In this document: piece after piece, positions 1-64,000 of the stretch
Layout of the letters: each line of letters starts with the position of its first letter
Numbering within the stretch: position 1 is the first letter of the stretch
DNA from: Streptomyces cyaneus
GTDB lineage: Bacteria; Actinomycetota; Actinomycetes; Streptomycetales; Streptomycetaceae
DNA: 64,000 nt
Direction: 5' to 3'
Assembly (NCBI RefSeq): GCF_004028635.1
Contig: NZ_RQJW01000004.1
Coordinates: 62,001-126,000 of the forward strand
Program-made: the position numbers and the translations under genes
The notes under the pieces: model-generated
Database searches by the model: none
Told to the model about the DNA's origin: nothing
What the model saw: only the letters and a program-made list of their open reading frames with translations

Positions 1-1
1 C

Positions 2-193
2 GGCGCCATGGGCTCGCGACGCACTCACGAGCACCGCATCGACCTGCTCCGGGAAGCCGGCGTCCCCGAGGGCCGATTGGCCCGTCTGCACTCACCGATC
101 GGCCTGGGCATCGGTGCCCGTACGCCCGAGGAGACGGCGATCTCCATCACTGCGGAGATCAGTGCGGTCGGTCATGCACCGGGGTGGGCGTAG
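2..193 (+). CDS. XdhC/CoxI-family protein, C-terminal part (cut by window start)
   Basis: Only the last 63 or so codons are present, in frame from the first bases of the window. The reading GAMGSRRTHEHR, then ARLHSPIGLGIGARTPEETA, is the C-terminal Rossmann-like end of XdhC/CoxI proteins, which help insert the molybdenum cofactor into xanthine dehydrogenase/CO-dehydrogenase-type enzymes. The 3' end overlaps the end of the convergent response regulator gene by 22 bp. Family assignment is secure from the HSPIGL and ARTPEE motifs; the partner enzyme is outside the window. A decayed copy of the same tail lies at about 7800-7961. Confidence 0.8.
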   Translation, partial: GAMGSRRTHEHRIDLLREAGVPEGRLARLHSPIGLGIGARTPEETAISITAEISAVGHAPGWA

Positions 194-837
194 CCGGTCT
201 GGTAGGCGATCACGACGAGTTGGGCGCGGTCGCGGACGCCGAGCTTGGTCATGATGCGGTTCACGTGGGTCTTGGCGGTCAAGGGCGAGATGTGGAGCTG
301 TTCGGCGATGGCGTCGTTGGAGAGGCCGGCGGCCACCAGGACGAGCACCTGGCGTTCGCGTTCGGTCAGGCTCGTCAGATGCGGCGCCGGAGTGTTCGTC
401 ATGTCGGGAGTGGCCAGGTAGTGGGCGATGAGTGCCTTGGTCGCCTTGGGCGACAGCAGCGCCTCTCCGCGGGCGACCAGCCGGATGGCGTCGAGGAGGT
501 CGGAGAGCTCCACGCCCTTTCCGAGGAACCCGCTGGCCCCGGCACGCAGCGCCTGGAAGACGTACTCGTCGGCTTCGAAGGTCGTCAGGATCAGCACGCG
601 TACGCCCGCGAGGTCTTCGTCCGCCGAGATGGCGCGCGTGGCGGCGAGGCCGTCCATGTCGGGCATCCGGATGTCCATCAGCACGACGTCGGCACGGGTA
701 CTGCGGGCCAGTCCGACCGCCTCGCCGCCCGTCGCCGCCTCTCCGACGATTTCCAGGTCCGGCTCCGACTCGATGATCATGCGGAAGCTGGTGCGGACGA
801 GGGCCTGATCGTCGGCTAGCAGAATGCGGATGGTCAT
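172..837 (-). CDS. NarL/LuxR-type response regulator
   Basis: A 221-residue two-component response regulator. The receiver domain (about 1-120) has the acidic pair D9/D10 and a phosphoacceptor aspartate at about D55 in VVLMD. The C-terminal LuxR-type helix-turn-helix (about 150-215) begins LTERERQVL and contains the TAKTHVNRI recognition region. Its ATG overlaps the stop of the upstream kinase gene as ATGA (834-837), so the two are translationally coupled and this is the kinase's partner. It is the last gene of an ABC-transporter/two-component operon (172-4000), an arrangement common for drug or cell-envelope stress exporters in actinomycetes. The regulated gene is inferred to be the exporter; the signal is unknown. 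Confidence 0.92.
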   Translation of the reverse strand: MTIRILLADDQALVRTSFRMIIESEPDLEIVGEAATGGEAVGLARSTRADVVLMDIRMPDMDGLAATRAISADEDLAGVRVLILTTFEADEYVFQALRAGASGFLGKGVELSDLLDAIRLVARGEALLSPKATKALIAHYLATPDMTNTPAPHLTSLTERERQVLVLVAAGLSNDAIAEQLHISPLTAKTHVNRIMTKLGVRDRAQLVVIAYQTGYAHPGA

Positions 838-2075
838 CCCTGCCTCCCGTTGGCGTCGGACGCGCGCAGGGCCGTGCCGGACCGTTCTGACGTGCGCGTG
901 TCGGTCGGTGGTCCGGCTGCCGACAGCGGTAGGTGCACATCGAGGTGAAAACGACCGTCGGCGTCTGCTGCGGCATGGAGGCTGCCGCCGACCGCGTGGG
1001 CGCGCTCGTGCATGCCCGTCAGCCCGTGTCCGGTGCCCAGCGCGGCCGATGCCGGGTACGGGCCGGAGTGTAGGGGGTTGGTGATTTGAATGCGCAGTTC
1101 GTCGGTCCCGTAGTCGACGAGCAGGTCTGCTTCGGCGGTGGAGCCGTGCTTGTGGGCGTTGGTCAGCCCCTCCTGGATGACGCGGTAGGCGGCCAGGTCG
1201 GTGGCGGTCGGCAGGGGGCGCGGGTGGCCGGACTGCCGGTGGCGGACGCTCAGCCCGGCGGCGGTCAGCGATTCGAGGAGCCCTCCGAGGCGGGACAGGC
1301 CGGGCACGGGTTCGGTCGGTTGCGCCTCGTCCGTCTCGTCGCCGGACTGCCGCAGTACGTGCAGCAGCGAGCCCAGTTCGTCCAGGACCGTGCGGCCGCC
1401 GTCGCGGATGTGGCCGAGCGCCACTTCGGCCTGGTCGGGCCGGTCACGCAGGAAGTGCCCGACGACGCCCGCCTGAATGGTGATCAGGGCGATGTGGTGG
1501 GCGATCACGTCGTGAAGCTCCCGGGCGATGCGCAGCCGCTCCTCGGCGACGCGGCGGCGGGCCTCTTCTTCCTTGCTCGCCTCCGCCCGCAGCGCTCGCT
1601 CCTCCATCGCGGCGGCGTAGTCGTGCCAGGTGCGTACGGTGGCTCCGACGGCGGCGAACATCCCGGTCCAGGCGAACACGGCGCCGGCCTCCGGGCCGGT
1701 GGCCGAATCCGTCGCGTAGGTGATGACGGCGTACAGGGCGAGGGCAGTGGCCGAGACGGCGACCAAGGCGGTCCGCCGGCGGACCGTTCGGGCCACGGTG
1801 TAGACCGCGATCAACGCGGCGAATTTCAGCACCCGCGACGGATACGACGCGAGGACGGTGAAGGCCACTTCCCCGAGCACTGTCAGCGCCAGGACGGGCA
1901 GTGGTGCCCGGCGGCGGGCCAGCACAAGCAGGAACGCTGCCGCCGCGGCGACGGCGTCAGCTCCTGACGGTCGTACGCCGTCGGGCCACCGTCCGAACAG
2001 CAGGGGCAGCATCCCGGCACCGCCCACGAGGGTGGCGAGGGCGGCATCCAGCAGGCGCGGGTGGGCGCTGGTCAT
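834..2075 (-). CDS. Sensor histidine kinase, HisKA_3 (NarX/DesK-like) type
   Basis: Membrane sensor kinase of about 413 residues. The N-terminal half (about 10-145) is hydrophobic with four to six membrane segments. A coiled linker rich in E/R (155-185) leads to the dimerisation/phosphoacceptor motif RELHDVIAHH with H at about 188, typical of HisKA_3 kinases. The HATPase domain near the C-terminus shows AYRVIQEGLTNAHKHG and GHGLTGMHER. The start used is the ATG at 2075, directly preceded by GGAGG; a longer frame runs to 2162, and a GTG between them (V21 of the long frame) is also possible. It partners the regulator at 172-837 (ATGA overlap) and follows the exporter genes. Confidence 0.9.
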   Translation of the reverse strand: MTSAHPRLLDAALATLVGGAGMLPLLFGRWPDGVRPSGADAVAAAAAFLLVLARRRAPLPVLALTVLGEVAFTVLASYPSRVLKFAALIAVYTVARTVRRRTALVAVSATALALYAVITYATDSATGPEAGAVFAWTGMFAAVGATVRTWHDYAAAMEERALRAEASKEEEARRRVAEERLRIARELHDVIAHHIALITIQAGVVGHFLRDRPDQAEVALGHIRDGGRTVLDELGSLLHVLRQSGDETDEAQPTEPVPGLSRLGGLLESLTAAGLSVRHRQSGHPRPLPTATDLAAYRVIQEGLTNAHKHGSTAEADLLVDYGTDELRIQITNPLHSGPYPASAALGTGHGLTGMHERAHAVGGSLHAAADADGRFHLDVHLPLSAAGPPTDTRTSERSGTALRASDANGRQG

Positions 2076-2210
2076 CCTCCGCAGCGACGCCGGTCCGATC
2101 ACGGCTTCACCGTTCCTTTGTACGGATCCTTGGTTCGGGCGGATGCGGCCGTCCGTCCTCACGCCTGAAGGCGTACGAGCGGGTGGGCGGGTTGTGCGCG
2201 GTAACCGGGC

Positions 2211-3065
2211 TCATGCGTCGCGTCGCTTGAGCACGACGGCCGCGCCTGCCAGGAGCACGACAATGTATCCGGCGAACACCGCGAGCCCGGACCCGGGTGA
2301 CAGCGAGTCACTGGCCGTCTGCACGGACATGACCGCGTTCGCCGCGTTCGACGGCAGGTACGGGCCGATGGCGTCGTTCCAACTGCTCGGCAGGAGCTGG
2401 ATCAGGCCGGGCACCACGAACAGCGCGCCCACCACGAGGGTGATCGTCCCGGCGGTGTTGCGCAGCAGGACGCCGACCGCCAAGCCGATCAGCCCGGCAC
2501 CGGTCAGGTAGACCGCCGCGCCGACAAGCGCCCGGAACACCCCCGGGTCGGACAGCGCGGTGGTGTCCAGACCGCGAGAGGACAGGACCGACTGACCGGC
2601 GAGGAAGGCCCCCAGGACCGCGACGAACATGAGCACGAAGCTCACCACGGCGAAGACGATCACCTTGCCCCACAGCACCGGCAGGCGTGAGGGGACCGCG
2701 GCCAGCGTGGCGCGGATGGACCCGGTGGCGTACTCGCCGGCGCTCATCAGTACCCCGAGTACCGCCACGGCCAGCGCGGCGAGCGTCACCCCGCCCAGGC
2801 TGATCGAGGTCGGGTCACCGAAATCATCCTGTCCGGGACCGTCTCCCGAGCCGACCACACTGCTGAACAGCAGCCCGAGGCCGACGACAAGGGCCACGGT
2901 GATCGCCAGCGTGTAGAGCGTCGAGCGCAGCGATCGCAGCTTGATCCATTCCATGTGGACGACCCGCGGAAAGGTCACCCGCTGACCGCCCGCACGGCGA
3001 CCGGCGGTCCCGGTCGTCTTCTGCGGGTCCTGCGTGTTCTGTGCGTCGAGGGCGGTGCTGCTCAT
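2211..3065 (-). CDS. ABC-2 type transporter permease
   Basis: A 284-residue integral membrane protein. After a hydrophilic N-terminus (about 1-45) come about six hydrophobic segments, for example LYTLAITVALVVGLGLLF and VIVFAVVSFVLMFVAVLGAF, with the last one followed by a short basic tail (KRRDA). The segment GEYATGSIRATLAAVPSR between membrane spans is typical of ABC-2 permeases of actinobacterial exporters. Its start overlaps the stop of the ATPase gene (ATGA at 3062-3065), so the two form one exporter. Substrate is not deducible; lipids, peptides or antibiotics are the usual cargo of the family. Confidence 0.88.
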   Translation of the reverse strand: MSSTALDAQNTQDPQKTTGTAGRRAGGQRVTFPRVVHMEWIKLRSLRSTLYTLAITVALVVGLGLLFSSVVGSGDGPGQDDFGDPTSISLGGVTLAALAVAVLGVLMSAGEYATGSIRATLAAVPSRLPVLWGKVIVFAVVSFVLMFVAVLGAFLAGQSVLSSRGLDTTALSDPGVFRALVGAAVYLTGAGLIGLAVGVLLRNTAGTITLVVGALFVVPGLIQLLPSSWNDAIGPYLPSNAANAVMSVQTASDSLSPGSGLAVFAGYIVVLLAGAAVVLKRRDA

Positions 3066-4000
3066 CGGTTCGTCCTTCCGGCGGTGGCGAACTCGGCGGT
3101 GGTGGCGTGGTATTCGACGGAGTCGCGGGTCAGCTCCATGAACGCCTCCTCCAACGACGCCTCTTGAACGAACAACTCGTGCAGCACCAGGCCGGCTGCC
3201 GCGGCGCGCTCACCGATCTCGGCGCACTCCAGCCCCTGGACGTCCAGCACGCCGGGCCGGCTGCTGGTGACCGAGACGCCGTCACCCACCAGCAGGTCAC
3301 GCAGGGACGCGGCCTGCGGCGACTGCACCCGTACGCTCCGGTTGGAGGCCTGGGCGACGAAGTCGGCGAGCGGACCCGCGGACAGCAGCCGGCCCTTCCC
3401 GATCACGATGAGGTCCTCGGCGATCAACGCCATCTCGCTCATCAGGTGGGAGGAGACGAAGACGGTCCGCCCCTGGTCGGCGAGGTCCTTCAGCAGGTTG
3501 CGGATCCACAGCACGCCTTCGGGGTCGAGGCCGTTGACCGGCTCGTCCAGCATGACGATGTGCGGGTCGCCGAGCAGTGCCGAGGCGATGCCCAGCCGCT
3601 GCCCCATGCCCAGCGAGAAGCCGCCCGCCCGCTTGCGGGCCACCTCCGTCAGACCGACCATGTCGATCACCTCCAGCACCCGCCGCTTGCCGATGCCGTT
3701 GCTCGCCGCCAACGCGAGCAGGTGCTGATATGCCGAGCGCCCGGGGTGGATCGACTTCGCCTCCAGCAGTGCCCCGATCTCCTGCAGGGGGGCCTTGTGC
3801 TGCTCGTAGGGGCGGCCGTTGACGCGGACCGTTCCGGACGACGGGCGGTCCAGTCCCATGACCATCCGCATCGTCGTCGACTTGCCCGCCCCATTGGGCC
3901 CGAGGAATCCCGTCACCACTCCAGGACGCACGGTGAAGCTCAGCGCGTCGACCGCGAGCTTGTCCCCGTACCTCTTACTGAGGTCTTTCACCTCGATCAC
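3062..4000 (-). CDS. ABC transporter ATP-binding protein (exporter, DrrA-like)
   Basis: A 312-residue ATPase starting at a GTG with GGAGG 8 nt upstream. Walker A GPNGAGKST is at about 34-42, the signature region FSLGMGQRLGIA follows DMVGLTEVARKRAGG, and Walker B with catalytic glutamate is IVMLDEP. The last 100 residues form the C-terminal extension typical of exporter ATPases with ABC-2 permeases. It is the first gene of the operon exporter-kinase-regulator. A 67-codon scrap closely resembling its middle region lies on the other strand at 12726-12926, so this type of gene was once present in another copy nearby. Confidence 0.92.
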   Translation of the reverse strand: MIEVKDLSKRYGDKLAVDALSFTVRPGVVTGFLGPNGAGKSTTMRMVMGLDRPSSGTVRVNGRPYEQHKAPLQEIGALLEAKSIHPGRSAYQHLLALAASNGIGKRRVLEVIDMVGLTEVARKRAGGFSLGMGQRLGIASALLGDPHIVMLDEPVNGLDPEGVLWIRNLLKDLADQGRTVFVSSHLMSEMALIAEDLIVIGKGRLLSAGPLADFVAQASNRSVRVQSPQAASLRDLLVGDGVSVTSSRPGVLDVQGLECAEIGERAAAAGLVLHELFVQEASLEEAFMELTRDSVEYHATTAEFATAGRTNR

Positions 4001-4217
4001 GATCCACCTCCGGTTGTTTAGGCCTCAAGGTTCTTGCAAGGCGGTCGGATTTTGCGTCGCCCCACGGCGGTCACTGCCTGTACCACGACCGCGGTACGCC
4101 GCCGTCGGAGGCAGCGACCGTGGGGTGACGCTCGTCGTAGCTCGCCGTGCTCGAGCAGGGTGACCACTGACGGCGCGTTCCCCGGGGACCTGCCTCCGTG
4201 CCGGCGACATGTGGGTG

Positions 4218-5348
4218 TCAGTGGGATACCTCAGGCGTGTCGCCCTCGGGGGCGGGTCCCTGCGGTAGGCGCAGGGTGAACGTTGCTCCCTTGCCCAGCC
4301 CAGCGGATTCCGCGGTGATGTCTCCGCCATGAGCGCGGGCGATACCCCGGGCGATGGTCAGGCCGATGCCGCTGCCGCCGGCGGCAGCGGGTCGGCCGGG
4401 ACGCTGGAGGCGTTCGAAGCGGTGGAAGATGCGCTCGAGGTCGTGCTCGGCGATGCCGATGCCGTCGTCCATGACGCGGACGACGACGTGGTGCATGGGA
4501 TGCGGGTCGCCGTGCACGGACAGCGCCACATGCCCGTGCCGATCGCATGCGGTCAGTGCGTTGCCGAGCAGGTTCACCAGGACCTGGGTGATCCGGTCCG
4601 GGTCGCAGGGGGCGACGACGGGTGTGCCTGCGTCCACGACGAGGGTCACCATCTGGTCGTCGTACTGGGTGCGCAGTCGCTCGGCTGTGGTCCGTGCCAG
4701 CGCGGCCACGTCGGTGGGCTTGCGGTGAAGATCGAAGGCGCCCTCCTCCGACCGGGACAGGCTGGAGAGGTCGCCCGCCAGCCGCTGCAGCCGGTCCAGG
4801 TCGTCGGCCAGGGAGGCGAACATTGCCTCATCGGGGATGAAGATTCCGTCGGCCATGCCCTCGATCTGGCCGCGTAGGAGGGTGATGGGGGTGCGCATCT
4901 CGTGGGCGACCTCGGAGATCAGCCGGGCGCGGCGGCGTTCGGTGTCGGCGAGGGCTGCCGCCAGCGTGTTGACGTCTTCGACCAGCGCTGCCAGGCCCGG
5001 CTCGCTGGGGACTTCGAGGATGTCGTCGTAGTGTCCCTCGGCGAGCCGGTGCGTGGCGGCGCGCACCCTGTCGAGCGGACGCAGCAGAAACCGGGACAGG
5101 GCGACGGACGCCGGGAAAGCCGCGGCCACTCCGAACAAAAGGCCCACCTGCAGGACCACGTCGCCTTCGACGTCGTCAAGCCCGAGCCACACCTCGATCA
5201 GCGCACTGATCGCCGCCATGGCCAGCAGTGCCAACAGGAGCACCGTGACGTGCGAGAGCACCAGCCGGTTGCGGAGCGACAGACGCTCTTGGAGTCGGCG
5301 CAGCCGCGCACGACACCTGTGGTAGGCCGGGAAGGGGGAGGGCGGCAT
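4218..5348 (-). CDS. Sensor histidine kinase with HAMP linker (BaeS-like)
   Basis: A 376-residue kinase. Two membrane segments (about 28-52 and 64-88) flank a very short extracytoplasmic loop, so sensing is probably intramembrane or through the membrane. A HAMP domain (about 88-142) leads to the HisKA motif SEVAHEMRTPITLLRG with H at about 149. The HATPase domain has NLLGNALTA (N box), DDGIGI, and GGSGIGLTIARGIARAHGG (G boxes). It lies 22 bp downstream of the OmpR-type regulator gene and is clearly its partner. The very short loop resembles bacitracin- or envelope-stress sensors, but the signal cannot be read from sequence. Confidence 0.9.
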   Translation of the reverse strand: MPPSPFPAYHRCRARLRRLQERLSLRNRLVLSHVTVLLLALLAMAAISALIEVWLGLDDVEGDVVLQVGLLFGVAAAFPASVALSRFLLRPLDRVRAATHRLAEGHYDDILEVPSEPGLAALVEDVNTLAAALADTERRRARLISEVAHEMRTPITLLRGQIEGMADGIFIPDEAMFASLADDLDRLQRLAGDLSSLSRSEEGAFDLHRKPTDVAALARTTAERLRTQYDDQMVTLVVDAGTPVVAPCDPDRITQVLVNLLGNALTACDRHGHVALSVHGDPHPMHHVVVRVMDDGIGIAEHDLERIFHRFERLQRPGRPAAAGGSGIGLTIARGIARAHGGDITAESAGLGKGATFTLRLPQGPAPEGDTPEVSH

Positions 5349-5370
5349 GGGCGGGTGTCCTTCCTGGCCG

Positions 5371-6075
5371 CTAGGCGGGGCTCCCGATGAACCGGTAGCC
5401 GATGGTGCGGACGGTGCCCACGAACCGGGGTGCGCTCGCGTCGTCGCCCAGCGCGCGCCGCAGCGTGCGGATGTGTACGTCCACGACGCGCTCGTCGCCG
5501 AAGAAGTCCTCGCCCCACACCTGGGTCAGCAGTCCGCGCCGGGTGAAGACCCGTCCCGGTGCGCGGGCCATCGCGAACAGCAGATCGAAGTCGAGAGCGG
5601 ACAGCTCCACTGTCCGGCCGGCGTCGACGAGGACGGTCCGTGTCTCGGGATCGACAGTCAGTCCGTCGAAGCGCAGCACGCCGTCCTCGTGGGCCGCCTC
5701 GGACCGGCTGTCGGTGCGCCGCAGGATGGCGCGCACCCGTAGTGCCAGTTCGCGGGGGCTGAACGGCTTGGTGACGTAGTCGTCGCTGCCGGTGGTGAAG
5801 CCGATCAGCCGGTCGACCTCCTCGTCCCGGGCGGTGAGCATGATCACCGGTATCTGGCTCGCCTCCCGGATGCGGCGCAGGACCTGGAAGCCGTCCAGCC
5901 CGGGGAGCATCACATCGAGCACCACGAGGTCCGGCCGGTCGCGGGTGACGGCCTGCAGGGCGGACGGTCCGTCCGCGGCTTCGATGACGTGGAACCCGTC
6001 CGCCTCCAGGTAACCGCGCACGGTCATGCGGATCTTGGGTTCGTCATCGACGACCAGAACGCGCTGCGTGCTCAT
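5371..6075 (-). CDS. OmpR/PhoB-type response regulator
   Basis: A 234-residue regulator. Receiver domain 1-120 has D10/D11, phosphoacceptor D54 in VVLDVMLPG, and the switch residues LTA and KPF. The winged-helix Trans_reg_C domain (about 135-230) contains LSALDFDLLFAMARAPGRVFTRRGLL and ends VRTIGYRFIG. The ATG at 6075 was chosen because the receiver domain begins right there. An in-frame extension to 6285 encodes the shifted tail of a glycosyltransferase remnant and is not part of this protein. It forms an operon with the kinase at 4218-5348. Confidence 0.93.
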   Translation of the reverse strand: MSTQRVLVVDDEPKIRMTVRGYLEADGFHVIEAADGPSALQAVTRDRPDLVVLDVMLPGLDGFQVLRRIREASQIPVIMLTARDEEVDRLIGFTTGSDDYVTKPFSPRELALRVRAILRRTDSRSEAAHEDGVLRFDGLTVDPETRTVLVDAGRTVELSALDFDLLFAMARAPGRVFTRRGLLTQVWGEDFFGDERVVDVHIRTLRRALGDDASAPRFVGTVRTIGYRFIGSPA

Positions 6076-6077
6076 CG

Positions 6078-6345
6078 TGCTCGCTTTCCATCGCCGAGGC
6101 GGGGAGGGGAAGGGGGAGGGCCGTCGTGGCCGCGGGGTGACCGGCGGCGTGGAGGTAGAGGGCCTCGAATGGGGCCAGCGTACGGTGCATGTCGTGGCTG
6201 GCGACGATCTCCCGGCCTCGCCCATCCGGCGCCGGGCCGCCGGGTCGTCGAGCAGCTCCATGAGGCGGTCGGCGAGGTCGCGCACGTCACCGGGCGGGAA
6301 CCGGCTCCCATCCAGCGGGCCGCGTTCGCCCGGCCGCCGACGCCG
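6078..6345 (-). pseudogene. Glycosyltransferase C-terminal remnant, frameshifted
   Basis: Directly upstream of the response regulator, the minus strand reads FPPGDVRDLADRLMELLDDP then AARRRMGEAGR. After a one-base shift near 6222 it continues in another frame as EIVASHDMHRTLAPFEALYL. Together these are the C-terminal end of a GT-B (GT1/GT4-type) glycosyltransferase. Nothing upstream of about 6345 continues the family, so only the last 85 or so codons survive. It is probably debris of a gene once located upstream of the two-component pair. Confidence 0.6.
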
Positions 6346-6455
6346 GTTTGCGTCGATGGCCTCTACCGTCGGCCGGTGCCGACCTTTTGCACAGAGCGCC
6401 GCCCGCGCCAGGTCGGTGGGGCAGCGGGGCGGCGGGCTTGGTGTGCGGTCGCGGT

Positions 6456-7640
6456 TCAGCGCGAGTTGGAGCGGCGTATACGCGCCCGCAGCTTCGGGAA
6501 CTGCTCGAGGGCGTTGGTCCGCTCGAGAGCGATCCGCTGGCGCCGGTTGTAGATCTCGTCGACGGTCGGTTCGGGGTCGCCTGCCTTGGGAAGCGGCAGG
6601 CTGCCCTTGAGGAAGGGCATCGTCTCGACGTTGTCGGCCGCGTAGAGGTGGCGGGTCGCCGGCCAGTCGCTGCCGAACATGATGTGGTCGGCGGGCACCA
6701 GCGACGACAGCGGCTGCAACTGCGCGGCGGTGAACGCCTGTGCGTCGTCGAAGTACATCCGCGAGAGGTACGTGAGGGGGCCTTCCGGCAGCACCTCGTT
6801 GAACGGCGGGAAGGCCGAGTGCCGGGTCGCGAGCCGGTAGGCCAGGAACGGCAGCGCCCCGCCGCAGTGCGTGAAGTGCCAGCGGATGTTCGGGTAGTCC
6901 CGCAGAACACCGTTGTAGATCAGGCTCGTCATCGCACGGGTCGCGTCGAACGTGTACTCGAAGACGTTGTTCCCGGCCGGGATGTCGGGGCCGAAGCAGA
7001 GCTTCGGAGCCGGGTTCACCTCCGGACCCGTCGGGTGGACGTAGACGTAGGCACCGCGGTCATCGAGGATCCCGTACAGAGGCGCGAAGGAAGGATCCCC
7101 CAGGTAGGTGCCCTTGTAGTTGGTGAGCAGGCAGATGCCGTCGAGATCCAGGTCGGCGAGCGCGCGGTCCACCTCGGCCACCGCGCCCTCGATGTCGGGC
7201 ATCGGAGTGACCGCGAAAATCCCGAACCGGTCACCACGCGTCTGCACGAGGTCGCGGGCGTAGTCGTTGACCGCGCGGGCGGTGGCACGCCGGTCGTCGA
7301 CCGGGCCGACGGTGACCTGGAGGTCGCCGAACGACAGGACGCTGGCCTGGATCCGGTACTGGTCCATGAAGGCCAGGTGCCGATCGACCGACCACGGACC
7401 GTACGCCCCGGTAATGGCGCCGAGCAGGCCGTAGCGCTTCAGGTAGTCGTTGTACACGTCGGGGGAGTAGTGCGCGTGGGTATCGATACGCCAGTTGCCC
7501 CTCGGCAGCCCCGGACCGGACGCTGCCGCCTCCGGACTGGCCATGGCAGCAGGCACAGTGGCCGCAGCCGCCGTGACAAGCGCCGCGGCCGACGCCCCTT
7601 CGATCATCCTTCGACGCGAGATGTTCCGTCGCAGGTTCAT
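6456..7640 (-). CDS. Tat-exported amidohydrolase (amidohydrolase_2/ACMSD-like TIM barrel)
   Basis: A 394-residue protein. The N-terminus NISRRRMIEGASAAALVTAA is a twin-arginine signal peptide, so the enzyme is probably exported folded with its metal. The mature part shows the metal-dependent hydrolase pattern: DTHAH (about 53-57), YVHPTG, HFTHCGGALPF and FGSDWP. This matches the amidohydrolase_2 family, whose members hydrolyse or decarboxylate small ring acids or act on amides. The first HxH, middle His, third His and final Asp are all in place, so activity is plausible. Substrate unknown. It is monocistronic, and an XdhC remnant lies upstream. Confidence 0.87.
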   Translation of the reverse strand: MNLRRNISRRRMIEGASAAALVTAAAATVPAAMASPEAAASGPGLPRGNWRIDTHAHYSPDVYNDYLKRYGLLGAITGAYGPWSVDRHLAFMDQYRIQASVLSFGDLQVTVGPVDDRRATARAVNDYARDLVQTRGDRFGIFAVTPMPDIEGAVAEVDRALADLDLDGICLLTNYKGTYLGDPSFAPLYGILDDRGAYVYVHPTGPEVNPAPKLCFGPDIPAGNNVFEYTFDATRAMTSLIYNGVLRDYPNIRWHFTHCGGALPFLAYRLATRHSAFPPFNEVLPEGPLTYLSRMYFDDAQAFTAAQLQPLSSLVPADHIMFGSDWPATRHLYAADNVETMPFLKGSLPLPKAGDPEPTVDEIYNRRQRIALERTNALEQFPKLRARIRRSNSR

Positions 7641-7799
7641 TTCCAGTTCCCCTCTTCAATTCTGTGTGCGAGTCAGGTCGTATGCGTGTGGGTCGTTGCG
7701 CCGTCGTCAGGCCGGGGCAGGGCCTGCGCAGGACGGTGGATGGGGCCGGTGCCGTGCCAAAGGGGCAGGCCGGTGTCCCGTTTGGGCTGGGCGGCGATG

Positions 7800-7961
7800 G
7801 TCCCCGCTGTAATGGAGACCGCTGTCTCCTCGGGCGTGCGGGCGCGTGGTCCAGGCCGATCGGGGAGTGCAAGCGGACAAGTCGCTCCTCGGCTGGGCCG
7901 GTTGCCGCCAACAGGCCGATGCGGCGCTCATGTGCGGGAACCCCACGGCGCCGACGTAGCC
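7800..7961 (-). pseudogene. XdhC C-terminal remnant with two frameshifts
   Basis: Read on the minus strand in three successive frames, this stretch gives YVGAVGFP, then HERRIGLLAATGPAEERLVR plus LHSPIGLD, then ARTPEETAVSITAG. Those are consecutive pieces of the XdhC C-terminus, colinear with the intact tail at 2-193. The order is preserved but at least two frame changes break it, and no N-terminal part was found. Confidence 0.6.
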
Positions 7962-8538
7962 GCGCCGACCGGTAGTCGGCTGGGGAGCGGAACCCGCCAA
8001 CTACGCCCCGACCCCGCCGCCGCGGCGCCCACACAGGCCGTGAACAGGCCGGCGGTTCCTTCATGCAGCGCGTACTCGCCGACCACCCGCCCAACGGGGT
8101 CCACGTGCCTGGTCGACCCCGGATGAAGGAGCGCGCCGAGAGCGACGGAACCGGACGGAGTGGTGTGCGCGGCCGTCGTCAGGTGCCGCTGAGCATGGTG
8201 ATCAACGGCGGCCGACGTCGACGGCGGTACGAGAAGGTCCTGCATGACCGCCAGGCAACAGCCGCCTCATAAAGCACGTACCACTCAGCCCATGAAGCTT
8301 CCATGAAGCCGGTCTGTCCGGACTGGCGCCCACTTCCTGGGCCGGGCCCGCAGTCTGCATCAGGTTCGCCCGCGCTGCGTTTCAAAGCCGTTGGTCCGTC
8401 GGAAATCCGTCGCAAGACCGCTCCGGATGTCGGTTTTCCTGGTTCTGGAGGCCGTGGCTGGCTCGGAAGGCGGAAGTGGCCGGAAGGTATCGGCGTGTAA
8501 GCCGAGTGCGGCCTTGCCGCGCCACGAGGGAGAGTTTC
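7962..8538 (+). other. Intergenic stretch with no recognisable gene
   Basis: About 575 bp between the XdhC remnant and the MFS gene. Several open frames exist on both strands but none has a family motif, a good ribosome binding site or a sensible hydropathy pattern. It should include the promoter of the MFS gene at its right end. I could not assign promoter boxes with confidence. Confidence 0.4.
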
Positions 8539-11022
8539 TTGAAAGTCGCGCCAACGGTGAACGAGCCGCGTGAACGGCAGGTGGCCACGCTGGTCATGGC
8601 CTGTCTCGGGATGTTCGTCGCCTATCTGCCAGTGACCACCGTCTCGGCGAGTCTGCCCGCCATCGCGAGCGCATTGCACGCGTCGACCTCCCAACTGACC
8701 TGGGTCTCGGCCGCGTTCCAGCTCCCCATGGCCGCTTTCATCCTGACCGCCGGGGTCTTCGGTGACGTACACGGCCGCAAGAAGGTGTACCTGGCCGGCC
8801 TCGCGCTGGCCGGCGCGGGAGCCGCGATCGCACTGTCGGCACAGTCGGTCGAGATCCTGTGGGTCGGTCAGGCGTGCGCCGGGTTGGGCGCGGCCGCGTT
8901 GCTGCCGTCGACGCTGGCCCTGATCAGCCATGCGGTGCCCGACCCCCGCAAGCGCGGCGGGTTCGTCGGGCTCTGGGCGGCGTCCCTGATGGCCGCGCTG
9001 GCCGTCGGGCCCATGATCGCCGGTGTGATCCTCGACCACACCACCTGGCGTTGGATCTTCCTTCCGGCCATACCGGTGGCGGTCATCACACTGGCGGTCG
9101 CGGCACCGCTGGTGACCGACTCCCGAGCTCCCGGTGAGCGTCGGCTGGACTGGCCCGGTCAGATCACGGCAGCGGTGACGATCACCGCGCTCGTCTACGG
9201 CGTCATCGAGGGCGGCGCCGCATCGTTCACCGAGGGTCGTGTGATCGCGGCCCTGTCGCTGGCGGCGGCCGGCGCCTTTGCCTTCGTCCTGTTCGAGCGG
9301 CGCAGCCCCAGCCCGATGCTGGACCTGTCGCTCTTCCGCAGCGCGGCCTTCAGCGCCACGACCGTGATCGCCATGATCACGTTCCTGGGGTTGATCGGCT
9401 TCTTCTTCGTCCTCAGCCTCTACTTCGGTCTGGTGCAGCGCCTCGACACCCTTCACGCGGGTTACCGGCTGATGGTCGTCAGTGCGGTGTCCCTGGTCGT
9501 GGGCACGCTCGCAGGCCGCCTCATGCACCGGATCCCGCCTCGAGCCATGATCACCACCGGCCTGCTGGTCACCGTGGGATCGCTGTTGTCCCTGACCGCG
9601 ATCGACGCCGGGACCGCCTTCGGTCCGCTGGCCTGGCGGCTGGCCCTGCTCGGCCTCGGCCTCGGCCTGGTGATCACCCCCATGACCGCTACGGCGGTCG
9701 CGGCGGTGCCGCACCACTTGGCCGGCATGGCGTCGGCGGGCAACAACGCCTTCCGGCAGGTCGGCGGCGCGCTCGGCCCAGCCGTGCTGGGCACCCTGCT
9801 GACGACGAAGAGCGCCGACACCCTGCCCGGCCACCTGCGCGACGTCGGCCTCACGGGACCCGTGGCCCACCGGATCACCGACGCGGTGGACGCCGGCGGC
9901 CTGGGAGCGGCAGCCCGCATGAACCTCGGCCAGGACACCGGCCGGGCCATGGGCGCGTTGGGTGAGGCCTTCCTCGACGGCCTATACCTGTGCCTGATCG
10001 TGGCCGCATGCCTGGCCCTGGTTGCTGCACTCGTCGGCGCGGTACTGCTGCGGACTCCACAGCGCACCATGACGCCTGTTGCCGGCTCTGCAGATCAGGT
10101 CGCACCCGAGGACGCCGCGCCTTCCATCGAGTTCGAGCCGGAGCGGGAGCCGGTGCTGGTCGGTGCCCATGCCCGGGACCGGTCGGGGGAGCACGGGCAG
10201 CGGCTGGGCGCGGTCGGCTCCGCAATTGGTGGTGGCGCGTTCGTCCCTGACGGGGGGTGGGGTCCCGTCCTGTACGGCCGGATACTCGGGACGGCAGGGG
10301 AGGCGGTCGTGGGAGCCACGCTGACGCTGATCTCACTGGGCGGGCGACAACTGGGCCGGGCCGTGGCGCATTCCGGAGGCCGCTACCGTCTGGACGCGCC
10401 GAGCGCGGGATCGTACGTTCTGATCGCGGCGGCGGAGGGCCATCAACCGCAGGCATCCACCGTGGTCGTGGAGGAGGAGCCGCTGTCCCACGACATCCTG
10501 CTGTCCGCGAACAGCGGGTTGGTCGGCACCGTGGTCACCGCCGGAGACGGAGCGCCCGTGCAGGGTGCGACGGTGGCGGTGACGGACGTGCGGGGAGAGG
10601 CACTGGCCGCTGAAACGACCGACGCATCAGGTGCGTTCGCGTTCGGCGAGCTGCCGGAAGGCGATGTCACGGTGGTGGTGAACGCGGCGGGATTCCGGCC
10701 TGCCGCTCTCCCGGTGCGGGTGTTCGGCCCTCGACTCGCCCGTTTGGACGTGGCGTTGTGGCCGGGGGCAGTACTTCGGGGCACCGTGCGGGCGGGTGCG
10801 GATCGTCGGCCGCTGACCGACGCGCGGGTCACACTCGTGGACACGGCGGGCAACGTGATCGGCACGGCGACCACCGGGCCGGACGGCGGCTATGTCTTCA
10901 CCGACCTGGACGCGGGCGACTACTCGGTGATCGCCGGCGGTTATCCGCCGGTTGCCGCGCCGGTAGCCGTGGACGGGCCGGGGCGCGAGTTCGACGTGGA
11001 GCTGGCTCATCCGGAGAGCTGA
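8539..11022 (+). CDS. MFS drug-exporter-like transporter fused to carboxypeptidase-regulatory-like domains
   Basis: About 827 residues. The first 510 or so residues are a 14-segment DHA2/EmrB-QacA-type major facilitator: ATLVMACLGMFVAYLPVTTV begins helix 1, GDVHGRKKVYLAG is the conserved loop 2-3 motif, and NAFRQVGGALGPAVLGTL lies near the end. After a linker of about 70 residues, the C-terminal 260 residues contain three tandem beta-sandwich repeats. These start near VLYGRILGTAG, LVGTVVTAGDG and LRGTVRAGADR, each followed by GGRYRLD-, GAFAFGEL- or GGYVFTDL-type strands, as in carboxypeptidase-regulatory-like domains. The TTG at 8539 follows GAGGGAG at good spacing; GTG 8557 is the alternative. 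It probably exports a toxic small molecule; the role of the tail is unknown. Confidence 0.85.
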   Translation: MKVAPTVNEPRERQVATLVMACLGMFVAYLPVTTVSASLPAIASALHASTSQLTWVSAAFQLPMAAFILTAGVFGDVHGRKKVYLAGLALAGAGAAIALSAQSVEILWVGQACAGLGAAALLPSTLALISHAVPDPRKRGGFVGLWAASLMAALAVGPMIAGVILDHTTWRWIFLPAIPVAVITLAVAAPLVTDSRAPGERRLDWPGQITAAVTITALVYGVIEGGAASFTEGRVIAALSLAAAGAFAFVLFERRSPSPMLDLSLFRSAAFSATTVIAMITFLGLIGFFFVLSLYFGLVQRLDTLHAGYRLMVVSAVSLVVGTLAGRLMHRIPPRAMITTGLLVTVGSLLSLTAIDAGTAFGPLAWRLALLGLGLGLVITPMTATAVAAVPHHLAGMASAGNNAFRQVGGALGPAVLGTLLTTKSADTLPGHLRDVGLTGPVAHRITDAVDAGGLGAAARMNLGQDTGRAMGALGEAFLDGLYLCLIVAACLALVAALVGAVLLRTPQRTMTPVAGSADQVAPEDAAPSIEFEPEREPVLVGAHARDRSGEHGQRLGAVGSAIGGGAFVPDGGWGPVLYGRILGTAGEAVVGATLTLISLGGRQLGRAVAHSGGRYRLDAPSAGSYVLIAAAEGHQPQASTVVVEEEPLSHDILLSANSGLVGTVVTAGDGAPVQGATVAVTDVRGEALAAETTDASGAFAFGELPEGDVTVVVNAAGFRPAALPVRVFGPRLARLDVALWPGAVLRGTVRAGADRRPLTDARVTLVDTAGNVIGTATTGPDGGYVFTDLDAGDYSVIAGGYPPVAAPVAVDGPGREFDVELAHPES

Positions 11023-11155
11023 GTCGGCCACCCGATCGGTTCCCCTTCTTGAGAGGAAGGCAGGAGAACGTACTGGGCCGGGTCGCACCAAGGGGTAGGG
11101 AGCGGCCGGGACCGGTATGGGGCGCGTCCGTGGGGACGGGAAAGCGCCCGCGCCT

Positions 11156-11189
11156 GGTCCGGGACCCGCACCCTCTCGGGTCCCGGACC
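11156..11189. terminator. Bidirectional hairpin terminator
   Basis: A perfect 13-bp inverted repeat GGTCCGGGACCCG / CGGGTCCCGGACC with an 8-nt loop lies between the ends of the convergent MFS gene and the Lrp-type regulator gene. There is no T-run, as is common for actinomycete terminators. Confidence 0.75.
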
Positions 11190-11225
11190 ACGACGTGCCG
11201 ACCTTGACGCGACCGCGTGCTGTGG

Positions 11226-12200
11226 TCAGCGGTTCGGTTCGTAAGTGAGTTGTTTGACCTGGCGCAGGATGAGAGCCGACTCGACCGCCTGGATGCCGTC
11301 GAGGGCACCGATCTTCTCGCTCAGGTAGGTGTACAGCTCGTCGGGGCTCTGGAAGTGGACGGAGGCGACGATGTTGGCGTGGCCGGTGGTGGCGGACGCG
11401 AAATGCACCTCCGGGTGTGCGGCGAGGCTGCGGCCGACGTCGGCGAGCGCGCGGGGCGTCACGGTGAGCCAGAGCATGGCACTGACGTCCTGCCCGAGGG
11501 GCCCGTGGTCGTACTGCACGTCGAAGTACAACACGCCGGTCGAACGCAAGGTCTCAAGCCGCCGTTTGACCACGGACTCCGACTGGCCGGTGGTCTTCTG
11601 CAGGTCCGTGAGGGTGGCCCGGCCGTCGAGGCGGAGCGTCTCGAGCAGCGCCTCGTCGGCCGCGTCCAGAGTGACGGGGGCATCGAGCGACACCGGAGGC
11701 GGCAGTCGCAGAGCGGCCTCCTGGTCGGCGGTGAGCGCGTTCGACTTGTTCAGCCAGCCGAGTGAGCCGCCGTAGAAGGAGTGCAGCAGGCAGTGGGCGG
11801 TCACCGTGACGATCTGCCGGGTGCGTTGGAGCCGGTCGAAGAGCAGCTCGTCCCGCTCCTTTCGGCTGCGGGGCTTCATACCGCAGACAACCTCGGTGCC
11901 ACCGGAGATGAGGTTCACGTAGAGGGTGTCGGGGCGCTTGGCGAGTGCGTCCGCGAGCTGTTCCGCCACGTCCGGGGTGCAGTGCAGTCGTACCATCCAG
12001 CTCTGCCGGCCGAGACGGTTCTCGTCCGTCATGCCCAGCACCCGCACGTTGACGGTGCTGCGCAGCCGTCGGTACCGCCGGGCGACGGTCTGGTCGGAAA
12101 CTCCGAGGACGGCGGCAATACGGCCGAACGGGGCGCGCCCGTCGAGCTGTAGCGCTTGCAGTATCTGCAGGTCGAGGGGATCGAGGGTCGGCAGGCCCAC
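11226..12200 (-). CDS. Tandem Lrp/AsnC-family regulator
   Basis: A 324-residue regulator made of two consecutive Lrp/AsnC units. Each has a winged helix-turn-helix followed by a RAM-like ligand/oligomerisation domain. The first HTH is LDPLDLQILQALQLDGRAPF with RIAAVLGVSDQTVARRYRRL; the second is LDAADEALLETLRLDGRATL with TTGQSESVVKRRLETL. Double-length AsnC proteins are common in Streptomyces. The GTG start lies 4 nt after the stop of the upstream marR gene, so both are one operon. Target and ligand unknown; family members usually sense amino acids. Confidence 0.88.
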   Translation of the reverse strand: MGLPTLDPLDLQILQALQLDGRAPFGRIAAVLGVSDQTVARRYRRLRSTVNVRVLGMTDENRLGRQSWMVRLHCTPDVAEQLADALAKRPDTLYVNLISGGTEVVCGMKPRSRKERDELLFDRLQRTRQIVTVTAHCLLHSFYGGSLGWLNKSNALTADQEAALRLPPPVSLDAPVTLDAADEALLETLRLDGRATLTDLQKTTGQSESVVKRRLETLRSTGVLYFDVQYDHGPLGQDVSAMLWLTVTPRALADVGRSLAAHPEVHFASATTGHANIVASVHFQSPDELYTYLSEKIGALDGIQAVESALILRQVKQLTYEPNR

Positions 12201-12204
12201 CGTC

Positions 12205-12660
12205 TTACGCCTCCCGGACCACGTCGGCCACCTCGTTGAGCAGTGCCCTCAGCTGTGCGGCCTTCTTCGGACCCGGCCTCTCGGCGATCCGCTGTCCGAT
12301 CTCCACGATCACGGCATCGGCATCCCGCAGGCAGTCGCGGCCGACATCGGTGAGGTGCAGCTCCTGCACGTGGCGGTGGCGCCGGTGCGGTCGGCGTTCC
12401 AGTTGACCCCGCTCCTCCAGACGGGTCACCTGGGAGGCCACTGCTTGCGGGGTGACGTTCAGGCGGCGGGCCGGTTCCGCGCCGGTCAGGCCGGGATCGC
12501 TATGGACGCAGATCAGCGGGGTGTACTGCGCGGCGGCGATGCCCAGCGGTCGTAGCCGCTGATCCTTCCGGGCCTGCACAGCCCACTCCGCCCGACGCAG
12601 CGCCCAGGTCACCCGGTTCTGTGCGCCGGCAGCGATCGGCCGTTCGTCATCCTGTGTCAC
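12205..12660 (-). CDS. MarR-family regulator (paralogue 1)
   Basis: A 151-residue winged-helix regulator. GTG at 12660 was chosen because it aligns exactly with the start of the paralogue at 13553; the frame stays open further upstream but that part is not conserved. The HTH region is GLTGAEPARRLNVTPQAVAS followed by the wing ERGQLERRPHRRHRHVQELHLT. It differs from its paralogue by several odd substitutions (for example GAEPARR for GAELARR), suggesting drift. It is followed by the Lrp regulator after 4 nt. A perfect palindrome TCAAGTACTTGA lies about 30 bp upstream and is its likely operator. Confidence 0.85.
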   Translation of the reverse strand: MTQDDERPIAAGAQNRVTWALRRAEWAVQARKDQRLRPLGIAAAQYTPLICVHSDPGLTGAEPARRLNVTPQAVASQVTRLEERGQLERRPHRRHRHVQELHLTDVGRDCLRDADAVIVEIGQRIAERPGPKKAAQLRALLNEVADVVREA

Positions 12661-12688
12661 GCGGCGAGAATACGATACCTGGGGGTTC

Positions 12689-12700
12689 TCAAGTACTTGA
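12689..12700. promoter_or_regulatory. Palindromic operator upstream of marR paralogue 1
   Basis: TCAAGTACTTGA is a perfect 12-bp palindrome, followed within 10 bp by a further TCAAG half-site. A near copy (TCAAGTGTTTGA) is at the same distance upstream of the second marR gene, so this is probably the MarR binding site and the genes are probably autoregulated. Confidence 0.6.
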
Positions 12701-12725
12701 TGATCTTCAAGTGTGCGAATAGCTC

Positions 12726-12926
12726 TTCGGGGCCCTCCTGGAGGCTCGCGCCAGACAGGACGGTCGGCCCGCTTACCGCCACCTCCTCGCCCCGGCTCAG
12801 AGGCATGGGATCCCCAGGCCACGAGTCGAGGAGGTGGTCGACATGGTGGGACTGCGGGAGGTCGCCCGCAAACGTGCCGGAGGCTTCTTCCTGGGCATGA
12901 GCCAGCGCCTGGGCATCGAGACCTGA
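12726..12926 (+). pseudogene. ABC transporter ATPase fragment
   Basis: An in-frame stretch of 66 codons bounded by a stop immediately upstream (12720-12722) and a TGA at 12924. It reads FGALLEARARQDGRPAYRHL, then VEEVVDMVGLREVARKRAGG, then FFLGMSQRLGIET. This aligns without gaps to the middle of the exporter ATPase at 3062-4000 (GALLEAK...AYQHLL...EVIDMVGLTEVARKRAGGFSLGMGQRLGIAS). Walker A and Walker B are both missing, so it cannot be functional. It sits between the two marR paralogues. Confidence 0.75.
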
Positions 12927-13100
12927 GCCCGCGGGGCCGAAGGCTAGTCGGGCGGAGATCGCCGTGGCCGTGTCGGCGATGTGGAACTCTGCACGTGGTG
13001 GTGCGGGTGCGGTCGGCGGGTCGGGCCGCCTCGGTCCTCCCGGCGGGTTGCCACGGAGGCCACCGCTCGGGGGTGACGTTCGGTCGACGGCAAGGCGGGC

Positions 13101-13553
13101 TCAGCCCTCGCGAACCGCCTCGGCCACCTGGTCGAGCAGCGCCCGCAGCCGCGCTGTCTCCGAGCCGAGACCATCGGTGATCCGCCGCTCGATGCCGACG
13201 ATCACTGCGTCGGCCGCGCGCAACGCCTCCCGCCCGGCGTCGGTGAGGTGCAGTTCCTGGATGTGCCGGTGGCGCGGATGCTCACGTCTCTCCAGCTGCC
13301 CACGGCTCTCCAGGCGCGCCACCAACGAGGCGATGGCCTGCGGGGTCACGTTGAGGCGGCGGGCCAGCTCGGCGCCGGTCAGCCCCGGCTCGGCGTGCAC
13401 CGAGATCAGGAGCGTGTAGTGCGCCGCCGCCATGCCCAGCGGGCGCAGCCGCTGCTCCTTGAGCGTCTGCACCGCCAGCTCCGTGCGGCGCAACGCCCAG
13501 GTCACCCGGTCAAGCGCGTCGAGCCCGACGGGCTCCTCGTCATTGCGTGTCAC
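13101..13553 (-). CDS. MarR-family regulator (paralogue 2)
   Basis: A 150-residue MarR protein clearly paralogous to 12205-12660 over its full length. The HTH is GLTGAELARRLNVTPQAIAS and the wing RGQLERREHPRHRHIQELHL. GTG at 13553 is the shared start. It is divergent from the SDR gene at 13627, and the 73-bp gap contains an imperfect copy of the operator seen upstream of paralogue 1, so it probably controls the SDR and itself. MarR proteins of this kind typically respond to phenolic or oxidising compounds. Confidence 0.87.
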   Translation of the reverse strand: MTRNDEEPVGLDALDRVTWALRRTELAVQTLKEQRLRPLGMAAAHYTLLISVHAEPGLTGAELARRLNVTPQAIASLVARLESRGQLERREHPRHRHIQELHLTDAGREALRAADAVIVGIERRITDGLGSETARLRALLDQVAEAVREG

Positions 13554-13581
13554 GCGATAAGGGTACGACACTTCAGGAGTA

Positions 13582-13593
13582 TCAAGTGTTTGA
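13582..13593. promoter_or_regulatory. MarR operator between marR paralogue 2 and SDR
   Basis: TCAAGTGTTTGA matches the perfect palindrome TCAAGTACTTGA upstream of the other marR gene at 10 of 12 positions. It lies in the divergent promoter region, 34 bp before the SDR start and 29 bp before the marR start. Confidence 0.55.
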
Positions 13594-13626
13594 CAGCTGC
13601 CCAATGCTTGAGGAACACTGGTCCCC

Positions 13627-14418
13627 ATGACTCGCACCATTGCTCTGATCACTGGCGCCTCCTCCGGCATCGGCGCCGCCTACGCCCGTCTCCTGGCGGA
13701 CGAACACGACCTCGTCCTGGTGGCGCGACGCGCCGACCGCCTCGCCGACCTGGCCGAGGAACTCCGCGCCCATGGAGCAGCCGTCGAGGTGCTGCCCGCC
13801 GACCTCATGACCCACGACGGCATCGCCGCTGTCACCGACCGCCTGGCCGCCGGGGACGTACGCATGCTGATCAGCAACGCCGGCGCCGGCGGCTACGCCC
13901 CGCTCACTGACGTCGACCCTGCCGACATCGACCGACTGCTCACCCTCAACGCCGTCGCCCCCATCCGGCTGGTCCACGCCGCACTTCCCGGAATGCTCGC
14001 GGCAGGTGAAGGCGCGATCGTCACCGTCGCCTCGCTTCTCGCCCTCAGCGCGGGCCTCACGGACCCGCGAGCGCCTCGGCGCACCCTGTACGTCGCCGCG
14101 AAGGCCGCTACCTTGGGATTCACTCGCACGCTCGCCGGCGAACTCGCCGATACCCCGGTCCGGGTCCAGGTGGTGTGTCCCGGCGTAGTGGCAACCGAGT
14201 GGAACGGTGGCGCCGGCCACAGCATCCCCTGGGCGATGTCGCCGGAGGATGTGGCGTCGGCAAGCCTGGCCGGGCTGCGCCTCGGTGAGACGGTCTGTGC
14301 CCCTGGTCTGGAGGCTCAAGACTCCGCCCTGGACGCCTTGCTCACCGCGGAGACCGCTTTTGTCACGGGCGGCAATCAGCCCGCACTCGCGGCTCGCTAC
14401 ACAGACCCGCGAGCCTAG
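13627..14418 (+). CDS. Short-chain dehydrogenase/reductase
   Basis: A 263-residue classical-type SDR. The cofactor motif TGASSGIG is at about 9-16, followed by VARRADRL (an Arg-rich turn favouring NADP). ISNAGAGG is the NAG motif, and the catalytic Ser and YVAAK complete the active site; the PGVVATEW segment is also typical. The family acts on carbonyl/alcohol groups of small molecules; substrate unknown. It is divergent from a MarR gene with a probable operator between them. The stop is directly followed by an IS5-type remnant. Confidence 0.88.
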   Translation: MTRTIALITGASSGIGAAYARLLADEHDLVLVARRADRLADLAEELRAHGAAVEVLPADLMTHDGIAAVTDRLAAGDVRMLISNAGAGGYAPLTDVDPADIDRLLTLNAVAPIRLVHAALPGMLAAGEGAIVTVASLLALSAGLTDPRAPRRTLYVAAKAATLGFTRTLAGELADTPVRVQVVCPGVVATEWNGGAGHSIPWAMSPEDVASASLAGLRLGETVCAPGLEAQDSALDALLTAETAFVTGGNQPALAARYTDPRA

Positions 14419-15506
14419 GGCGTTTCGTTTGACTGATGCGCAGTGGGCGCGGATCGAGCCGTTGCTCCGGGGGAGGACGGTGGGGGTGCAGTCGAGGCTC
14501 GGAGGACGAGTTCGACCGGTGGGTCGCTCGCCGGCGGTATTTGGGTGTCGGGCTTTTCGATGGCGTGGACGAGAAGCCTGATTCCCTCTCTGGCTGCGGC
14601 GTCGAACGGCTGGCGCACGGTGGTCAGGGGTGGGGTGACGTGGGCGAAGACGGGGTTGCCGTCGAAGCCGATGACGCTGACGTCGTGGGGCACGCGTCGA
14701 CCGGCCTCTGTCAGGGCGTGGATCAAGCCGATCGCCATGTCGTCGCCCGAGACGAAGACCGCGGTCACCGCGGGGTCGGCGGCCAGTTTGCGGCCCGCTT
14801 GGTAACCGGAGTCGGCCGACCAGTCGCCTTCGAGGAGGGGCGGTTGGTGCCTGCCGCGTGCCGCCAGTGCTGCTCGCCATCCCTCGACACGGTCCCTGGC
14901 GGCGTACCAGCGCAGGGGTCCGGCGAGGTGGTGGACGGTCTGGTGTCCCAGATCGAGCAGGTGGTCCGTGGCGGCCCGCGCCAGCAGATCGGCGCCGACC
15001 CCCGCGGTCACCGCTCGAGGGCCGCCGAAGGCCGATGGCGCGCCGAGGAAGAGGATCGGCAGGTCGACGCGGACGGACACTTCTCCTTCGATGACGGGCT
15101 CGGAGACGATGATGCCGTCCACGCCTTGCTCCAGGAGGGAGTCCACGGCGGCGGCGATATCGTCCGGTTCGCCGTCCAGCGTGTTGACCACTCGGAGTGC
15201 GTAACCGGAGTCCCGTACAGCTTTCTCAATGGCCACAAGCAGGGAGGCGGTTCCGTACCCGGCCGTCCCCAGAGCGACCACACCGATGGAACGTGTTCGT
15301 CCGGAAGCCAGTGCCCGGGCCGCGTTGTTCAGCCGGTAGCCGAGTTCCTCGGCGGCTTCGATGACGCGTCGCCGTACGTCGGCGGAGACGTAGGGCTCGT
15401 TGTTGAGGACCCTCGACACGGTCTTGCGTGAGACGCCGGCCAGTTGGGCGACATCGGCACTGCGGGGCGCAGAGGGGCTCCCGCCCCGTCCTGCCGCTCG
15501 TGTCAT
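14415..15506 (-). CDS. LacI-family transcriptional regulator (paralogue 1) with altered C-terminus
   Basis: A 363-residue LacI/GalR regulator. HTH and hinge at the N-terminus: DVAQLAGVSRKTVSRVLNNE and ALASGRTRSIGV. A periplasmic-binding-like effector domain fills 65-340. It is closely related to the regulators at 15974 and 28591. The paralogue at 28591 ends STAPPPSR; here the frame continues past STAPPPS for about 20 residues that are encoded antisense to an IS5-type transposase scrap, so an insertion replaced the original stop. The core fold is complete, so it may still work. The palindrome TGACCGCGCGGTCA lies 47 bp upstream. Confidence 0.88.
   Translation of the reverse strand: MTRAAGRGGSPSAPRSADVAQLAGVSRKTVSRVLNNEPYVSADVRRRVIEAAEELGYRLNNAARALASGRTRSIGVVALGTAGYGTASLLVAIEKAVRDSGYALRVVNTLDGEPDDIAAAVDSLLEQGVDGIIVSEPVIEGEVSVRVDLPILFLGAPSAFGGPRAVTAGVGADLLARAATDHLLDLGHQTVHHLAGPLRWYAARDRVEGWRAALAARGRHQPPLLEGDWSADSGYQAGRKLAADPAVTAVFVSGDDMAIGLIHALTEAGRRVPHDVSVIGFDGNPVFAHVTPPLTTVRQPFDAAAREGIRLLVHAIEKPDTQIPPASDPPVELVLRASTAPPPSSPGATARSAPTAHQSNETP
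14421..14486 (+). mobile_element. IS5-family transposase 5' scrap
   Basis: The plus strand reads FRLTDAQWARIEPLLRGRTV, the very conserved N-terminus of Streptomyces IS5-type (DUF4096) transposases. Only about 66 bp survive. No catalytic DDE region follows, and no clear inverted-repeat partner was found. The piece overlaps the end of the LacI-type gene. Confidence 0.7.
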
Positions 15507-15552
15507 GGTGTCTCCTCTGGCCGAACGCGGGAATCCTTCGAGGTCCGCTGTG

Positions 15553-15566
15553 TGACCGCGCGGTCA
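15553..15566. promoter_or_regulatory. LacI-type operator, single copy
   Basis: TGACCGCGCGGTCA is a perfect 14-bp palindrome with a central CG, the classic form of a LacI/GalR operator. The same sequence is upstream of both other LacI paralogues of the window (as tandem pairs), so it is most likely the autoregulatory site. Confidence 0.75.
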
Positions 15567-15898
15567 TTGTCTACGCAGTCCGAGATCGCGCGTCAAGGGT
15601 GTGCGCACGGCTTCTTCCAGCCTCGCGCCCTGGCGGAAAGAAGCCGGGAGTCAGGTGTCGGGCGATGCCCTGCCTGCGGCGCAATTCTGCTTCTGACCAA
15701 GCGTCACTTGTTGCCGCCGGGGCCGACCATGTGGAGCTCCTGGGGTGCGGCGCCGGCTTCCGGGCGGTCGTCTTGGTGCAGTTCGTATACGTGTCCCGTC
15801 GAACGACCGCCTCGAGGCGAGGCCCCGGAGAAGAGTCCCGCAGGAGGGAAGTTGCGCTGTGCGCGCTATTGACGCGTGCTGCTCCGGCTGCATAGATA
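15567..15898 (+). other. Intergenic region between divergent LacI paralogues
   Basis: About 330 bp separating the operator of LacI paralogue 1 from the tandem operators of paralogue 2. Short open frames exist on both strands but none shows a family motif or a credible start. I see no gene in it. Confidence 0.4.
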
Positions 15899-15927
15899 TG
15901 ACCGCGCGGTCAGTGATCGCGCGGTCA
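15899..15927. promoter_or_regulatory. Tandem LacI-type operators
   Basis: Two palindromes follow one another: TGACCGCGCGGTCA (15899-15912) and TGATCGCGCGGTCA (15914-15927), with centres 15 bp apart. They lie about 45 bp upstream of LacI paralogue 2 and match the single site upstream of paralogue 1. Confidence 0.75.
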
Positions 15928-15973
15928 TAGCGCTGACTTCGTCCGATGCAGGGATACGCCGCCGGGAGACTTC

Positions 15974-16797
15974 ATGGCACGAGTAGTGAGGCGGAGCGCG
16001 CGTTCGCCCGCGCCGCGCAGCGAGGACGTGGCCCGTGTGGCCGGGCTCTCGCGCAAGACCGTGTCGCGGGTCCTCAACAACGAGCCGTACGTCTCTGACG
16101 AGGTCCGCGGACGCGTCCTTGAAGCCGCCGAGGAACTGGGCTATCGACTGAACCACGCGGCGCGGGCGCTGGCTTCGGGGCGGAACCGCTCCATCGGTGT
16201 GGTCGCCCTGGGGACAGCAGGGTACGGATCCGCCATGCTTCTCGTCGGCATCGAGAAGGCGGTGCGGGACGCCGGTTACGCACTGCGTGCGGTCAACACG
16301 GCGGACGGCGACCCGGATGGCATCGCCGGCGCCGTTATGTCGCTCCTGGAACAGGGAGTTGACGGCGTCGTCGTCTCCGAACCCATTGTGGAAGGCGAGG
16401 TTCCTGTCAGAGCCGATGTGCCGGTCCTCTTCCTGGGTGCGCCGCCGGCTCTCATCTCCGCCCGGACTCTGACCGTGGGCGTGGGCGCCCATGCTCTGGC
16501 CCGGGCGGCGACCGAACACCTGCTGGATCTGGGACACACGACCGTTCATCATGTCGCCGGTCCCGGGCGGTGGTACGCCTCCAAGGACCGTCTCGAAGGC
16601 TGGCGGGCGGCGCCGGCCGCCCGGGGCGCGCACGAACCGTCGGTGATCGAGGGTGACTGGTTACCCACCTCCGGCTACGCGGCAGGCCGCGAGCTGGCTG
16701 CGGACAGCTCCGTGACCGCCGTGTTCGTGGCGGGCGACGACATGGCCATCGGCGTGATCCACGCCCTGCGGGAGGCCGTCCGCCGGGTGCCGGACGA
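15974..16797 (+). pseudogene. LacI-family regulator (paralogue 2), 3' truncated
   Basis: The ATG at 15974 follows GGGAGACTTC, the same leader as paralogue 3. The first 275 codons match its paralogues, with HTH DVARVAGLSRKTVSRVLNNE and effector domain up to ALREAVRRVPDD. At that point, where the others continue into VSVVGFDGNP, similarity stops abruptly and the DNA becomes a sugar-permease gene in another frame. The open frame runs on to 17107 with a meaningless tail. The last quarter of the effector domain is missing, so ligand response is probably lost; DNA binding might remain. Confidence 0.8.
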
Positions 16798-16800
16798 CAT

Positions 16801-17318
16801 GTGCCGCCCGCGCGCCCGGCCACCGCCCTGGCCATCCCGACCTATCTGCTGTTCGCCAAGGTCGGTCTGGTCAACACTCCCTGGGCGATCATCCTGCCCT
16901 CGCTGGTCAGCCCCTTCGGCCTCTACCCGATGCGCGTCCACGCGGCCGACGCCGTCCCGGACAGCTTCCTGGAGGCCGCCCGCATCGACGGCGCGGGGGA
17001 GGCGCGGATCTTCTTCCGGATCGCCCTCAGACTGCGGGCTCCGGGCCTGGTCACCGTTTTGCTCTTCACGCTCGTGGCGACCTGGAACAACTATTTCCTT
17101 CCACTGATCATGCTCAACGATCCGAACCGGTACCCCATCACGGTCGGCCTTCCTCTTGGGCCGTCCAGGCCCAGAACGGCGGCGCCGGCGCCAGCAGCGA
17201 CATGCTCCCGCTCGTCGTGACCGGCTCCCTGATCTCCATCGTCCCGCTCGTCATCGCCTTCCTCCTGCTGCAGCGCTACTGGCAGAGCGGCCCGGCCATC
17301 GGAAGCGTCAAGCAGTGA
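16801..17318 (+). pseudogene. Sugar ABC transporter permease (MalG type), C-terminal half, frameshifted
   Basis: Starting right at the LacI junction, the frame gives LAIPTYLLFAKVGLVNTPWA, then the EAA-loop segment EAARIDGAGEARIFFRIALR, then LVATWNNYFLPLIMLND. A one-base loss near 17150 shifts the frame. The next frame continues with WAVQAQNGGAGASSDMLPLV and ends in a last membrane helix and ...SGPAIGSVKQ. These are the last four or so membrane segments of a MalG-type permease. No N-terminus is present, so it arose with the LacI truncation by a deletion joining the two genes. Confidence 0.8.
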
Positions 17319-17464
17319 CGTACGAGCGCACCCCCCCGTCGTACTTCCCACGCTCCACCGGCGGTTCTCCCTACGGGAGTTCTGCCTGCCCGCGTGCTGT
17401 TCGTCGCCGTGTCAACGTCGTCCACAACCGGAGCCGACAGCCCGTCGGTGTCGCCGCCATCCCT

Positions 17465-17565
17465 GGATCTGGTCCGACGTCCTGGACGACAGCCCGGTCC
17501 CCGCGGGCCGCCGAACTCGAGCTCGACGCATGGGACGTGCGGGTGTTCGTCACCGGACGAGCATC
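17465..17565 (+). pseudogene. Possible glycoside hydrolase C-terminal scrap
   Basis: Two frames read in sequence give SDVLDDSPVPAG and then AELELDAWDVRVFVTGR, resembling the last beta-strand of GH C-terminal domains (pattern DVLTG-P--LELPPWDVRVL). This is a weak call from a short stretch. The rest of 17319-17595 shows nothing recognisable and should contain the promoter of the next gene. Confidence 0.3.
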
Positions 17566-17595
17566 ACCCCTGACCATCCCTCAAAGGAGAGGCAC

Positions 17596-19737
17596 ATGCA
17601 GACAAGACGACTGGGAAAGGCGCTGGGAACCTTCATCGCGGCATCTGCGATGGTGGCGGTCCCCATGAGCAGCGCGCAGGCGTACAACCCGACGGGCGGG
17701 ACCCTCTACCAGCTCGGAAATGAACCGTGCCTGAAGGGGCGGGGCAACTGTGCGATCTACGTGAAGTCGGCACAGCTGCAGAGCGGACGTCTGGTCGCGT
17801 CGTTCGAGAAGGCCACGGTCGTGCCGGAGACGGGAAGCGCTGACGGAGAGACCCTCCCGATCTACAAAAGCGACGACTACGGCACGTCGTGGCAGCCGCT
17901 GTCGGAGGTGAAGGCTCCGGCGTATCTCTCCAGTGACCCCCAGTACGCGAAGTACAAGAGCAACTGGGGCGCCCCCTTTCTCTACACGCTTCCGCAAGAC
18001 CTCGGGAACCTGAAGAAGGGCACGCTGCTCCTCGCAAGCGTCGTGACGGGCGACGACTACTACTACAAGGAGCACAAGGCAGCCGATCCGAACTGGACTC
18101 CGTCCAACGACGGGGACCGCAGTGACATGGCGATAGCCCTGTACTCCAGCACCGACGACGGCGTGACGTGGGACGTCGTCAATGTCATCGCCACAGGGGG
18201 TTGGCAGGGCGGCAGCGCGGGCGCGGTCGGCAAGAACGTCGCCAAGGCGAACACGTACAAGCAGGTGGATCCCCTCTGGGAGCCGTACCTGATGGTCTAC
18301 CAGGGCAAGCTCGTCTGCTACTACTCGGACGAGAACGACTACCTCGGCTTCGATCCGGTATCCGGCATACCGAAACTCGACCCTGCGAATGACACCGCTC
18401 CGGACTCGCACGGCCAGATCCTCGTCCACAAGACCTGGAACGGCCGCAGCGCGCAGTGGAGCGAGCCCGTCGTCGACGTCGCGGGCCTGACCCAGGACAT
18501 GGGCGGCGGCAAGACACAGATCGGAGGCGGCAGGCCTGGCATGACGACCGTCGTCCCGACGACGGACGGCAAGTGGCTGCTCCCGTACGAGTACTGGGGC
18601 GGCGGAACCAACACCCGGTACGTGATCGCCGACGACCCGCTGAAGTTCTACCGCGGCTCCACGGACAACCCCGTCACCTCACTGCCGGTCGACGCCGGTT
18701 CCCGTCGGCTCGCGGTGAACGGCAGCCCGGTCGTCATCAACCTCCCCGACGGGCGCCTGGTGTACAACGCCGCCGGCAGCGGCAACGTCTGGGTCAACGA
18801 GAGCGGACGCAGCGACGGCGTGTGGAAGGAGTACCAGACGAATGCACCGGCCTCCTACACCCGCAACCTGCAGTACGTCGAGGGCACCGGCCGCATCGCG
18901 ATCCTCAACCACCAGGGCACCTCGACGATCCGGTACTCCGAGGTCGACCAAGGCCGCTCGGACGGCGCCTACTACCAGCTCGTGAACCGCAAGACCGGGC
19001 AGGTCATCGGCACCGGCGGCAAGACCAACGACGCCAACATCGGCAACGGGGACGTGCCCGACGTCCGCCTGGAGGACGCCGGCTCGGTGGCGAACAAGGA
19101 CACCCAGTACTGGCACCTGGTCACCAAGGCCGATGGTGCCCTGACGCTGCTGAACAAGTCGGGCGGCCGTGCCGCCGGCATCTGGACGGCGAATCCGACA
19201 GTCGGCCAGCGGATCGGCCAGTGGGTCGACGACACCCCGGCGGGCCTGTGGAACCTCACCAGGACCGCTGACGGCTACTACAGGTTCCAGGCGGCCAAGA
19301 ACACCAACGTATACCTGACCGGTGCATCCGCTGGGGCGCCGCTGACCCTGCAGAACGCGGTCGCGGACGGCTCGCAGGAGTGGCAGCTCGTCCAGCAGGC
19401 TCCGACCTCCGCGGACCTGACGAGGGACAAGCGGTCGAAGAATCTGATCGCGGCGAACGAGGTCGGGGTGAAGGCAACCGTGTCGCTGGACGCGGCGGCG
19501 TCGGACCCCGCAGGCCACGCCCTGCACGCGAACACGACGGGCCATGTCTACGTGTTCGCAGCCGACGGGCAGGTCACCGACCTCGGTCCGGTCTCCTTCG
19601 ACGAGGACCAGAAGGCCGGCGTGACGCTTCCATCGACGTTCGCGGGCGGAAGGAAGATCAAGGTGGCCGTGGTCTTCGACGACACACCGCTGATGTGGGA
19701 CGCCGTCACTGTGCGGGCCGCTGCCATCGAACGCTGA
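17596..19737 (+). CDS. Secreted sialidase-fold glycoside hydrolase (GH93-like) with ricin-type lectin domain
   Basis: A 713-residue secreted protein. ATG 17596 follows AAAGGAGAGG; residues 1-29 are a Sec signal ending SSAQA. Residues about 40-450 form a six-bladed beta-propeller: Asp-box motifs SDDYGTSW and STDDGVTW, plus WEPYLMVYQGKLVCYYSDEN and LLPYEYWGGG, carry the conserved acidic residues of GH93-type exo-arabinanases. A RICIN/CBM13-like lectin (about 455-600) begins YYQLVNRKTGQVIGTGG with Q-x-W-like repeats. The last 110 residues are a beta-rich domain of unknown role. Likely polymer: arabinan or arabinose-rich pectin side chains. The GH family call is an inference; sialidase or another propeller hydrolase remains possible. 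Confidence 0.75.
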   Translation: MQTRRLGKALGTFIAASAMVAVPMSSAQAYNPTGGTLYQLGNEPCLKGRGNCAIYVKSAQLQSGRLVASFEKATVVPETGSADGETLPIYKSDDYGTSWQPLSEVKAPAYLSSDPQYAKYKSNWGAPFLYTLPQDLGNLKKGTLLLASVVTGDDYYYKEHKAADPNWTPSNDGDRSDMAIALYSSTDDGVTWDVVNVIATGGWQGGSAGAVGKNVAKANTYKQVDPLWEPYLMVYQGKLVCYYSDENDYLGFDPVSGIPKLDPANDTAPDSHGQILVHKTWNGRSAQWSEPVVDVAGLTQDMGGGKTQIGGGRPGMTTVVPTTDGKWLLPYEYWGGGTNTRYVIADDPLKFYRGSTDNPVTSLPVDAGSRRLAVNGSPVVINLPDGRLVYNAAGSGNVWVNESGRSDGVWKEYQTNAPASYTRNLQYVEGTGRIAILNHQGTSTIRYSEVDQGRSDGAYYQLVNRKTGQVIGTGGKTNDANIGNGDVPDVRLEDAGSVANKDTQYWHLVTKADGALTLLNKSGGRAAGIWTANPTVGQRIGQWVDDTPAGLWNLTRTADGYYRFQAAKNTNVYLTGASAGAPLTLQNAVADGSQEWQLVQQAPTSADLTRDKRSKNLIAANEVGVKATVSLDAAASDPAGHALHANTTGHVYVFAADGQVTDLGPVSFDEDQKAGVTLPSTFAGGRKIKVAVVFDDTPLMWDAVTVRAAAIER

Positions 19738-19741
19738 CCCG

Positions 19742-19781
19742 GAGGTTGGGGTGAGCAGCCTCGTCGGCTCACCCCAACCTC
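19742..19781 (+). terminator. Strong hairpin terminator after the propeller hydrolase gene
   Basis: A perfect 15-bp stem GAGGTTGGGGTGAGC / GCTCACCCCAACCTC with a 10-nt loop starts 4 bp after the stop codon. A GTG at 19751 that could extend the next gene lies inside this stem, which argues for the downstream ATG at 19826. Confidence 0.8.
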
Positions 19782-19825
19782 AATTGCCTGCCCTCTACTC
19801 CACCACTGCGGAAGTGAGTTCTGAA

Positions 19826-21949
19826 ATGAAGGGTTTCCCTACGCGCCGGCAGGTGCTGAGCGGTACGGCTGGAGGAGTGCTGGCCTCGTTGGCGGGGATT
19901 CCGCTGGCCAACGCCGCCTCTGCTGCGACGTACACGGCGCCGAATCCGCGTGTGCGCATCGATCTCAACGCGCAGTGGCGATTCATCAGAGCGGACGTCA
20001 CAGGTGCGCAGCAGCCCGGATTCGATGACGCCGGGTGGACGTCGGTCAACACGCCCCACACCTGGAACGCGGTCGACGGCGCCGACGGCGGCAACAACTA
20101 CTACCGCGGAGTGGGCTGGTACCGCCGCCATTACACCGTGCCGTCCGAACTGGCCGGGAAGCGGCTGTACCTGCAGTTTGCCGGGGTCAACCAGGTCGCC
20201 GACGTCTGGGTCAACGGCACGTATCTGGGGCAGCACCGAGGTGGATACTCCCGGTTCAGGTTCGGCGTCACCGGTGTGCTCGTCCCGGGCGGGGACAATG
20301 TGATCGCGGTGAAAGTGACCAACGCCCGTGACACTGATATCGCGCCGGTGAGCGCGGACTACACCTTCGAGGGCGGCATCTACCGCAATGTGAGCCTGTG
20401 GGCCGTCGACAACCTCCATGTGCGGATGGAGGACTACGCGGGTCCCGGTATTTATCTGCGGCAGAGCAATGTGACCGCGGCGTCGGCCACGGTGACCGTG
20501 ACGACGAAGCTGTGGAACGACAGCAGTACCACCAGATCGGTGGTGGTCCGCAGTGTCATCGCCGACAGGAGCGGGACCGTCGTAGCGGAGACCAGCAGCA
20601 CCGCGCAGACCGTCGCCGCGGCCACCGGCGCCGAGATCGGACAGACCGTCCGCATCGACCGCCCACGCCTGTGGAACGGCCTGGCAGACCCGTACCTCTA
20701 CAACGCCAGCGTCGAGATCCATGACGTCACCGCGGGCGCGGACAGGGTCGCGGATGTGGTGACCGAACGCCTGGGCCTTCGCTCCATCGCCGTGAACGCC
20801 GACACCGGCTTCCACCTCAATGGCAGCCGACTCGGTCTGCACGGCGTCAATCTGCACCAGGAGCGGGCCGGCAAGGGCTGGGCGATATCCGACGCCGATC
20901 ACATCCAGGACTTCGACCTCATCCGGGAACTCGGGGCCAACGCCGTCCGGATGGCGCACTACCAGCACGACCAGAAGGACTACGACCTCGCTGACGAACG
21001 TGGGCTGATCGTGTGGGCGGAGATCCCGCTGGTCAACTCCGTCACCGACTCGACCGCCTTCACCACCAGTACCCAGAACCAACTGCGTGAGCTGATCCGG
21101 CAGAACTACAACCACCCGTCGATCGTCTTCTGGGGCATCGGCAACGAACTCACCGATTACAACGGCACCGCCACGAACAGGCTGCTGGCGTCACTGGCCG
21201 GCATCATCGAGTCCGAGGACCCCGACCGGCTCTCCACCTACGCGGTGCGTGGCGAAGACCCTGACGACGCGCAGTCCGGGCTGCACACGCAGGTCACGGG
21301 ATTCAACAAGTACTACGGCTGGTACTACGGTTCGAAGGACGGTGAACTCGGTGCGTGGGCCGACAGCCTGCACGCGAACTCCCCGTCCCGCAGGATCGCC
21401 ATGTCGGAGTACGGTGTCGGCGCCAACACCGCTCAGCACGCCCTCAACCCGCCGAAGCCCGAACCGGGTGGTTCCTGGCACCCTGAGGAGTACCAGTCGC
21501 TGTTCCACGAAGCGGCTTGGAAGCAGCTCGCCGCCCGCCCGTACATGTGGGGCACGTTCGTCTGGGCCATGTTCGACTTCGCCTCCGACGGCCGCAACGA
21601 AGGAGGCCGGCCCGGGATCAACGACAAGGGCCTGGTCACCCACGACCGACAGATCCGCAAGGACGCCTTCTACTGGTACAAGGCCAACTGGGCGAGCACG
21701 CCAACCCTCTACATCACCAGCCGCCGCTGGACCCAGCGAACCGACGCCACCACCGAACTCAAGGTCTACTCCAACGCGGACAGGGTCACCGCCACCCTCA
21801 ACGGCTCCTCCCTGGGCGCCGTGAGTAGCAGCGACCGCATCTTCAAGTGGGCCGGCGTCACACTGAAGCCGGGGCGGAACACCGTCGTGGTGACCGCGAC
21901 CATCAACGGCTCCACCTACACCGACACGGTCGACTGGACTCTCGGCTGA
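19826..21949 (+). CDS. Tat-exported glycoside hydrolase family 2 enzyme (beta-galactosidase-like)
   Basis: About 707 residues. ATG 19826 has GGAAGTGAG upstream and opens a twin-arginine signal (FPTRRQVLSGTAGGVLASLA). The sugar-binding jelly-roll (about 45-190) includes the typical GVGWYRRHYTVP, AGVNQVADVWVNG and YLGQHRGGYSRFRF; an Ig-like domain follows. The TIM barrel has NAVRMAHYQHD, the acid/base motif HPSIVFWGIGNELTDY and the nucleophile region RIAMSEYGVGAN. A C-terminal beta-sandwich ends the protein. Catalytic residues are intact. Beta-galactosidase or beta-glucuronidase-type activity is possible. With the neighbouring GH93-like and GH42 enzymes, plant arabinogalactan is a reasonable substrate. 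Confidence 0.87.
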   Translation: MKGFPTRRQVLSGTAGGVLASLAGIPLANAASAATYTAPNPRVRIDLNAQWRFIRADVTGAQQPGFDDAGWTSVNTPHTWNAVDGADGGNNYYRGVGWYRRHYTVPSELAGKRLYLQFAGVNQVADVWVNGTYLGQHRGGYSRFRFGVTGVLVPGGDNVIAVKVTNARDTDIAPVSADYTFEGGIYRNVSLWAVDNLHVRMEDYAGPGIYLRQSNVTAASATVTVTTKLWNDSSTTRSVVVRSVIADRSGTVVAETSSTAQTVAAATGAEIGQTVRIDRPRLWNGLADPYLYNASVEIHDVTAGADRVADVVTERLGLRSIAVNADTGFHLNGSRLGLHGVNLHQERAGKGWAISDADHIQDFDLIRELGANAVRMAHYQHDQKDYDLADERGLIVWAEIPLVNSVTDSTAFTTSTQNQLRELIRQNYNHPSIVFWGIGNELTDYNGTATNRLLASLAGIIESEDPDRLSTYAVRGEDPDDAQSGLHTQVTGFNKYYGWYYGSKDGELGAWADSLHANSPSRRIAMSEYGVGANTAQHALNPPKPEPGGSWHPEEYQSLFHEAAWKQLAARPYMWGTFVWAMFDFASDGRNEGGRPGINDKGLVTHDRQIRKDAFYWYKANWASTPTLYITSRRWTQRTDATTELKVYSNADRVTATLNGSSLGAVSSSDRIFKWAGVTLKPGRNTVVVTATINGSTYTDTVDWTLG

Positions 21950-21984
21950 GAACCTCCGCTCCGAGGTCCCTGTCTCAAAGCGAT

Positions 21985-22714
21985 GACGCCGGATCCGTCA
22001 CGGCCGACGGACCGTCCTGGTACAAGGAGGCCACTCCCGTCCTCGACCTCGAAGGGAACCCACAGCCCGTCTCCGACGCCCTGCTCGACGAGTCCGCCGT
22101 GATCCGGCACACCGGCAGGCCGCGGCCGTTGGATCGACGGCCGGTACGTGTACGTCGACATCCTCAGCGGTCGGCTCTTCGAACTCCGCGAGGGCACCGA
22201 GCCGACGGTCCCGTGCCAACTGGCCCGGTTCGACGTGCCGTTGGGCGCCGTCGCGCCGGTGGGGGACCGGCCTGGAACGTGGATCGCCGCCGCGGGCACC
22301 GGCATCGCGCTGCTCACCGCCGACGGCGCACTGGAATGGCTGGACCGCCCCGAGGGCCGCCCCACCGTCCCCAGCCGCCTGAACGACGGTGTCGCGGACC
22401 CCGCAGGCCGCTTCTGGGCCGGAAGCACGGCCTACGACGGCACCCCCGGCGCGGGCTCGCTCTATCGAACGGACCCCGACGGCACGGTGGTACGCGTCCT
22501 CGACGGCCTGACCATCGCCAACGGGCCGGCCTTCACCGCCGACGGCACGACCATGTACGTCGCCGACACGGCCGTCGGCAACCATCCTCCGCTGCCGGGC
22601 GACCTCGCCTCCGGCGACCTCGTCGGCGGCGGCGAGGTGCTGAGCGTTCCCGTACCGGTCTCAGGAACGGCGGGCTGCTCCTGGCGCCGACTGCGTCCGG
22701 CCGCCACCGCTTGA
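21985..22714 (+). pseudogene. SMP-30/gluconolactonase-family gene, broken
   Basis: The second part, open from 22148, reads YVYVDILSGRLFELREG, SRLNDGVADPAGRFWAGS and LDGLTIANGPAFTADGTTMY. This is the N- and middle part of an SMP-30/LRE propeller with its metal-binding Asn/Asp. The preceding blade piece (VIRHTG then WIDGRYVYVDI) is split between two frames near 22120. After YVADTAVG the family pattern is lost, and the frame ends in unrelated residues (SWRRLRPAATA). Both the frame change and the missing last third argue for a dead gene. It would have acted in aldonolactone hydrolysis for the sugar locus. Confidence 0.65.
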
Positions 22715-22751
22715 CCGCCCGGATGCACTGATCAGCGGCTCCGGCACAGCG

Positions 22752-22800
22752 GAAGTGACCGGGCCGCGCACCTGGCGTGGTGCCGCGGTCCGGTCACTTC
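22752..22800. terminator. Bidirectional hairpin terminator
   Basis: An 11-bp inverted repeat GAAGTGACCGG / CCGGTCACTTC, extended by further GC pairing inside, separates the convergent SMP-30 pseudogene and GH42 gene. Confidence 0.7.
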
Positions 22801-22810
22801 GGCAGGTGGA

Positions 22811-24826
22811 TCAGCGGGGCTCGCGGACCACGGCGACGCCTCCCGGTGGGACGGTGACGGTTCCGGTGACCGGTGTGCCGGTGAGGAGTTCGACGCCTTC
22901 GGCAGGGGGTTCGGCGCCCTTTCCGGTGTGGTCGATGAGGAACAGGTAGTCGGCCTCCGCGCCGCGGCGCCGGACGACCTCGATCCCGGCGGGTACGTCC
23001 TGCTCAGGTGTGACGCCGGCGTCCTGATGGATGCGGTCGAGCAGGGCGGCGAGCGTGTCCTGGTCGGGGTGGGTGCCCAGATACCAGGCGGTGCCGTCGC
23101 CGTGCCGGTGGCGGGTGACGGCCGGGTGGCCGGCCAGTGGGCCGTCGGCGTGGGAGGCGACGGCCTGCGCGCCGGTGAGCCGGATGCGTTCCGACCACAG
23201 GTCGGCCGTGGCACCCGACGCCACATCGCCGGTCAGGCCGGTCGTCTCGCCCGGCAGCAGGGGGAAGAGCTCGTCGGTGACCACCCCGAGGACATCGCGG
23301 AACGCGCCGGGGTAGCCGCCCAGGTACACATGGGCGTTCTCGTCGACCATGCCGCTGTGGAAACCGACGGCCAGCGTGCCCCCGCGCTCGGTGAACCGGG
23401 CGAGGTTCGCCGCGGCTGCCTCCGTGACCAGGTACAGCGAGGGTGCCAGGACGAGTTTGTAGCGGTCGAGTTCGGGGTCGTCGGGGCGTACGAAGTCGAC
23501 GGCGACCCCGGCCCGCCACAGGGGGGTGTACCAGTCCCGAACAAGGTCCTGGTAGCGCAGCTCGCCGCTGGGCTGGGAGGGCAGTTCCAGAGCCCAGCGG
23601 GCGTTCCAGTCCCACACGATCGCCACCTGTGCCGTGCTGGTGGAGTCCCGCACCTCGGCCAACGCCCTGAGATCGGCGCCGAGTTGGACGACGTCCCGCC
23701 AGATCTGGCTGTCGGTGCCGGCGTGCGGCAGCATCGCCGAGTGCCACTGCTCGGCGCCCGCCTTCGCGGCCCGCCACTGGAAGAACGCGATGCCGTCGGC
23801 GCCGTGGGCCACGTGCGCGAGCGCGTTGCGGCGCATCTCCCCGGGGAGCTTGGCTCGGTTGACGGGCTGCCAGTTGACGGCACCGGTCGAGTGCTCCATG
23901 AGAAACCACGGGCCGCCCGCGAGCGAGCGCATCAGGTCGCCGTGGAGGGCGATGTCGACCTCGGCCTCCGGGTCGTCGGACATCAGGTAGTGGTCGTTGG
24001 AGAGGATGTCCAACTCCGGTGCCCAGCGCCAGTAGTCGAGGGCGTCGATGGTGCGCAGGACCAGGAAGTTGGTGGTCGCGGGGATGTCCGGAGCGGCCCG
24101 GCGCAGTACCTCGCGTTCGGCGGTGCACAGGGAGAGCAGTTCGTCGGAGCAGAAGCGGCGCCAGTCCAGCTGGTGGGTGGGGTTCGGGGGAGCCGCGGTG
24201 GCGCGGGGCGGCAGGATCTGGTCCCACGAGTAGTACCACTGGCTCCAGAACGTGGTGCCCCAGGCGTGGTTGAGGGCGTCCAGGTCGTCGCCGTAGCGGG
24301 CGCGCAGCCAGGTGCGGAAGGCGGCGGCGCTGGTGTCGCAGTAGCAGGCGTCGTTGTGGCAGCCGTATTCGTTGTGGATGTGCCACATGGCGACGGCCGG
24401 GTGGGTGGCGTAGCGCTCGGCGAGGGCTTCGGCGATCCGCAGCGCTGCTCGGCGGTAGGCGGGACTGGACGGGCAGAAGGTCTGGCGGCTGCCGTACGAC
24501 AGTGTGCGGCCGTCCTTGTCGACCGGCAGCGCTTCCGGGTGCGCCTTGAAGAACCATGCCGGCGGGCAGGCGGTCGGGGTCGCCAGGTCCGCGTCGATAC
24601 CGTTCTCGTGGAGCAGGTCGAGGATCTTGTCCATGCGGGCGAAGTCGTAGACGCCCTCGGCCGGTTCGAGCAGCGCCCAGGAGAAGATGCCGACGCTGAC
24701 CATGGTCACCCCGGCCTCGCGCATCAGGCGCATGTCCTCGGCCCAGACCTCCTCGGGCCACTGCTCGGGGTTGTAGTCACCTCCGTAGGCGATTCCAGGT
24801 ATGCGAAGACGGCGTGCGGTACTCAC
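22811..24826 (-). CDS. Beta-galactosidase, GH42
   Basis: A 671-residue cytoplasmic enzyme (no signal peptide) from a GTG at 24826 with GGAG 8 nt upstream. The N-terminus GIAYGGDYNPEQWPEEVW is diagnostic for GH42. The acid/base glutamate is in AVAMWHIHNEYGCH and the nucleophile in WFLMEHSTGAVNWQ. The cysteine cluster CHNDACYCD that holds Zn in several GH42 enzymes is present. Trimerisation and C-terminal beta domains follow. It is the last gene of the transporter operon (28084 to 22811), so it hydrolyses imported galactosides, probably galacto- or arabinogalacto-oligosaccharides. Confidence 0.93.
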   Translation of the reverse strand: MSTARRLRIPGIAYGGDYNPEQWPEEVWAEDMRLMREAGVTMVSVGIFSWALLEPAEGVYDFARMDKILDLLHENGIDADLATPTACPPAWFFKAHPEALPVDKDGRTLSYGSRQTFCPSSPAYRRAALRIAEALAERYATHPAVAMWHIHNEYGCHNDACYCDTSAAAFRTWLRARYGDDLDALNHAWGTTFWSQWYYSWDQILPPRATAAPPNPTHQLDWRRFCSDELLSLCTAEREVLRRAAPDIPATTNFLVLRTIDALDYWRWAPELDILSNDHYLMSDDPEAEVDIALHGDLMRSLAGGPWFLMEHSTGAVNWQPVNRAKLPGEMRRNALAHVAHGADGIAFFQWRAAKAGAEQWHSAMLPHAGTDSQIWRDVVQLGADLRALAEVRDSTSTAQVAIVWDWNARWALELPSQPSGELRYQDLVRDWYTPLWRAGVAVDFVRPDDPELDRYKLVLAPSLYLVTEAAAANLARFTERGGTLAVGFHSGMVDENAHVYLGGYPGAFRDVLGVVTDELFPLLPGETTGLTGDVASGATADLWSERIRLTGAQAVASHADGPLAGHPAVTRHRHGDGTAWYLGTHPDQDTLAALLDRIHQDAGVTPEQDVPAGIEVVRRRGAEADYLFLIDHTGKGAEPPAEGVELLTGTPVTGTVTVPPGGVAVVREPR

Positions 24827-24873
24827 TGGCGGTGCTCCGGGAGGGGTGTAGGGGAGGGGCAAGTGGGGGTGTG

Positions 24874-25758
24874 TCAGCCCTTGTTGGCGCCCAGGGTGAG
24901 GCCGCTGACGAACTGCCGCTGCAGTACGAAGTAGACGATCAGGGTGGGGATCGCGGTGAGCAGGGCGCCCGCGGCCACCAGGTTGGGGTCCGTGAAGTAC
25001 GCGCCGGAGAGGTTGTTCAGCGCCGAGGTGATCGGCATGTTCTCGCCGGTCGAGATCAGGACCAAGGCCCAGAAGAAGTCGTTGTAGATCCAGATGGACA
25101 GCAGCGTGGCCAGGGCGGCCATCGCCGGCTTGCACAGCGGCAGCACGATCTGCCAGTACATGCGCCACACCGAGGCACCGTCGACCAGGGCGGCCTCAGT
25201 CAGTTCGTGCGGGAGCGAGCGCATGTAATTGGCGAGCACGAAGGCGCAGAAGCCGGACTGGAACGCGACGTGGATGAGAACCAGGCCGAGCGCGGAGTCG
25301 TAGAGCTTGCCGGACATGGTGATGCCGGGCAGGTCGATGAGCAGGTACATCCGGTACAGCGGGGTGATGATGACCTGCTGCGGGAGCAGGTTGCCGGCGG
25401 TGAAGATGAGCAGCAGGGCGAGGTTGAGGCGGAAGTCGAAGCGGCTGACGTAGAAGGCCACCATCGACGACAGGAACAGCGTCACCAGCACCGCCGGCAC
25501 GGCGATGATCATCGTGTTGACGAAGTAGTGACTCATGTCCGACTGCTGATACGCGTTCGTGAAGTTGTCGAAGCTCAGCTTGTCGGGCCAGGAGACATAG
25601 CCCTTCTCGCTGGTCTCCGCGTACGGCCGCATCGCCGAGTACAGCGCCCACAGCAGCGGTGCGAGCCAGGCCAGCGCCGCGCCCGCGAGGAAGAGGTGCA
25701 GCAGGACGCGGGCGGGGCGCACGGGCGTACGGACCTTGGTCATGACGGTGGTGCTCAT
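24874..25758 (-). CDS. Carbohydrate ABC transporter permease, MalG type
   Basis: A 294-residue permease with six membrane helices. The EAA loop reads LTEAALVDGASVWRMYWQIVLP, and the C-terminus ...RQFVSGLTLGANKG is the typical end of CUT1 MalG proteins. ATG 25758 overlaps the stop of the upstream permease gene as ATGA. It forms the channel with the protein from 25755-26750. No ATPase gene is in the operon; Streptomyces CUT1 importers generally share the distant ATPase MsiK. Confidence 0.92.
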   Translation of the reverse strand: MSTTVMTKVRTPVRPARVLLHLFLAGAALAWLAPLLWALYSAMRPYAETSEKGYVSWPDKLSFDNFTNAYQQSDMSHYFVNTMIIAVPAVLVTLFLSSMVAFYVSRFDFRLNLALLLIFTAGNLLPQQVIITPLYRMYLLIDLPGITMSGKLYDSALGLVLIHVAFQSGFCAFVLANYMRSLPHELTEAALVDGASVWRMYWQIVLPLCKPAMAALATLLSIWIYNDFFWALVLISTGENMPITSALNNLSGAYFTDPNLVAAGALLTAIPTLIVYFVLQRQFVSGLTLGANKG

Positions 25759-26750
25759 GCGCGCCGCTCCTTCCGGAAGGTGGCCACCAGGTAGGGAATG
25801 ATCACGACGAGGGAGATCAGCAGCAGGACGACCGCGATGGCGGAGCCGTATCCGATGCGGCTGGACTCGCCGATGATGTTGTTGGTGACCAGGATCGAGA
25901 GCAGCTCGGTGCCCTCGGCGCCCTTGTTGAAGACGAAGACCAGGTCGAAGGCGCGCAGGGCCTCGATGATGGTGACGACCAGGACGACGGTGTTGGTCGG
26001 GCGCAGGGTGGGGAAGATGACGTTCTTGAACGTCTGCCACTCGTTCGCGCCGTCGAGCGCGGAGGCCTCCCGCAGCGAGGGGTCGACGCCCTTCAGGCCG
26101 GCCAGGTACAGGATCATCATGTAGCCGGTGTGGCGCCAGGACGCGGCGATGAGGATGGCCCAGAGGTTGAGGTCGGGGTCGCCGATCCAGTCGATGTACT
26201 TGCCGGGCTCGTTGGCCCCGATGACGCTGTTGATCAGGCCCGTGTCGGGGTTGTAGACGAGCTGCCAGACGAAGCCGATGACCGCCATGGAGAGCACGAC
26301 GGGCAGGAAGAACGCCGTCTGGTAGACGCGGCTGAACCGGATCTTCTTGTCCAACTGCACGGCCAGAAACAGGCCGAGTGGCGTGGGGATCGCGATCAGG
26401 ACGACGAACCAGATCACGTTGTGCTCGAGGGCGGGCCAGAACTGCGGGTTCTGCTCGAAGAGCTCCTTGAAGTTCTGGAGCCCGACCCACTGGATCGAGT
26501 CGAAGCCGATGCCGTCCCAGGTGGTGAAGGCGAGGGCGATGGAGGCCAGGGCGGTGACCCAGACGAGGGCGACGTGCAGGATCGTCGGCACGCCGGCCAT
26601 GAAGCCGAGCGTGATCCGGTCGCGGCGGGTCAGCAGGCGCTGGTGGCCGTGTGGAACCCGCCTCTTCGGCGTCGCGGCGCCCGGAGGCGGCACCGTGGCC
26701 GCCTCCGGGATCTTCGTGGTCGTTTCGGAGCTCATGGTGTCGGTGTTCAT
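25755..26750 (-). CDS. Carbohydrate ABC transporter permease, MalF type
   Basis: A 331-residue permease. After a cytoplasmic N-terminus (about 1-50) come six membrane helices, including FMAGVPTILHVALVWVTALA and VYQTAFFLPVVLSMAVIGFV. The EAA loop is EASALDGANEWQTFKNVIFP. It lies between the binding-protein gene (23 bp upstream) and the MalG-type gene (ATGA overlap), one operon. Sugar importer of the CUT1 class; specificity is set by the binding protein. Confidence 0.92.
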   Translation of the reverse strand: MNTDTMSSETTTKIPEAATVPPPGAATPKRRVPHGHQRLLTRRDRITLGFMAGVPTILHVALVWVTALASIALAFTTWDGIGFDSIQWVGLQNFKELFEQNPQFWPALEHNVIWFVVLIAIPTPLGLFLAVQLDKKIRFSRVYQTAFFLPVVLSMAVIGFVWQLVYNPDTGLINSVIGANEPGKYIDWIGDPDLNLWAILIAASWRHTGYMMILYLAGLKGVDPSLREASALDGANEWQTFKNVIFPTLRPTNTVVLVVTIIEALRAFDLVFVFNKGAEGTELLSILVTNNIIGESSRIGYGSAIAVVLLLISLVVIIPYLVATFRKERRA

Positions 26751-26773
26751 CCGCTTCAGAAGGGGGGTCGGGC

Positions 26774-28084
26774 TCAGCCGGACGCGAAGATCGTCTTCTT
26801 CTGGCGCTCGATCGAGGACAGCAGGCTGTCGATCCCCTTGGGGTCACGGATGAACTTCTGCAGCGCGGGCTGCATCACCGTGGAAGTGAAGTCCGGCCGG
26901 CTGTCACGGTCCATGAACTGGGTGAGATGCTTCGCCTGAGTGATCATCTCGTAGCCCTTCTTCTGGAGGGCGCTGTAACCGGAGGTGTCGGCCTTCGAGG
27001 AGGCGGCGATAAGGCTCGGGTCGGCCTTCAGGTAGATCTCCTCGGCCTGGGCGGTGCCCAGGAATTCGAGCAGCTTGACGGAACCGGCGTGGTTCTTGGG
27101 CTTCTTGCTGAGCATGATGCCGTCGGTCGGCGCCTCCACGGTGTCCTGACCGTACGCCGGGTCGATCTCGGGGAAGGCGAAGAAGTCGAGGTCGTCCAGG
27201 TCCGCCTTGTCGGTGAACTGCTGGGCCACGAACATGCCGAGCATATACATGCCGGCCTTCTTCGCCACCAGCGTCTGGGCGGCGTCCTGCCAGGTACGGC
27301 CGACCGCGCCCTCCTGGTGGTAGGGCAGGGTCTCGGCCCAGGTGTCGAAGACCTTGCGGACCTTCGCGTCGGTCCACGAAGCCTTGCCCGCCATCAACTC
27401 GACGTGGAAGTCGTAGCCGTTGAGACGGAAGTTGATCTGGTCGAAGGAGCCCATCGCCGGCCAGGCGTCCTTGTCGCCGTACGCGATGGGGACGAGGCCG
27501 TCCTTCTTCATCCGCTTGCAGAGAGCAACGTACGCGTCCCACGTGGTGGGGACCTCGTAGCCGTACTTCTGGAAGACGCTCTTGCGGTAGAAGACCGCCC
27601 ACGGGGACGTGGTGAGGGGCACCAGGTAGTACTTGCCGTCCTGACCCTTGCTCAGGTCATGCATGGCACTGGGGAAGTTGCCCCCGATCGTCTTCCACAC
27701 GTCGTCGATCGGGGAGGCGAGCCCCTTGGCCGCGAAGAACTGCATCCGGTAGCCGGCGAACCACTGGAACACGTCGTCCGGCGTGCCCTGCAGGTAGGTG
27801 TTGATTTGCTCCTGGAACGTGTTGTGGTCCTTGGTGTTGATGTCGACCGCGATCCCGGACTGCTTCGTGAAGGCCGCGTAGACGTCGGCGTACCCCTTCT
27901 TCGGTACGGCGTCGGACGCGTTGGATCCCACGGTGACGGTCTTGGGGTCCGACGAGGCGGAACTGCCGGCGCAGGCACTCAGCAGGGGGATGCCGGCACC
28001 CAGTACCGCGGCTCCGCCGAGCCCGCGGAGCACGGTGCGGCGGCTGGTGGCAGGCATGGCCTGACCAAGGGATGAATGGTGCAT
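26774..28084 (-). CDS. Sugar-binding lipoprotein of CUT1 ABC importer
   Basis: A 436-residue solute-binding protein. ATG 28084 follows AGGAG at 6 nt. The signal SRRTVLRGLGGAAVLGAGIP followed by LLSAC contains both a twin-arginine-like motif and a lipobox, so the mature protein is lipid-anchored outside the membrane. The fold is SBP family 1: IAVDINTKDHNTFQEQINTY, PDDVFQWFAGYRM and MGSFDQINFRLNG fit a binding cleft with aromatic residues for sugars. First gene of the operon SBP-MalF-MalG-GH42. Direct repeats upstream (28175-28198) suggest control by a DeoR-type or similar repressor. Confidence 0.92.
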   Translation of the reverse strand: MHHSSLGQAMPATSRRTVLRGLGGAAVLGAGIPLLSACAGSSASSDPKTVTVGSNASDAVPKKGYADVYAAFTKQSGIAVDINTKDHNTFQEQINTYLQGTPDDVFQWFAGYRMQFFAAKGLASPIDDVWKTIGGNFPSAMHDLSKGQDGKYYLVPLTTSPWAVFYRKSVFQKYGYEVPTTWDAYVALCKRMKKDGLVPIAYGDKDAWPAMGSFDQINFRLNGYDFHVELMAGKASWTDAKVRKVFDTWAETLPYHQEGAVGRTWQDAAQTLVAKKAGMYMLGMFVAQQFTDKADLDDLDFFAFPEIDPAYGQDTVEAPTDGIMLSKKPKNHAGSVKLLEFLGTAQAEEIYLKADPSLIAASSKADTSGYSALQKKGYEMITQAKHLTQFMDRDSRPDFTSTVMQPALQKFIRDPKGIDSLLSSIERQKKTIFASG

Positions 28085-28174
28085 TTCGACTCCTGACAGG
28101 GCTGGCGGTACCCAGACTTGGCGCGTCAGTCGGAAGAGGGGTGGCGGAGAGGCAGCCGCTGAGTGACCAGAATC

Positions 28175-28198
28175 AAACACGATCAAACAAACACGATC
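28175..28198. promoter_or_regulatory. Direct repeats in promoter of the sugar-importer operon
   Basis: AAACACGATC occurs twice with a 14-bp period (28175-28184 and 28189-28198). On the coding strand this reads as repeated GATCGTGTTT. Repeats of this type are operators of DeoR-family sugar repressors in actinomycetes. They lie about 90-115 bp before the SBP start and differ from the LacI palindrome of this region. Confidence 0.5.
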
Positions 28199-28516
28199 GG
28201 TGGACGCCAGGAAGCGTGAACGCTCCGTGTCCTCGCTGTCAAGGCTCCGCGTCCGGCAATTCGTGATGGATCAGGTTCGGTCAGGAGCCCGACGTGCGGG
28301 CAACCGGAGTGGACGGACAGTACTGGCATGGCTGCCCGTCGAGTCGTCCCGTACGGAGTAGTAGGCGTTTGAGCTGCAGAAATGCATGCCGGGCGCGCTT
28401 CATCGGGCACTTGCGGCAGCCCCCTCCACCCGGCCGTGGGCCCCGGTGTCCGCTCACACCAGAGGCAAGTGGCATTGCGGGAACTCTTGACGCGGGCTCG
28501 GCGGATGCGTACACAT
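28199..28516 (+). other. Intergenic region, no gene seen
   Basis: About 320 bp between the importer operon promoter and the LacI operators of paralogue 3. No frame on either strand has a recognisable motif. Confidence 0.4.
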
Positions 28517-28543
28517 TGACCGCGCGGTCTGACCGCGCGGTCA
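28517..28543. promoter_or_regulatory. Tandem LacI-type operators
   Basis: TGACCGCGCGGTCT (28517-28530) and TGACCGCGCGGTCA (28530-28543) share one base, giving centres 13 bp apart. They lie about 48 bp upstream of LacI paralogue 3 and match the sites upstream of paralogues 1 and 2. Confidence 0.75.
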
Positions 28544-28590
28544 CGTAATTGACCTCGTTCGATGGAGAACACACGGCCAGGGGAGACTTC

Positions 28591-29628
28591 ATGACAACAG
28601 GGGTGGAGCGCGGTGCCGGCTCCTCCGCGCCGCGCAGTGAGGACGTGGCCAGGCTGGCCGGCGTCTCACGCAAGACGGTCTCCCGGGTCCTCAACAACGA
28701 GCCGTACGTCTCCGACGAGTCCCGACGGCGCGTCCTGGCGGCCGCCGAGGAACTCGGCTACCGGCTGAACCACGCCGCCAGGGCACTGGCCTCCGGCCGT
28801 ACCCGCTCCATCGGTGTGGTCGCTCTGGGAACAGCCGGGTATGGAACCGCCTCCCTGCTCGTGGGCATCGAACAAGCCGTACGGGACGCCGGTTACGCGC
28901 TTCGCGTGGTCAACACACCGGACGGCAACCCGGAAAGCATCGCCGGCGCGCTGGAATCGCTCCTGGATCAGGGCGTGGACGGCATCGTCGTCTCCGAACC
29001 CATTGTCGAAGGTGAAGTCCCGCTCGGCGTCGACGTGCCGGTCCTTTTCCTCGGAGCCCCACCCGCCTTCACTGCCGCCCGGACACTGACCGTCGGCGTG
29101 GGCGCCCATCAGCTGGCGCGCGCGGCCACCGAACACCTCCTGGACCTGGGGCATTCGACCGTTCATCACCTTGCCGGGCCGCGGCGGTGGTACGCCACCA
29201 AGGACCGCATCGAGGGATGGCGGGCGGCGCTCGCGGCCCGGGACGCGCATGAACCGCCGGTGCTGAACGGCGACTGGTCGGCGGCTTCCGGGTACGCCGC
29301 GGGGCGCGCGCTGGCCTCGGACCGCTCGGTGACCGCGGTGTTCGCTGCGGGCGACGAGATGGCCATCGGCCTGATCCATGCCCTGCGGGAGGCCGGGTGC
29401 CGGGTGCCGGAGGACGTCAGTGTCGTCGGTTTCGACGGAAACCCGGTCTTCGCCTACGTGTCTCCTCCCCTGACCACCGTCCGCCAGCCTTTCGAGGCCG
29501 CGTCAAGCGAAGGAATCCGGCTACTCCTGCACGCCATCGAGAAGCCCGAAACCGCTCTGCCGCCGGCGAACGACCCGCCCGTCGAACTGATCGTCCGCGG
29601 CTCGACCGCGCCTCCGCCCTCCCGCTGA
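28591..29628 (+). CDS. LacI-family transcriptional regulator (paralogue 3)
   Basis: A 345-residue regulator from the ATG at 28591 (GGGGAGACTTC upstream). HTH DVARLAGVSRKTVSRVLNNE, hinge ALASGRTRSIGV, and a complete effector domain including GDEMAIGLIHALREAG and VSVVGFDGNPVFAYVSPPLT. It ends in a normal STAPPPSR. It is the only one of the three paralogues that looks entirely intact. It faces the downstream propeller hydrolase gene and sits back to back with the sugar-importer operon, and it probably controls itself and part of this locus. Confidence 0.92.
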   Translation: MTTGVERGAGSSAPRSEDVARLAGVSRKTVSRVLNNEPYVSDESRRRVLAAAEELGYRLNHAARALASGRTRSIGVVALGTAGYGTASLLVGIEQAVRDAGYALRVVNTPDGNPESIAGALESLLDQGVDGIVVSEPIVEGEVPLGVDVPVLFLGAPPAFTAARTLTVGVGAHQLARAATEHLLDLGHSTVHHLAGPRRWYATKDRIEGWRAALAARDAHEPPVLNGDWSAASGYAAGRALASDRSVTAVFAAGDEMAIGLIHALREAGCRVPEDVSVVGFDGNPVFAYVSPPLTTVRQPFEAASSEGIRLLLHAIEKPETALPPANDPPVELIVRGSTAPPPSR

Positions 29629-29854
29629 CCCCACCCTCTGGTTTCACTGCTCCGGCGCACCCAAACGCCGGGGCACCCCACCTATGCCATTCCGCGCCTG
29701 TCGCGCCGCGTTCCCTGCGCTCGCGAGCCGCGCCCGGCAGCGGCGCCCGACGGTCCCCCCGGGCGTCGCGCCCAACGAACTCCGCCGCGTCACTCTGAGC
29801 CGTTCCGAGCCGGCGGACACCGAAACACCCTTCCCTTTCCCCCTGGGAGCCGCA

Positions 29855-31915
29855 ATGTCCCCGTCGCAGACAGGCGCCAGACCCGGCGCCGCTCCGCGTT
29901 CCCGTCCCACCTCCTTCTTGGCCCTGGCCTTCATCCTGCTCGTCACGGTGATGACCATGGTCCTGCCCGCCGGCCGGGCGGACGCCCTGGCCCGCCCCTC
30001 GCAGACGATGTACACCCCGCCGTCGGGCGCGCCCTCGCCCGGGTCGCTCTACCCGCGGGGGCTGCGTCTGCAGCACAACGGCTCATCCAACGGCACCATC
30101 CTCGCGACGTTCGAGCAGTACACCTCGGGCAGACCGGTCTTCCCGATCTACCGCAGCACGGACAACGGCGACTCCTGGTCGAAGATCTCCGAGGTCGCCG
30201 ACACGCAGAACGGCTGGGGCATGCGCTGGCAGCCCGAGCTGTTCGAACTGCCCACTGCGGTGGGCGGCTTCCCGGCGGGCACCATCCTGGCCGCCGGAGC
30301 CTCGGTCCCTGCCGACCGCTCCGCCATCAAGATCGATGTCTACGCCAGCACCGACCGCGGACAGACCTGGACGTTCGTCAGCAACATCGCCACCGGCGGC
30401 CCGGCATACGACCAGAGCGGCAACGGCAACACCCCCGTATGGGAGCCCTTCTTCCTCTACGCCAACGGCAAGCTGATCGTCTACTACTCCGACCAGCGCG
30501 ACCTCGACCACGGCCAAAAGCTCGTGCACCAGGTCACCACGGACCTGCGCACCTGGGGTCCGGTCGTGGACGACGTGGCGATGCCCACCTTCAGCCACCG
30601 CCCGGGGATGCCCACCGTCGCGAAGCTGCCCAACGGCAACTACATCATGACGTACGAGTACGGCGGCTCGCCCTCGGGCAACTTCGCCGTCTACTACAAG
30701 ATCTCCTCCGACCCGGAGGCGTTCGACTCCGTCACGGGCATTCCCCTGCGGTCGACGGACGGCGCGGTCCCCACCAGCACCCCGTACGTCACATGGCTAC
30801 CGACCGGCGGTCCGAACGGCACGCTTGTCGTCGGCGCCTACAGCACCAGCGACCTGTTCCTCAACACCCAGAACGGCGCCGCGAACACCTGGACGCGTAT
30901 CAGCTCCAACGTCGCCAACGGCTACAGCCGCGGCATGGTGCCCCTGTCCGACGGCCACAGCCTGCTCGTGCTCAGTGGCGGTAACGGAGGCCCCGACCTC
31001 TCCAACTCCGTCACCTACAGCACCATCGACCTGGGCGGCGGCATCTCGGACGGTGCGACCTACACCCTGTCCAACGCGGGCAGCGACCTGAAGCTCACCA
31101 TCGCCGGCGGTTCCACCACCAACGGCACCACCGCGACCCAGCAGAGCACCACCAACGCCACCGATCAGCAGTGGCGCTTCGTGCGGCAGCCGTCCGGCTA
31201 CTTCAAGATCTTCAACGTCGCCAGTGGCAAGGTCCTCGGTGTGGAGAGTCAGTCCACCGCCGACGGCGCCAGGATCCTGCAGTGGGACGACAATGGCACC
31301 TTGGACCACGAGTGGGCCGTCGCCCCGCACCAGGCCGGCGGGTACACCATCACCAACCGTGTGACCGGCAAGTACCTGGAGATCCCGAACGCCTCCACCG
31401 CGGCCGGCACCGCCGCCGTCCAGTGGAGCGGCACCAGTTGCGCCTGCCAGCGCTGGAACCTCACCCAGACCGCTCTGCCGCCGTTGGGCACCGGGCAGTA
31501 CGTCCTCGTCAACAAGAACAGCGGGAAGTACCTGGACATCCCGCAGGGCTCGACCGCCACCGGTACGGCCGCGAACCAGTGGCAGAACTCGGCCTGTTTC
31601 TGCCAGCTGTTCACCTTCCAGTCCGCCGGCGGCGGAGCCTGGACCATCAGGAACGTCAACAGCAACCTCAATCTGGACATCCGTAACGGCTCCACCGCCG
31701 CCGGAGCCGCCGTCGTCCAGAACACGCCGTCCGCCGCGAACTCGCAGAAGTGGACCCTCACCGACGCGGGCAACGGCTATTACGAACTCAAGAACGTGGG
31801 CAGCGGCTTCAACGCCTCCGTCGCCCAGTCCTCCACCAGCAACGGCGCGGCAGTCGTGCAGTGGAACGACCTGAACATCGACGACCAACTCTGGAAGATC
31901 GTCCGCATCAACTGA
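29855..31915 (+). CDS. Secreted sialidase-fold hydrolase (GH93-like) with two ricin-type lectin modules
   Basis: A 686-residue secreted protein from ATG 29855 (CTGGGAG upstream); a longer frame to 29684 lacks a signal peptide. Residues 1-44 are the export signal (FLALAFILLVTVMTMVLPAG then RADA). The propeller (about 50-400) has Asp boxes STDNGDSW and STDRGQTW, and the conserved PVWEPFFLYANGKLIVYYSD and YIMTYEYGG acidic residues seen in GH93 exo-arabinanases. Two beta-trefoil lectins follow (about 405-550 and 550-686), with repeats ending QQWRF, CQRWNL, SQKWTL and DQLWKI. It is a paralogue of the protein at 17596. Likely target: arabinan-type or other plant polysaccharide. Confidence 0.77.
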   Translation: MSPSQTGARPGAAPRSRPTSFLALAFILLVTVMTMVLPAGRADALARPSQTMYTPPSGAPSPGSLYPRGLRLQHNGSSNGTILATFEQYTSGRPVFPIYRSTDNGDSWSKISEVADTQNGWGMRWQPELFELPTAVGGFPAGTILAAGASVPADRSAIKIDVYASTDRGQTWTFVSNIATGGPAYDQSGNGNTPVWEPFFLYANGKLIVYYSDQRDLDHGQKLVHQVTTDLRTWGPVVDDVAMPTFSHRPGMPTVAKLPNGNYIMTYEYGGSPSGNFAVYYKISSDPEAFDSVTGIPLRSTDGAVPTSTPYVTWLPTGGPNGTLVVGAYSTSDLFLNTQNGAANTWTRISSNVANGYSRGMVPLSDGHSLLVLSGGNGGPDLSNSVTYSTIDLGGGISDGATYTLSNAGSDLKLTIAGGSTTNGTTATQQSTTNATDQQWRFVRQPSGYFKIFNVASGKVLGVESQSTADGARILQWDDNGTLDHEWAVAPHQAGGYTITNRVTGKYLEIPNASTAAGTAAVQWSGTSCACQRWNLTQTALPPLGTGQYVLVNKNSGKYLDIPQGSTATGTAANQWQNSACFCQLFTFQSAGGGAWTIRNVNSNLNLDIRNGSTAAGAAVVQNTPSAANSQKWTLTDAGNGYYELKNVGSGFNASVAQSSTSNGAAVVQWNDLNIDDQLWKIVRIN

Positions 31916-31938
31916 GTGGCCGTCCGAAGAAGGACGTG

Positions 31939-32103
31939 TCAGGCGGTCGTGCCGGTCACCAAGTCCCCGGACTTGGTGACCTGGTACGTCACCGTGGCGC
32001 CGCTCCACAAGTGGAAGGTGAGGGTTGAGGTCGCCGCGACCCAGGCGGCACACCCGCCCACGACCCGGCGTTCGCGTTCCGAAGTCCCCGGTTTCCTCGG
32101 CAT
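31939..32103 (-). CDS. Possible small protein, unknown function
   Basis: A 54-residue frame with coding-like third-position GC. It starts MPRKPGTSERERR, followed by a hydrophobic stretch GGCAAWVAATSTLTFHLW and a polar TVTYQVTKSGDLVT tail. No clear ribosome binding site and no family recognised. Its 3' end overlaps the hairpin at 31954-31981. It may be a chance frame. Confidence 0.25.
   Translation of the reverse strand: MPRKPGTSERERRVVGGCAAWVAATSTLTFHLWSGATVTYQVTKSGDLVTGTTA
31954..31981 (+). terminator. Hairpin terminator after the lectin-hydrolase gene
   Basis: GGTCACCAAGTCC and GGACTTGGTGACC form a perfect 13-bp inverted repeat (12 pairs usable with a small CCCG loop), 39 bp after the stop codon. 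Confidence 0.65.
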
Positions 32104-32247
32104 GACCGTCGAATGCTGGACCTCGTCCTCGTTCAGAGTTCCGAGCGCCGTTGCTGTCGCCCGACTGGGCGAGCCTGCTCCGCTGTGCCGGCCGTCCCTC
32201 CGTGATCGGTACGGTGGTGCCGGGACGACGAGAGGGGCGGCGCGGCC

Positions 32248-32742
32248 GTGGGTGAGGAAACGGGGATCGGGACGGCGAAGGATGCCGCCGACCATGAGCT
32301 GATCCTGGCGTTCGGGCGGTTGCAGGGGGCGGCGAACCGGCTGGAGTACATCCTCGGCCGGGCCCTTGAGGTGGAGTGCGGCATCAGCCATCTGGTCTTC
32401 GAGGTGCTGCTGATCCTCGGACGGGCGGGCGAGCCCGGGTTGTCCATGCGGGCCATCGCCCAGGAACAGGTCCTCACGACCGGCGGCGCCACCCGGCTGG
32501 TGGATCGCATGGAGACGGCTGGTCTCGTGACGCGCGCGGAGTCCCCCGACGACCGGCGTGGGAAGCTGGTGCGCCTGACCCCGCTGGGCGAGGAGACCGC
32601 CGTACGCGCTGCCAGGGTGCACCTGGAGAACATCAGGCGGTACTTCGTGGAGCCCCTCCCGGCGGCGGACCGCGAGCGGTTCGCGGAGGATCTGCGCATC
32701 CTCAGCCACACAGCCCGGGACGTACTGCCTCGACTTCCCTGA
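32248..32742 (+). CDS. MarR-family regulator
   Basis: A 164-residue winged-helix protein from GTG 32248. The HTH region is SMRAIAQEQVLTTGGATRLV and the wing RAESPDDRRGKLVRLTPLGE, both standard for MarR. Not closely related to the MarR pair at 12-13.5 kb. It lies just upstream of, and in line with, the DsbA/MBL/SnoaL operon, whose promoter contains a CTGA-N4-TCAG repeat; control of that operon is a reasonable inference. Confidence 0.87.
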   Translation: MGEETGIGTAKDAADHELILAFGRLQGAANRLEYILGRALEVECGISHLVFEVLLILGRAGEPGLSMRAIAQEQVLTTGGATRLVDRMETAGLVTRAESPDDRRGKLVRLTPLGEETAVRAARVHLENIRRYFVEPLPAADRERFAEDLRILSHTARDVLPRLP

Positions 32743-32816
32743 ACCGCGGACCGGCGCCAGCGCGGGTCTGATGGCGTTGGTCGCACTCCTGTGTCCCAGT
32801 TCACACAGGTCGAGAA

Positions 32817-32861
32817 ATATCTGATGAGTCAGCTACTGTTTGGTCAGGTGAATCGCTCGCA
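32817..32861 (+). promoter_or_regulatory. Promoter/operator shared with the truncated MBL gene at 42 kb
   Basis: Contains ATATCTGATGAGTCAG (32817-32832; CTGA-N4-TCAG repeat) and TCAGGTGAATCGCTCGCA (32844-32861). Both elements recur in the region upstream of the minus-strand MBL pseudogene (42359-42396); the 18-mer matches at 17 of 18 positions in the same orientation to the gene. It drives the operon starting at 32895. Confidence 0.6.
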
Positions 32862-32894
32862 GTCGGCGGGCGCCCTTCTCTGCCGAGGTCCTCG

Positions 32895-33503
32895 ATGAAG
32901 CTCGTCTACGTCTTCGACGCCTATTGCGGCTGGTCGCACGGATTCACCGCGACTCTGCGCGAGATCACCTCGCGCCATCCCGACCTGCCGGTCGAGGTGG
33001 TCTCCGGCGGTCTGTTCACCGGGCCGCGCCGGGTGCCGATCCGTGAGTTCGGGTACGTCCAGGGCGCGAACGCCAAGATCGCCGAGTTGACCGGTGCCAC
33101 ATTCGGCCAGGCGTACGAGGAGTTGATCGCCGACGGCTCGTTCGTGATGGACTCCGAGGCCGCCGCCCGCGGTGTCGCGGCACTGCGCCAGGTGGCCCCC
33201 GACCGTGCGGCGGAGCTGGCTGCGGCCTTGCAGCACGCCTTCTACGTCGACGGACTGAGCCTGTCGGAGGCGGCCACCTACCGGACGGTCGCCCAGGCGG
33301 CCGGGCTCGACTCCGATGCCGTCGTCGCCGCCTTCGAAGCGCCCGAGGCGCAGACCGCGGCCCGCGACGACCTCCGCCGCGCGGCCCAGCTCGGGGTCAC
33401 CGGGTTCCCCACCCTGATGGCCGTCGACGGCGACTCCGTCACCCCGCTCGCCTACGGCCACGCCACCGCCGACGAGGCCGACGAACGCCTCGCCGCTCAC
33501 TGA
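32895..33503 (+). CDS. DsbA-family (thioredoxin-fold) protein
   Basis: A 202-residue cytoplasmic thioredoxin-fold protein. The N-terminus KLVYVFDAYCGWSHGF carries the active-site position as CGWS, with one cysteine instead of CxxC. The helical insertion and the cis-Pro loop GVTGFPTLMAV are typical of DsbA/FrnE or HCCA-isomerase-like proteins. With a single Cys it is probably not a classical disulfide oxidase; glutathione- or thiol-linked isomerase/reductase activity is possible. First gene of an operon with the MBL and SnoaL-like genes (47 bp to the next). Confidence 0.83.
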   Translation: MKLVYVFDAYCGWSHGFTATLREITSRHPDLPVEVVSGGLFTGPRRVPIREFGYVQGANAKIAELTGATFGQAYEELIADGSFVMDSEAAARGVAALRQVAPDRAAELAAALQHAFYVDGLSLSEAATYRTVAQAAGLDSDAVVAAFEAPEAQTAARDDLRRAAQLGVTGFPTLMAVDGDSVTPLAYGHATADEADERLAAH

Positions 33504-33549
33504 GCTTTCCCCGTCCCCACCCCATCCCTTGCGAAAAGGAGCGCCTGGC

Positions 33550-34356
33550 ATGAGCACTCTCGACTTCAAGGTCCTCGACCTGGACTTCCCGGCCGGCAGC
33601 AAGAACAAGACCGCCACCCTCGTCACGGGTGAGAACGAGGCGCTGCTGGTGGACGCCGGCTTCACCCGCGCCGACGGCCACCGTCTGGCCGCCGAGATCC
33701 TCGACTCGGGCAAGAAGCTGACCACCGTGTTCGTCAGCCACGGCGACCCCGACTTCTACTTCGGCGCAGAGATCCTTGCCGACGCCTTCCCCGAGGCGAA
33801 GTTCGTCGCCACGCCGATCGTCATCGAGCACATCAAGCATTCCTACGAGGGCAAGCTGAAGGCCTGGGCGGCGCTCGGCCCGAACCTCCCCACCCGCCTG
33901 GTCGACCTTGAGCCGCTGACCGGCGACCTCACCCTGGAGGGCCACCGCTTCGAGCTCAAGGGTGGCTCCGAGGAACTGTCCGACCGGCACTACCTGTGGC
34001 AGGCCGAGTCCCGCGCCGTCCTCGGCGGTGTCCTGCTCTTCCAGCAGGAGCACGTCTGGGTCGCCGACACCGCCACCCCCGCTTCCCGTGCCGCCTGGAT
34101 CAAGCTGCTGGACGAGATGGCCGCCCTCGCCCCGGAGCTGGTCGTCCCCGGCCACCGCCTGCCCGGCACCGCGGCCGACGTCTCCGCCATCACCGCCACG
34201 CGTGACTATCTCGTCGCTTTCGAGGAGGAGCTCGGCAAGGCGGCCGACGGCGCCGCGCTGACTGAGGCGCTCGTCCAGCGCTACCCGGACAACGGCATGC
34301 TGATCGCCGCGCAGATCGGGGCGAAGGTCGCCAAGGGCGAGATGAAGTGGGGCTGA
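33550..34356 (+). CDS. MBL-fold metallo-hydrolase-like protein
   Basis: A 268-residue metallo-beta-lactamase-fold protein; ATG 33550. The fold is evident from LVTGENEALLVDAGFT, TTVFVSHGDPDFYFGAEIL and VVPGHRLPGT. The metal motif is HGDPDFYFG rather than HxHxDH, so the second and third histidines are absent, as in a known subgroup of MBL proteins. Metal binding may therefore be reduced or changed. Operon with the DsbA-like gene upstream and the SnoaL-like gene 2 nt downstream. A truncated paralogue is at 42093-42317. Confidence 0.85.
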   Translation: MSTLDFKVLDLDFPAGSKNKTATLVTGENEALLVDAGFTRADGHRLAAEILDSGKKLTTVFVSHGDPDFYFGAEILADAFPEAKFVATPIVIEHIKHSYEGKLKAWAALGPNLPTRLVDLEPLTGDLTLEGHRFELKGGSEELSDRHYLWQAESRAVLGGVLLFQQEHVWVADTATPASRAAWIKLLDEMAALAPELVVPGHRLPGTAADVSAITATRDYLVAFEEELGKAADGAALTEALVQRYPDNGMLIAAQIGAKVAKGEMKWG

Positions 34357-34358
34357 GC

Positions 34359-34769
34359 ATGAGCGAGTTCGCCACTTCTACGGCCCCCGCCGACGTCGTA
34401 CGCCGCCAGTACCTGGCCTCGGCCGCGGGCGACCTGGAGGCCCTGCGCGCCACTCTCGCGCCCGACGTGGAGTGGACCGAGATGGCCGGCTTCCCGCTCG
34501 CCGGCACCTACCGCACCCCCGACGGCGTCACGTCGAACGTGATGGAGAAGCTCGGCCAGGACTGGGACGGCTGGGCAGCCCACGACGACACCTATGTCGT
34601 CGACGGCGAGAACATCGTCGTCCTCGCCCGCTACACCGCGACCAACAAGGCCACCGGCAAGCCGATCGACGTCCGCGTCGCCCACCACTTCGTCGTACGC
34701 GGCGGCCTGATCGTGCGGTTCGAGCAGTTCGTCGACACCGCCCTCGTCCGAGACGCCATGACGGACTGA
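34359..34769 (+). CDS. SnoaL/NTF2-like protein
   Basis: A 136-residue alpha+beta-barrel protein of the NTF2/SnoaL superfamily: VVRRQYLASAAGDLEALRAT is helix 1-2, VEWTEMAGFPLAGTYRTPDG the loop, and VAHHFVVRGGLIVRFEQFVD the last strands. The ATG lies 2 nt after the MBL stop (TGAGCATG), so they are coupled. The family includes ester cyclases, hydratases and steroid isomerases, and also non-enzymatic pocket proteins; the activity here is unknown. Confidence 0.85.
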   Translation: MSEFATSTAPADVVRRQYLASAAGDLEALRATLAPDVEWTEMAGFPLAGTYRTPDGVTSNVMEKLGQDWDGWAAHDDTYVVDGENIVVLARYTATNKATGKPIDVRVAHHFVVRGGLIVRFEQFVDTALVRDAMTD

Positions 34770-34803
34770 CGCGTTCCGTACCACCGCACGGCAGGAGATC
34801 CTC

Positions 34804-35072
34804 ATGTCCGCTGACGACAACAAGGCGCTGGAGATCGCCTTCTATTAAGTCCACTGGCTGCGCGGGCAGTTCCCCGAGTGCGCCTGGACATCAAGCGCGC
34901 GATCGCCGAAGGGGACCTGGTGGTCCACCCACAGCAACCAGCACCTGAGCCCGGCGACCGCGGAATGGCCGTCGCGGACTTCTGGCGCGTCGCCGACGGG
35001 AAGATCATCGAGCACTGGGACGTGATCCAGGAGGTGCCGGAGAAGAGCGTCAACCACAACACCATGTTCTGA
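34804..35072 (+). pseudogene. SnoaL-like (NTF2 family) gene with internal deletion
   Basis: The start is intact (MSADDNKALEIAFY) but is followed at once by a TAA stop. The C-terminal half resumes as RLDIKRAIAEGDLVVHPQQP and GDRGMAVADFWRVADGKIIE, ending EHWDVIQEVPEKSVNHNTMF. This is the standard N- and C-terminal sequence of a nuclear-transport-factor-2-type protein of about 130-150 residues, with the middle 50 or so residues missing and the frame changed. Confidence 0.7.
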
Positions 35073-35085
35073 GGTCCGCGGCGGC

Positions 35086-35431
35086 ATCCGCGCCGGATCT
35101 TCGACCCCCTGCGGGAACGGTTCAACGCCCGCGGTATACCCTCCCGCGCGGTGCAGTTGCCCCCCAGTAACCCGGACAGCGCCGCGACATGAGAACTGAC
35201 CGAGGACGTCGCGACCGTACGCGTCGAGATCGACTCCGTCGACGGGCCCGTCGTTCTGGCCGCCCACTCCAACGGCGGCGTCCCCGGGACCTGGGCCGCC
35301 GCCGATTGCGGCCAGGTCACCGAACTCGTCCACATCGCCGCCTTCGCGCTGGAACCGGGCGTCTCCATGATGAAGTGGATCGGCGGAGACTTCCCGCCCA
35401 CCTGGATCCACTCGCCCGACGGCATGGGGCG
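35086..35431 (+). pseudogene. Alpha/beta hydrolase fragment with nonsense codon
   Basis: One frame reads FNARGIPSRAVQLPPSNPDS, then a TGA stop at about 35188, then directly ELTEDVATVRVEIDSVDGPV followed by VLAAHSNGGVPG (nucleophile elbow, normally GHSxGG) and LVHIAAFALEPG. This is the N-terminal two-fifths of a salicylate-esterase-like alpha/beta hydrolase. The remainder up to 35540 shows no similarity. The stop and the truncation make it non-functional. Confidence 0.65.
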
Positions 35432-35542
35432 TCTGTGCACCCAGATCGCCATCATCTGCGTGCGGGCGGAGCGGGGCGGTCATCCGTTTTCGGCAGACGT
35501 CCGCCTCGGCGCGAACGCGTGCTGCTGGCCGAGGCCGTCACT

Positions 35543-36235
35543 CTAGGCGGTGCCCGGGCCGGTGCGTGACAGGCGGACCATGGCGCGGTAGAGAGCCCTG
35601 GGCTTTGGGGCTTCGGGCACTGTGGGAAGCGGTGCGCCGGGGGCGGCGTAGGAGCGGAGCATGTGGCCGACGAGGCGGCGCCAGGTGTCGGGGGCGTCCT
35701 CGCCGGCGGCGGCGAGGACGCCGGCGTTGGCCATCTGCAGGATGACGAGGTCCTCCGGGACGAAGTCCTCGCGGAGGTGTCCGCTGCTCTTGGCGCGGGC
35801 GATGAGTTCGAGGAATCCGTTGTACGACTCGGTGCGGCGGGCTTCCAGTGCCTTGGCCGTGGGGAAGGTCATGGTCAGGACGTCGGCGAAGCCGCGGTCG
35901 GCGGCCTGCATGGCGCAGACGGCGTGGATGTAGCCGGTGAAGCCGTGCCAGGGGTCGGGGTCGGCGAGTGCCTCGGCGACGGCGCCGGCGTAGGCGTCCA
36001 TGCGGTCGGCGAAGACCGCGTTGATCAGCTCCTCCCGGGTGGCGAAGCGGCGGCTGAGCGTGGCTTTGCCGACACCTGCCTCGCGGGCGACCGAGGTCAT
36101 CGAGACGCCGAGCCCTTCGGCGGCGAAGAGACGGCGGGCGGCGGCAAGGATGCGGTCGCGGTTGCGTTCGGCGTCAGCGCGCAGTCCCGTGCCGGGCTGC
36201 TGGCACGGCGTCTGGTCGGAAGACGGGGAGGTCAT
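35543..36235 (-). CDS. TetR-family regulator
   Basis: A 230-residue repressor. HTH VSMTSVAREAGVGKATLSRR followed by FATREELINAVFADRM; the ligand domain includes HAVCAMQAADRGFADVLTMT. It is divergent from the MDR oxidoreductase gene, with two inverted repeats in between. A close but frameshifted paralogue is at 62739-63435, also divergent from an SDR. It probably represses the redox operon 36337-40165 until an electrophilic or quinone-like inducer binds. Confidence 0.9.
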   Translation of the reverse strand: MTSPSSDQTPCQQPGTGLRADAERNRDRILAAARRLFAAEGLGVSMTSVAREAGVGKATLSRRFATREELINAVFADRMDAYAGAVAEALADPDPWHGFTGYIHAVCAMQAADRGFADVLTMTFPTAKALEARRTESYNGFLELIARAKSSGHLREDFVPEDLVILQMANAGVLAAAGEDAPDTWRRLVGHMLRSYAAPGAPLPTVPEAPKPRALYRAMVRLSRTGPGTA

Positions 36236-36250
36236 GCCCCCACTCTACCC

Positions 36251-36318
36251 AAGTGGAACGGGCGGCCCGTTTCCGTTGTACGGTGGGCTACAGTGAAAGT
36301 GGGCCGCCCGGCCCACTT
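36251..36318. promoter_or_regulatory. Two operator-like inverted repeats in the TetR/MDR divergent promoter
   Basis: AAGTGGGC...GCCCACTT (36297-36318) is a clean 8-bp inverted repeat with 6-bp spacer. At 36254-36273 a related, less perfect repeat reads GGAACGGGC...GCCCGTTTCC and is preceded by AAGTGG. They are the expected sites for the TetR protein. Confidence 0.6.
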
Positions 36319-36336
36319 AGTCCAAAGGGTGTAGTC

Positions 36337-37275
36337 ATGCGCGCTGTAACGCTCGAATCCGTCCCCTCGGCCCCGGCCGTGACCGAGGCGGACACTCCTC
36401 GCCCGGAGGCCGGGGAATTGCTGGTCAAGGTGGCCGCCGCCTCACTGAACGGCTTCGACGTCGCCGTCGCGGCCGGCTACATGCAGGGGATGATGGAGCA
36501 CCGCTTCCCGCTGGTGCTGGGCCAGGACTTCGCAGGCACCGTCGAGGCGCTCGGTGAGGGCGTGGAGGGCTTCGCGGTCGGCGACGCGGTCTTCGGTGTG
36601 GTGCTGAAGCCGTTCCTGGGCGCCGGGTCGCTGGCTGAGTACGTCACCGTGCCCGCTGGACACGGAGTCGCCCGCGTCCCCGCGGGCCTGAAGGCGGAGG
36701 ATGCGGGCGCGCTGGGCGTGGCCGGGGCCACCGCCCTGGTGAGCCTGGACGCGGTTGCCCCGGCCGAGGGCGGGACGCTGCTGATCTCGGGAGCCTCCGG
36801 CGGGGTGGGCGCTCTGGCGGTGCAGCTCGCCCCAGCCCGCGGCGCGAAGGTGATCGCGACCGCCCGCCCCGGCACGCAGACCGACTTCGTCACCGGCCTG
36901 ACCGACGCGGAGGTCCACGTGGTCGACTTCACCGGTGACCTTCAGGGGCAGGTCCGTGCGATCGCCCCGGAGGGCGTGGACGCGGTGCTGCACCTGGCGG
37001 GCGACGGCGCGGCGCTGGCCGCTCTGCTGCGGCCCGGCGGACAACTCGCCTCCACCACCGGCCTGACCCAGGACGACGTCAAGGGGCGCGACGTCACCGT
37101 CCACACGATCATGGCCAACCCCGACGCCCGGATCCTGACCTCCCTGGCCGAGCAGGTCGCCTCCGGTGCCCTGCGCGTGCCGGTCACCGCCACCTACCCG
37201 CTGGAGCAGGCCACGCAGGCGTTCACCGCTTTCAGCTCCGGCACCCAGGGCAAGATCGCCGTCTCCTGCTCCTGA
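36337..37275 (+). CDS. Zinc-independent MDR alcohol dehydrogenase/quinone oxidoreductase
   Basis: A 312-residue medium-chain reductase, ATG 36337 after AAAGGG. The GroES-like N-terminus has LLVKVAAASLNGFDVAVAAG and GQDFAGTVEALGEGVEGFAV. The Rossmann domain has GGTLLISGASGGVGALAVQL. No structural or catalytic zinc cysteines are seen, as in quinone oxidoreductases (Qor/zeta-crystallin). NADPH-dependent reduction of quinones or enones is likely. First gene of a five-gene operon under the divergent TetR regulator. Confidence 0.88.
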   Translation: MRAVTLESVPSAPAVTEADTPRPEAGELLVKVAAASLNGFDVAVAAGYMQGMMEHRFPLVLGQDFAGTVEALGEGVEGFAVGDAVFGVVLKPFLGAGSLAEYVTVPAGHGVARVPAGLKAEDAGALGVAGATALVSLDAVAPAEGGTLLISGASGGVGALAVQLAPARGAKVIATARPGTQTDFVTGLTDAEVHVVDFTGDLQGQVRAIAPEGVDAVLHLAGDGAALAALLRPGGQLASTTGLTQDDVKGRDVTVHTIMANPDARILTSLAEQVASGALRVPVTATYPLEQATQAFTAFSSGTQGKIAVSCS

Positions 37276-37306
37276 CATTCATCACTTCACGGAAAGAGTT
37301 CTGATC

Positions 37307-37987
37307 GTGCCCACTATTGCCATCATCGGCGCCGGCCCCGGTATGGGCCTGGCCATCGCGCGCACCTTCGGCAGCCGCGGCTTCGACGTCGCCCTGATCT
37401 CCCGCACCAAGGAGAAGCTTCAGACGCTGGTCGGGCGGCTCGGCCAGGAAGGCATCACCGCCGAGGCGTTCACCGCCGACGTCCTGGACCGGCCCTCCCT
37501 GACCGCCGCCCTGGACGCCGTGAAGGCCCGCTTCGGCAGCATCGACGTACTGGAGTACTCGCCGGCCCCGCACTCCCCGGTGGCCGGCCTCACCATGGTC
37601 GCCCCCTCGGAGGCGACGGTGGACGACCTGCAGCCGCAGATCGAGTACGTCTTCTACGGCGCCGTCACCGCCGCCCAGGCGGTCCTGCCCGCGATGAGGG
37701 AGGCGGGCGCCGGCACCCTGCTGTTCACCACCGGCGGTGGCTCGGTGGACCCCATTCCCATGCTCGGCAACGTCAACGCCGCCGCGGCAGCTCTGCGCAA
37801 CTGGGTCATCAACCTGGACAAGGAGCTGGCCGGCAGCGGCGTGCACGCCGCGCACGTGGCGATCAACGTCTGGATCGGTGACGGCGGACCGGAGGGCATC
37901 CCGACGGCCACGCCCGAGCAGATCGCCCCCCTGTACTGGGACCTGCACGAAGACCGCGACCGCTCCGAGGCCGTCTTCAACGCCTGA
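37307..37987 (+). CDS. SDR-like NAD(P)-binding protein
   Basis: A 226-residue Rossmann-fold protein from GTG 37307 (GGAAAGAG upstream). The cofactor motif is GAGPGMGLAIARTFGSRGFD (GxGxxxG variant) with LISRTKEKL. The usual NAG motif is replaced by YSPAP, and the YxxxK active site is not seen (a GNVNAAAAALRNW region is there instead). It is therefore an atypical SDR, possibly a reductase with another mechanism or a sensor. A paralogue is at 61891-62592. Confidence 0.85.
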   Translation: MPTIAIIGAGPGMGLAIARTFGSRGFDVALISRTKEKLQTLVGRLGQEGITAEAFTADVLDRPSLTAALDAVKARFGSIDVLEYSPAPHSPVAGLTMVAPSEATVDDLQPQIEYVFYGAVTAAQAVLPAMREAGAGTLLFTTGGGSVDPIPMLGNVNAAAAALRNWVINLDKELAGSGVHAAHVAINVWIGDGGPEGIPTATPEQIAPLYWDLHEDRDRSEAVFNA

Positions 37988-38066
37988 CCGGCTGGTCCAC
38001 CCCGCTCCCGGGAAGGAGCATCCGCCCCCTCCCTACCCTGTCCCCTTCCCCGTAAGGAATGAGTAC

Positions 38067-38438
38067 GTGAACGTCTTCTTGTGGATCGTGCAGGCCGTGC
38101 TGGCCGCCATGTTCGCCATGGCCGGCGTCATGAAGTCCACCCAGCCCAAGGACAAGCTGGCCGGACAGCTGCCCTGGACGGCCGACTTCTCCCAGGGCAC
38201 CGTCCGCCTCATCGGCATCGTGGAGTTCGCCGCCGCGCTCGGACTGATCCTGCCTGCGGCCACCGACATAGCCCCCGTGCTGACCCCGCTGGCCGCGACC
38301 GGCCTGATCGTGGTGATGGTGCTGGCCGCGATCACCCACGCCCGCCGCAAGGAACCCAGCGCGATCGCCTTCAACGCCGTCCTGCTGATCCTGGCCGCCC
38401 TGGTGGCCTGGGGCCGCTTCGGGCCGTACAGCTTCTGA
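38067..38438 (+). CDS. DoxX-family membrane protein
   Basis: A 123-residue protein with four hydrophobic segments (VNVFLWIVQAVLAAMFAMAG, RLIGIVEFAAALGLILPA, LTPLAATGLIVVMVLAAITH, AFNAVLLILAALVAW). The KSTQP loop and HARRKEPSA match DoxX/DUF417-like proteins. GTG 38067 with AAGGAA upstream. DoxX proteins are linked to thiol/quinone redox homeostasis. A broken paralogue is at about 61598-61736. Confidence 0.85.
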   Translation: MNVFLWIVQAVLAAMFAMAGVMKSTQPKDKLAGQLPWTADFSQGTVRLIGIVEFAAALGLILPAATDIAPVLTPLAATGLIVVMVLAAITHARRKEPSAIAFNAVLLILAALVAWGRFGPYSF

Positions 38439-38488
38439 CCCTCTCCGTCTTACCTCAACCTTCTGACCGCCACCGCGAGGAACCCCTG

Positions 38489-39127
38489 ATGCGTGTCACC
38501 GTCTTCGGCGCGACCGGCGGCATCGGCCGCCTGGTCGTCCAGCAGCTCCTGGACGGCGGCCGCCAGGTCACCGCCCTGGTCCGCACCCCCGCCAAGCTCG
38601 CCCTGAACCACTCCCATCTCACGGTCGTCACCGGGCAGTTGTCCGACCGCGATGCCGTCGAGCAGGCCGTCAGTGGTGCCGACGCGGTGATCAGTGCGCT
38701 TGGCCCGTCCTTGAAGCGGTTCACGACCGGCACCCAGGTGACCGACGGCACCCGCACCATCGTGCAGGCCATGCAGGCGCAGAAGGTGGACCGGTTCATC
38801 GGCCTGGCCACGCCCTCACTGGCCGATCCGCGCGACAGGCCCCACTGGAAGCACAAGGTGCTGCCCGTCATGGCCGGGTTGATGTTCCCCAACGCGCTGG
38901 CCGAGCTGAAGGGCATGACCGAGGCCGTCACCGGCTCCGATCTCGACTACACCATCGCCCGCATCACCAACCCGACGAACAAGCCCGCCACCGGCCGCAT
39001 CCGCTCCGGATTCCTCGGCCACGACAAGGTCGCCTCCGCCATGACCCGCGCCGACATCGCCGCTTTCCTCGTCTCCCAGCTCACCGACACCCGCTACCGG
39101 CGGGCCATGCCCGTCATCAGCAACTGA
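38489..39127 (+). CDS. NmrA-like/atypical SDR NAD(P)H-binding protein
   Basis: A 212-residue protein with MRVTVFGATGGIGRLVVQQL (GxxGxxG cofactor loop), LVRTPAKL and VSGADAVISALGP. It resembles YwnB/BVR-B-type NAD(P)H-flavin or biliverdin reductase relatives. No YxxxK is visible. In line with the preceding genes (50 bp gap) and followed after 15 bp by the LLM gene. Confidence 0.87.
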   Translation: MRVTVFGATGGIGRLVVQQLLDGGRQVTALVRTPAKLALNHSHLTVVTGQLSDRDAVEQAVSGADAVISALGPSLKRFTTGTQVTDGTRTIVQAMQAQKVDRFIGLATPSLADPRDRPHWKHKVLPVMAGLMFPNALAELKGMTEAVTGSDLDYTIARITNPTNKPATGRIRSGFLGHDKVASAMTRADIAAFLVSQLTDTRYRRAMPVISN

Positions 39128-39142
39128 GGCCAGGAACCCGAC

Positions 39143-40165
39143 ATGACCTTCGAACTCGGCGTCTACTCCTTCGGTAACACCCCGCGCCTGCCAGACGGCA
39201 GCCGCGGCCCCACCGCCCAGGCCCTGCGCGATGTGCTGGAGGCCATCAAGCTCGCCGACGAGGTGGGTCTGGACTTCTTCGGGGTGGGCGAGCACCACAT
39301 GCGGGCGATGCCGCTGTCCTCGCCCACCTCGGTGGTCAACGCCGCCGCGGCCTCCACCAGCCGGATCAAGCTCAGCACCGCGGTGACCGTGCTGTCGACC
39401 GACGACCCGATCCGGGTGTTCCAGCAGCTCGCGACCGCCGCGTCCCTGGCTCCGGGACGCATCGAGTTGGTCGCCGGACGCGGTTCGTCGACGATCACGT
39501 TCCCGCTGTTCGACTACGAAGAGCGCGACTACGACATGCTGTACGCCTCCAAACTGGACCTGCTGATGGCGGTCAACGCCGGCGAGAGCGTCACCTGGCG
39601 CGGCCCGCACCGCAGGCGGCCGCTGCAGGACGTCACCGTCTTTCCCCGCCCCGAGGAGCCGCTGAAGATCTGGCTGGGCACCGGCGGCAGCCCGGATTCG
39701 GTGTCCCGTGCCGTGGAGTTGGGGCTGCCGATGTTCCTCGGCATCCTCGGTGGCACCCCCGAGCACTGGGCGCGCTACGGGCACGCCTACCGCGCCGCCT
39801 GGGCCCAGGCCGGTCACCCCACAGAGCGGGCCGACATCGCGGTCGCCGTGCACGGGTTCGTCGCCGACACCGGCGACAAGGCCCGGTCGACCTACCTGGA
39901 CCACGAGCACCGCATGATGGCCGAGGGCATGGCCGAACTGGGCCGCCCCGCCCCCTCCCGCGCCGCGAACTACGGCCCCGACGGCATGGTCTTCGTCGGC
40001 AGCCCCGACGAGATCGCCGACCGCATCCTCCACCTGCACGGACTCCTCGGCCACACCCGCCAGATCCTGCAGATGGACGTCGGCGGTATGCCGCAGCGCG
40101 ACTTCCTGCGCGCCATCGAACTGCTCGGCACGAAGGTGCTCCCCCTGATACGCGCCGCCCACTGA
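39143..40165 (+). CDS. LLM-class flavin-dependent oxidoreductase
   Basis: A 340-residue luciferase-like monooxygenase: LADEVGLDFFGVGEHHMRAM, RIKLSTAVTVLSTDDPIRVF, and RIELVAGRGSSTITFPLFDY are family landmarks. It would use FMNH2 (or F420H2) on an unknown substrate. It is the last intact gene of the TetR-controlled operon. Confidence 0.9.
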   Translation: MTFELGVYSFGNTPRLPDGSRGPTAQALRDVLEAIKLADEVGLDFFGVGEHHMRAMPLSSPTSVVNAAAASTSRIKLSTAVTVLSTDDPIRVFQQLATAASLAPGRIELVAGRGSSTITFPLFDYEERDYDMLYASKLDLLMAVNAGESVTWRGPHRRRPLQDVTVFPRPEEPLKIWLGTGGSPDSVSRAVELGLPMFLGILGGTPEHWARYGHAYRAAWAQAGHPTERADIAVAVHGFVADTGDKARSTYLDHEHRMMAEGMAELGRPAPSRAANYGPDGMVFVGSPDEIADRILHLHGLLGHTRQILQMDVGGMPQRDFLRAIELLGTKVLPLIRAAH

Positions 40166-40188
40166 ACCTCCGGCCAAGGAGCCCGCGA

Positions 40189-40368
40189 ATGCCGCCTGAC
40201 CATCTGATGATGCGCGCAGTCCAGTACGACCGATACGGAGGCCCCGAAGTGCTCTCCGTCCATACCGTCCCACGTCCGTCCCCCGGGCTGGGCCAGGTGC
40301 TCATTCGGGTCCACGCGTCCAGCGCCACCTGGTCGAAACGAGGACCCGCTCCGGCGCGATGCGTCTGA
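40189..40368 (+). pseudogene. MDR oxidoreductase, N-terminal fragment
   Basis: An in-frame start 24 bp after the LLM gene reads MRAVQYDRYGGPEVLSVHTV and PGLGQVLIRVHASSATW, the first 50 residues of a quinone-oxidoreductase-type MDR enzyme. It then runs into an unrelated sequence and a TGA. It is probably a sixth operon gene lost by deletion. Confidence 0.7.
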
Positions 40369-40397
40369 TGACTGGGCGACGCTTCCCCACGGGAACG

Positions 40398-40658
40398 ATG
40401 AAGCGCAGGGTCGCGGGGGTGCTGGTCGCGGGTGGACTCTCCATGGCAACTCTGCTGGGCGCCAGCGGAGCTGCCGGTGCGGCCGGCTCCTTCTCGGTGA
40501 CCGGTAGCGGACCGACGCCGCAGGCGGCGAACGACGCTGCGGCGGCGACCGCGAGCGCTGCCTGTGGCGGCCGCTACGTCTACGACAGCCAGGGCAGCCT
40601 CGTCGGGAACTCGGGCGGAACCTGGTGGACCGCCACCATGTGGATCGAGTGCATCTGA
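40398..40658 (+). CDS. Small secreted protein, unknown function
   Basis: An 86-residue protein from ATG 40398 with GGGAACG just upstream. A Sec signal (MKRRVAGVLVAGGLSMATLL then GASGAAGAAG) leaves a mature part of about 57 residues. That part is rich in Ala, Thr and Gly, has two cysteines (SAACGGRYVYD and WIECI) that could form one disulfide, and carries a Trp pair GGTWWTATMW. Such proteins in Streptomyces are usually extracellular with unknown roles. It is placed after a broken operon end, and a terminator follows. Confidence 0.55.
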   Translation: MKRRVAGVLVAGGLSMATLLGASGAAGAAGSFSVTGSGPTPQAANDAAAATASAACGGRYVYDSQGSLVGNSGGTWWTATMWIECI

Positions 40659-40729
40659 CACCGGGTAACCGCCGTCAGGCAGGCGGATGAACCCCTGACC
40701 CGAACAGGGCTCTACGACGAAGGTAATGG

Positions 40730-40763
40730 GCATCCCCACCCGCCGAAGGGCTGGTGGGGATGC
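40730..40763. terminator. Hairpin terminator between convergent genes
   Basis: An 11-bp stem GCATCCCCACC / GGTGGGGATGC with a 12-nt loop. A second small hairpin (GGCCCG/CGGGCC) follows at about 40778-40797, before the end of the minus-strand gene. Confidence 0.7.
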
Positions 40764-40823
40764 GAGACGTCGTTATACGGCCCGGAATCCTTCGGGCCCG
40801 ATCCGTACGGGGCCTGTCGGGGG

Positions 40824-41963
40824 TCAGGCGCCCGGGTGCAGGCCGGGCCACCCGGGTGTCGGGTCGCCCTTGACCTCGCCGAAGTAGAGGGCGAAGGTCT
40901 GCTTCAGTCGCTCGACCTCGGCCCGGTCCTCCATGAAGCGAGGGAACCCGTCCACGTTGGCGTTCGGGTACTCCCAGATCGGCTTCAGGCCGGTGGGCGG
41001 CGCGATGTCCGTGCGCACCGACCAGCTGTTGGAGGTCTGGCGCTCGGTGGACAGCTGCCAGTTGAGGTAGAGCTTGGCCGCTGTGGGGTGGGCGGCCTGT
41101 TTGAGGATCGCGATCCGCTGCCCCCATGCCATGAATGGGTGTCCGTCGGTCATCATCCAGCGGTTCGGGCTGGTGGCGAGCGGGTTGCCACCGGCGCCGA
41201 CGCCGATGATCTTCTCCTTGCTGGTGACTGCGGTGCCGGGGGAGAAGGAGCCGCGGGCGAACTGCGGTTGCTGGGCGGCGAAGTCGGCCATCCAATCCCA
41301 ACCGTAGGTCTCCGCGTAGAGGGCGAAGAGGTAGAGCACCGCGTCGTCGTCGTGCGGGTAGGAGGAGGCGATGGCGCCCTTCCAACGCGGGTCGACCAGG
41401 TCCAGCGGCGTCTGCGGCGCGTCGGCCCCGGCCGCCGCCACGTCGTACAGGTAGCTGAAGGCGATGACCATGCCGGCCACCCAGGCACCGTCCGGGTCCC
41501 GGAACTTCTTGTGGAGCTTGCTGAAGCCGGCGGGCTTGTAGTGCAGCAGCCGTCCCTGGCGCTTCCAGCGGGTGAAGTCGTGCAGCGTCTGCAACTGAAC
41601 CACGTCGGGGACCAGGGTGTCGGTCGCGAACTGGTTGTCCACGCGGACGTCGTGGTACTTGCTGTAGTCCACGATGAGGTTGAGGTCGATCTGCGGGAAC
41701 CGCTGGCGGAACGCGGTCCGGGCGCCGGCGCCGCTGCCGGAGTTGGCGAGGTCGCCGCCCGCGTAGATCACGAGCTTGCCGCCTTCGGCGATGGCGGCCT
41801 GGTACAGCTCGTCGAGGCTCCTGGTCTCCTCGGCGCCGGCGCCGCGTGCGGCTGTGGCCGGGGCGGCCGCGGCGGGGGTCGCGGTGGCGCCGAGCGCGCC
41901 GAGTCCGAGTGCGGCGCCCGCTCCGGTGGCGAGGAGATGCCGTCGACTGGGGAGGCTGGTCAC
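40824..41963 (-). CDS. Tat-exported ABC substrate-binding protein (Fe3+/thiamine/2-aminoethylphosphonate-type fold)
   Basis: A 379-residue exported binding protein. The twin-arginine signal is SRRHLLATGAGAALGLGALG, ending before about residue 32, with no lipobox. The mature part matches class-II binding proteins related to AfuA/FbpA: GGKLVIYAGGDLANSGSGAG, LIVDYSKYHDVRVDNQ and PLDLVDPRWKGAIASSYPHD. No permease or ATPase gene is adjacent, so it is an orphan or works with a distant importer. Ligand unknown. Confidence 0.83.
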   Translation of the reverse strand: MTSLPSRRHLLATGAGAALGLGALGATATPAAAAPATAARGAGAEETRSLDELYQAAIAEGGKLVIYAGGDLANSGSGAGARTAFRQRFPQIDLNLIVDYSKYHDVRVDNQFATDTLVPDVVQLQTLHDFTRWKRQGRLLHYKPAGFSKLHKKFRDPDGAWVAGMVIAFSYLYDVAAAGADAPQTPLDLVDPRWKGAIASSYPHDDDAVLYLFALYAETYGWDWMADFAAQQPQFARGSFSPGTAVTSKEKIIGVGAGGNPLATSPNRWMMTDGHPFMAWGQRIAILKQAAHPTAAKLYLNWQLSTERQTSNSWSVRTDIAPPTGLKPIWEYPNANVDGFPRFMEDRAEVERLKQTFALYFGEVKGDPTPGWPGLHPGA

Positions 41964-42092
41964 TGGGGTAACCCTTTCTGCGTGGGGGCAGGGATGTTCC
42001 CGGAGTACGGGCGGCGGACCGCCTCGGCCGGGACAGCGGGAGTGGAAACGGCGAAGCCGGTGTTCTGGTACGGCGTGCTCAACAGGCCCATA

Positions 42093-42317
42093 TCAACCCC
42101 ATGTCATCTCGCCCCGGCGTCCGTGGCCGTGGCTGACGAACACGGTGATGAGCTTCTTGCCGGGATTGAGGATCTTGGCGGCGAGCCGGCGGTGTTCGCG
42201 GGTGGGACCGGCGTTGACCAGCATCGCCTCCTGCTCGCCGGTGGCGAGGGTAGCGGTCTTGTTCATGCTGCCGACCGGAAAGTCCAGGCCGAGGACTGTG
42301 AGTTCGAGCGTGCTCAT
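42093..42317 (-). pseudogene. MBL-fold gene with large internal deletion
   Basis: 74 residues: the N-terminal 65 match the MBL protein at 33550 (MSTLELTVLGLDFPVGSMNK, LITVFVSHGHG against LTTVFVSHGDP) and the frame then jumps to RGEMTWG, the same C-terminus (KGEMKWG). About 195 residues are missing in between without loss of frame. Such a stub cannot fold as an MBL enzyme. It keeps a promoter region like that of the intact copy's operon. Confidence 0.75.
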
Positions 42318-42358
42318 CAGGGCTCTTCGCTCTTCGGTCGAGAATGGGGCTCGCTGGG

Positions 42359-42396
42359 TGCGAGCGGTTCACCTGATGATATCTGACGAGTCAGGT
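42359..42396 (-). promoter_or_regulatory. Promoter/operator copy upstream of the MBL remnant
   Basis: On the plus strand ATATCTGACGAGTCAG is at 42379-42394 and the inverted pair ACCTGA/TCAGGT at 42371-42396. On the minus strand TCAGGTGAACCGCTCGCA (42376-42359) points to the MBL remnant. Both match the promoter at 32817-32861. Confidence 0.6.
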
Positions 42397-42420
42397 GTTC
42401 TCGTGCTGGATGCGCGCGGT

Positions 42421-43288
42421 GTGATCCGAGTCGCATGGCCTGCTGTGTGGTCAGGGCAGTTGGCGTGGGCGCTGCGCCCCCATGCGTCGGGTGGGATCGG
42501 ATCGGCGGGGCGACGGAGACGCCGCGGTCGGGCTCGGCGCACCGTACGCCGCCGGATGGCCGCATCCAATGTCCCAGGTCAGTCGGACGGCAGCAGTCGC
42601 CTCATCAACGCCTCCTCCGGTGCACCGCCGACGCCGCGCGGCCGGTGGTGGCCGAGGTCAGTCCATGGGCTAGCGGGCCATCATCACGGCGAATTGACGG
42701 TACGTCAGGCAATAGCGGACGCGCGCGCCTGTCGCTCCCGTCAGTGCTGCCCGCCCCTCGCTCGGGCGGAGACGGTCGACGATGGATGACCTCCAGCCGA
42801 CCTCGGCGAAGGACTCCTCCTCGCGGCCGGACGCGGCGAGGAGGCCGGAATACACCGGCAGCGTCACCGCCAGGCCTGTCATCGCGCGCCGGGAACTGCG
42901 GCTGCGAAGGTCACAGGCGGCTACGCAACTCACCGGGTCCCTCTGGCATCGCGCGCCACGCTCCTCAGGCGCTGCGTCCTGGCTGCGTCCCACAGCGGCA
43001 TGACGCGCGCGGTCTTCTGCTTTGTCCTGTTCGGCGACGCGGATGCGCCGTTCCGAGGCGACATGGACTGGGTCACGGCAGCCTCCTGACCAGTCAGCGG
43101 CGCGTCACCCGGGGCGCGCGTCGACTGTCCTTTCTCATTGATCAAAATAAGTGGGAAGTCGGCTCCATTTACTCCTTCCCCTCAGTGTGGCGCGCGTCAC
43201 CTGGTCGGCGGTGGGATCTGGCGTCGGGCCGGAGGTGAGGCAGCCCGGCACCTTGGCGACGTGGAGCCTGTGGCCGGTGTCGGTACTG
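42421..43288 (+). other. 870-bp stretch with no confident gene
   Basis: I see no intact gene. On the minus strand, 42670-42870 is coding-like and ends with TGATGARVRYCLTYRQFAVM, reminiscent of the end of a methyltransferase-type protein. There is no identifiable N-terminus and the likeness is too weak to assign. Confidence 0.3.
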
Positions 43289-43315
43289 ATAGGCACGGCC
43301 TATACAGGGCATCGA
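43289..43315. promoter_or_regulatory. LysR-type box upstream of dctA-like gene
   Basis: ATAGGC-ACG-GCCTAT (43289-43303) is a perfect 6-bp inverted repeat overlapping GCCTATAC-N5-ATCGA (43298-43315). The second pattern recurs exactly at 46951-46968 upstream of the tartrate dehydrogenase gene, so both are probably sites of the LysR protein encoded between them. Confidence 0.65.
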
Positions 43316-43413
43316 TTTTTGGTCGTGGACCCCCTGACATGTGAGCCGGTTCACTGTGGCGAAAGCTGGCGCGGACCGATCGGGCTCGGTGTCGCGCGAT
43401 CAGGGAGGCTGCA

Positions 43414-44838
43414 ATGACGCATACCCCGGGCAACGGACGAGCCGAGCAAGCCGCGCGTATCGCGGCGAAGCCGTGGTACCGGCAGTTGTACGTCCAGGTG
43501 CTGGTGGCGATCGTGATCGGCATCGTGCTGGGCTGGCAGTGGCCGGATCTGGCCACCGACATGGAGCCGATCGGCACGACGTTCATCACCGCCATGAAGA
43601 TGCTGATCGGCCCGATCGTCTTCCTGACCATCATCGGCGGGATCGCCGGCGTCGCGGACCTGAAGAAGGTCGGCCGCACCGGCATCAAGGCGCTGACCTA
43701 CTTCCAGGTCGGCACGATCGTCGCCCTGCTGACGGGCCTGGTGGCCATCAACCTCTTCCGGCTCGGCGACGGCGTGCACGCCGATCCGTCCACGCTGCAG
43801 ACCTCGGGCGACGCGAGCCAGTACATCGAGACGGGCGAGCACCAGCACTGGTGGGAGTTCCTCACCGGCATCGTGCCGGACAGCTTCTTCGGCCCGTTCG
43901 TCGAGGGCAAGATCCTCCAGGTGATCTTCCTGGCCGTCGTCTTCGGCATCGCGATCAAGATGGTCGGCAGGACGGGCGAGCCGATCATCGCGGCCGTGGG
44001 ACGCCTGACCGAGGTCGTCTTCAAGGTCCTGTCCTTCGTCATGAAGGCCGCCCCGCTGGGCGCCTTCGGCGCGATGTCCTACGCCATCGGAAAGTTCGGC
44101 CTCTCCACGCTGACCAGCCTCGGCTCGCTGATCCTCCTCTTCTACGTCACCTCCCTGCTGTTTGTGGTGGTCGTGCTCGGCGGGGTGCTCGCCCTGTACG
44201 TCCGGCTGAACATCTTCCAGCTCTTCCGCTACTTCAAGGAGGAGTTCTGGCTGATCCTCGGCACCTCGACCGCCGAGCCGGCGCTGCCCGGACTGATGCG
44301 CAAGCTGCAGTTCATGGGTGCGGAGCGGTCCACGGTCGGCCTGGTCGTGCCGACGGGCTACAGCTTCAACCTCGACGGCGCGGCGATCTACCTCTCGCTG
44401 GCCACCCTGTACATCGCCCAGGCCACCGACACTTCCCTCTCCGTCGGCCAGCAACTCGGGCTGCTGGCAGTGATGTTGCTGACGTCAAAGGGTGCGGCGG
44501 GGGTCGCTGGCGGCGGGTTCATCGCGCTCACCGCGACGCTGTCGACGGTCGGTTCCGTGCCCGCCGCGGGGATCATGCTCATCTTCGGCATCGACAAGTT
44601 CATGTCGGAGTGCCGGGCGCTCGTGAACTTCTTCGGCAATGCAGTGGCCACCTTGTTCGTTGCCAAGTGGGAGAACGGCCTGGACCTGGAGCGGGCGAGG
44701 GCGGTGCTGGCCGGCAAGGAGGGGGAGCCACCGCTCACCGCAGGGACCGATGCGGAGACCGAGGCGGAGGCCAAGCCCCGCGTCGAACTCGGCAAACAGC
44801 GCCCGGCCGTAGTGCACCCCGCCGAGGTCGCCCCCTGA
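43414..44838 (+). CDS. dctA: C4-dicarboxylate/H+ symporter, DctA type
   Basis: A 474-residue DAACS-family transporter with eight helices and two re-entrant loops: GTSTAEPALPGLMRKLQFMG (hairpin 1), PTGYSFNLDGAAIYLSLA and SKGAAGVAGGGFIALTATL (hairpin 2 and substrate site). ATG 43414 follows GGGAGG. The C-terminal 50 residues are a charged tail. The usual Ser-rich motif in hairpin 1 is GTSTAEP here. It imports malate/fumarate/succinate-like acids; its place in this operon suggests tartrate. The stop overlaps the start of the glycerate kinase gene (TGATG). Confidence 0.92.
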   Translation: MTHTPGNGRAEQAARIAAKPWYRQLYVQVLVAIVIGIVLGWQWPDLATDMEPIGTTFITAMKMLIGPIVFLTIIGGIAGVADLKKVGRTGIKALTYFQVGTIVALLTGLVAINLFRLGDGVHADPSTLQTSGDASQYIETGEHQHWWEFLTGIVPDSFFGPFVEGKILQVIFLAVVFGIAIKMVGRTGEPIIAAVGRLTEVVFKVLSFVMKAAPLGAFGAMSYAIGKFGLSTLTSLGSLILLFYVTSLLFVVVVLGGVLALYVRLNIFQLFRYFKEEFWLILGTSTAEPALPGLMRKLQFMGAERSTVGLVVPTGYSFNLDGAAIYLSLATLYIAQATDTSLSVGQQLGLLAVMLLTSKGAAGVAGGGFIALTATLSTVGSVPAAGIMLIFGIDKFMSECRALVNFFGNAVATLFVAKWENGLDLERARAVLAGKEGEPPLTAGTDAETEAEAKPRVELGKQRPAVVHPAEVAP

Positions 44839-45989
44839 TGCCCGCCGTCCTGATCGCGCCGGACAAGTTCAAGGGCTCCCTCACCGCCGACGAGGCTGCC
44901 CGCGCTCTCGAACGCGGGCTACTGGAAGCCGCCCCCCGGATCCAGGTCGAGCGCCTCGCTCTGGCGGACGGGGGAGAGGGGAGCGTGGCCGCCGCCTGCG
45001 CAAGCCGGTTCAGCCCCGAGAAGATCACGGTGTCCGGGCCGACCGGCGGGCCTGCCACGGCCGAGGTCGCGGTGCACGGCCGTACCGTCCTCATCGAGGC
45101 GGCGGCCATCTGCGGACTCGGCATTCTGCCGGGCGGGCACAAGATGCCACTCACGGCCACGAGCCGGGGCGTCGGGCAGGCGATCCAGTACGCGCTGGCG
45201 GGCGAGGCGGACACGATCGTCCTCGCCCTGGGCGGGGTCGCGACCACGGACGGCGGCGCGGGCCTGCTGCAGTCCCTCGGCGCGATGCTGGCCCAGGAGG
45301 ACGGCACGCCGATCGGTCCGGGCGGCGAAGGACTCGCCGATCTCCGCACGGTCGACCTCGCCGAGGCCCGCGCCGCACTCGCCGGGGTCGACCTCGTCCT
45401 GGCCACCGATGTGGACAACCCGCTTCTGGGGCCGACGGGCACGGCCGCCGTCTACGGTCCTCAGAAGGGGGCGAGCGCGGACGACGTACGGGAACTCGAC
45501 TACGCGCTCGCCGGTTTCGTACGGCGACTGGAGGCGGCCGGGGTCACAGAGGCCGCAAGGCTTGCCGATGCCCCCGGGGCCGGGGCGGCCGGCGGGCTCG
45601 GGTACGCCGGGATGCTGCTGGGCGGGCGGGTGTGCTCCGGGGCCGACTACTTCCTCACTCTGCTCGGCGCCGATGAACTGCTCGCGAACGCCGACTTCGT
45701 GATCACCGGCGAGGGCAGCCTCGACGAACAGTCCCTGTCGGGCAAGCTGCCGGTCGCACTCGCGAGGCGGGCCCGGCGACTGGGCGTGGCGGTGCACGCG
45801 GTGGCCGGCCGCTGCACGCTGCCCGCGGACCGGACCGCCGCACACTTCCGCTCCGTCCAGGCCCTGACGGACCTGACCGACCAGGACTGCGCGAACGACA
45901 GCGCCCTGTCCGCGCGGCTGCTCGCCGAGTGCGGGCGGAGCCTCGCCGACCGCTGGATCGGACGCGGAGGAACGGAAACCGGCAGGTAG
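44838..45989 (+). CDS. glxK: Glycerate kinase (GlxK/GarK type)
   Basis: A 383-residue class-I glycerate kinase. The N-terminus VLIAPDKFKGSLTADEAARA, ADGGEGS, ALGGVATTDGGAGLLQSLGA and DFVITGEGSLDEQSLSGKLP are diagnostic. It phosphorylates D-glycerate (to 2-phosphoglycerate in this family). It is translationally coupled to the transporter and followed by the LysR and tartrate dehydrogenase genes, which fits conversion of tartrate to D-glycerate and entry into glycolysis. Confidence 0.93.
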   Translation: MPAVLIAPDKFKGSLTADEAARALERGLLEAAPRIQVERLALADGGEGSVAAACASRFSPEKITVSGPTGGPATAEVAVHGRTVLIEAAAICGLGILPGGHKMPLTATSRGVGQAIQYALAGEADTIVLALGGVATTDGGAGLLQSLGAMLAQEDGTPIGPGGEGLADLRTVDLAEARAALAGVDLVLATDVDNPLLGPTGTAAVYGPQKGASADDVRELDYALAGFVRRLEAAGVTEAARLADAPGAGAAGGLGYAGMLLGGRVCSGADYFLTLLGADELLANADFVITGEGSLDEQSLSGKLPVALARRARRLGVAVHAVAGRCTLPADRTAAHFRSVQALTDLTDQDCANDSALSARLLAECGRSLADRWIGRGGTETGR

Positions 45990-46031
45990 GCTCGCTCCGC
46001 CTGTCGTACCAGCACAGAGCGGGGAGGCGCC

Positions 46032-46931
46032 GTGGACGCCCGGCAACTGGAGTACTTCCTCGCCATCGTCGAGCACGGCGGTTTCAGCAAGGCCGCCGCC
46101 GCGCTCCACGTGGCCCAGCCGTCGCTGTCCCAGGCGATGGCGAACCTGGAGGCCGATCTCGGGGTGGCCCTCTTCCACCGGGTGGGGCGGGGCGTCATCC
46201 TGAGCGAGGCCGGACAGGAACTGCTGGAGCCGAGCCGGCGCGTGCTGCGGGACCTGGCCGCCGTACGGGACACCGCGGCCGCGCTCGCCGGGCTGCACGG
46301 CGGTACCGTCGAGGTCGCCACCATGCCCTCGCCCGGCATCGAGCCGCTGACGACCTTGATCCACCGTTTCGGCGAGTTGCATCCGTCGGTGACGGTGAGC
46401 ACGCAGGCCGCCTTCACCCCGGACGAGGTCGTCTCCCTGGTCCGCAGCGGTGCCTGCGAACTGGGCCTGCTGGGCAGCGCCGCTCCCGTGCACCCGTCCG
46501 GGCTGGACGTCCTGCACGTCGAGGACCAGCCGTTCGTGGTCGTCGCCGCACCCGGCGGGGCGATCGAGGACGACGTCACCATCCGGCCCGAGGACCTGGC
46601 CGGGCAGAAGCTCATCGCGTCCCGCACCGGCAGCTTGATGCGCAGCATCGTCGACGACATCACCGCAGGCGGCACCGGCACGGAGATCGTGACGGTCGTC
46701 GACCACCGCACCTCGATCCTGCCGCTGGTCCTCACCGGGGTGGGTGTCGCCGTGCTGCCCTCCTCGTGGACCCGGCTGGCCCGCCGCTGCGGCGCCGTGG
46801 TCGCGCCCATCGAGCCGACCGCCCACCTTCACGTGACGATGGTCAGCCTGCCCGCGCACCTCACGCCGGCCGCGCGGGCGTTCCTCGTTCTCACCAGGTC
46901 GCTGGCGCAGCGGCGGGCACCTGCCGCCTGA
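46032..46931 (+). CDS. LysR-family regulator of the tartrate locus
   Basis: A 299-residue LysR protein from GTG 46032 (GGGGAGG upstream). HTH LEYFLAIVEHGGFSKAAAAL then HVAQPSLSQAMANLEADLGV; the substrate domain covers about 90-295. It sits between the transporter/kinase pair and the tartrate dehydrogenase gene, both of which carry the same box upstream, so it is the likely activator, with tartrate or a related acid as co-inducer. Confidence 0.9.
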   Translation: MDARQLEYFLAIVEHGGFSKAAAALHVAQPSLSQAMANLEADLGVALFHRVGRGVILSEAGQELLEPSRRVLRDLAAVRDTAAALAGLHGGTVEVATMPSPGIEPLTTLIHRFGELHPSVTVSTQAAFTPDEVVSLVRSGACELGLLGSAAPVHPSGLDVLHVEDQPFVVVAAPGGAIEDDVTIRPEDLAGQKLIASRTGSLMRSIVDDITAGGTGTEIVTVVDHRTSILPLVLTGVGVAVLPSSWTRLARRCGAVVAPIEPTAHLHVTMVSLPAHLTPAARAFLVLTRSLAQRRAPAA

Positions 46932-46950
46932 CGCAGGACCGATCGGCTGT

Positions 46951-46968
46951 GCCTATACGTCCTATCGA
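46951..46968. promoter_or_regulatory. LysR-type box upstream of tartrate dehydrogenase
   Basis: GCCTATAC-GTCCT-ATCGA, the same GCCTATAC-N5-ATCGA pattern found at 43298-43315, 75 bp before the start of the dehydrogenase gene. Confidence 0.6.
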
Positions 46969-47043
46969 AAGCAGGTCTTGGACGCGCTATGACGTCGGTG
47001 TGTTGACTCGAACCGACCGCACGACAGCGAGCCGGAGGCACCC

Positions 47044-48138
47044 ATGACCACCGCACCCCGCACGTTCCGCATCGCCGCCATCCCCGCCGACGGGGTGGGC
47101 AAGGAGGTCGTCGCCGCAGGGCGAGCCGTCCTGGACGCCCTGGCCGAGACCTCCAAGGCCTCCGCCGCCCCCTTCAACTTCGCCTGGGATGAGTTCCCCT
47201 GGGGCTGCGAGTTCTACGAGCGCACCGGCAAGATGATCGACGACGACGGCCTGGAGCAGCTCAAGGACTTCGACGCGATCTATTTCGGTGCCGTCGGCTG
47301 GCCGAGCGTGCCCGACCACATCAGCCTGTGGGGCCTGCGCCTGAAGATCTGCCAGACCTTCGACCAGTGGGCCAACGTCCGCCCCGTCAACTTCCTGCCC
47401 GGCGTGCAGAGCCCCCTGCGCAAGGCCGACCACACCGAACTCGACTGGGTCGTCGTCCGCGAGAACAGCGAGGGCGAGTACGCGGGCCTCGGCGGCCGTA
47501 ACCTCTCCGGCCGCGGACCCGGCGGTGAAGTCGCCGTCCAGTCGGCCCTGTTCACCGAGGTGGGCTGCGAGCGGATCATGCGGTTCGCCTTCGACCTGGC
47601 CCGCACCCGGACGCACAAGAAGGTCTCCTCCGTCACCAAGAGCAACGCCCAGCAGTACGGCATGGTCCTGTGGGACGACGTCTTCAAGCGCGTCGCCGCC
47701 GACTACCCGGACGTCGAGACCGAGAGCGTGCTCGTGGACGCGATGTCGGCCAAGTTCGTGCTGCGCCCCGAGGATCTCTCGGTCGTCGTCGCCTCCAACC
47801 TCAATGCCGACATCCTCTCCGACCTCGGCAGCGCGCTGGCCGGCAGCCTGGGCCTCGCGGCCAGCGCCAACCTCAACCCGGAGCGCCGCTTCCCCAGCAT
47901 GTTCGAGCCGGTCCACGGCTCCGCCCCGGACATCGCAGGGCAGGGCCTGGCCAACCCGATCGGCGCGGTCGGCAGCGCGGCCCTGATGCTGGAGCACTTC
48001 GGCCTGCCCGACCAGGCCACCAGGCTGTACAAGGCGATCGAGGCCACGACCACTGCGGGCATCCTCACCCGCGATGTCGGCGGCACGGCCACGACGGAGG
48101 ACGTGACCAAGGCTCTGATCGACGCACTCAGCGCCTGA
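47044..48138 (+). CDS. ttuC: Tartrate dehydrogenase/decarboxylase (D-malate dehydrogenase family)
   Basis: A 364-residue beta-decarboxylating dehydrogenase; ATG 47044 after GGAGG. Landmarks: RIAAIPADGVGKEVVAAGRA, DAIYFGAVGWPSVPDHISLW, VVVRENSEGEYAGLGG, TKSNAQQYGMVLWDD, and EPVHGSAPDIAGQGLANPIG. The VPDHISLWGLRL segment distinguishes tartrate/D-malate enzymes from isopropylmalate dehydrogenase. NAD- and Mn-dependent conversion of tartrate to D-glycerate feeds the adjacent glycerate kinase. Confidence 0.9.
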   Translation: MTTAPRTFRIAAIPADGVGKEVVAAGRAVLDALAETSKASAAPFNFAWDEFPWGCEFYERTGKMIDDDGLEQLKDFDAIYFGAVGWPSVPDHISLWGLRLKICQTFDQWANVRPVNFLPGVQSPLRKADHTELDWVVVRENSEGEYAGLGGRNLSGRGPGGEVAVQSALFTEVGCERIMRFAFDLARTRTHKKVSSVTKSNAQQYGMVLWDDVFKRVAADYPDVETESVLVDAMSAKFVLRPEDLSVVVASNLNADILSDLGSALAGSLGLAASANLNPERRFPSMFEPVHGSAPDIAGQGLANPIGAVGSAALMLEHFGLPDQATRLYKAIEATTTAGILTRDVGGTATTEDVTKALIDALSA

Positions 48139-48602
48139 CGGTCTGAAAGCGAGCTCTGAACGTCGTCGCGGGTCCCATGAACGCAGAGTCCCTTGGTGGC
48201 GAGCATGGACGTAACCTGGTTACGGATCGCAGCTTCGGCGTCGGTCTCCGCTCCGCCGCGCGGCAAGGCCCGCGCTCCACTCGCCGGGTGCCGGCTGCGT
48301 TTCGTCGACCGCGCGAGCGAAGGCGGGATCGGCCACCCCGGCCAGTGGGGCCGTTGGGGACGGGGACGGTACGGGGGATCGATGTCCTGCACCCCCGTCT
48401 CGCTGTCCGGCACAGCGCGGGCGGATCCTTCGACCTCGGTGCCGGAGACTTGGGCACTGGCACGCACCGTTGTGGGTAGCGGGTGTGTAGGGAAACCCTG
48501 CCCGCTGCGGCCCTTATGTCCGAGTGTTCGGCAGGGTCCTGAGCGGCGTCGCGCCGCCGTGAAGTACCGATGACTTGACGCCGTTTCGGGCGAGTCAGCT
48601 AC
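48139..48602 (+). other. Intergenic stretch with no recognisable gene
   Basis: About 460 bp after the tartrate locus. Several frames are open on both strands but without motifs, good starts or colinear homology to anything else in the window. Confidence 0.4.
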
Positions 48603-48788
48603 TCAGCTGACTTCCATTTCTGGCACTTTGAGGTCGGGCGGGTAGCCCTTTGCGCGGAGCCAGGCATCGAGGGCCAGGGCGACGATGTCTCCGTGCGGTA
48701 AGTCGGTGTCGGCGTTGCAGCGGCGGATCCGGCGCTGGAGCTGGAGGACGTCGGGGACGGCGTAGTTGAGCTGTCCCCGCGTTTGGTG
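48603..48788 (-). pseudogene. C-terminal scrap of an unknown protein
   Basis: About 61 codons read TRGQLNYAVPDVLQLQRRIR, then DTDLPHGDIVALALDAWLRA and KGYPPDLKVPEMEVS before a stop. The pattern (LNY-VP--L---L ... H--IV-LAL-AWL) resembles C-termini of plasmid- or phage-type DNA-binding proteins, but I cannot name the family. No start or N-terminus is present. Confidence 0.35.
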
Positions 48789-48884
48789 TGCCGGTTGCTG
48801 ATGACGTCCAGAGTTGTCTTTCTTTGCTCGACATCTCTCTCCTTGATCCTCTCGGCCGCGCAGTGTGAGACAGGGTCGTTCCTC

Positions 48885-49068
48885 TTACAGTCCCGCCTCG
48901 GCGAGCACATCGGTCGCACGGGAGTCGTAGTACTCATCGATCCTGCTGATCAGACCGTCGGGACTGAGCTCGACACGCATGAAGTCAGGAAGCCGTAACC
49001 GACTGCCCGTGAGGAGAGCCGTGAGGGTGTGCTGGAGGAACACCTGCTGACCCACCGCCGTAGCCGCT
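48885..49068 (-). pseudogene. SnoaL-like protein, C-terminal remnant
   Basis: The minus strand ends VGQQVFLQHTLTALLTGSRL, FMRVELSPDGLISRIDEYYD, SRATDVLAEAGL: the last strands of an NTF2/SnoaL-type protein. The open frame continues upstream to 49202, but that part has no family likeness. A very similar scrap on the other strand is at 56118-56305. Confidence 0.6.
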
Positions 49069-49304
49069 TCCTCAGCCTTCCTTCTGTTGTAAATGGCCTG
49101 TTGTTGGGCGCGTTTTGTTTGGGTAGGTGACGAATGGAGCGAGCGCCTCCGATATGTCGTCAGACGGCCTTCAGGAGCCAACAGGGCAACAGAGTGGGCC
49201 ATGAGAACCTCCGGCGAAGCGTCTGTGGGGCGGTCAACTTCTGCTCTTCGCCGGGGTCCTTGTCTGGTCCGCTCACGCCGCGCTGATGCATCCTTGCTGC
49301 TGCC

Positions 49305-49718
49305 TCAGCCGGTGAGCTGCATCTGCAGTTGCAGCAGTTCTTCGACGTGCCGGATCTCGACGATCCGGCCGTCGACCACCCGAGCGAGGTCGATGCCGGA
49401 GCAGGTCACGTCACGGCCGGTCGCGGGCAGTCCGAACCATGGGCCGGTGTGGGTAGCTGTGATCACCCACTGGGAGACGACCCAGCCGTCGTCTGTCTCG
49501 GCCTGGTAGACGATCTCGTGGTGAGCGTTGGTGAACCCGTCGCGCATGGCAGCGACCATCCTCTTCATTCCCTCGATCGCCGACGGAGCCCCTGGGGGCA
49601 GGTTGTGGTCGATGAGATCAGGCGAGACCAGGGTGTCCAGCGCAGCGATATCGCCCGCGTCGAAGGCGGCGAATACGCGAGTAGGAACATCGCGGACGGA
49701 AGTGGGTTGGCTGTGCAT
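49305..49718 (-). CDS. SnoaL-like ester-cyclase-type protein
   Basis: A 137-residue NTF2-fold protein: VFAAFDAGDIAALDTLVSPD, LIDHNLPPGAPSAIEGMKRM and GIDLARVVDGRIVEIRHVEE follow the SnoaL polyketide-cyclase/ester-cyclase pattern, with the conserved DHN near residue 38. Activity is unknown. It lies downstream of the alpha/beta hydrolase gene on the same strand, but a hairpin separates them. Confidence 0.83.
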   Translation of the reverse strand: MHSQPTSVRDVPTRVFAAFDAGDIAALDTLVSPDLIDHNLPPGAPSAIEGMKRMVAAMRDGFTNAHHEIVYQAETDDGWVVSQWVITATHTGPWFGLPATGRDVTCSGIDLARVVDGRIVEIRHVEELLQLQMQLTG

Positions 49719-49761
49719 CAGGGGTTTCCTCTCACTTCGGTGTGTCGGCTGTCGAGGTCGC

Positions 49762-49805
49762 CGTCCGGGGACCGTGCGAGCTCTGCATCGGACGGTCCCC
49801 GGACG
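49762..49805 (-). terminator. Hairpin terminator downstream of the alpha/beta hydrolase gene
   Basis: A perfect 14-bp stem CGTCCGGGGACCGT / ACGGTCCCCGGACG with a 16-nt loop, about 35 bp past the hydrolase stop on the minus strand. Confidence 0.7.
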
Positions 49806-49839
49806 TCATGTGGTCATGTGGCCGTGTGGTGCTTTTTGG

Positions 49840-50790
49840 TCAGGAGGTGGGGGTGGGGTAGAAGGCGTTGATCTCGGCCAGGACGCGGTCGGGTGCTTCG
49901 TGGAGGAGGAAGTGTCCGGCGCCGGGGACGTCGGCGGAGGTGGCGTGGGGGGCGGCGTCCTGGAGGGGTGGCAGGACCATGTCGGCGAGGCCGGCCTGGG
50001 TGATCATGCGGACCGGGATGGTCAGCGGGGTCTCCTGGAGTTTGGTGTTGTCGGCCTCGTCCTGGGTCTCGGTCCGGTAGAGCTCGAAGCCGGCGTGCAG
50101 GACCTGGGGGCGGGAGAACAGCCGGACGAACTCGGCCAGTTCGTCGTCGGACACGTTCTCGCCGGCGGTCCTCATCCCCTGGAAGAAGTGGGTCAGGAAG
50201 GTTTCGACCCGGCCGGTGACCAGTTCCTCGGCGAGCGGGTTCTGCTTGTTGAAGGAGAAGTGCCAGAACATCGACTCGATGGTGGCGAACTTCAGGTTCT
50301 TGCCGGTCAGGCCGTAGTCCATGAGGAACAGGCCCGACACCTGCTCGCGGTACTGGGCGGCCAATGGGTAGGCGACGCTGACGCCGAAGTCGTGGGCGAC
50401 GACGTGTACGTTCTCGCGGTGGCCGAGGTGGTTGAGCAGCTTGTGGATGTACGTGGCCAGGACCGCCTTGGTCCTGGAGGACGGGTTTCCGGTCGAGTCG
50501 CCCATGCCCGGCAGGTCGATGGCGATGACGGTGCGGCCGGGCAGCAGTGAGGGCATGACCTGGCGGTACTCGTACCAGCTCTGCGGCCAGCCGTGCAGCA
50601 GCACCATGACCTGCGGGCCGTCGCCTCCGATGACGTAGTGCATCTGCACGTCGTCGATGGTGGTGAAGCCATGCCGGAAGAGCTTGTTGAACTCGTCGTC
50701 GTCCTTGGTCGCCGCGTCGTAGCCGGGGCTGAGCGGCTCCTCCGACCCGACGGCTACGGCGGTCGTGGAGGCTGTGGTGGAAGCGTTCAT
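49840..50790 (-). CDS. Alpha/beta hydrolase (epoxide-hydrolase/dehalogenase-like)
   Basis: A 316-residue protein; ATG 50790 has AAAAGGAC upstream. The oxyanion region is LLHGWPQSWYEYRQVMPSLL; the nucleophile is Asp in NVHVVAHDFGVSVAYPLAAQ (an HDFG elbow, as in epoxide hydrolases and haloalkane dehalogenases rather than serine esterases). The catalytic His is in DVPGAGHFLLHEAPDRV, and a helical cap domain lies in between. The N-terminal 45 residues are extra. Hydrolysis of epoxides is plausible, which fits a nearby glutathione-transferase operon for electrophile removal. Confidence 0.87.
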   Translation of the reverse strand: MNASTTASTTAVAVGSEEPLSPGYDAATKDDDEFNKLFRHGFTTIDDVQMHYVIGGDGPQVMVLLHGWPQSWYEYRQVMPSLLPGRTVIAIDLPGMGDSTGNPSSRTKAVLATYIHKLLNHLGHRENVHVVAHDFGVSVAYPLAAQYREQVSGLFLMDYGLTGKNLKFATIESMFWHFSFNKQNPLAEELVTGRVETFLTHFFQGMRTAGENVSDDELAEFVRLFSRPQVLHAGFELYRTETQDEADNTKLQETPLTIPVRMITQAGLADMVLPPLQDAAPHATSADVPGAGHFLLHEAPDRVLAEINAFYPTPTS

Positions 50791-50892
50791 GATGGTGGTA
50801 AGTCCTTTTAGTAGGGGGGTAGTAGCGGATTCGTCGCGCGCAGCGGTGCGGGTGGAGGCCGGTGGCGTGCGACGCCTTCGTGAGGGCGTCCG

Positions 50893-51044
50893 GTGGTTGT
50901 TCGGTCGCAAAAGTGGACTGCGCCAGGAACGGCCGGTGGGGTCGCGTCGTTGGCGGCCTGCTGCGTGACGTGTTCGACGTTGGCGCCGGTCGAGAACTCT
51001 GCGTCGATCGCGGGCACCGGGATGTTCAGGTGGATTGCGGCCGC
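50893..51044 (-). pseudogene. Possible alpha/beta hydrolase C-terminal scrap
   Basis: The minus strand reads IHLNIPVPAIDAEFSTGANV, then EHVTQQAANDATPPAVPGAV and H, resembling the strand-7 to catalytic-His segment of epoxide-hydrolase-like proteins. Short and weak; upstream and downstream parts are missing. Confidence 0.3.
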
Positions 51045-51057
51045 CGGGGATAGGGCC

Positions 51058-51822
51058 TCAGACAGAGGAGCCGCCGTCGACGTTCCAGGTGCTGCCGGAG
51101 ACGAAGTGGGCTTCGGGGCCGGCGAGGTAGGCGACGGCGCTGGCGATGTCGGCGGGCTTGCCGTAGTGGCCGACCGTGGTGAGCTGCCTCATCCATTCCG
51201 CGGCCGGGCCGGAGTCGGGGTTCATGTCCGTGTCGGTGGGGCCGGGCTGCACGGTGTTGACGGTGATGCCGCGCGGACCGAGTTCGCGGGCCAGGCCGCG
51301 GGTGAAACCGGCGACGGCGGCCTTGGTCAGGGCGTAGACGCTTATGCCGGGCTGGGGGGCGCGGTCGGCGCTGACGCTGCCGATGGTGATGATGCGACCG
51401 CCCTGGCCGAGATGGGCGGCGGCGGCCTGGACGGCGCTGAACACGCCCCGGACGTTGACCGCGATGATCCGGTCGAACTCCTCGAGCGTGAAGTCCTCGA
51501 TCGGCGCGGCGTATGTGACGGCGGCGTTGTTGACGAGGATGTCGAGTCCGCCGAAGTGCTGGGTGGTGCGGCTGACCGCTGCCCGGACGGCTTCGTGGTC
51601 CGCGTTGTCCGCCTGTACGGCCAGGGCACTCGTCGCCTCGGCCACGGCGTCGGCCTGGTCCTTGGCACTGGTGTAGGTGAAGGCGACCTGGGCGCCGTCG
51701 GCGGTCAGGCGGCGCACGATCGCGGCACCGATGCCCCGGGACCCGCCTGTGACCAGGGCGGTTTTGCCGTCGAGGGGCCGTATGTCGGACTGGGTGGTGC
51801 CGGGGGCGGGCTGGGCGCTCAT
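51058..51822 (-). CDS. Short-chain dehydrogenase/reductase, module copy 1
   Basis: A 254-residue classical SDR from the ATG at 51822 (GGAGACCCCT upstream). TGGSRGIG cofactor loop, ILVNNAAVTYA, the SVSAD serine with YALTK active site, and PGPTDTDM. Nearly the same protein as 58175-58939 (copy 3). Its promoter region contains the 17-bp operator, but the divergent TetR gene that accompanies the other copies is absent here. NADP-dependent reduction of a carbonyl is likely. Confidence 0.92.
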   Translation of the reverse strand: MSAQPAPGTTQSDIRPLDGKTALVTGGSRGIGAAIVRRLTADGAQVAFTYTSAKDQADAVAEATSALAVQADNADHEAVRAAVSRTTQHFGGLDILVNNAAVTYAAPIEDFTLEEFDRIIAVNVRGVFSAVQAAAAHLGQGGRIITIGSVSADRAPQPGISVYALTKAAVAGFTRGLARELGPRGITVNTVQPGPTDTDMNPDSGPAAEWMRQLTTVGHYGKPADIASAVAYLAGPEAHFVSGSTWNVDGGSSV

Positions 51823-51856
51823 AGGGGTCTCCGATGTCTTCGACACTGCATTTACG

Positions 51857-51873
51857 AACCGAACCGCTCGGTT
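51857..51873. promoter_or_regulatory. TetR operator, copy 1
   Basis: AACCGAACCGCTCGGTT: AACCGA and TCGGTT arms around 5 bp. It overlaps TACTATA/TATAGT, a possible -10 for divergent promoters. The flanking 100 bp are conserved with copies at 55388 and 58976, up to the GAGGAGGCT leader of the missing TetR gene (about 51942-51950). From there to 52132 the DNA is unrelated; a short minus-strand piece (SLDGLLIEIVEYAER) may be another SnoaL tail. Confidence 0.75.
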
Positions 51874-52132
51874 ACTATAATCATGGTGGCACTAACCTGG
51901 GCAACCACAAGATTCATTCCGCGGCGGCGAGCTTTTTTTCGAGGAGGCTTTCCGCGACGCTGCGAGATCCGAAGGCGATGTTCAAAAAGCCCTGTTCGGA
52001 GAGCTGGTGAGTTCGCCGGGAGCGATCGCGGGGTCCGCTCGGCGTACTCCACGATCTCGATCAGCAGGCCGTCCAGACTGCCCTCGGACAGGACGGCGGA
52101 CCGGGTCAGTGTGAGAACTGCGAAGAGCCGGC

Positions 52133-53413
52133 TCAGGTCGTGCAGGCGAGGCCGGGCGTGGCGACGAGATTCGTGGTCGGTGGCGTGGACGGCGACCGCC
52201 GCACGCCGGCGCCGGTCAGGTCGATGGGTAACGGCAACCACGCGCGAGAGCCGGGGGTGAGGTGCCGCGCGGTGAACCTCTTGAGGAACGAGTCGAGCAG
52301 GTCGACGTGCTCGCGGGTGTCAGCCACCTCCGGCGCGTACGTCGACAGGACGCTCGAGAGGATGGTCGCAGCCTCGGCGAGCCGCGGGTGACGCAACCCG
52401 TAACGGGCCGCGTCCAGCCACAGGTCGCTCGTGTCCGGCAGTCGTTCGTGGAGCTCCTCGCGGACGCCTGACTGACCGATGGTCGCGACCGCCAACGCAG
52501 CGGCGGCGCGCTCGGCGCGAGGCAGCGCGTCCAGGACCCGCAGCTCCATCCAGCCTCGGGGGCGGATGGGCGGGAAGAGCGTGGTGAGGTGGTACCGGAA
52601 GTCGTCGATCGTCGGCCACCCCAGCTCGTGTCCGCGGTACATCCACTGACGGAAGGTCATCGACTTGCTCACACCGGCGCCGCCCGGATGTCCCGGCCCT
52701 TCGGTGGGGATGAAGAACACGAGCGCGTCGAGCGCGTAGAACAGCCAGCTGCCGCTGGGGTCGTCCGACATCGGGACCGGCCGGGTGCGCGTGGGGTCGA
52801 TGTTCCACCAGATGCCCTGCCGCGCCGATTCCCACGTGGTACCGGAGGCGTCGACGGCGCGGGAGTTCGCGAACATCGCAATCAGCACCGGTGCGGTCAG
52901 GTTGAGGATCCGCCACCGACCGAGCGGGTCCGCGGGGTCATTGCTGATGTTGACCTGCACCGACGAGGTGTTGGTCATCATCCAGCGGCCCGCGACCCCC
53001 TGGCGGTCGAAGTGCTCGTTCATGGCCCGGTATCGGGGCTGGTCGAGGATGCGGACGGGGGCGCGCACGTCCACGGCCCTGCTCTCAGCCCGAAGGCCGA
53101 GTCGCGACAGCCTCTGCTCGAGCACGGCGGCGTCGGTGTCCACGGCGCGGATCGCGTCCGAGACGGATGGCTGAGGGACCGAGGACAGCTCGATCTGGCC
53201 GCCCGGCTCCACGCTGACACGCCCTGCCTCGGGCAGCGGGGAGTCGGCCAGGGTCAGCAGCTGACCCAGGTCGGGGCGGGTCACCGGGTCCGCCACCGGA
53301 TGGACCGCCCATTCGGCCTCGAGTCCCAGCAGGTCGTCCTTCGTCGCGGCGAACATGGCGTCCGTGACCTCACGCAGCTTCTCGTACGTGATCGAGTGGT
53401 GTGCTGCCGGCAT
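52133..53413 (-). CDS. gshA: Glutamate-cysteine ligase (GCS2/EgtA-type)
   Basis: A 426-residue ligase making gamma-glutamylcysteine. ATG 53413 follows AAAGGAG. LLGLEAEWAVHPVADPVTRP carries the metal/Glu-binding acids, RVSVEPGGQIELSSVPQPSV is the EPGGQxEL signature, and MMTNTSSVQVNISNDPADPL and RPRGWMELRVLDALP are further GCS2 motifs. In actinomycetes such enzymes usually serve ergothioneine synthesis (EgtA). The next gene upstream is glutathione synthetase, so here it belongs to a glutathione pathway. Third gene of the operon gst-gshB-gshA, 67 bp after gshB. Confidence 0.88.
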   Translation of the reverse strand: MPAAHHSITYEKLREVTDAMFAATKDDLLGLEAEWAVHPVADPVTRPDLGQLLTLADSPLPEAGRVSVEPGGQIELSSVPQPSVSDAIRAVDTDAAVLEQRLSRLGLRAESRAVDVRAPVRILDQPRYRAMNEHFDRQGVAGRWMMTNTSSVQVNISNDPADPLGRWRILNLTAPVLIAMFANSRAVDASGTTWESARQGIWWNIDPTRTRPVPMSDDPSGSWLFYALDALVFFIPTEGPGHPGGAGVSKSMTFRQWMYRGHELGWPTIDDFRYHLTTLFPPIRPRGWMELRVLDALPRAERAAAALAVATIGQSGVREELHERLPDTSDLWLDAARYGLRHPRLAEAATILSSVLSTYAPEVADTREHVDLLDSFLKRFTARHLTPGSRAWLPLPIDLTGAGVRRSPSTPPTTNLVATPGLACTT

Positions 53414-53480
53414 GGCGAGCTCCTTTCGGAGTCCGTGGTGAATGTCGGGTGTTTACGACCTGCTGACGACCGCGGCCCGC

Positions 53481-54398
53481 CTACGCCGCCTTCTCGATGA
53501 GGTCCCAGAGGGCGATCTGAGGCTTCTCGCCGTACAGCTCCTCGATCTGGGAGAACCCCACGGAGGAGGTGATGTTGATCTCGGTGACGTGATCGTCGAT
53601 GACGTCGATGCCGCAGATGTAGATCCCTCGCTCGACCAGCTTCGGCCCCAGCAGTCGCGCGAGTTCCTCCTCGCGCGGGGTGATGGTGGTCCGGTGGATC
53701 GAACCGCCCTGCGCGATGTTGGCGATGTAGCTGCCGTGCTTCGGGATCCGGACGAAGGCTCCGGCAACGTCGCCACCGACGAAGAAGATGCGCTTGTCGC
53801 CCGCGGTGACGCGGGGCAGGAATGCCTGTGACACGAGCGGGGGGCTGCCCTCGGCCAGCCGGGCCCTGACGAGCTCCTCGTCGAATGCCGCCGAGGTCAC
53901 CCTCGCGATCCCGCGTCCGCCGTACTCGTAGAGCGGCTTGATGACGACGTCCTGGTGACGATCGGTGAAGTCGCGGATCTCGTCGACGTCGCGACTGATC
54001 AGCGTGGGCGGCGTGAACTCGGGGAACTCGAGAGGGAAGATCTTCTCCGGGAAGCGGATGATGCTCTCCGGGTCGTTGATGACGAGGACCTTGTCCTTTA
54101 TCCGGTCCAGCAGGTACAGCGTCGTGAGGTAGGACATGTCGACCGGCGGGTTGGGCCGGAAGTGGATCACGTCCATGTCCTCGAGGTCGACGCGGATGTG
54201 TTCCTGCCTGTCGGCCGCGTCGGCACCCGTGTACAGGCGCGCCTTGGCGATCAGGCGCCCCTCGACCTGGCTCACGGCGGCGGGACAGACCTCGTGGACC
54301 GTGTGGCCTCGCACGAGTGCCTCGTCGGCGATCTTGGTCGTGTCCTGGGATGCGTAGGTCCCCAGCTTCTCGGAGATGACGGCGACGGCGAGCGGCAT
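53481..54398 (-). CDS. gshB: Glutathione synthetase-like ATP-grasp ligase
   Basis: A 305-residue ATP-grasp protein; ATG 54398 with AGGAAGG upstream. The N-terminal domain has VIHFRPNPPVDMSYLTTLYL (compare FRxDPP...Y of GshB) and KVLVINDPESIIRFPEKIFP. The ATP-grasp part has VVIKPLYEYGGRGIARVTSA, GDKRIFFVGGDVAGAFVRIP, and YICGIDVIDDHVTEINITSS. This follows proteobacterial GshB closely in layout and length (about 310). It joins gamma-glutamylcysteine with glycine. Glycine specificity is inferred from family, not proven. Confidence 0.88.
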   Translation of the reverse strand: MPLAVAVISEKLGTYASQDTTKIADEALVRGHTVHEVCPAAVSQVEGRLIAKARLYTGADAADRQEHIRVDLEDMDVIHFRPNPPVDMSYLTTLYLLDRIKDKVLVINDPESIIRFPEKIFPLEFPEFTPPTLISRDVDEIRDFTDRHQDVVIKPLYEYGGRGIARVTSAAFDEELVRARLAEGSPPLVSQAFLPRVTAGDKRIFFVGGDVAGAFVRIPKHGSYIANIAQGGSIHRTTITPREEELARLLGPKLVERGIYICGIDVIDDHVTEINITSSVGFSQIEELYGEKPQIALWDLIEKAA

Positions 54399-54505
54399 GG
54401 CACCTTCCTGTTCACGGGACACCCTGACGTGTGCGGGGTTGCGGTGGGCCGGCGCGCACGTCGCCGTGTTCGTCGGCCCACCGGGATGGGTGAGCTCGTA
54501 GCGCC

Positions 54506-55327
54506 TCAGGCGGGGTTGAAGGCCAGCTTGAGCTCGGGGTACCAGGTCTCCTGGATGTTCTGGATGTAGCGACCCAGGTTCGGGATCGTCCGCACGAAGT
54601 CAGTGATCTCCGGGTGCATGCCGCGGGCCTGGAAGAACGCCTGCGTGAAGCCGAACAGCGTCGCGTCGTAGGAGCTCGGGGCGTCGTTGCCGAGGAGGAA
54701 GCGGTTCTCGCCCAGGATGACCGAGATGGCCTCGAAGTCCTTCTTGGCCTTGTCGATGATCTCCGCCGGTGTGTACCGCGCGATGCCCTGGTCGTAGCAG
54801 CGCTTGCGGAAGTCATCGCGGCGCACCCGGATGGCCTCCTGGACTTCGGCCGGCAGCGCAGACGTGTCGCCGAGCGTGTTGCTGACGATGAAGTCGAAGC
54901 CCTGCTGGTCGAAGAACTCGAAGTAGATGATGATCCAGTAGAGGTGGTCCTCCAGCGTGCGCTTCACGGCGTGGCCGATGGCCCTCTGCTCCTCGGTGAG
55001 GTGCGTGTCGGGGTCGGAGACCGTCCGCTTCAGCCAGTCGATGATGAGCTGGGAGTCGGAGATCCTGGTCTCCCCGACGGTGATGTACGGCACCTTCCCA
55101 CGCGGTCCGACGTCGGGGATGGGCTCGGCGACGACCTTGTGCTTGACGTCGAAGAGGCGGAAGTACGCCTGCAGCTTTGCGACGTACGGCGACAGGGTCG
55201 TCACGTAGGCCGCCAACTCGCTATCGCCGAGCGTCACGCCGTGCAGCTCGAACTCGGTGTCGCTGTCGACCTGGAGGTTGTCGTAGGGGTTCTCGTAGAG
55301 CGGGTACTGCGTCACTGTCGGCTCCAT
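54506..55327 (-). CDS. Glutathione S-transferase-family protein (FAXC/metaxin-like)
   Basis: A 273-residue GST-fold protein. The thioredoxin-like N-domain begins near residue 40: LSPYVAKLQAYFRLFDVKHK, PRGKVPYITVGETRISDSQL (cis-Pro VPY and the glutathione-contacting D-S). The helical C-domain includes AVKRTLEDHLYWIIIYFEFF and RFLLGNDAPSSYDATLFGFT. The layout matches the FAXC/CDR-type GST group. First gene of the operon with gshB and gshA, so it probably conjugates glutathione to an electrophile. No clear ribosome site precedes the ATG; upstream lies the truncated SDR leader and the TetR operator. Confidence 0.85.
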   Translation of the reverse strand: MEPTVTQYPLYENPYDNLQVDSDTEFELHGVTLGDSELAAYVTTLSPYVAKLQAYFRLFDVKHKVVAEPIPDVGPRGKVPYITVGETRISDSQLIIDWLKRTVSDPDTHLTEEQRAIGHAVKRTLEDHLYWIIIYFEFFDQQGFDFIVSNTLGDTSALPAEVQEAIRVRRDDFRKRCYDQGIARYTPAEIIDKAKKDFEAISVILGENRFLLGNDAPSSYDATLFGFTQAFFQARGMHPEITDFVRTIPNLGRYIQNIQETWYPELKLAFNPA

Positions 55328-55350
55328 CAGTAGTGCGCCGGTTTCTGGGC

Positions 55351-55371
55351 GGTGCCGGGGGCGGGCTGGGG
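55351..55371 (-). pseudogene. Remnant of SDR start, module copy 2
   Basis: About 21 bp (minus strand CCCCAGCCCGCCCCCGGCAC) equal the codons for QPAPGT at the start of the SDR genes of copies 1 and 3. The rest of that SDR is gone and the gst gene follows within 25 bp. The SDR ribosome site and start codon are also deleted. Confidence 0.65.
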
Positions 55372-55387
55372 CCCATGGGCAATTGCG

Positions 55388-55404
55388 AACCGAATCGATC
55401 GGTT
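55388..55404. promoter_or_regulatory. TetR operator, copy 2, between gst operon and tetR
   Basis: AACCGAATCGATCGGTT, same arms and spacing as copies 1 and 3, with TACTATA next to it. It lies 61 bp upstream of the gst start and 80 bp upstream of the divergent tetR start, so it should govern both. Confidence 0.78.
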
Positions 55405-55483
55405 ACTATATGCATGATGACACTAACCTGAGCAACCACGGGATTCCTCCCGCGGCGGCGAACTTTTTCTCAAGGAGGCTCCG

Positions 55484-56077
55484 ATGCCCAGCACGGGACG
55501 GCCCCGATCATTCGACACAGACGAGGCACTGGAGGTGGCGATGCGGGTGTTCTGGGCCGAGGGCTACGAGGGGGCCTCGCTCGCCGCGCTGACCGAGGCC
55601 ATGGGGATCAATCGGCGCAGCATCTATGCCGCCTTCGGCAACAAGGAGGAGCTGTTCCGCAAGGCCGTCGACCGTTATGTGGAGGGCCCGGGAGCCTTTG
55701 TGGCCCCGGCTCTTGAGCTGCCCACCGCCCGGCAAGTGGCCGAGGCGATGCTGCACGGAGCCGCGGACGCCCATACCCTCCCGGACTGTCCGCGCGGCTG
55801 TCTGCTGGTGCAGTCCGCGCTGGCCGCCGGCCCGGAAAGCGAACCGGTCCGTCGCGACCTGGCCGAACGCCGGGAGGCCGGAGTAGCCGCCCTGCGGAAA
55901 CGGTTCGAACAGGCCCAGGCCGAGGGCGACCTGCCTTCCACCGCCGACCCGGAAACCCTCGCCCGCTATGTGCACACCGTCGGGCAGGGCCTCGCCGTAC
56001 AGGCCGCCGGTGGCGCCAGCCGAGAAGACCTGCACCGCGTCGTCGATCAGGCCCTCAGCACCTGGCCGAGCGCCTGA
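55484..56077 (+). CDS. TetR-family regulator, module copy 2 (intact)
   Basis: A 197-residue repressor; ATG 55484 follows AAGGAGGCTCCG. HTH ASLAALTEAMGINRRSIYAA then FGNKEELFRKAVDRYVEGPG; C-terminal domain with LPDCPRGCLLVQSALAAGPE, a pattern of AcrR/YxaF-like regulators with C-C pair (DCPRGC) that might sense thiol-reactive compounds. The only complete TetR of the triplicated module. The divergent operator at 55388-55404 places the glutathione operon under its likely control. Confidence 0.92.
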   Translation: MPSTGRPRSFDTDEALEVAMRVFWAEGYEGASLAALTEAMGINRRSIYAAFGNKEELFRKAVDRYVEGPGAFVAPALELPTARQVAEAMLHGAADAHTLPDCPRGCLLVQSALAAGPESEPVRRDLAERREAGVAALRKRFEQAQAEGDLPSTADPETLARYVHTVGQGLAVQAAGGASREDLHRVVDQALSTWPSA

Positions 56078-56117
56078 TCCGACTACCGGGCCATCACCTG
56101 AAACGCCCGGCTGAGAC

Positions 56118-56305
56118 GCATCACGACAGTCGGCTCACAGGCGTTCCTGCAGTACACGCTGACCGCGGCGCTCCGCTCCGGAGACCAGTTCCGGATGCCG
56201 ACGATGATGCGGCTGGAGATCGACTCAGACGGGCTCGTGGCACGGATCGAGGAATACTTCGACTCACGCGCGCTCGACAGCCTCGCCGAAGTCTCGCGAC
56301 GGGCT
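56118..56305 (+). pseudogene. SnoaL-like protein, C-terminal remnant
   Basis: The plus strand reads TVGSQAFLQYTLTAALRSGD, then MMRLEIDSDGLVARIEEYFD and SRALDSLAEVSR, clearly paralogous to the minus-strand scrap at 48885-49068. No N-terminus. It lies 40 bp after the TetR gene. Confidence 0.6.
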
Positions 56306-56553
56306 CCGCGTTCAGCGAGAACGAGAGCGCGCCCCCCGGGGCCAGAAGCCCGCCTGCCCCGCCACCGTCACGTCGAAAGGACGGCCCCGCGTCGTTCCCG
56401 TCATCGTCGGCTTCGGCGGCGACTCGGGGACGATCAGTGTCGGCGCGCACGACCTGCCCGACCACCGCGGCCAGGACCGCTTCCACCACCGCAACATCGA
56501 GAAGAACCCATGGATCGCTCTCGTCGTCGACGCCGTGGTCTCGACCGATCCTT

Positions 56554-56697
56554 GGACACGATACGACACCCTGCCGGCCATCAAGGCGGGCGCAACGGGT
56601 CAACTACTCAAGGACGCCCCGCGCGACGAGCTCTTCACGGCCGTCCGCGCGACGGCCGACAGCCGCACCGTGTCATCCCCGGCCGTCGCCTCCCGCC
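56554..56697 (+). pseudogene. Response-regulator fragment (NarL type)
   Basis: YDTLPAIKAGATGQLLKDAP followed by RDELFTAVRATADSRTVSSP is the end of a NarL-type receiver domain (AIxAGAxGYLLKD...LxxAIR). Phosphoacceptor region and HTH are both missing. The preceding 150 bp are in the same frame but unrelated; the rest of 56306-56810 shows nothing recognisable. Confidence 0.5.
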
Positions 56698-56810
56698 CGG
56701 TTTGCGCGGTGCGTACTCCCGGGCTCTCGGCGACGAGTCCCTTTCCGCCCAGCCTCGATTGGCTCGGCAAGGAGCGTTCTCATGGCAAGCCCACCGGGGC
56801 TGGGCGGAGA

Positions 56811-57992
56811 CTAGTTCCCGGGCAGGCGGTGGCCGGCCCGGTACACGGCCCGGATTTCGGTGAGGGCGGAGACGTCGGCGGCGGGTGAGCTGCCGACGAC
56901 CAGCAGGTCTGCGTCCGCGCCGGACCGCAGCACGCCCTTGCGGCCGGGCAGGCCCACCGCTTCGGCGGCCTCGGTCGTCGCGGACCGCAACACGTCGAGG
57001 GTGGGCATGCCCAACTCAGCGAGCTGCACCAGCGCGTACGGAAAGACGTTGTGTGGCTTTCCCGGCTCGATGCCCGCGTCGGTGCCGACGACGACCCGTG
57101 CGCCCGAAGCGATCACCTTGGTCAGGACGTCGATCAGGGCGTCGATGCGGGCGGCAATGGCCGGTGGCGGCGGCGGTGCGCCCGGCGTCCCTCCCAGCGT
57201 GAGACTGGCGAAGATCCCCTGCTTCACAACCCGGTCGAGCAGGTCGTCCCGCAGTCCGGCACCGTCGGGGGTCATGAAGGTGAAGTGCTCGATGGTGTCG
57301 AAGCCGGCGTCGATCACATCCCCGATCGCGTCGGCGGCATGGACGTGCGCGGCCGCGGTGAGCCCGAGACGATGCGCCTCCTCGACGATCAGCCGCAGAT
57401 CTGCCGGACCGTACTGCTGGTGCAGGGGGCTGGAGCCGGGCGTCATGCTGCCACCGCCGGCCATCACCTTCACCACGTCACATCCACGCTCGGCCCGCTC
57501 GCGTACCGCGGCCAGCAGCGCGTCGGCTCCCTCGGCCTCGCCGCCGAGGAAGTGGCAGTGGCCGCCGCGGGTGGTGATCGGCGGACCGGCGGCGACGATC
57601 TCGGGGCGCTGCGTGGAAGGCACCTGGTCGCGGAGGGCGAGGGCGAGGTAGTCGCGGTCGCCGAGATCCCGGACTGTGGTGACGCCGGTCCGCAGTGCGG
57701 TCGCCGCCGCGGTGCGGGCGGTGTCGAGGATGGTGCCGGGGTCGCCGTTCGTGACGTGGGCCACGGCATCCGTGCTCGCGTCCCAGCACAGGTGGACATG
57801 CGCGTCCACCAGTCCCGGAAGCAGCCATGCCGCCGCCCCGAAATCGGTGACGGTGGCGTACTCGGGTGGGGCCGCTCCTGTGAAGTCCACATCCCGGATC
57901 AGACCGTTCTCGATCAGCACCATGCCAGGCCCTCTGACCTGGACGCCGTCGAAGACGTTCCCGGCTCTGAGTACATGAAGTGCGCTCTGCAT
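56811..57992 (-). CDS. Amidohydrolase-family protein (imidazolonepropionase/prolidase-like)
   Basis: A 393-residue cytoplasmic metal hydrolase; ATG 57992 with GAAAGAG upstream. Composite beta-sandwich plus TIM barrel: VDAHVHLCWD (metal HxH), GCDVVKVMAGGGSMTPG (bridging Lys region), LTAAAHVHAADAIGDVIDAG, DTIEHFTFM and RVVVGTDAGIEPGKPHN (final Asp). All metal ligands are present. It belongs to the imidazolonepropionase-related amidohydrolases; substrate (dipeptide, lactam or ring amide) unknown. It lies between the TetR and SDR modules without an obvious partner. Confidence 0.88.
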   Translation of the reverse strand: MQSALHVLRAGNVFDGVQVRGPGMVLIENGLIRDVDFTGAAPPEYATVTDFGAAAWLLPGLVDAHVHLCWDASTDAVAHVTNGDPGTILDTARTAAATALRTGVTTVRDLGDRDYLALALRDQVPSTQRPEIVAAGPPITTRGGHCHFLGGEAEGADALLAAVRERAERGCDVVKVMAGGGSMTPGSSPLHQQYGPADLRLIVEEAHRLGLTAAAHVHAADAIGDVIDAGFDTIEHFTFMTPDGAGLRDDLLDRVVKQGIFASLTLGGTPGAPPPPPAIAARIDALIDVLTKVIASGARVVVGTDAGIEPGKPHNVFPYALVQLAELGMPTLDVLRSATTEAAEAVGLPGRKGVLRSGADADLLVVGSSPAADVSALTEIRAVYRAGHRLPGN

Positions 57993-58174
57993 CGCTGTGC
58001 TCTTTCTCTTTCGTCCGGAGTGGGCGGATGGCGGCTGTGTGGGGGCGGGCCACGAGAGACTCCGGCTCACCGGCGGCCGAACCATGTCCATCTCTGCCGC
58101 CGGGAACCGGAGTACGTCCGGTGGCATGGGTTGTCACAGTGGTCAGGTGAATTGACTCCGCCCGGGGTGGGCGG

Positions 58175-58939
58175 TCAGACAGCGATGCCGCCGTCGACGT
58201 TCCAGTTGGCGCCGGTGATGAAGTGGGCTTCGGGGCCGGCGAGATAGGCGACGGCGCTGGCGATGTCGGCGGGCTCGGCGAAGTGGTCGAGCGGCATGAG
58301 CTGCTTCAGGGACTCCGCGTACGGGCCGGAGTCAGGGGTCATGTCCGTAGTGGTGGGGCCGGGCTGCACGTTGTTGACCGTGATGCCGCGCGGACCGAGT
58401 TCGCGGGCCAGGCCGCGCGTGAGGCCGGCGACGGCGGCCTTGGTCAGGGCATAGACGGTTGCGCCGGGGAAGGGGACGCGGTCGACAATGACGCTGCCGA
58501 TGGTGATGATGCGACCGCCCTGGCCGAGGTGGGGAGCAGCGGCCTGGATGGCGCTGAACACGCCCCGGACGTTGACCGCGATGAGCCGGTCGAACTCCTC
58601 CAGTGGGAAGTCCTCGATCGGCGCGGCGTGGGAGATGCCGGCGTTGTTGACGAGGATGTCCAGTCCGCCGAAGTGCTGTGTGGTGCGGCTGACCGCGGTC
58701 CGGACGGCTTCGTGGTCCGCGCTGTCCGCCTGTACGGCCAGGGCGCCTGTGGCCTCGGCCACCGCGTCGGCCTGAGCCTTGGAACTGGTGTAGGTGAAGG
58801 CGACCTGGGCGCCGCCGGCGGTCAGGCGGCGCACGATCGCGGCACCGATGCCCCGGGACCCGCCGGTGACCAGGGCGGTTTTGCCGTCGAGGGGTCGTAT
58901 GTCGGACTGGGGGGTACCGGGGGCGGGCTGGGCGCTCAC
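58175..58939 (-). CDS. Short-chain dehydrogenase/reductase, module copy 3
   Basis: A 254-residue SDR from GTG 58939 (GGAGACCCCTCT upstream), nearly identical to 51058-51822: TGGSRGIG, ILVNNAGISHA, YALTK, and NVQPGPTTTDM. It keeps the canonical NAG, whereas copy 1 has NNAAV. Divergent from the truncated TetR of the same module, with the 17-bp operator between them. Confidence 0.92.
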   Translation of the reverse strand: MSAQPAPGTPQSDIRPLDGKTALVTGGSRGIGAAIVRRLTAGGAQVAFTYTSSKAQADAVAEATGALAVQADSADHEAVRTAVSRTTQHFGGLDILVNNAGISHAAPIEDFPLEEFDRLIAVNVRGVFSAIQAAAPHLGQGGRIITIGSVIVDRVPFPGATVYALTKAAVAGLTRGLARELGPRGITVNNVQPGPTTTDMTPDSGPYAESLKQLMPLDHFAEPADIASAVAYLAGPEAHFITGANWNVDGGIAV

Positions 58940-58975
58940 AGAGGGGTCTCCGATTTCTTCCACACTTCATTTACG

Positions 58976-58992
58976 AACCGAACGGCTCGGTT
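58976..58992. promoter_or_regulatory. TetR operator, copy 3
   Basis: AACCGAACGGCTCGGTT followed by ACTATA, in the divergent promoter between SDR copy 3 and the truncated TetR gene. The arms AACCGA/TCGGTT are identical in all three copies. Confidence 0.78.
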
Positions 58993-59071
58993 ACTATAGC
59001 CGCGATGACATTAACTTGAGCAACCACAAGATTCCTTCCGTGGCGGCGAACTTCTTCTCAGGGAGGCTCCG

Positions 59072-59252
59072 ATGCCCAGCACGGGACGGCCCCGGTCGTT
59101 CGACACCGATGAGGCGCTGGAGGTGGCGATGCGGGTGTTCTGGGCCGAGGGCTACGAGGGCGCCTCGCTCGCCGCGCTGACCGAGGCCATGGGGATCAAC
59201 CGGTGCAGCATCTATGCGGCCTTCGGCAACAAGGAGGAGCTGTTCCGCAAGG
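59072..59252 (+). pseudogene. TetR-family regulator, module copy 3, truncated
   Basis: Identical in the first 60 or so residues to the TetR at 55484, except that the recognition-helix NRRSIYAAF is NRCSIYAAF. After FGNKEELFRKA the similarity ends and another gene fragment follows. It has no ligand/dimerisation domain, so it is not a working repressor. Confidence 0.85.
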
Positions 59253-59405
59253 CCTATCGCTCACCTGGTCAGCGAGCGGGAGGCCGGCCCGGACGCCTGT
59301 GCGGGCCTGGTGCATTTCATGCTGAACGATGTGGCCAGCGAGGAGCGGGCCTGCGAGTTCGCCGCAGCCTTCCACGCGCCCTGTACGGAGACCTTCAGTC
59401 ACTGA
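59253..59405 (+). pseudogene. C-terminal fragment of an unknown protein joined to truncated TetR
   Basis: In the frame ending at 59405 it reads AHLVSEREAGPDACAGLVHF, then MLNDVASEERACEFAAAFHA and PCTETFSH. The frame differs from that of the TetR part. Coding-like, but I do not recognise the family. Confidence 0.4.
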
Positions 59406-59513
59406 ATCGCGCGGTGCCGGGTGCCGGACTGCCCGAGTAGCCCGTTCGGTCCGTGCTCGTGGCCGTCTGGATATGAACCCGATCTTTTGGGGGCAGGCAA
59501 GGGGAGCGATCGA

Positions 59514-59780
59514 GTGTTCACTCCTCGGAGGATGCGGCGATCCATCCACCCGGCGACGAATACCCCCCCGTTGGCGGGGGCTGGCTCTGAGCTCGCCGAG
59601 CGCATCACCAACGTGGCGCGGCTTTCTGGCCGTGCGCGCACCCGGGGCGGCGCGGCGGCCGATGCGGCGCTGCTGGTGGTCTCCGAGCTGGTCAGCAATG
59701 CGGTGCCACGGTGGCGGAGTGACCGGGTTCGGGCTGCGGTCCGGACCGGGCACCGTCCACGTCGTCGGTTCAGTCGACGG
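59514..59780 (+). pseudogene. RsbW-like ATP-binding (anti-sigma) protein, frameshifted and truncated
   Basis: AERITNVARLSGRARTRGGA then ADAALLVVSELVSNAV is the N box of Streptomyces HATPase_c_2 proteins. After a one-base shift near 59705 the next frame gives HGGGVTGFGLRSGPGTVHVV, the following strand. The G-box part is absent because the convergent DUF805 gene begins. Non-functional. Confidence 0.6.
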
Positions 59781-60138
59781 GCTGGTCGGCGGCCTTGGGG
59801 GAGAGGCCGTACTGGTTGGCGCCCGGAGAGCTGTCCACCGTCATGCCCACGAGGTACAGGATGGGGCCGACGGCCGGAATCAGGGCGATGAGCATTCTCC
59901 ACCCGGACTTACCGGTGTCGTGCAACCGGCGGACTGAGACGCTCAGCATCGGCACGACGAACGGCACCAGCAACAGGCTGAGCAACGGAAGCTCGAATGC
60001 GAAGCTGCTCCCGGCGATCACGGCGGCGGCGCCCATGTACAGCAATGAGAACCACCAGTACTCCGCGCGCCGTGCGCGACCGGAGAGCGTGGCGAACTTG
60101 GATGTGAGGCACGTGCGTGCCGCATCGGTGAACGACAT
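59770..60138 (-). CDS. DUF805-family membrane protein
   Basis: A 122-residue protein (125 if the GTG at 60147 is used). SFTDAARTCLTSKFATLSGR then ARRAEYWWFSLLYMGAAAVI, and SVRRLHDTGKSGWRMLIALI, are the DUF805 hallmarks (RxxRxEYW, RRLHDTGKSGW). Three to four membrane segments. Function of the family is unknown. It stands alone on the minus strand. Confidence 0.88.
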   Translation of the reverse strand: MSFTDAARTCLTSKFATLSGRARRAEYWWFSLLYMGAAAVIAGSSFAFELPLLSLLLVPFVVPMLSVSVRRLHDTGKSGWRMLIALIPAVGPILYLVGMTVDSSPGANQYGLSPKAADQPVD

Positions 60139-60569
60139 GGTGGTCACAGCGGTCCATTCGTAGAAGTGTCACGGAGGCACGGTGGATCGGGCGGCGAGAG
60201 TGCGGTGGTGCCTGAAGTGCCGCCACCACCGCCTCCGCGGTTGTGGGCCGTACGAGCCCTACGATCAGGCCCGACTTGATAGAGGCCCTTGTTTCTCCTG
60301 GCCGCATGACCGCATGAGTGCCCCCGGGGCTTCACGGCGAGGAACCGGCGGCTCGGTCCGCGGTTACGCGTACGGCCTGCTGTGATGGCGGTGCCTGCCG
60401 AGACCGTTGACGTCGAGCGGGACCAGACGACGGCGGCGGAGCGCCGGGATCTGGTGCGGTGGCCCGGTCGGGCTGACAGACCGCGAAACTCTCCTCGGCG
60501 GGTATCGGCCGACACTGTGGGCAGGATCAGTGCGGTCGCCGATGCCGTCAGGAGCCCGGAGAGGTGTCG
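60139..60569 (+). other. Intergenic stretch with no recognisable gene
   Basis: About 430 bp between the DUF805 start and the end of the esterase gene. I find no family motif on either strand; it must contain the DUF805 promoter. Confidence 0.4.
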
Positions 60570-61520
60570 TCAACTGCCCTGTGCGCCGAGGCCGCGAAGC
60601 AGCGCCGCGAGCATGTCGGCGAGTACGCGCTTGCCCACCGCGGACTCGGGGATGAGGCCGCCGTGCAGGACGCCGGGGTAGAGGACGAGTTCGGTGGGGA
60701 CGTCGGCGTGTGCGAGGCGCTGGGCGTACTCGATGTCCTCGTCGCGGAACGCGTCGTACTGGCAGGCGGAGATGAACGCCGGAGGCAGTCCGGACAGGTC
60801 CTCGGCGCGGGCCGGTGCGGCGTAGCCAGAGACGTCGGTGGTGCCCGGGCGGCCCTCCCCGAGGTAGCAGCCCCAACTGACCTGTGTTGCACGGCTGTTC
60901 CACAGCGGGACGTCGTCGTAGGCGCGCATCGACGGTGTCTGGAGACGGTCGTCGAGTTGGGGGACGCCCAGGTACTGGAAGCACAGCGCGGGTCCGCCGC
61001 GGTCGCGGGCGAGGAGGGTCACCGCGGCGGCGAGGCCGCCTCCGGCGCTCTCCCCGGCGATGCCGAGGCGGTCGGGGTCGATGCTCAGTTCGCTCGCAGA
61101 CTTCGCAGTCCACACCAGGGCCGCGTAGCAGTCTTCCAGGCCGGCGGGGAAGGGGTGTTCCGGGGCGAGCCGGTACTCGACGGAGACCACGACCGTGCCG
61201 ACCTCGGCGGCGATGCGGGTGGCCGTGGCGTCGAACTGCTCGACGCTGCCCATGATGAACCCGCCGCCGTGGAGGAACAGCAGGCCGGGCAGCGGGCCGA
61301 CCCGCTCAGCGGGCGCGTAGACACGGACCATCACGTCGGGGGCGCCGTCGGGCCCGGGAACGGTGATGTCGCGGGTGCTGATCGGGATGTCCGGTTCGTA
61401 GGTCGGCAGGCCGGCTCGGACCGCTGCCTCACCCACGGCGCGCAGTTCATGGAAGTCGGCGAATGGCCTCGGGAGCATCTCGAGCCAGGGGGTGATGTCG
61501 GGGTGGTATGCGTAGGTCAT
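60570..61520 (-). CDS. Alpha/beta hydrolase fold-3 esterase (HSL family)
   Basis: A 316-residue carboxylesterase; ATG 61520 with GAGGAGG at ideal spacing. Oxyanion motif LLFLHGGGFIMGSVEQ, nucleophile Ser in LGIAGESAGGGLAAAV, acid in YDAFRDEDIEYAQRL and His in YPGVLHGGLIPESA. All HSL-family catalytic residues are present. It hydrolyses short acyl esters; substrate unknown. It follows the DoxX remnant and SDR on the same strand. Confidence 0.92.
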   Translation of the reverse strand: MTYAYHPDITPWLEMLPRPFADFHELRAVGEAAVRAGLPTYEPDIPISTRDITVPGPDGAPDVMVRVYAPAERVGPLPGLLFLHGGGFIMGSVEQFDATATRIAAEVGTVVVSVEYRLAPEHPFPAGLEDCYAALVWTAKSASELSIDPDRLGIAGESAGGGLAAAVTLLARDRGGPALCFQYLGVPQLDDRLQTPSMRAYDDVPLWNSRATQVSWGCYLGEGRPGTTDVSGYAAPARAEDLSGLPPAFISACQYDAFRDEDIEYAQRLAHADVPTELVLYPGVLHGGLIPESAVGKRVLADMLAALLRGLGAQGS

Positions 61521-61597
61521 GAAGCCTCCTCGGTGGGGTCGGGCGAGGGCCCGGTGGACGCTGTGCGGGCGACCTTGCAGTGCTTGGTGTCGCGTCA

Positions 61598-61736
61598 TTG
61601 GTGTCGGTGGATGCCCAGAGAGATGGACGTGAGGCTGAGCAGACCGCGTTGAGCGCTGTGGCTGGCTCCTTGCGGCGGGTGTGGAGGCCCATGGCCGGGA
61701 CCATGATCACTGCAAGGCCGGCGGAGTGAGCACCGT
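61598..61736 (-). pseudogene. DoxX-family remnant
   Basis: The minus strand reads LTPPALAVIMVPAMGLHTRR then KEPATALNAV, colinear with LTPLAATGLIVVMVLAAITH/ARRKEPSAIAFNAV of the DoxX protein at 38067. After NAV the frame shifts and ends LLSLTSISLGIHRHQ. The first half of the gene is missing. It sits downstream of the SDR paralogue, as in the intact cluster. The rest of 61521-61890 shows nothing else. Confidence 0.65.
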
Positions 61737-61890
61737 TGCGATGTCCAGGCAGCTGGGAGGCTCAGCCCGATGGCCACAGGTACACGTTCATAGGGGCGGA
61801 GTCTTCTTCGGGGTCGCGCCGCGGCGCTGGGACGCCGCGACGCGATCGGGGTGCGACGAGGGGGGCCGGGTCAGCAGAGCCGACGCGGTG

Positions 61891-62592
61891 TCAGGCGCGG
61901 GGGAAGCCGTCGGCATCGAGGCGGAAGACGAGCTCGGCCTCGTCGCGCTTGGTGGTGTGCAGGTCCCAGTAGAGGGGGGCGATTTGCTCGGGCTTGGCCG
62001 CCTCCACGCCCGGGATGACGGAGACACCGATCGACGAGTCGATGCCGACGTGGGCGGCCTGGATACCGGTGCCGTCCAGCTCCTTGTGCAGGTTCATCGC
62101 CCAGTTGCGCAGCGCCGCAGCGGCGGCGTTGACGTTGGCGACCCGCGGGTCGGGCCAGATCGAGCCGGCGCCGGTGGTGTAGAGCAGGGTGCCCGCGCCG
62201 GCCTCACGCATGGCGGGGAGGACCGCCTGGGTGGCGGCGATGGCCCCGTACAGCTGGAAGTTCATCTCGAACTCCACATGAGACGGCTCGGTCTCGGCCG
62301 GAGCGGTCAGCTTGATGACACCGAACGACCCCACCGGGGAGTACTCCAGGACATCGATCCCGCCGAAGTGTGCGGCGGCGTCCTTGAGCGCCTGGGTGAG
62401 CGCGTCGCGGTCGAGCACGTCCGCGGGGAACGCGGCGGCGGTGAGGCCCTCGGCGGCGAGCGTGCCGACAAGACCGTCGAGCTTCTCGCGGTTGCGGGAG
62501 ATCAGGGCGACGTCGAAGCCCTGGGAGCCAAAGGTACGGGCGATGGCCAGGCCCAGCTGGGGGCCGGCTCCAACGATGGCGATGCTGGTCAC
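61891..62592 (-). CDS. SDR-like NAD(P)-binding protein (paralogue of 37307)
   Basis: A 233-residue protein from GTG 62592 (GGAAAGGA upstream). TSIAIVGAGPQLGLAIARTF, SRNREKLDGLVGTLAAEGLT and VLEYSPVGSFG parallel the protein at 37307-37987 along the whole length, including the loss of the NAG and YxxxK motifs. Divergent from a TetR gene with repeats in between; once followed by a DoxX gene, now a remnant. Confidence 0.87.
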   Translation of the reverse strand: MTSIAIVGAGPQLGLAIARTFGSQGFDVALISRNREKLDGLVGTLAAEGLTAAAFPADVLDRDALTQALKDAAAHFGGIDVLEYSPVGSFGVIKLTAPAETEPSHVEFEMNFQLYGAIAATQAVLPAMREAGAGTLLYTTGAGSIWPDPRVANVNAAAAALRNWAMNLHKELDGTGIQAAHVGIDSSIGVSVIPGVEAAKPEQIAPLYWDLHTTKRDEAELVFRLDADGFPRA

Positions 62593-62639
62593 AGTGATCC
62601 TTTCCAAAAGCTGGTCGAAGGAAGAAAGCCATCCGGATA

Positions 62640-62714
62640 GCCCTACCCATATCGAGATTCGGATAGGGCGCTCCGGTTCGCTGCTGCCACCGTACCACCA
62701 AAAATGGATAGGGC
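62640..62714. promoter_or_regulatory. Repeated operator-like boxes between SDR and TetR
   Basis: GGATAGGGC occurs at 62661-62669 and 62706-62714, with the inverted near-copy GCCCTACCC at 62640-62648. These repeats fill the divergent promoter region and are the expected TetR sites. They differ from those of the 36-kb paralogue. Confidence 0.55.
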
Positions 62715-62738
62715 AATCCGATTGCTGGACTCCCCGGT

Positions 62739-63435
62739 ATGACCCCCGGCACCCAGCATCCCGGCGGCTCCGCCGCCCAACCTCTGCGCAGCGACGCCGA
62801 GCGCAACCGTGAGCGGATCACCGCCGCCGCGCGCAAGGTGTTCGCACGTGACGGCCTGGGTGCCTCGATGGCCTCCGTGGCCCGTGAGGCGGGTGTCGGC
62901 ATCGCCACCATGTTCCGCCGCTTCCCCCCCCAAGGAGGAGCTGGTCGACGCCGTCTTCATTGACCGCATGGACGCCTACGCCGAAGCGGTCGCCGCCGCG
63001 CTGGACGACCCCGACCCCTGGAACGGGTTCGTCGGCTACATCGAGACCGCCTGCGCGATGCAGGCCGCCGACAGCGGCTTCGCCGACGTCCTGACCACGA
63101 CCTTCCCCACCGCCAAGGCCCTGGAGCGGCGCCGCAACGAGGCATATGAGGGCATGGTGGAACTCATCGGCCGGGCCAAGGCCACAGGCCGGCTGCGTGA
63201 GGACTTCGACTCCTCGGACCTGGTGCTGCTGCACATGGCCAACGCTGGTGTCGTCAACGCCACCGGCGACGCCGCCCCCGACGCCTGGCGCCGCGTCGTC
63301 GCCCTGCTGGTCCAGTCCTTCGAAGCCCCCGCCCGCCGCTCCCTGCCCGCCTCACCCGAGCATGACGCCCTCTACAGGGCCATGCTCCGCGCCGGTCCGG
63401 CGGTTGTTGCGGAGCCGGATGCGGGTGACAACTGA
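62739..63435 (+). pseudogene. TetR-family regulator with a frameshift in a C-tract
   Basis: The start MTPGTQHPGGSAAQPLRSDA and the HTH SMASVAREAGVGIATMFRRF are in one frame. The remainder, KEELVDAVFIDRMDAYAEAV to the end AGPAVVAEPDAGDN, is in the next. Both match the TetR at 35543 in order. The break is in a run of eight C (about 62924-62931); one C fewer would restore a normal protein of 231 residues. So either a genuine slippage mutation, a phase-variable tract, or a sequencing error. Confidence 0.8.
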
Positions 63436-63867
63436 CCTGGGGCTGGCGCTATCTCGCGGTGCTCGACTCCTCGCCGCGTTCTCAGCTGCGACGTTGGTGT
63501 GTCGGCCGTCTCCACGAAGCTCGTGCTGGCACCCGCAGGCGCGAGCGTTGTACGCACTCGGGCAGGCCGAACTGCTCCTGTGCTCGCGTGAGTTGGCCCG
63601 CGAGTAGGTCGGCCGCGCGGAGGCTCGAGTGATCGCGCAGGCCATCGGCCGACCGGAGACGGCTGCGCTGATCGAGTCCTTCACCGGAGGCGGCGGGGTG
63701 CGTGCGTGACCAGGGGGCCGTGGCAGCGGTGCCGTGGGCCCTTGCAGCGCACGTCTGTGCGCAGGGGGCCTCGGCAGCCAGAGCCGCAGAGCTGCCGGGT
63801 GCTCTCTTTCCATCATGCCGCGCCGCTCAAGCGCCAGGCCGCCCGGTCGGCACAGCCTGTCACGGGC
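63436..63867 (+). other. Stretch without a confident gene
   Basis: About 430 bp. At 63540-63708 one plus-strand frame is coding-like (LYALGQAELLLCSRELARE, TAG stop, VGRAEARVIAQAIGRPETAA) and may be a decayed gene, but I recognise no family. Confidence 0.3.
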
Positions 63868-64000
63868 TCACTGCTGGCCCTGATGGGCCAGGCGGAAGGC
63901 GCCGGGCGTCACGCCGGTGTGGCGGGTGAAGAACTTGCCGAAGTTGGTGGGTTCGGGGAAGCCGAGGTGGCGGGCGATGGTCGCCACCGGTTCGTCGGTG
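63868..64000 (-). CDS. AraC-family regulator, C-terminal end (cut by window end)
   Basis: The minus strand reads PVATIARHLGFPEPTNFGKF then FTRHTGVTPGAFRLAHQGQQ and a stop. This is the second helix-turn-helix of an AraC/XylS activator (IAxxLGFxxxxxFxxxFxxxxGxTPxxFR). The rest of the gene lies beyond the window. Confidence 0.85.
   Translation of the reverse strand, partial: TDEPVATIARHLGFPEPTNFGKFFTRHTGVTPGAFRLAHQGQQ

Follow-up and report, generated by a model that had tools for sequence, protein, structure and literature searches.

Probable capture of an imported glutathione operon by a CifR-type electrophile circuit in Streptomyces cyaneus

Introduction

The epoxide-responsive CifR/cif circuit is known from Pseudomonas aeruginosa, and a similar circuit is described in Acinetobacter nosocomialis (PMC8244358). 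The iso cluster of Rhodococcus AD45 and the sty cluster of Gordonia CWB2 place gshA, gshB and an IsoI/StyI-type epoxide GST in a mainly mycothiol-using phylum, under regulators of the MarR type. In Escherichia coli, an SDR gene and a TetR gene, bdcA and bdcR, diverge from a single bidirectional promoter (PMC12825309), and BdcA has been linked to biofilm dispersal.

Here, we analyzed a 64,000-nt stretch of the Streptomyces cyaneus genome (the window; contig NZ_RQJW01000004.1, positions 62,001 to 126,000) that carries the genes gst-gshB-gshA among copies of an SDR/TetR module. The locus resembles CifR/cif in two respects: its TetR is closest to CifR among solved structures, with one cysteine in common, and in genomes G248 and G261 this TetR diverges from an operon-like, putatively cotranscribed pair that includes a Cif-like hydrolase. 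It differs in pairing an SDR with the hydrolase, in the addition of gst-gshB-gshA and in its Actinomycete host, where a response to epoxides is a presumption. Unlike the iso and sty clusters, the window has a TetR regulator, a compact gst-gshB-gshA order and an only distantly related GST, and no monooxygenase was found among the ten window proteins scanned. The SDR matches BdcA (4pcv; E = 2.2e-63), with better matches among other solved SDRs, and bdcA/bdcR, unlike the window, involves no operon capture. We also considered as a parallel the TetR/paraquat cluster of PMC4204640, which proved unrelated. Searches of the open-licence PMC literature found no gst-gshB-gshA operon in Streptomyces and no such capture, and a literature search found no report of CifR/Cif-type circuits in Actinomycetes. 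What appears to be new here, judged from sequence, is the likeness of the TetR to CifR, the Cif-like hydrolase linked to an SDR and a GST nearest to IsoI/StyI.

Results

Three module copies, each with the operator AACCGA-N5-TCGGTT, lie in the window. The operators were located by a genome pattern search and the remnants by aligning the copies:

49840 to 50790, minus strand: Cif-like epoxide hydrolase homologue, downstream of SDR copy 1 (best PDB matches, 7jqz with E = 2.5e-46, Cfl1 7jqx and Cif)
51058 to 51822, minus strand: SDR copy 1 (Pfam adh_short_C2)
51857 to 51873, no strand: operator 1
51874 to 51950, no strand: leftover leader of the missing TetR copy 1, which aligns with copies 2 and 3, G248 and G261 and stops just short of the TetR start
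55345 to 55376, minus strand: SDR copy 2 stub of about 32 nt, frameshifted by 1 nt
55388 to 55404, no strand: operator 2
55484 to 56077, plus strand: intact CifR-like TetR (closest to CifR, 6nsn)
56811 to 58127, minus strand: amidohydrolase, downstream of SDR copy 3 (Pfam Amidohydro_1)
58175 to 58939, minus strand: SDR copy 3 (Pfam adh_short_C2)
58976 to 58992, no strand: operator 3
59072 to 59254, plus strand: TetR copy 3, truncated to its DNA-binding part (only TetR_N detected)

The operator pattern occurs at three sites in the entire 9.83-Mb genome, every one inside these modules, and a control search with the reversed pattern returned no matches. These coordinates bear out the first-pass annotation, which had placed the operator 5′ of the SDR in copies 1 and 3 and had seen it, with the leader toward TetR, in the middle copy; our alignment likewise shows that leader to be kept. 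The annotation was also right that the middle SDR is cut short, but its sizes (21 bp of SDR, with gst 25 bp later) need revision, as gst starts at 55327, 17 nt beyond the longer stub, for about the same sum. The middle copy additionally lacks 24 to 28 nt of the leader 5′ of the SDR, and with them the GGAG that the other copies retain. A one-mismatch operator match common to genomes G290, G143 and G086 was set aside; no module was present at G290, the one inspected.

The TetR is one unbroken frame carrying DCPRGC, as first reported, and its best solved relative is CifR (6nsn; E = 9.3e-44 over 194 amino acids), with the uncharacterized TetR 2i10 nearly as good a match (E = 3.4e-40). Its Cys106 aligns with the PRGC cysteine of CifR, a position occupied by Ser in 6nsm; a role for Cys106 would presume cysteine chemistry like that of CifR. 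This TetR is the sole match in its own genome at an E value of 1e-45. As copy 1 has no TetR and that of copy 3 is truncated, its identity to the copy 2 TetR ending after about 184 nt, one repressor probably serves three operators.

In the hydrolase, HGWP, Asp, His, Tyr and His all line up with 7jqz (which we take to be Cfl2 from its AGFP motif), in the places of the HGXP motif, the putative Asp nucleophile, the His-Tyr ring-opening pair and the putative base His. PMC8244358 describes the HGXP motif and the His-Tyr pair for Cif-type epoxide hydrolases and reports no substantial epoxide hydrolysis by Cfl2 itself.

The middle module adjoins the glutathione genes:

52133 to 53413, minus strand: gshA, GCS2-family glutamate-cysteine ligase (Pfam GCS2)
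53481 to 54398, minus strand: gshB, glutathione synthetase (over the Pfam GSH-S_ATP cutoff, just under those of NCBIfam)
54506 to 55327, minus strand: gst, encoding a GST_N_4/GST_C_6-type GST closest to IsoI/StyI (domain and profile searches)

The gst product scores 112 bits against the NCBIfam IsoI equivalog, under its 300-bit cutoff. That of gshB reaches 168 bits for GSH-S_ATP (cutoff, 23) and falls just below the cutoffs of TIGR01380 (255 of 299 bits) and NF003573 (267 of 272 bits). The window gshA is an open frame whose product is 49% identical to the Gordonia styrene-plasmid enzyme. We rejected it as the EgtA of the genome, since it scores 255 bits against a TIGR03444 cutoff of 371, compared with 481 bits at a different locus of this genome. 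MshC in this genome reaches 670 bits, over a cutoff of 485 that just 1 of 14 control genomes passes, which fits the earlier premise that the genus normally uses mycothiol.

We compared the locus with other genomes. In a genus sample of 295 genomes, gst is confined to G000 and G014, as is gshB; a search for gst in plasmids at 1e-25 gave no match. G248 and G261 carry an undisturbed hydrolase-SDR-operator-TetR arrangement, with the SDR and then the hydrolase on one strand, divergent from TetR, and tblastn found none of gst, gshB and gshA in 18.5 kb of this locus, which thus represents the empty site. OK074 has the glutathione genes inserted at the same place, with the same junctions as in the window; its gshA is disrupted by an early stop codon and has lost about 150 nt. 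In DSM 15324, gst-gshB-gshA is accompanied by a divergent TetR of another kind, 71 to 72% identical to gst-linked TetRs of Xanthomonas, where the TetR-gst pair recurs. The window gst is homologous to the gst of such pairs (51 to 66% identity in Xanthomonas and Candidatus Burkholderia and 88% in DSM 15324), but those pairs have their own TetR and operator, whereas the window has the TetR and operator of the SDR module. Intergenic half-sites common to DSM 15324 and the Xanthomonas loci are absent from window positions 51901 to 56100, and a search for the DSM 15324 TetR in the window's genome (at 1e-25, run without a positive control) found no match. By this comparison, the window operon has lost a DSM 15324-type regulator and promoter. 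Together, the empty sites, the OK074 insertion and the other regulator in DSM 15324 indicate an ancestral SDR/TetR order into which the glutathione operon arrived without a promoter of its own; the promoter capture proposed in the first-pass annotation is thereby strengthened.

The leader of copy 2 is identical to those of G248 and G261 at 109/121 and 112/121 positions, compared with 88/118 for copy 1. For copies 1 and 2, two older tandem modules would fit better than a target duplication at insertion, but the divergence of the copy 1 leader may be simple drift following TetR loss.

To look for a gst promoter, we considered the TetR-gst intergenic region and the adjoining start of gst, where two further elements were found:

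55313 to 55328, minus strand: candidate native gst ribosome-binding site (GGAG), with a possible GTG start at codon 5, from a match to the DSM 15324 leader
55404 to 55410, no strand: TACTATA, with overlapping −10-like hexamers (TACTAT toward TetR and TATAGT toward gst), conserved in seven of the eight module copies

Apart from 17 bp, the whole stretch between TetR and gst can be aligned to the SDR/TetR promoter region, which should therefore be the source of any gst promoter. The hexamers overlap on both strands, as in a bidirectional promoter; a consensus scan does not report TACTATA. A scan for sigma-70-type promoters on both strands of 55250 to 55500 found none, giving no support to the separate promoter that the annotation had allowed for, but this is weak evidence because the scan misses the TetR promoter too. 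Between the window and OK074, TATAGT and the operator are identical (23/23), compared with 46/60 for the operator-to-gst stretch; this conservation of the operator could reflect TetR autoregulation alone. The candidate ribosome-binding site rests on GATGGAGC-CGACAG, which matches the DSM 15324 leader with a score reached by 24 of 2,000 shuffles; a MAFFT alignment of the two leaders pairs their ATG codons instead.

Synonymous divergence (dS) between the window and OK074 is 0.094 for gst and 0.100 for gshB; the hydrolase gives 0.107, and SDR copy 1, at 93% amino acid identity, gives 0.123. The hydrolase of the window is about equally distant from those of OK074, G248 (0.094) and G261 (0.102), and for the OK074 TetR, dS is only 0.149 against G261 but 0.249 against the window, so these values do not establish the window and OK074 as sisters; the locus may have been exchanged between strains. 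The dN/dS ratios of gst (0.21 to 0.34), gshB (0.19 to 0.27) and TetR (0.11 to 0.22) point to purifying selection on all three genes.

Discussion

We consider it probable that an imported gst-gshB-gshA operon was captured by a CifR-type electrophile circuit. Comparison between genomes shows the capture itself; the regulation of the operon and its inducer we infer. An epoxide-type electrophile is our best guess for the inducer because of the resemblances to CifR, Cif-like hydrolases and epoxide GSTs. Our confidence is tempered by the dS values, which do not establish the window and OK074 as sisters, and by 2i10, nearly as good a match to TetR as CifR. The deleted SDR ribosome site in copy 2, the lack of a consensus promoter in the scan, the broken OK074 gshA, the IsoI score of gst and the efflux genes beside other CifR-like TetRs also speak against this reading.

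Among the alternatives, the capture may be real and TetR may control gst, with an inducer other than an epoxide, e.g., a quinone, an aldehyde or an oxidant. CPxGC-type cysteines are common in more distant relatives (the first in 18 and the second in all 28 of those examined), and CifR-like TetRs also adjoin RND efflux genes, plasmid relatives having RND pumps in two of five contexts examined. The adjoining Cif-like hydrolase, CifR as the best solved relative and the nearness of the GST to epoxide GSTs argue the other way, and we regard this alternative as somewhat unlikely. Less likely still is that the junction is a relic, the glutathione genes being transcribed little or not at all and the operator being kept just so that TetR can control its own gene and the two SDR operons. 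The missing ribosome site, the lack of a consensus promoter, the fast-evolving stub and the OK074 gshA would all suit such a relic, but gst and gshB have open frames in both genomes and dN/dS values of 0.19 to 0.34, the window gshA is open and TATAGT is retained. It is very unlikely that a native or newly evolved promoter in the junction or the stub drives the operon independently of TetR: the 17 nt at 55328 to 55344 have no assignment but are too short for a whole promoter, the native half-sites are absent, the scan found no promoter-like site and the stub is poorly conserved. The reverse history, which the annotation had also allowed for and in which the gst arrangement came first and gave rise to the SDR copies, is scarcely credible and was rejected, as nothing was found in its favor, G248 and G261 have intact single modules without gst, and 24 of the 28 more distant relatives examined have a divergent SDR within 300 nt of TetR.

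Under the capture reading, a horizontally acquired gst-gshB-gshA operon would have shed its own TetR and promoter and settled between two copies of a module whose SDR-operator-TetR order is ancestral, leaving the SDR/TetR divergent promoter region, by comparison, as its sole upstream sequence. RNA polymerase would start toward gst from the common TACTATA element, and the CifR-like TetR, bound at the adjacent operator, would repress gst-gshB-gshA and its own gene, as well as SDR1-hydrolase through operator 1 and SDR3-amidohydrolase through operator 3. TetR would be released when an epoxide, or an electrophile like it, acts on the protein, possibly at Cys106; the cell would then make glutathione and conjugate that compound, with the hydrolase and SDRs clearing more of it, beside a standing mycothiol system.

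With somewhat less than an even chance of being right, we picture a mycothiol bacterium with a conditional second thiol, in which one CifR-like epoxide sensor, the sole intact TetR of the modules, would act at three operators to turn on epoxide hydrolysis, SDR cleanup and captured glutathione synthesis and conjugation together. The locus offers a case of regulatory rewiring of a transferred pathway for which three states are available: the empty site, the operon with its own regulator and the captured state, in two genomes. It suggests that CifR/Cif-type circuits may occur in Actinomycetes, and it yields the testable claim that glutathione may serve as an inducible detoxification reagent where the expected thiol is mycothiol.

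Three operators and one intact TetR

A whole-genome pattern search (9.83 Mb, 33 contigs) found the operator AACCGA-N5-TCGGTT at three sites, all within SDR/TetR divergent modules and none elsewhere, while the reversed-pattern control gave zero. The gene layout of this region (G000:C3:62001-126000, window coordinates) is as follows.

51857, operator, module copy 1
52133-53413, minus strand, gshA, between operators 1 and 2
53481-54398, minus strand, gshB, between operators 1 and 2
54506-55327, minus strand, gst, between operators 1 and 2
55388, operator, module copy 2
58976, operator, module copy 3

The first-pass annotation had placed a shared operator in all three copies and an intact TetR in copy 2 (TetR2). 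Both were found, and TetR2 is the only intact TetR of the three. In copy 1, the leader is kept until just short of the TetR start and TetR is absent beyond; the copy 3 TetR resembles TetR2 over about 184 nt, diverges thereafter, and yields only the DNA-binding domain in Pfam. A genome search at E 1e-45 gave no match beyond TetR2. The copy 2 SDR is indeed cut to a stub before gst, but the proposed lengths (about 21 bp, then 25 bp) need correction: the stub spans ~32 nt and carries a 1-nt frameshift; gst begins 17 nt further on. From the stretch that runs from operator to SDR start, copy 2 has lost another 24 to 28 nt, among them the GGAG ribosome site that the other copies retain; a similar leader loss is seen in OK074 (G014 of the genus sample, matched by its gst coordinates to contig LJCV01000270.1), a second genome with the inserted operon.

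The dN/dS of the copy 1 SDR (SDR1, 51058-51822) is about 0.59 to 0.60 against two genus genomes, G261 and G248, and that of the copy 3 SDR (SDR3) is 0.19 to 0.30; the raised SDR1 value may reflect relaxed or changed function. Two divergent open frames at 61891-63435 read like a further SDR and TetR pair.

Empty sites and the operon elsewhere

Searching 295 genus genomes for the operator plus ACTAT (≤1 mismatch), we obtained seven matches: the window genome, OK074, G248, G261, and three genomes (G086, G143, and G290) with one common 1-mismatch sequence, at which G290, the one fetched, has no module. G248 and G261 each carry a single intact module in the order hydrolase-SDR-operator-TetR. Their TetRs share 94 and 96% identity with TetR2, and the 18.5 kb fetched from them gave no match to gst, gshB, or gshA. 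All but 17 nt (55328-55344) of the 156-nt gap between TetR and gst aligns, with gaps, to their SDR/TetR region. The comparison shows the rearrangement and the promoter capture of the glutathione operon, as had been proposed.

The 84,980 species genomes of genome_contigs were scanned for gst with peptide patterns, which detect close relatives only, and 11 loci were obtained. Matches to gst, and likewise to gshB, occurred in 2 of 295 genus genomes; the single gst match among 296 class genomes was the window itself. Streptomyces sp. DSM 15324 has gst-gshB-gshA in the same order (proteins 84 to 88% identical), with a divergent TetR only 31 to 33% identical to TetR2 and 71 to 72% identical to the gst-divergent TetRs of Xanthomonas pisi and X. 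dyei. Its intergenic half-sites TGTACC-N3-TCGCA and CGATAC-N-GTACA are shared with locus L005; L006 keeps the first and has a variant of the second. Neither was found at window 51901-56100. The TetR-gst divergent pair is a module of its own. Beyond DSM 15324 it was seen in Xanthomonas, Rugamonas, and Candidatus Burkholderia, the last being plant leaf-nodule symbionts (in all, L004, L005, L006, L008, L009, L010, and L012); in L008, a Burkholderia locus, TetR is present only as a fragment.

Homology to the DSM 15324 operon starts at the gst start or just before. In a local alignment, GATGGAGC-CGACAG of the window matches the DSM 15324 leader, with a score reached by 24 of 2,000 shuffles; gst would then have retained its own ribosome-binding site and lost its own promoter, and might perhaps start at a GTG at codon 5. 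A MAFFT alternative aligns the two ATG codons with each other. Under either alignment, the gst promoter, if gst is transcribed, should derive from the SDR/TetR region.

OK074 has three operators and the same gst operon. Because its junctions are those of the window, both likely descend from one ancestor already carrying the insertion. The dS values separating the two are 0.094 (gst), 0.100 (gshB), 0.107 (hydrolase), 0.123 (SDR1), 0.152 (SDR3), and 0.249 (TetR), so in this pair the operon is not much younger than the flanks. The locus may instead have been exchanged between strains, as the window hydrolase has a dS of about 0.10 to G248 and G261 also, much as to OK074, and the OK074 TetR is nearer to that of G261 than to that of the window. 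About 5 kb of other DNA interrupts the OK074 amidohydrolase gene beside SDR3 (L003 3490-8377).

A putative shared promoter element

TACTATA adjoins the operator in 7 of 8 module copies (OK074 copy 3 differs); in the TetR direction it reads TACTAT, and in the direction of SDR or gst, TATAGT. Shared −10 elements are described as typical of bidirectional promoters, a studied one being that of E. coli bdcA/bdcR, an SDR/TetR pair like the window module (PMC12825309). TACTATA could be such a −10, read towards both TetR and gst; the leader lost from copy 2 would then have lain downstream of the transcription start, so that the promoter would survive there. The window and OK074 agree at 23/23 positions in TATAGT plus operator, at 67/73 in the leader, and at 46/60 in the operator-to-gst stretch. 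Two points count against a shared promoter: a consensus promoter scan found none on either strand at 55250-55500 or 51780-52200, and the operator could be conserved for TetR autoregulation alone. TetR is inferred to repress gst and to control all three operators.

Candidate signal and thiol background

The best solved match of TetR2 is CifR (6nsn, E 9.3e-44), with the uncharacterized 2i10 close (3.4e-40). Cys106 aligns with the cysteine of the CifR PRGC motif, which is Ser in entry 6nsm. CifR is reported to leave DNA when certain epoxides are present (PMC8244358). The closest solved structures to the SDR-linked hydrolase (49840-50790) are 7jqz (taken for Cfl2), Cfl1, and Cif, and the HGWP, Asp, His, Tyr, and His of the hydrolase align with 7jqz. 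The nearest relatives of gst are IsoI and StyI, described as isoprene and styrene degradation GSTs working at the epoxide step, yet it scores far under the IsoI cut-off.

TetR relatives were found in 62 of 246 genus genomes; 30 loci were fetched, including the window and OK074, and the 28 others were analyzed. The second Cys is present in all 28 and the first in 18; a script placed a divergent SDR within 300 nt of TetR in 24, and L026, which it counted among the four without one, does in fact have a divergent SDR. By pattern, GTACCGATCGGTAC-type palindromes occur in 20 of the 28 SDR-linked relatives (L019-L046), with ACCGA/TCGGT half-sites shared. A plasmid survey gave 34 records with a similar TetR; the five contexts opened held SDRs (two), RND efflux genes (two), and an ester cyclase with a hydrolase (one). 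On this evidence, an epoxide signal is a probability rather than a proof.

MshC (670 bits) and a separate EgtA locus (481 bits) make mycothiol and ergothioneine the expected thiols of this genome, in keeping with the earlier view of mycothiol as the usual one. In OK074, gshA (L003 11913-13038) is broken: codon 35 is a stop, and about 150 nt are deleted. In that genome gst, gshB, and EgtA have no internal stop; EgtA could feed gamma-glutamylcysteine to the pathway there. The window gshA shares 49% identity with the glutamate-cysteine ligase encoded on a Gordonia styrene plasmid, where gshB, an SDR, and two GST-like proteins are encoded as well, so epoxide-linked glutathione clusters are already known in Actinomycetes. 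The novelty is the joining of such an actinomycete epoxide/glutathione gene set to a CifR-type circuit, each being of a kind already known.
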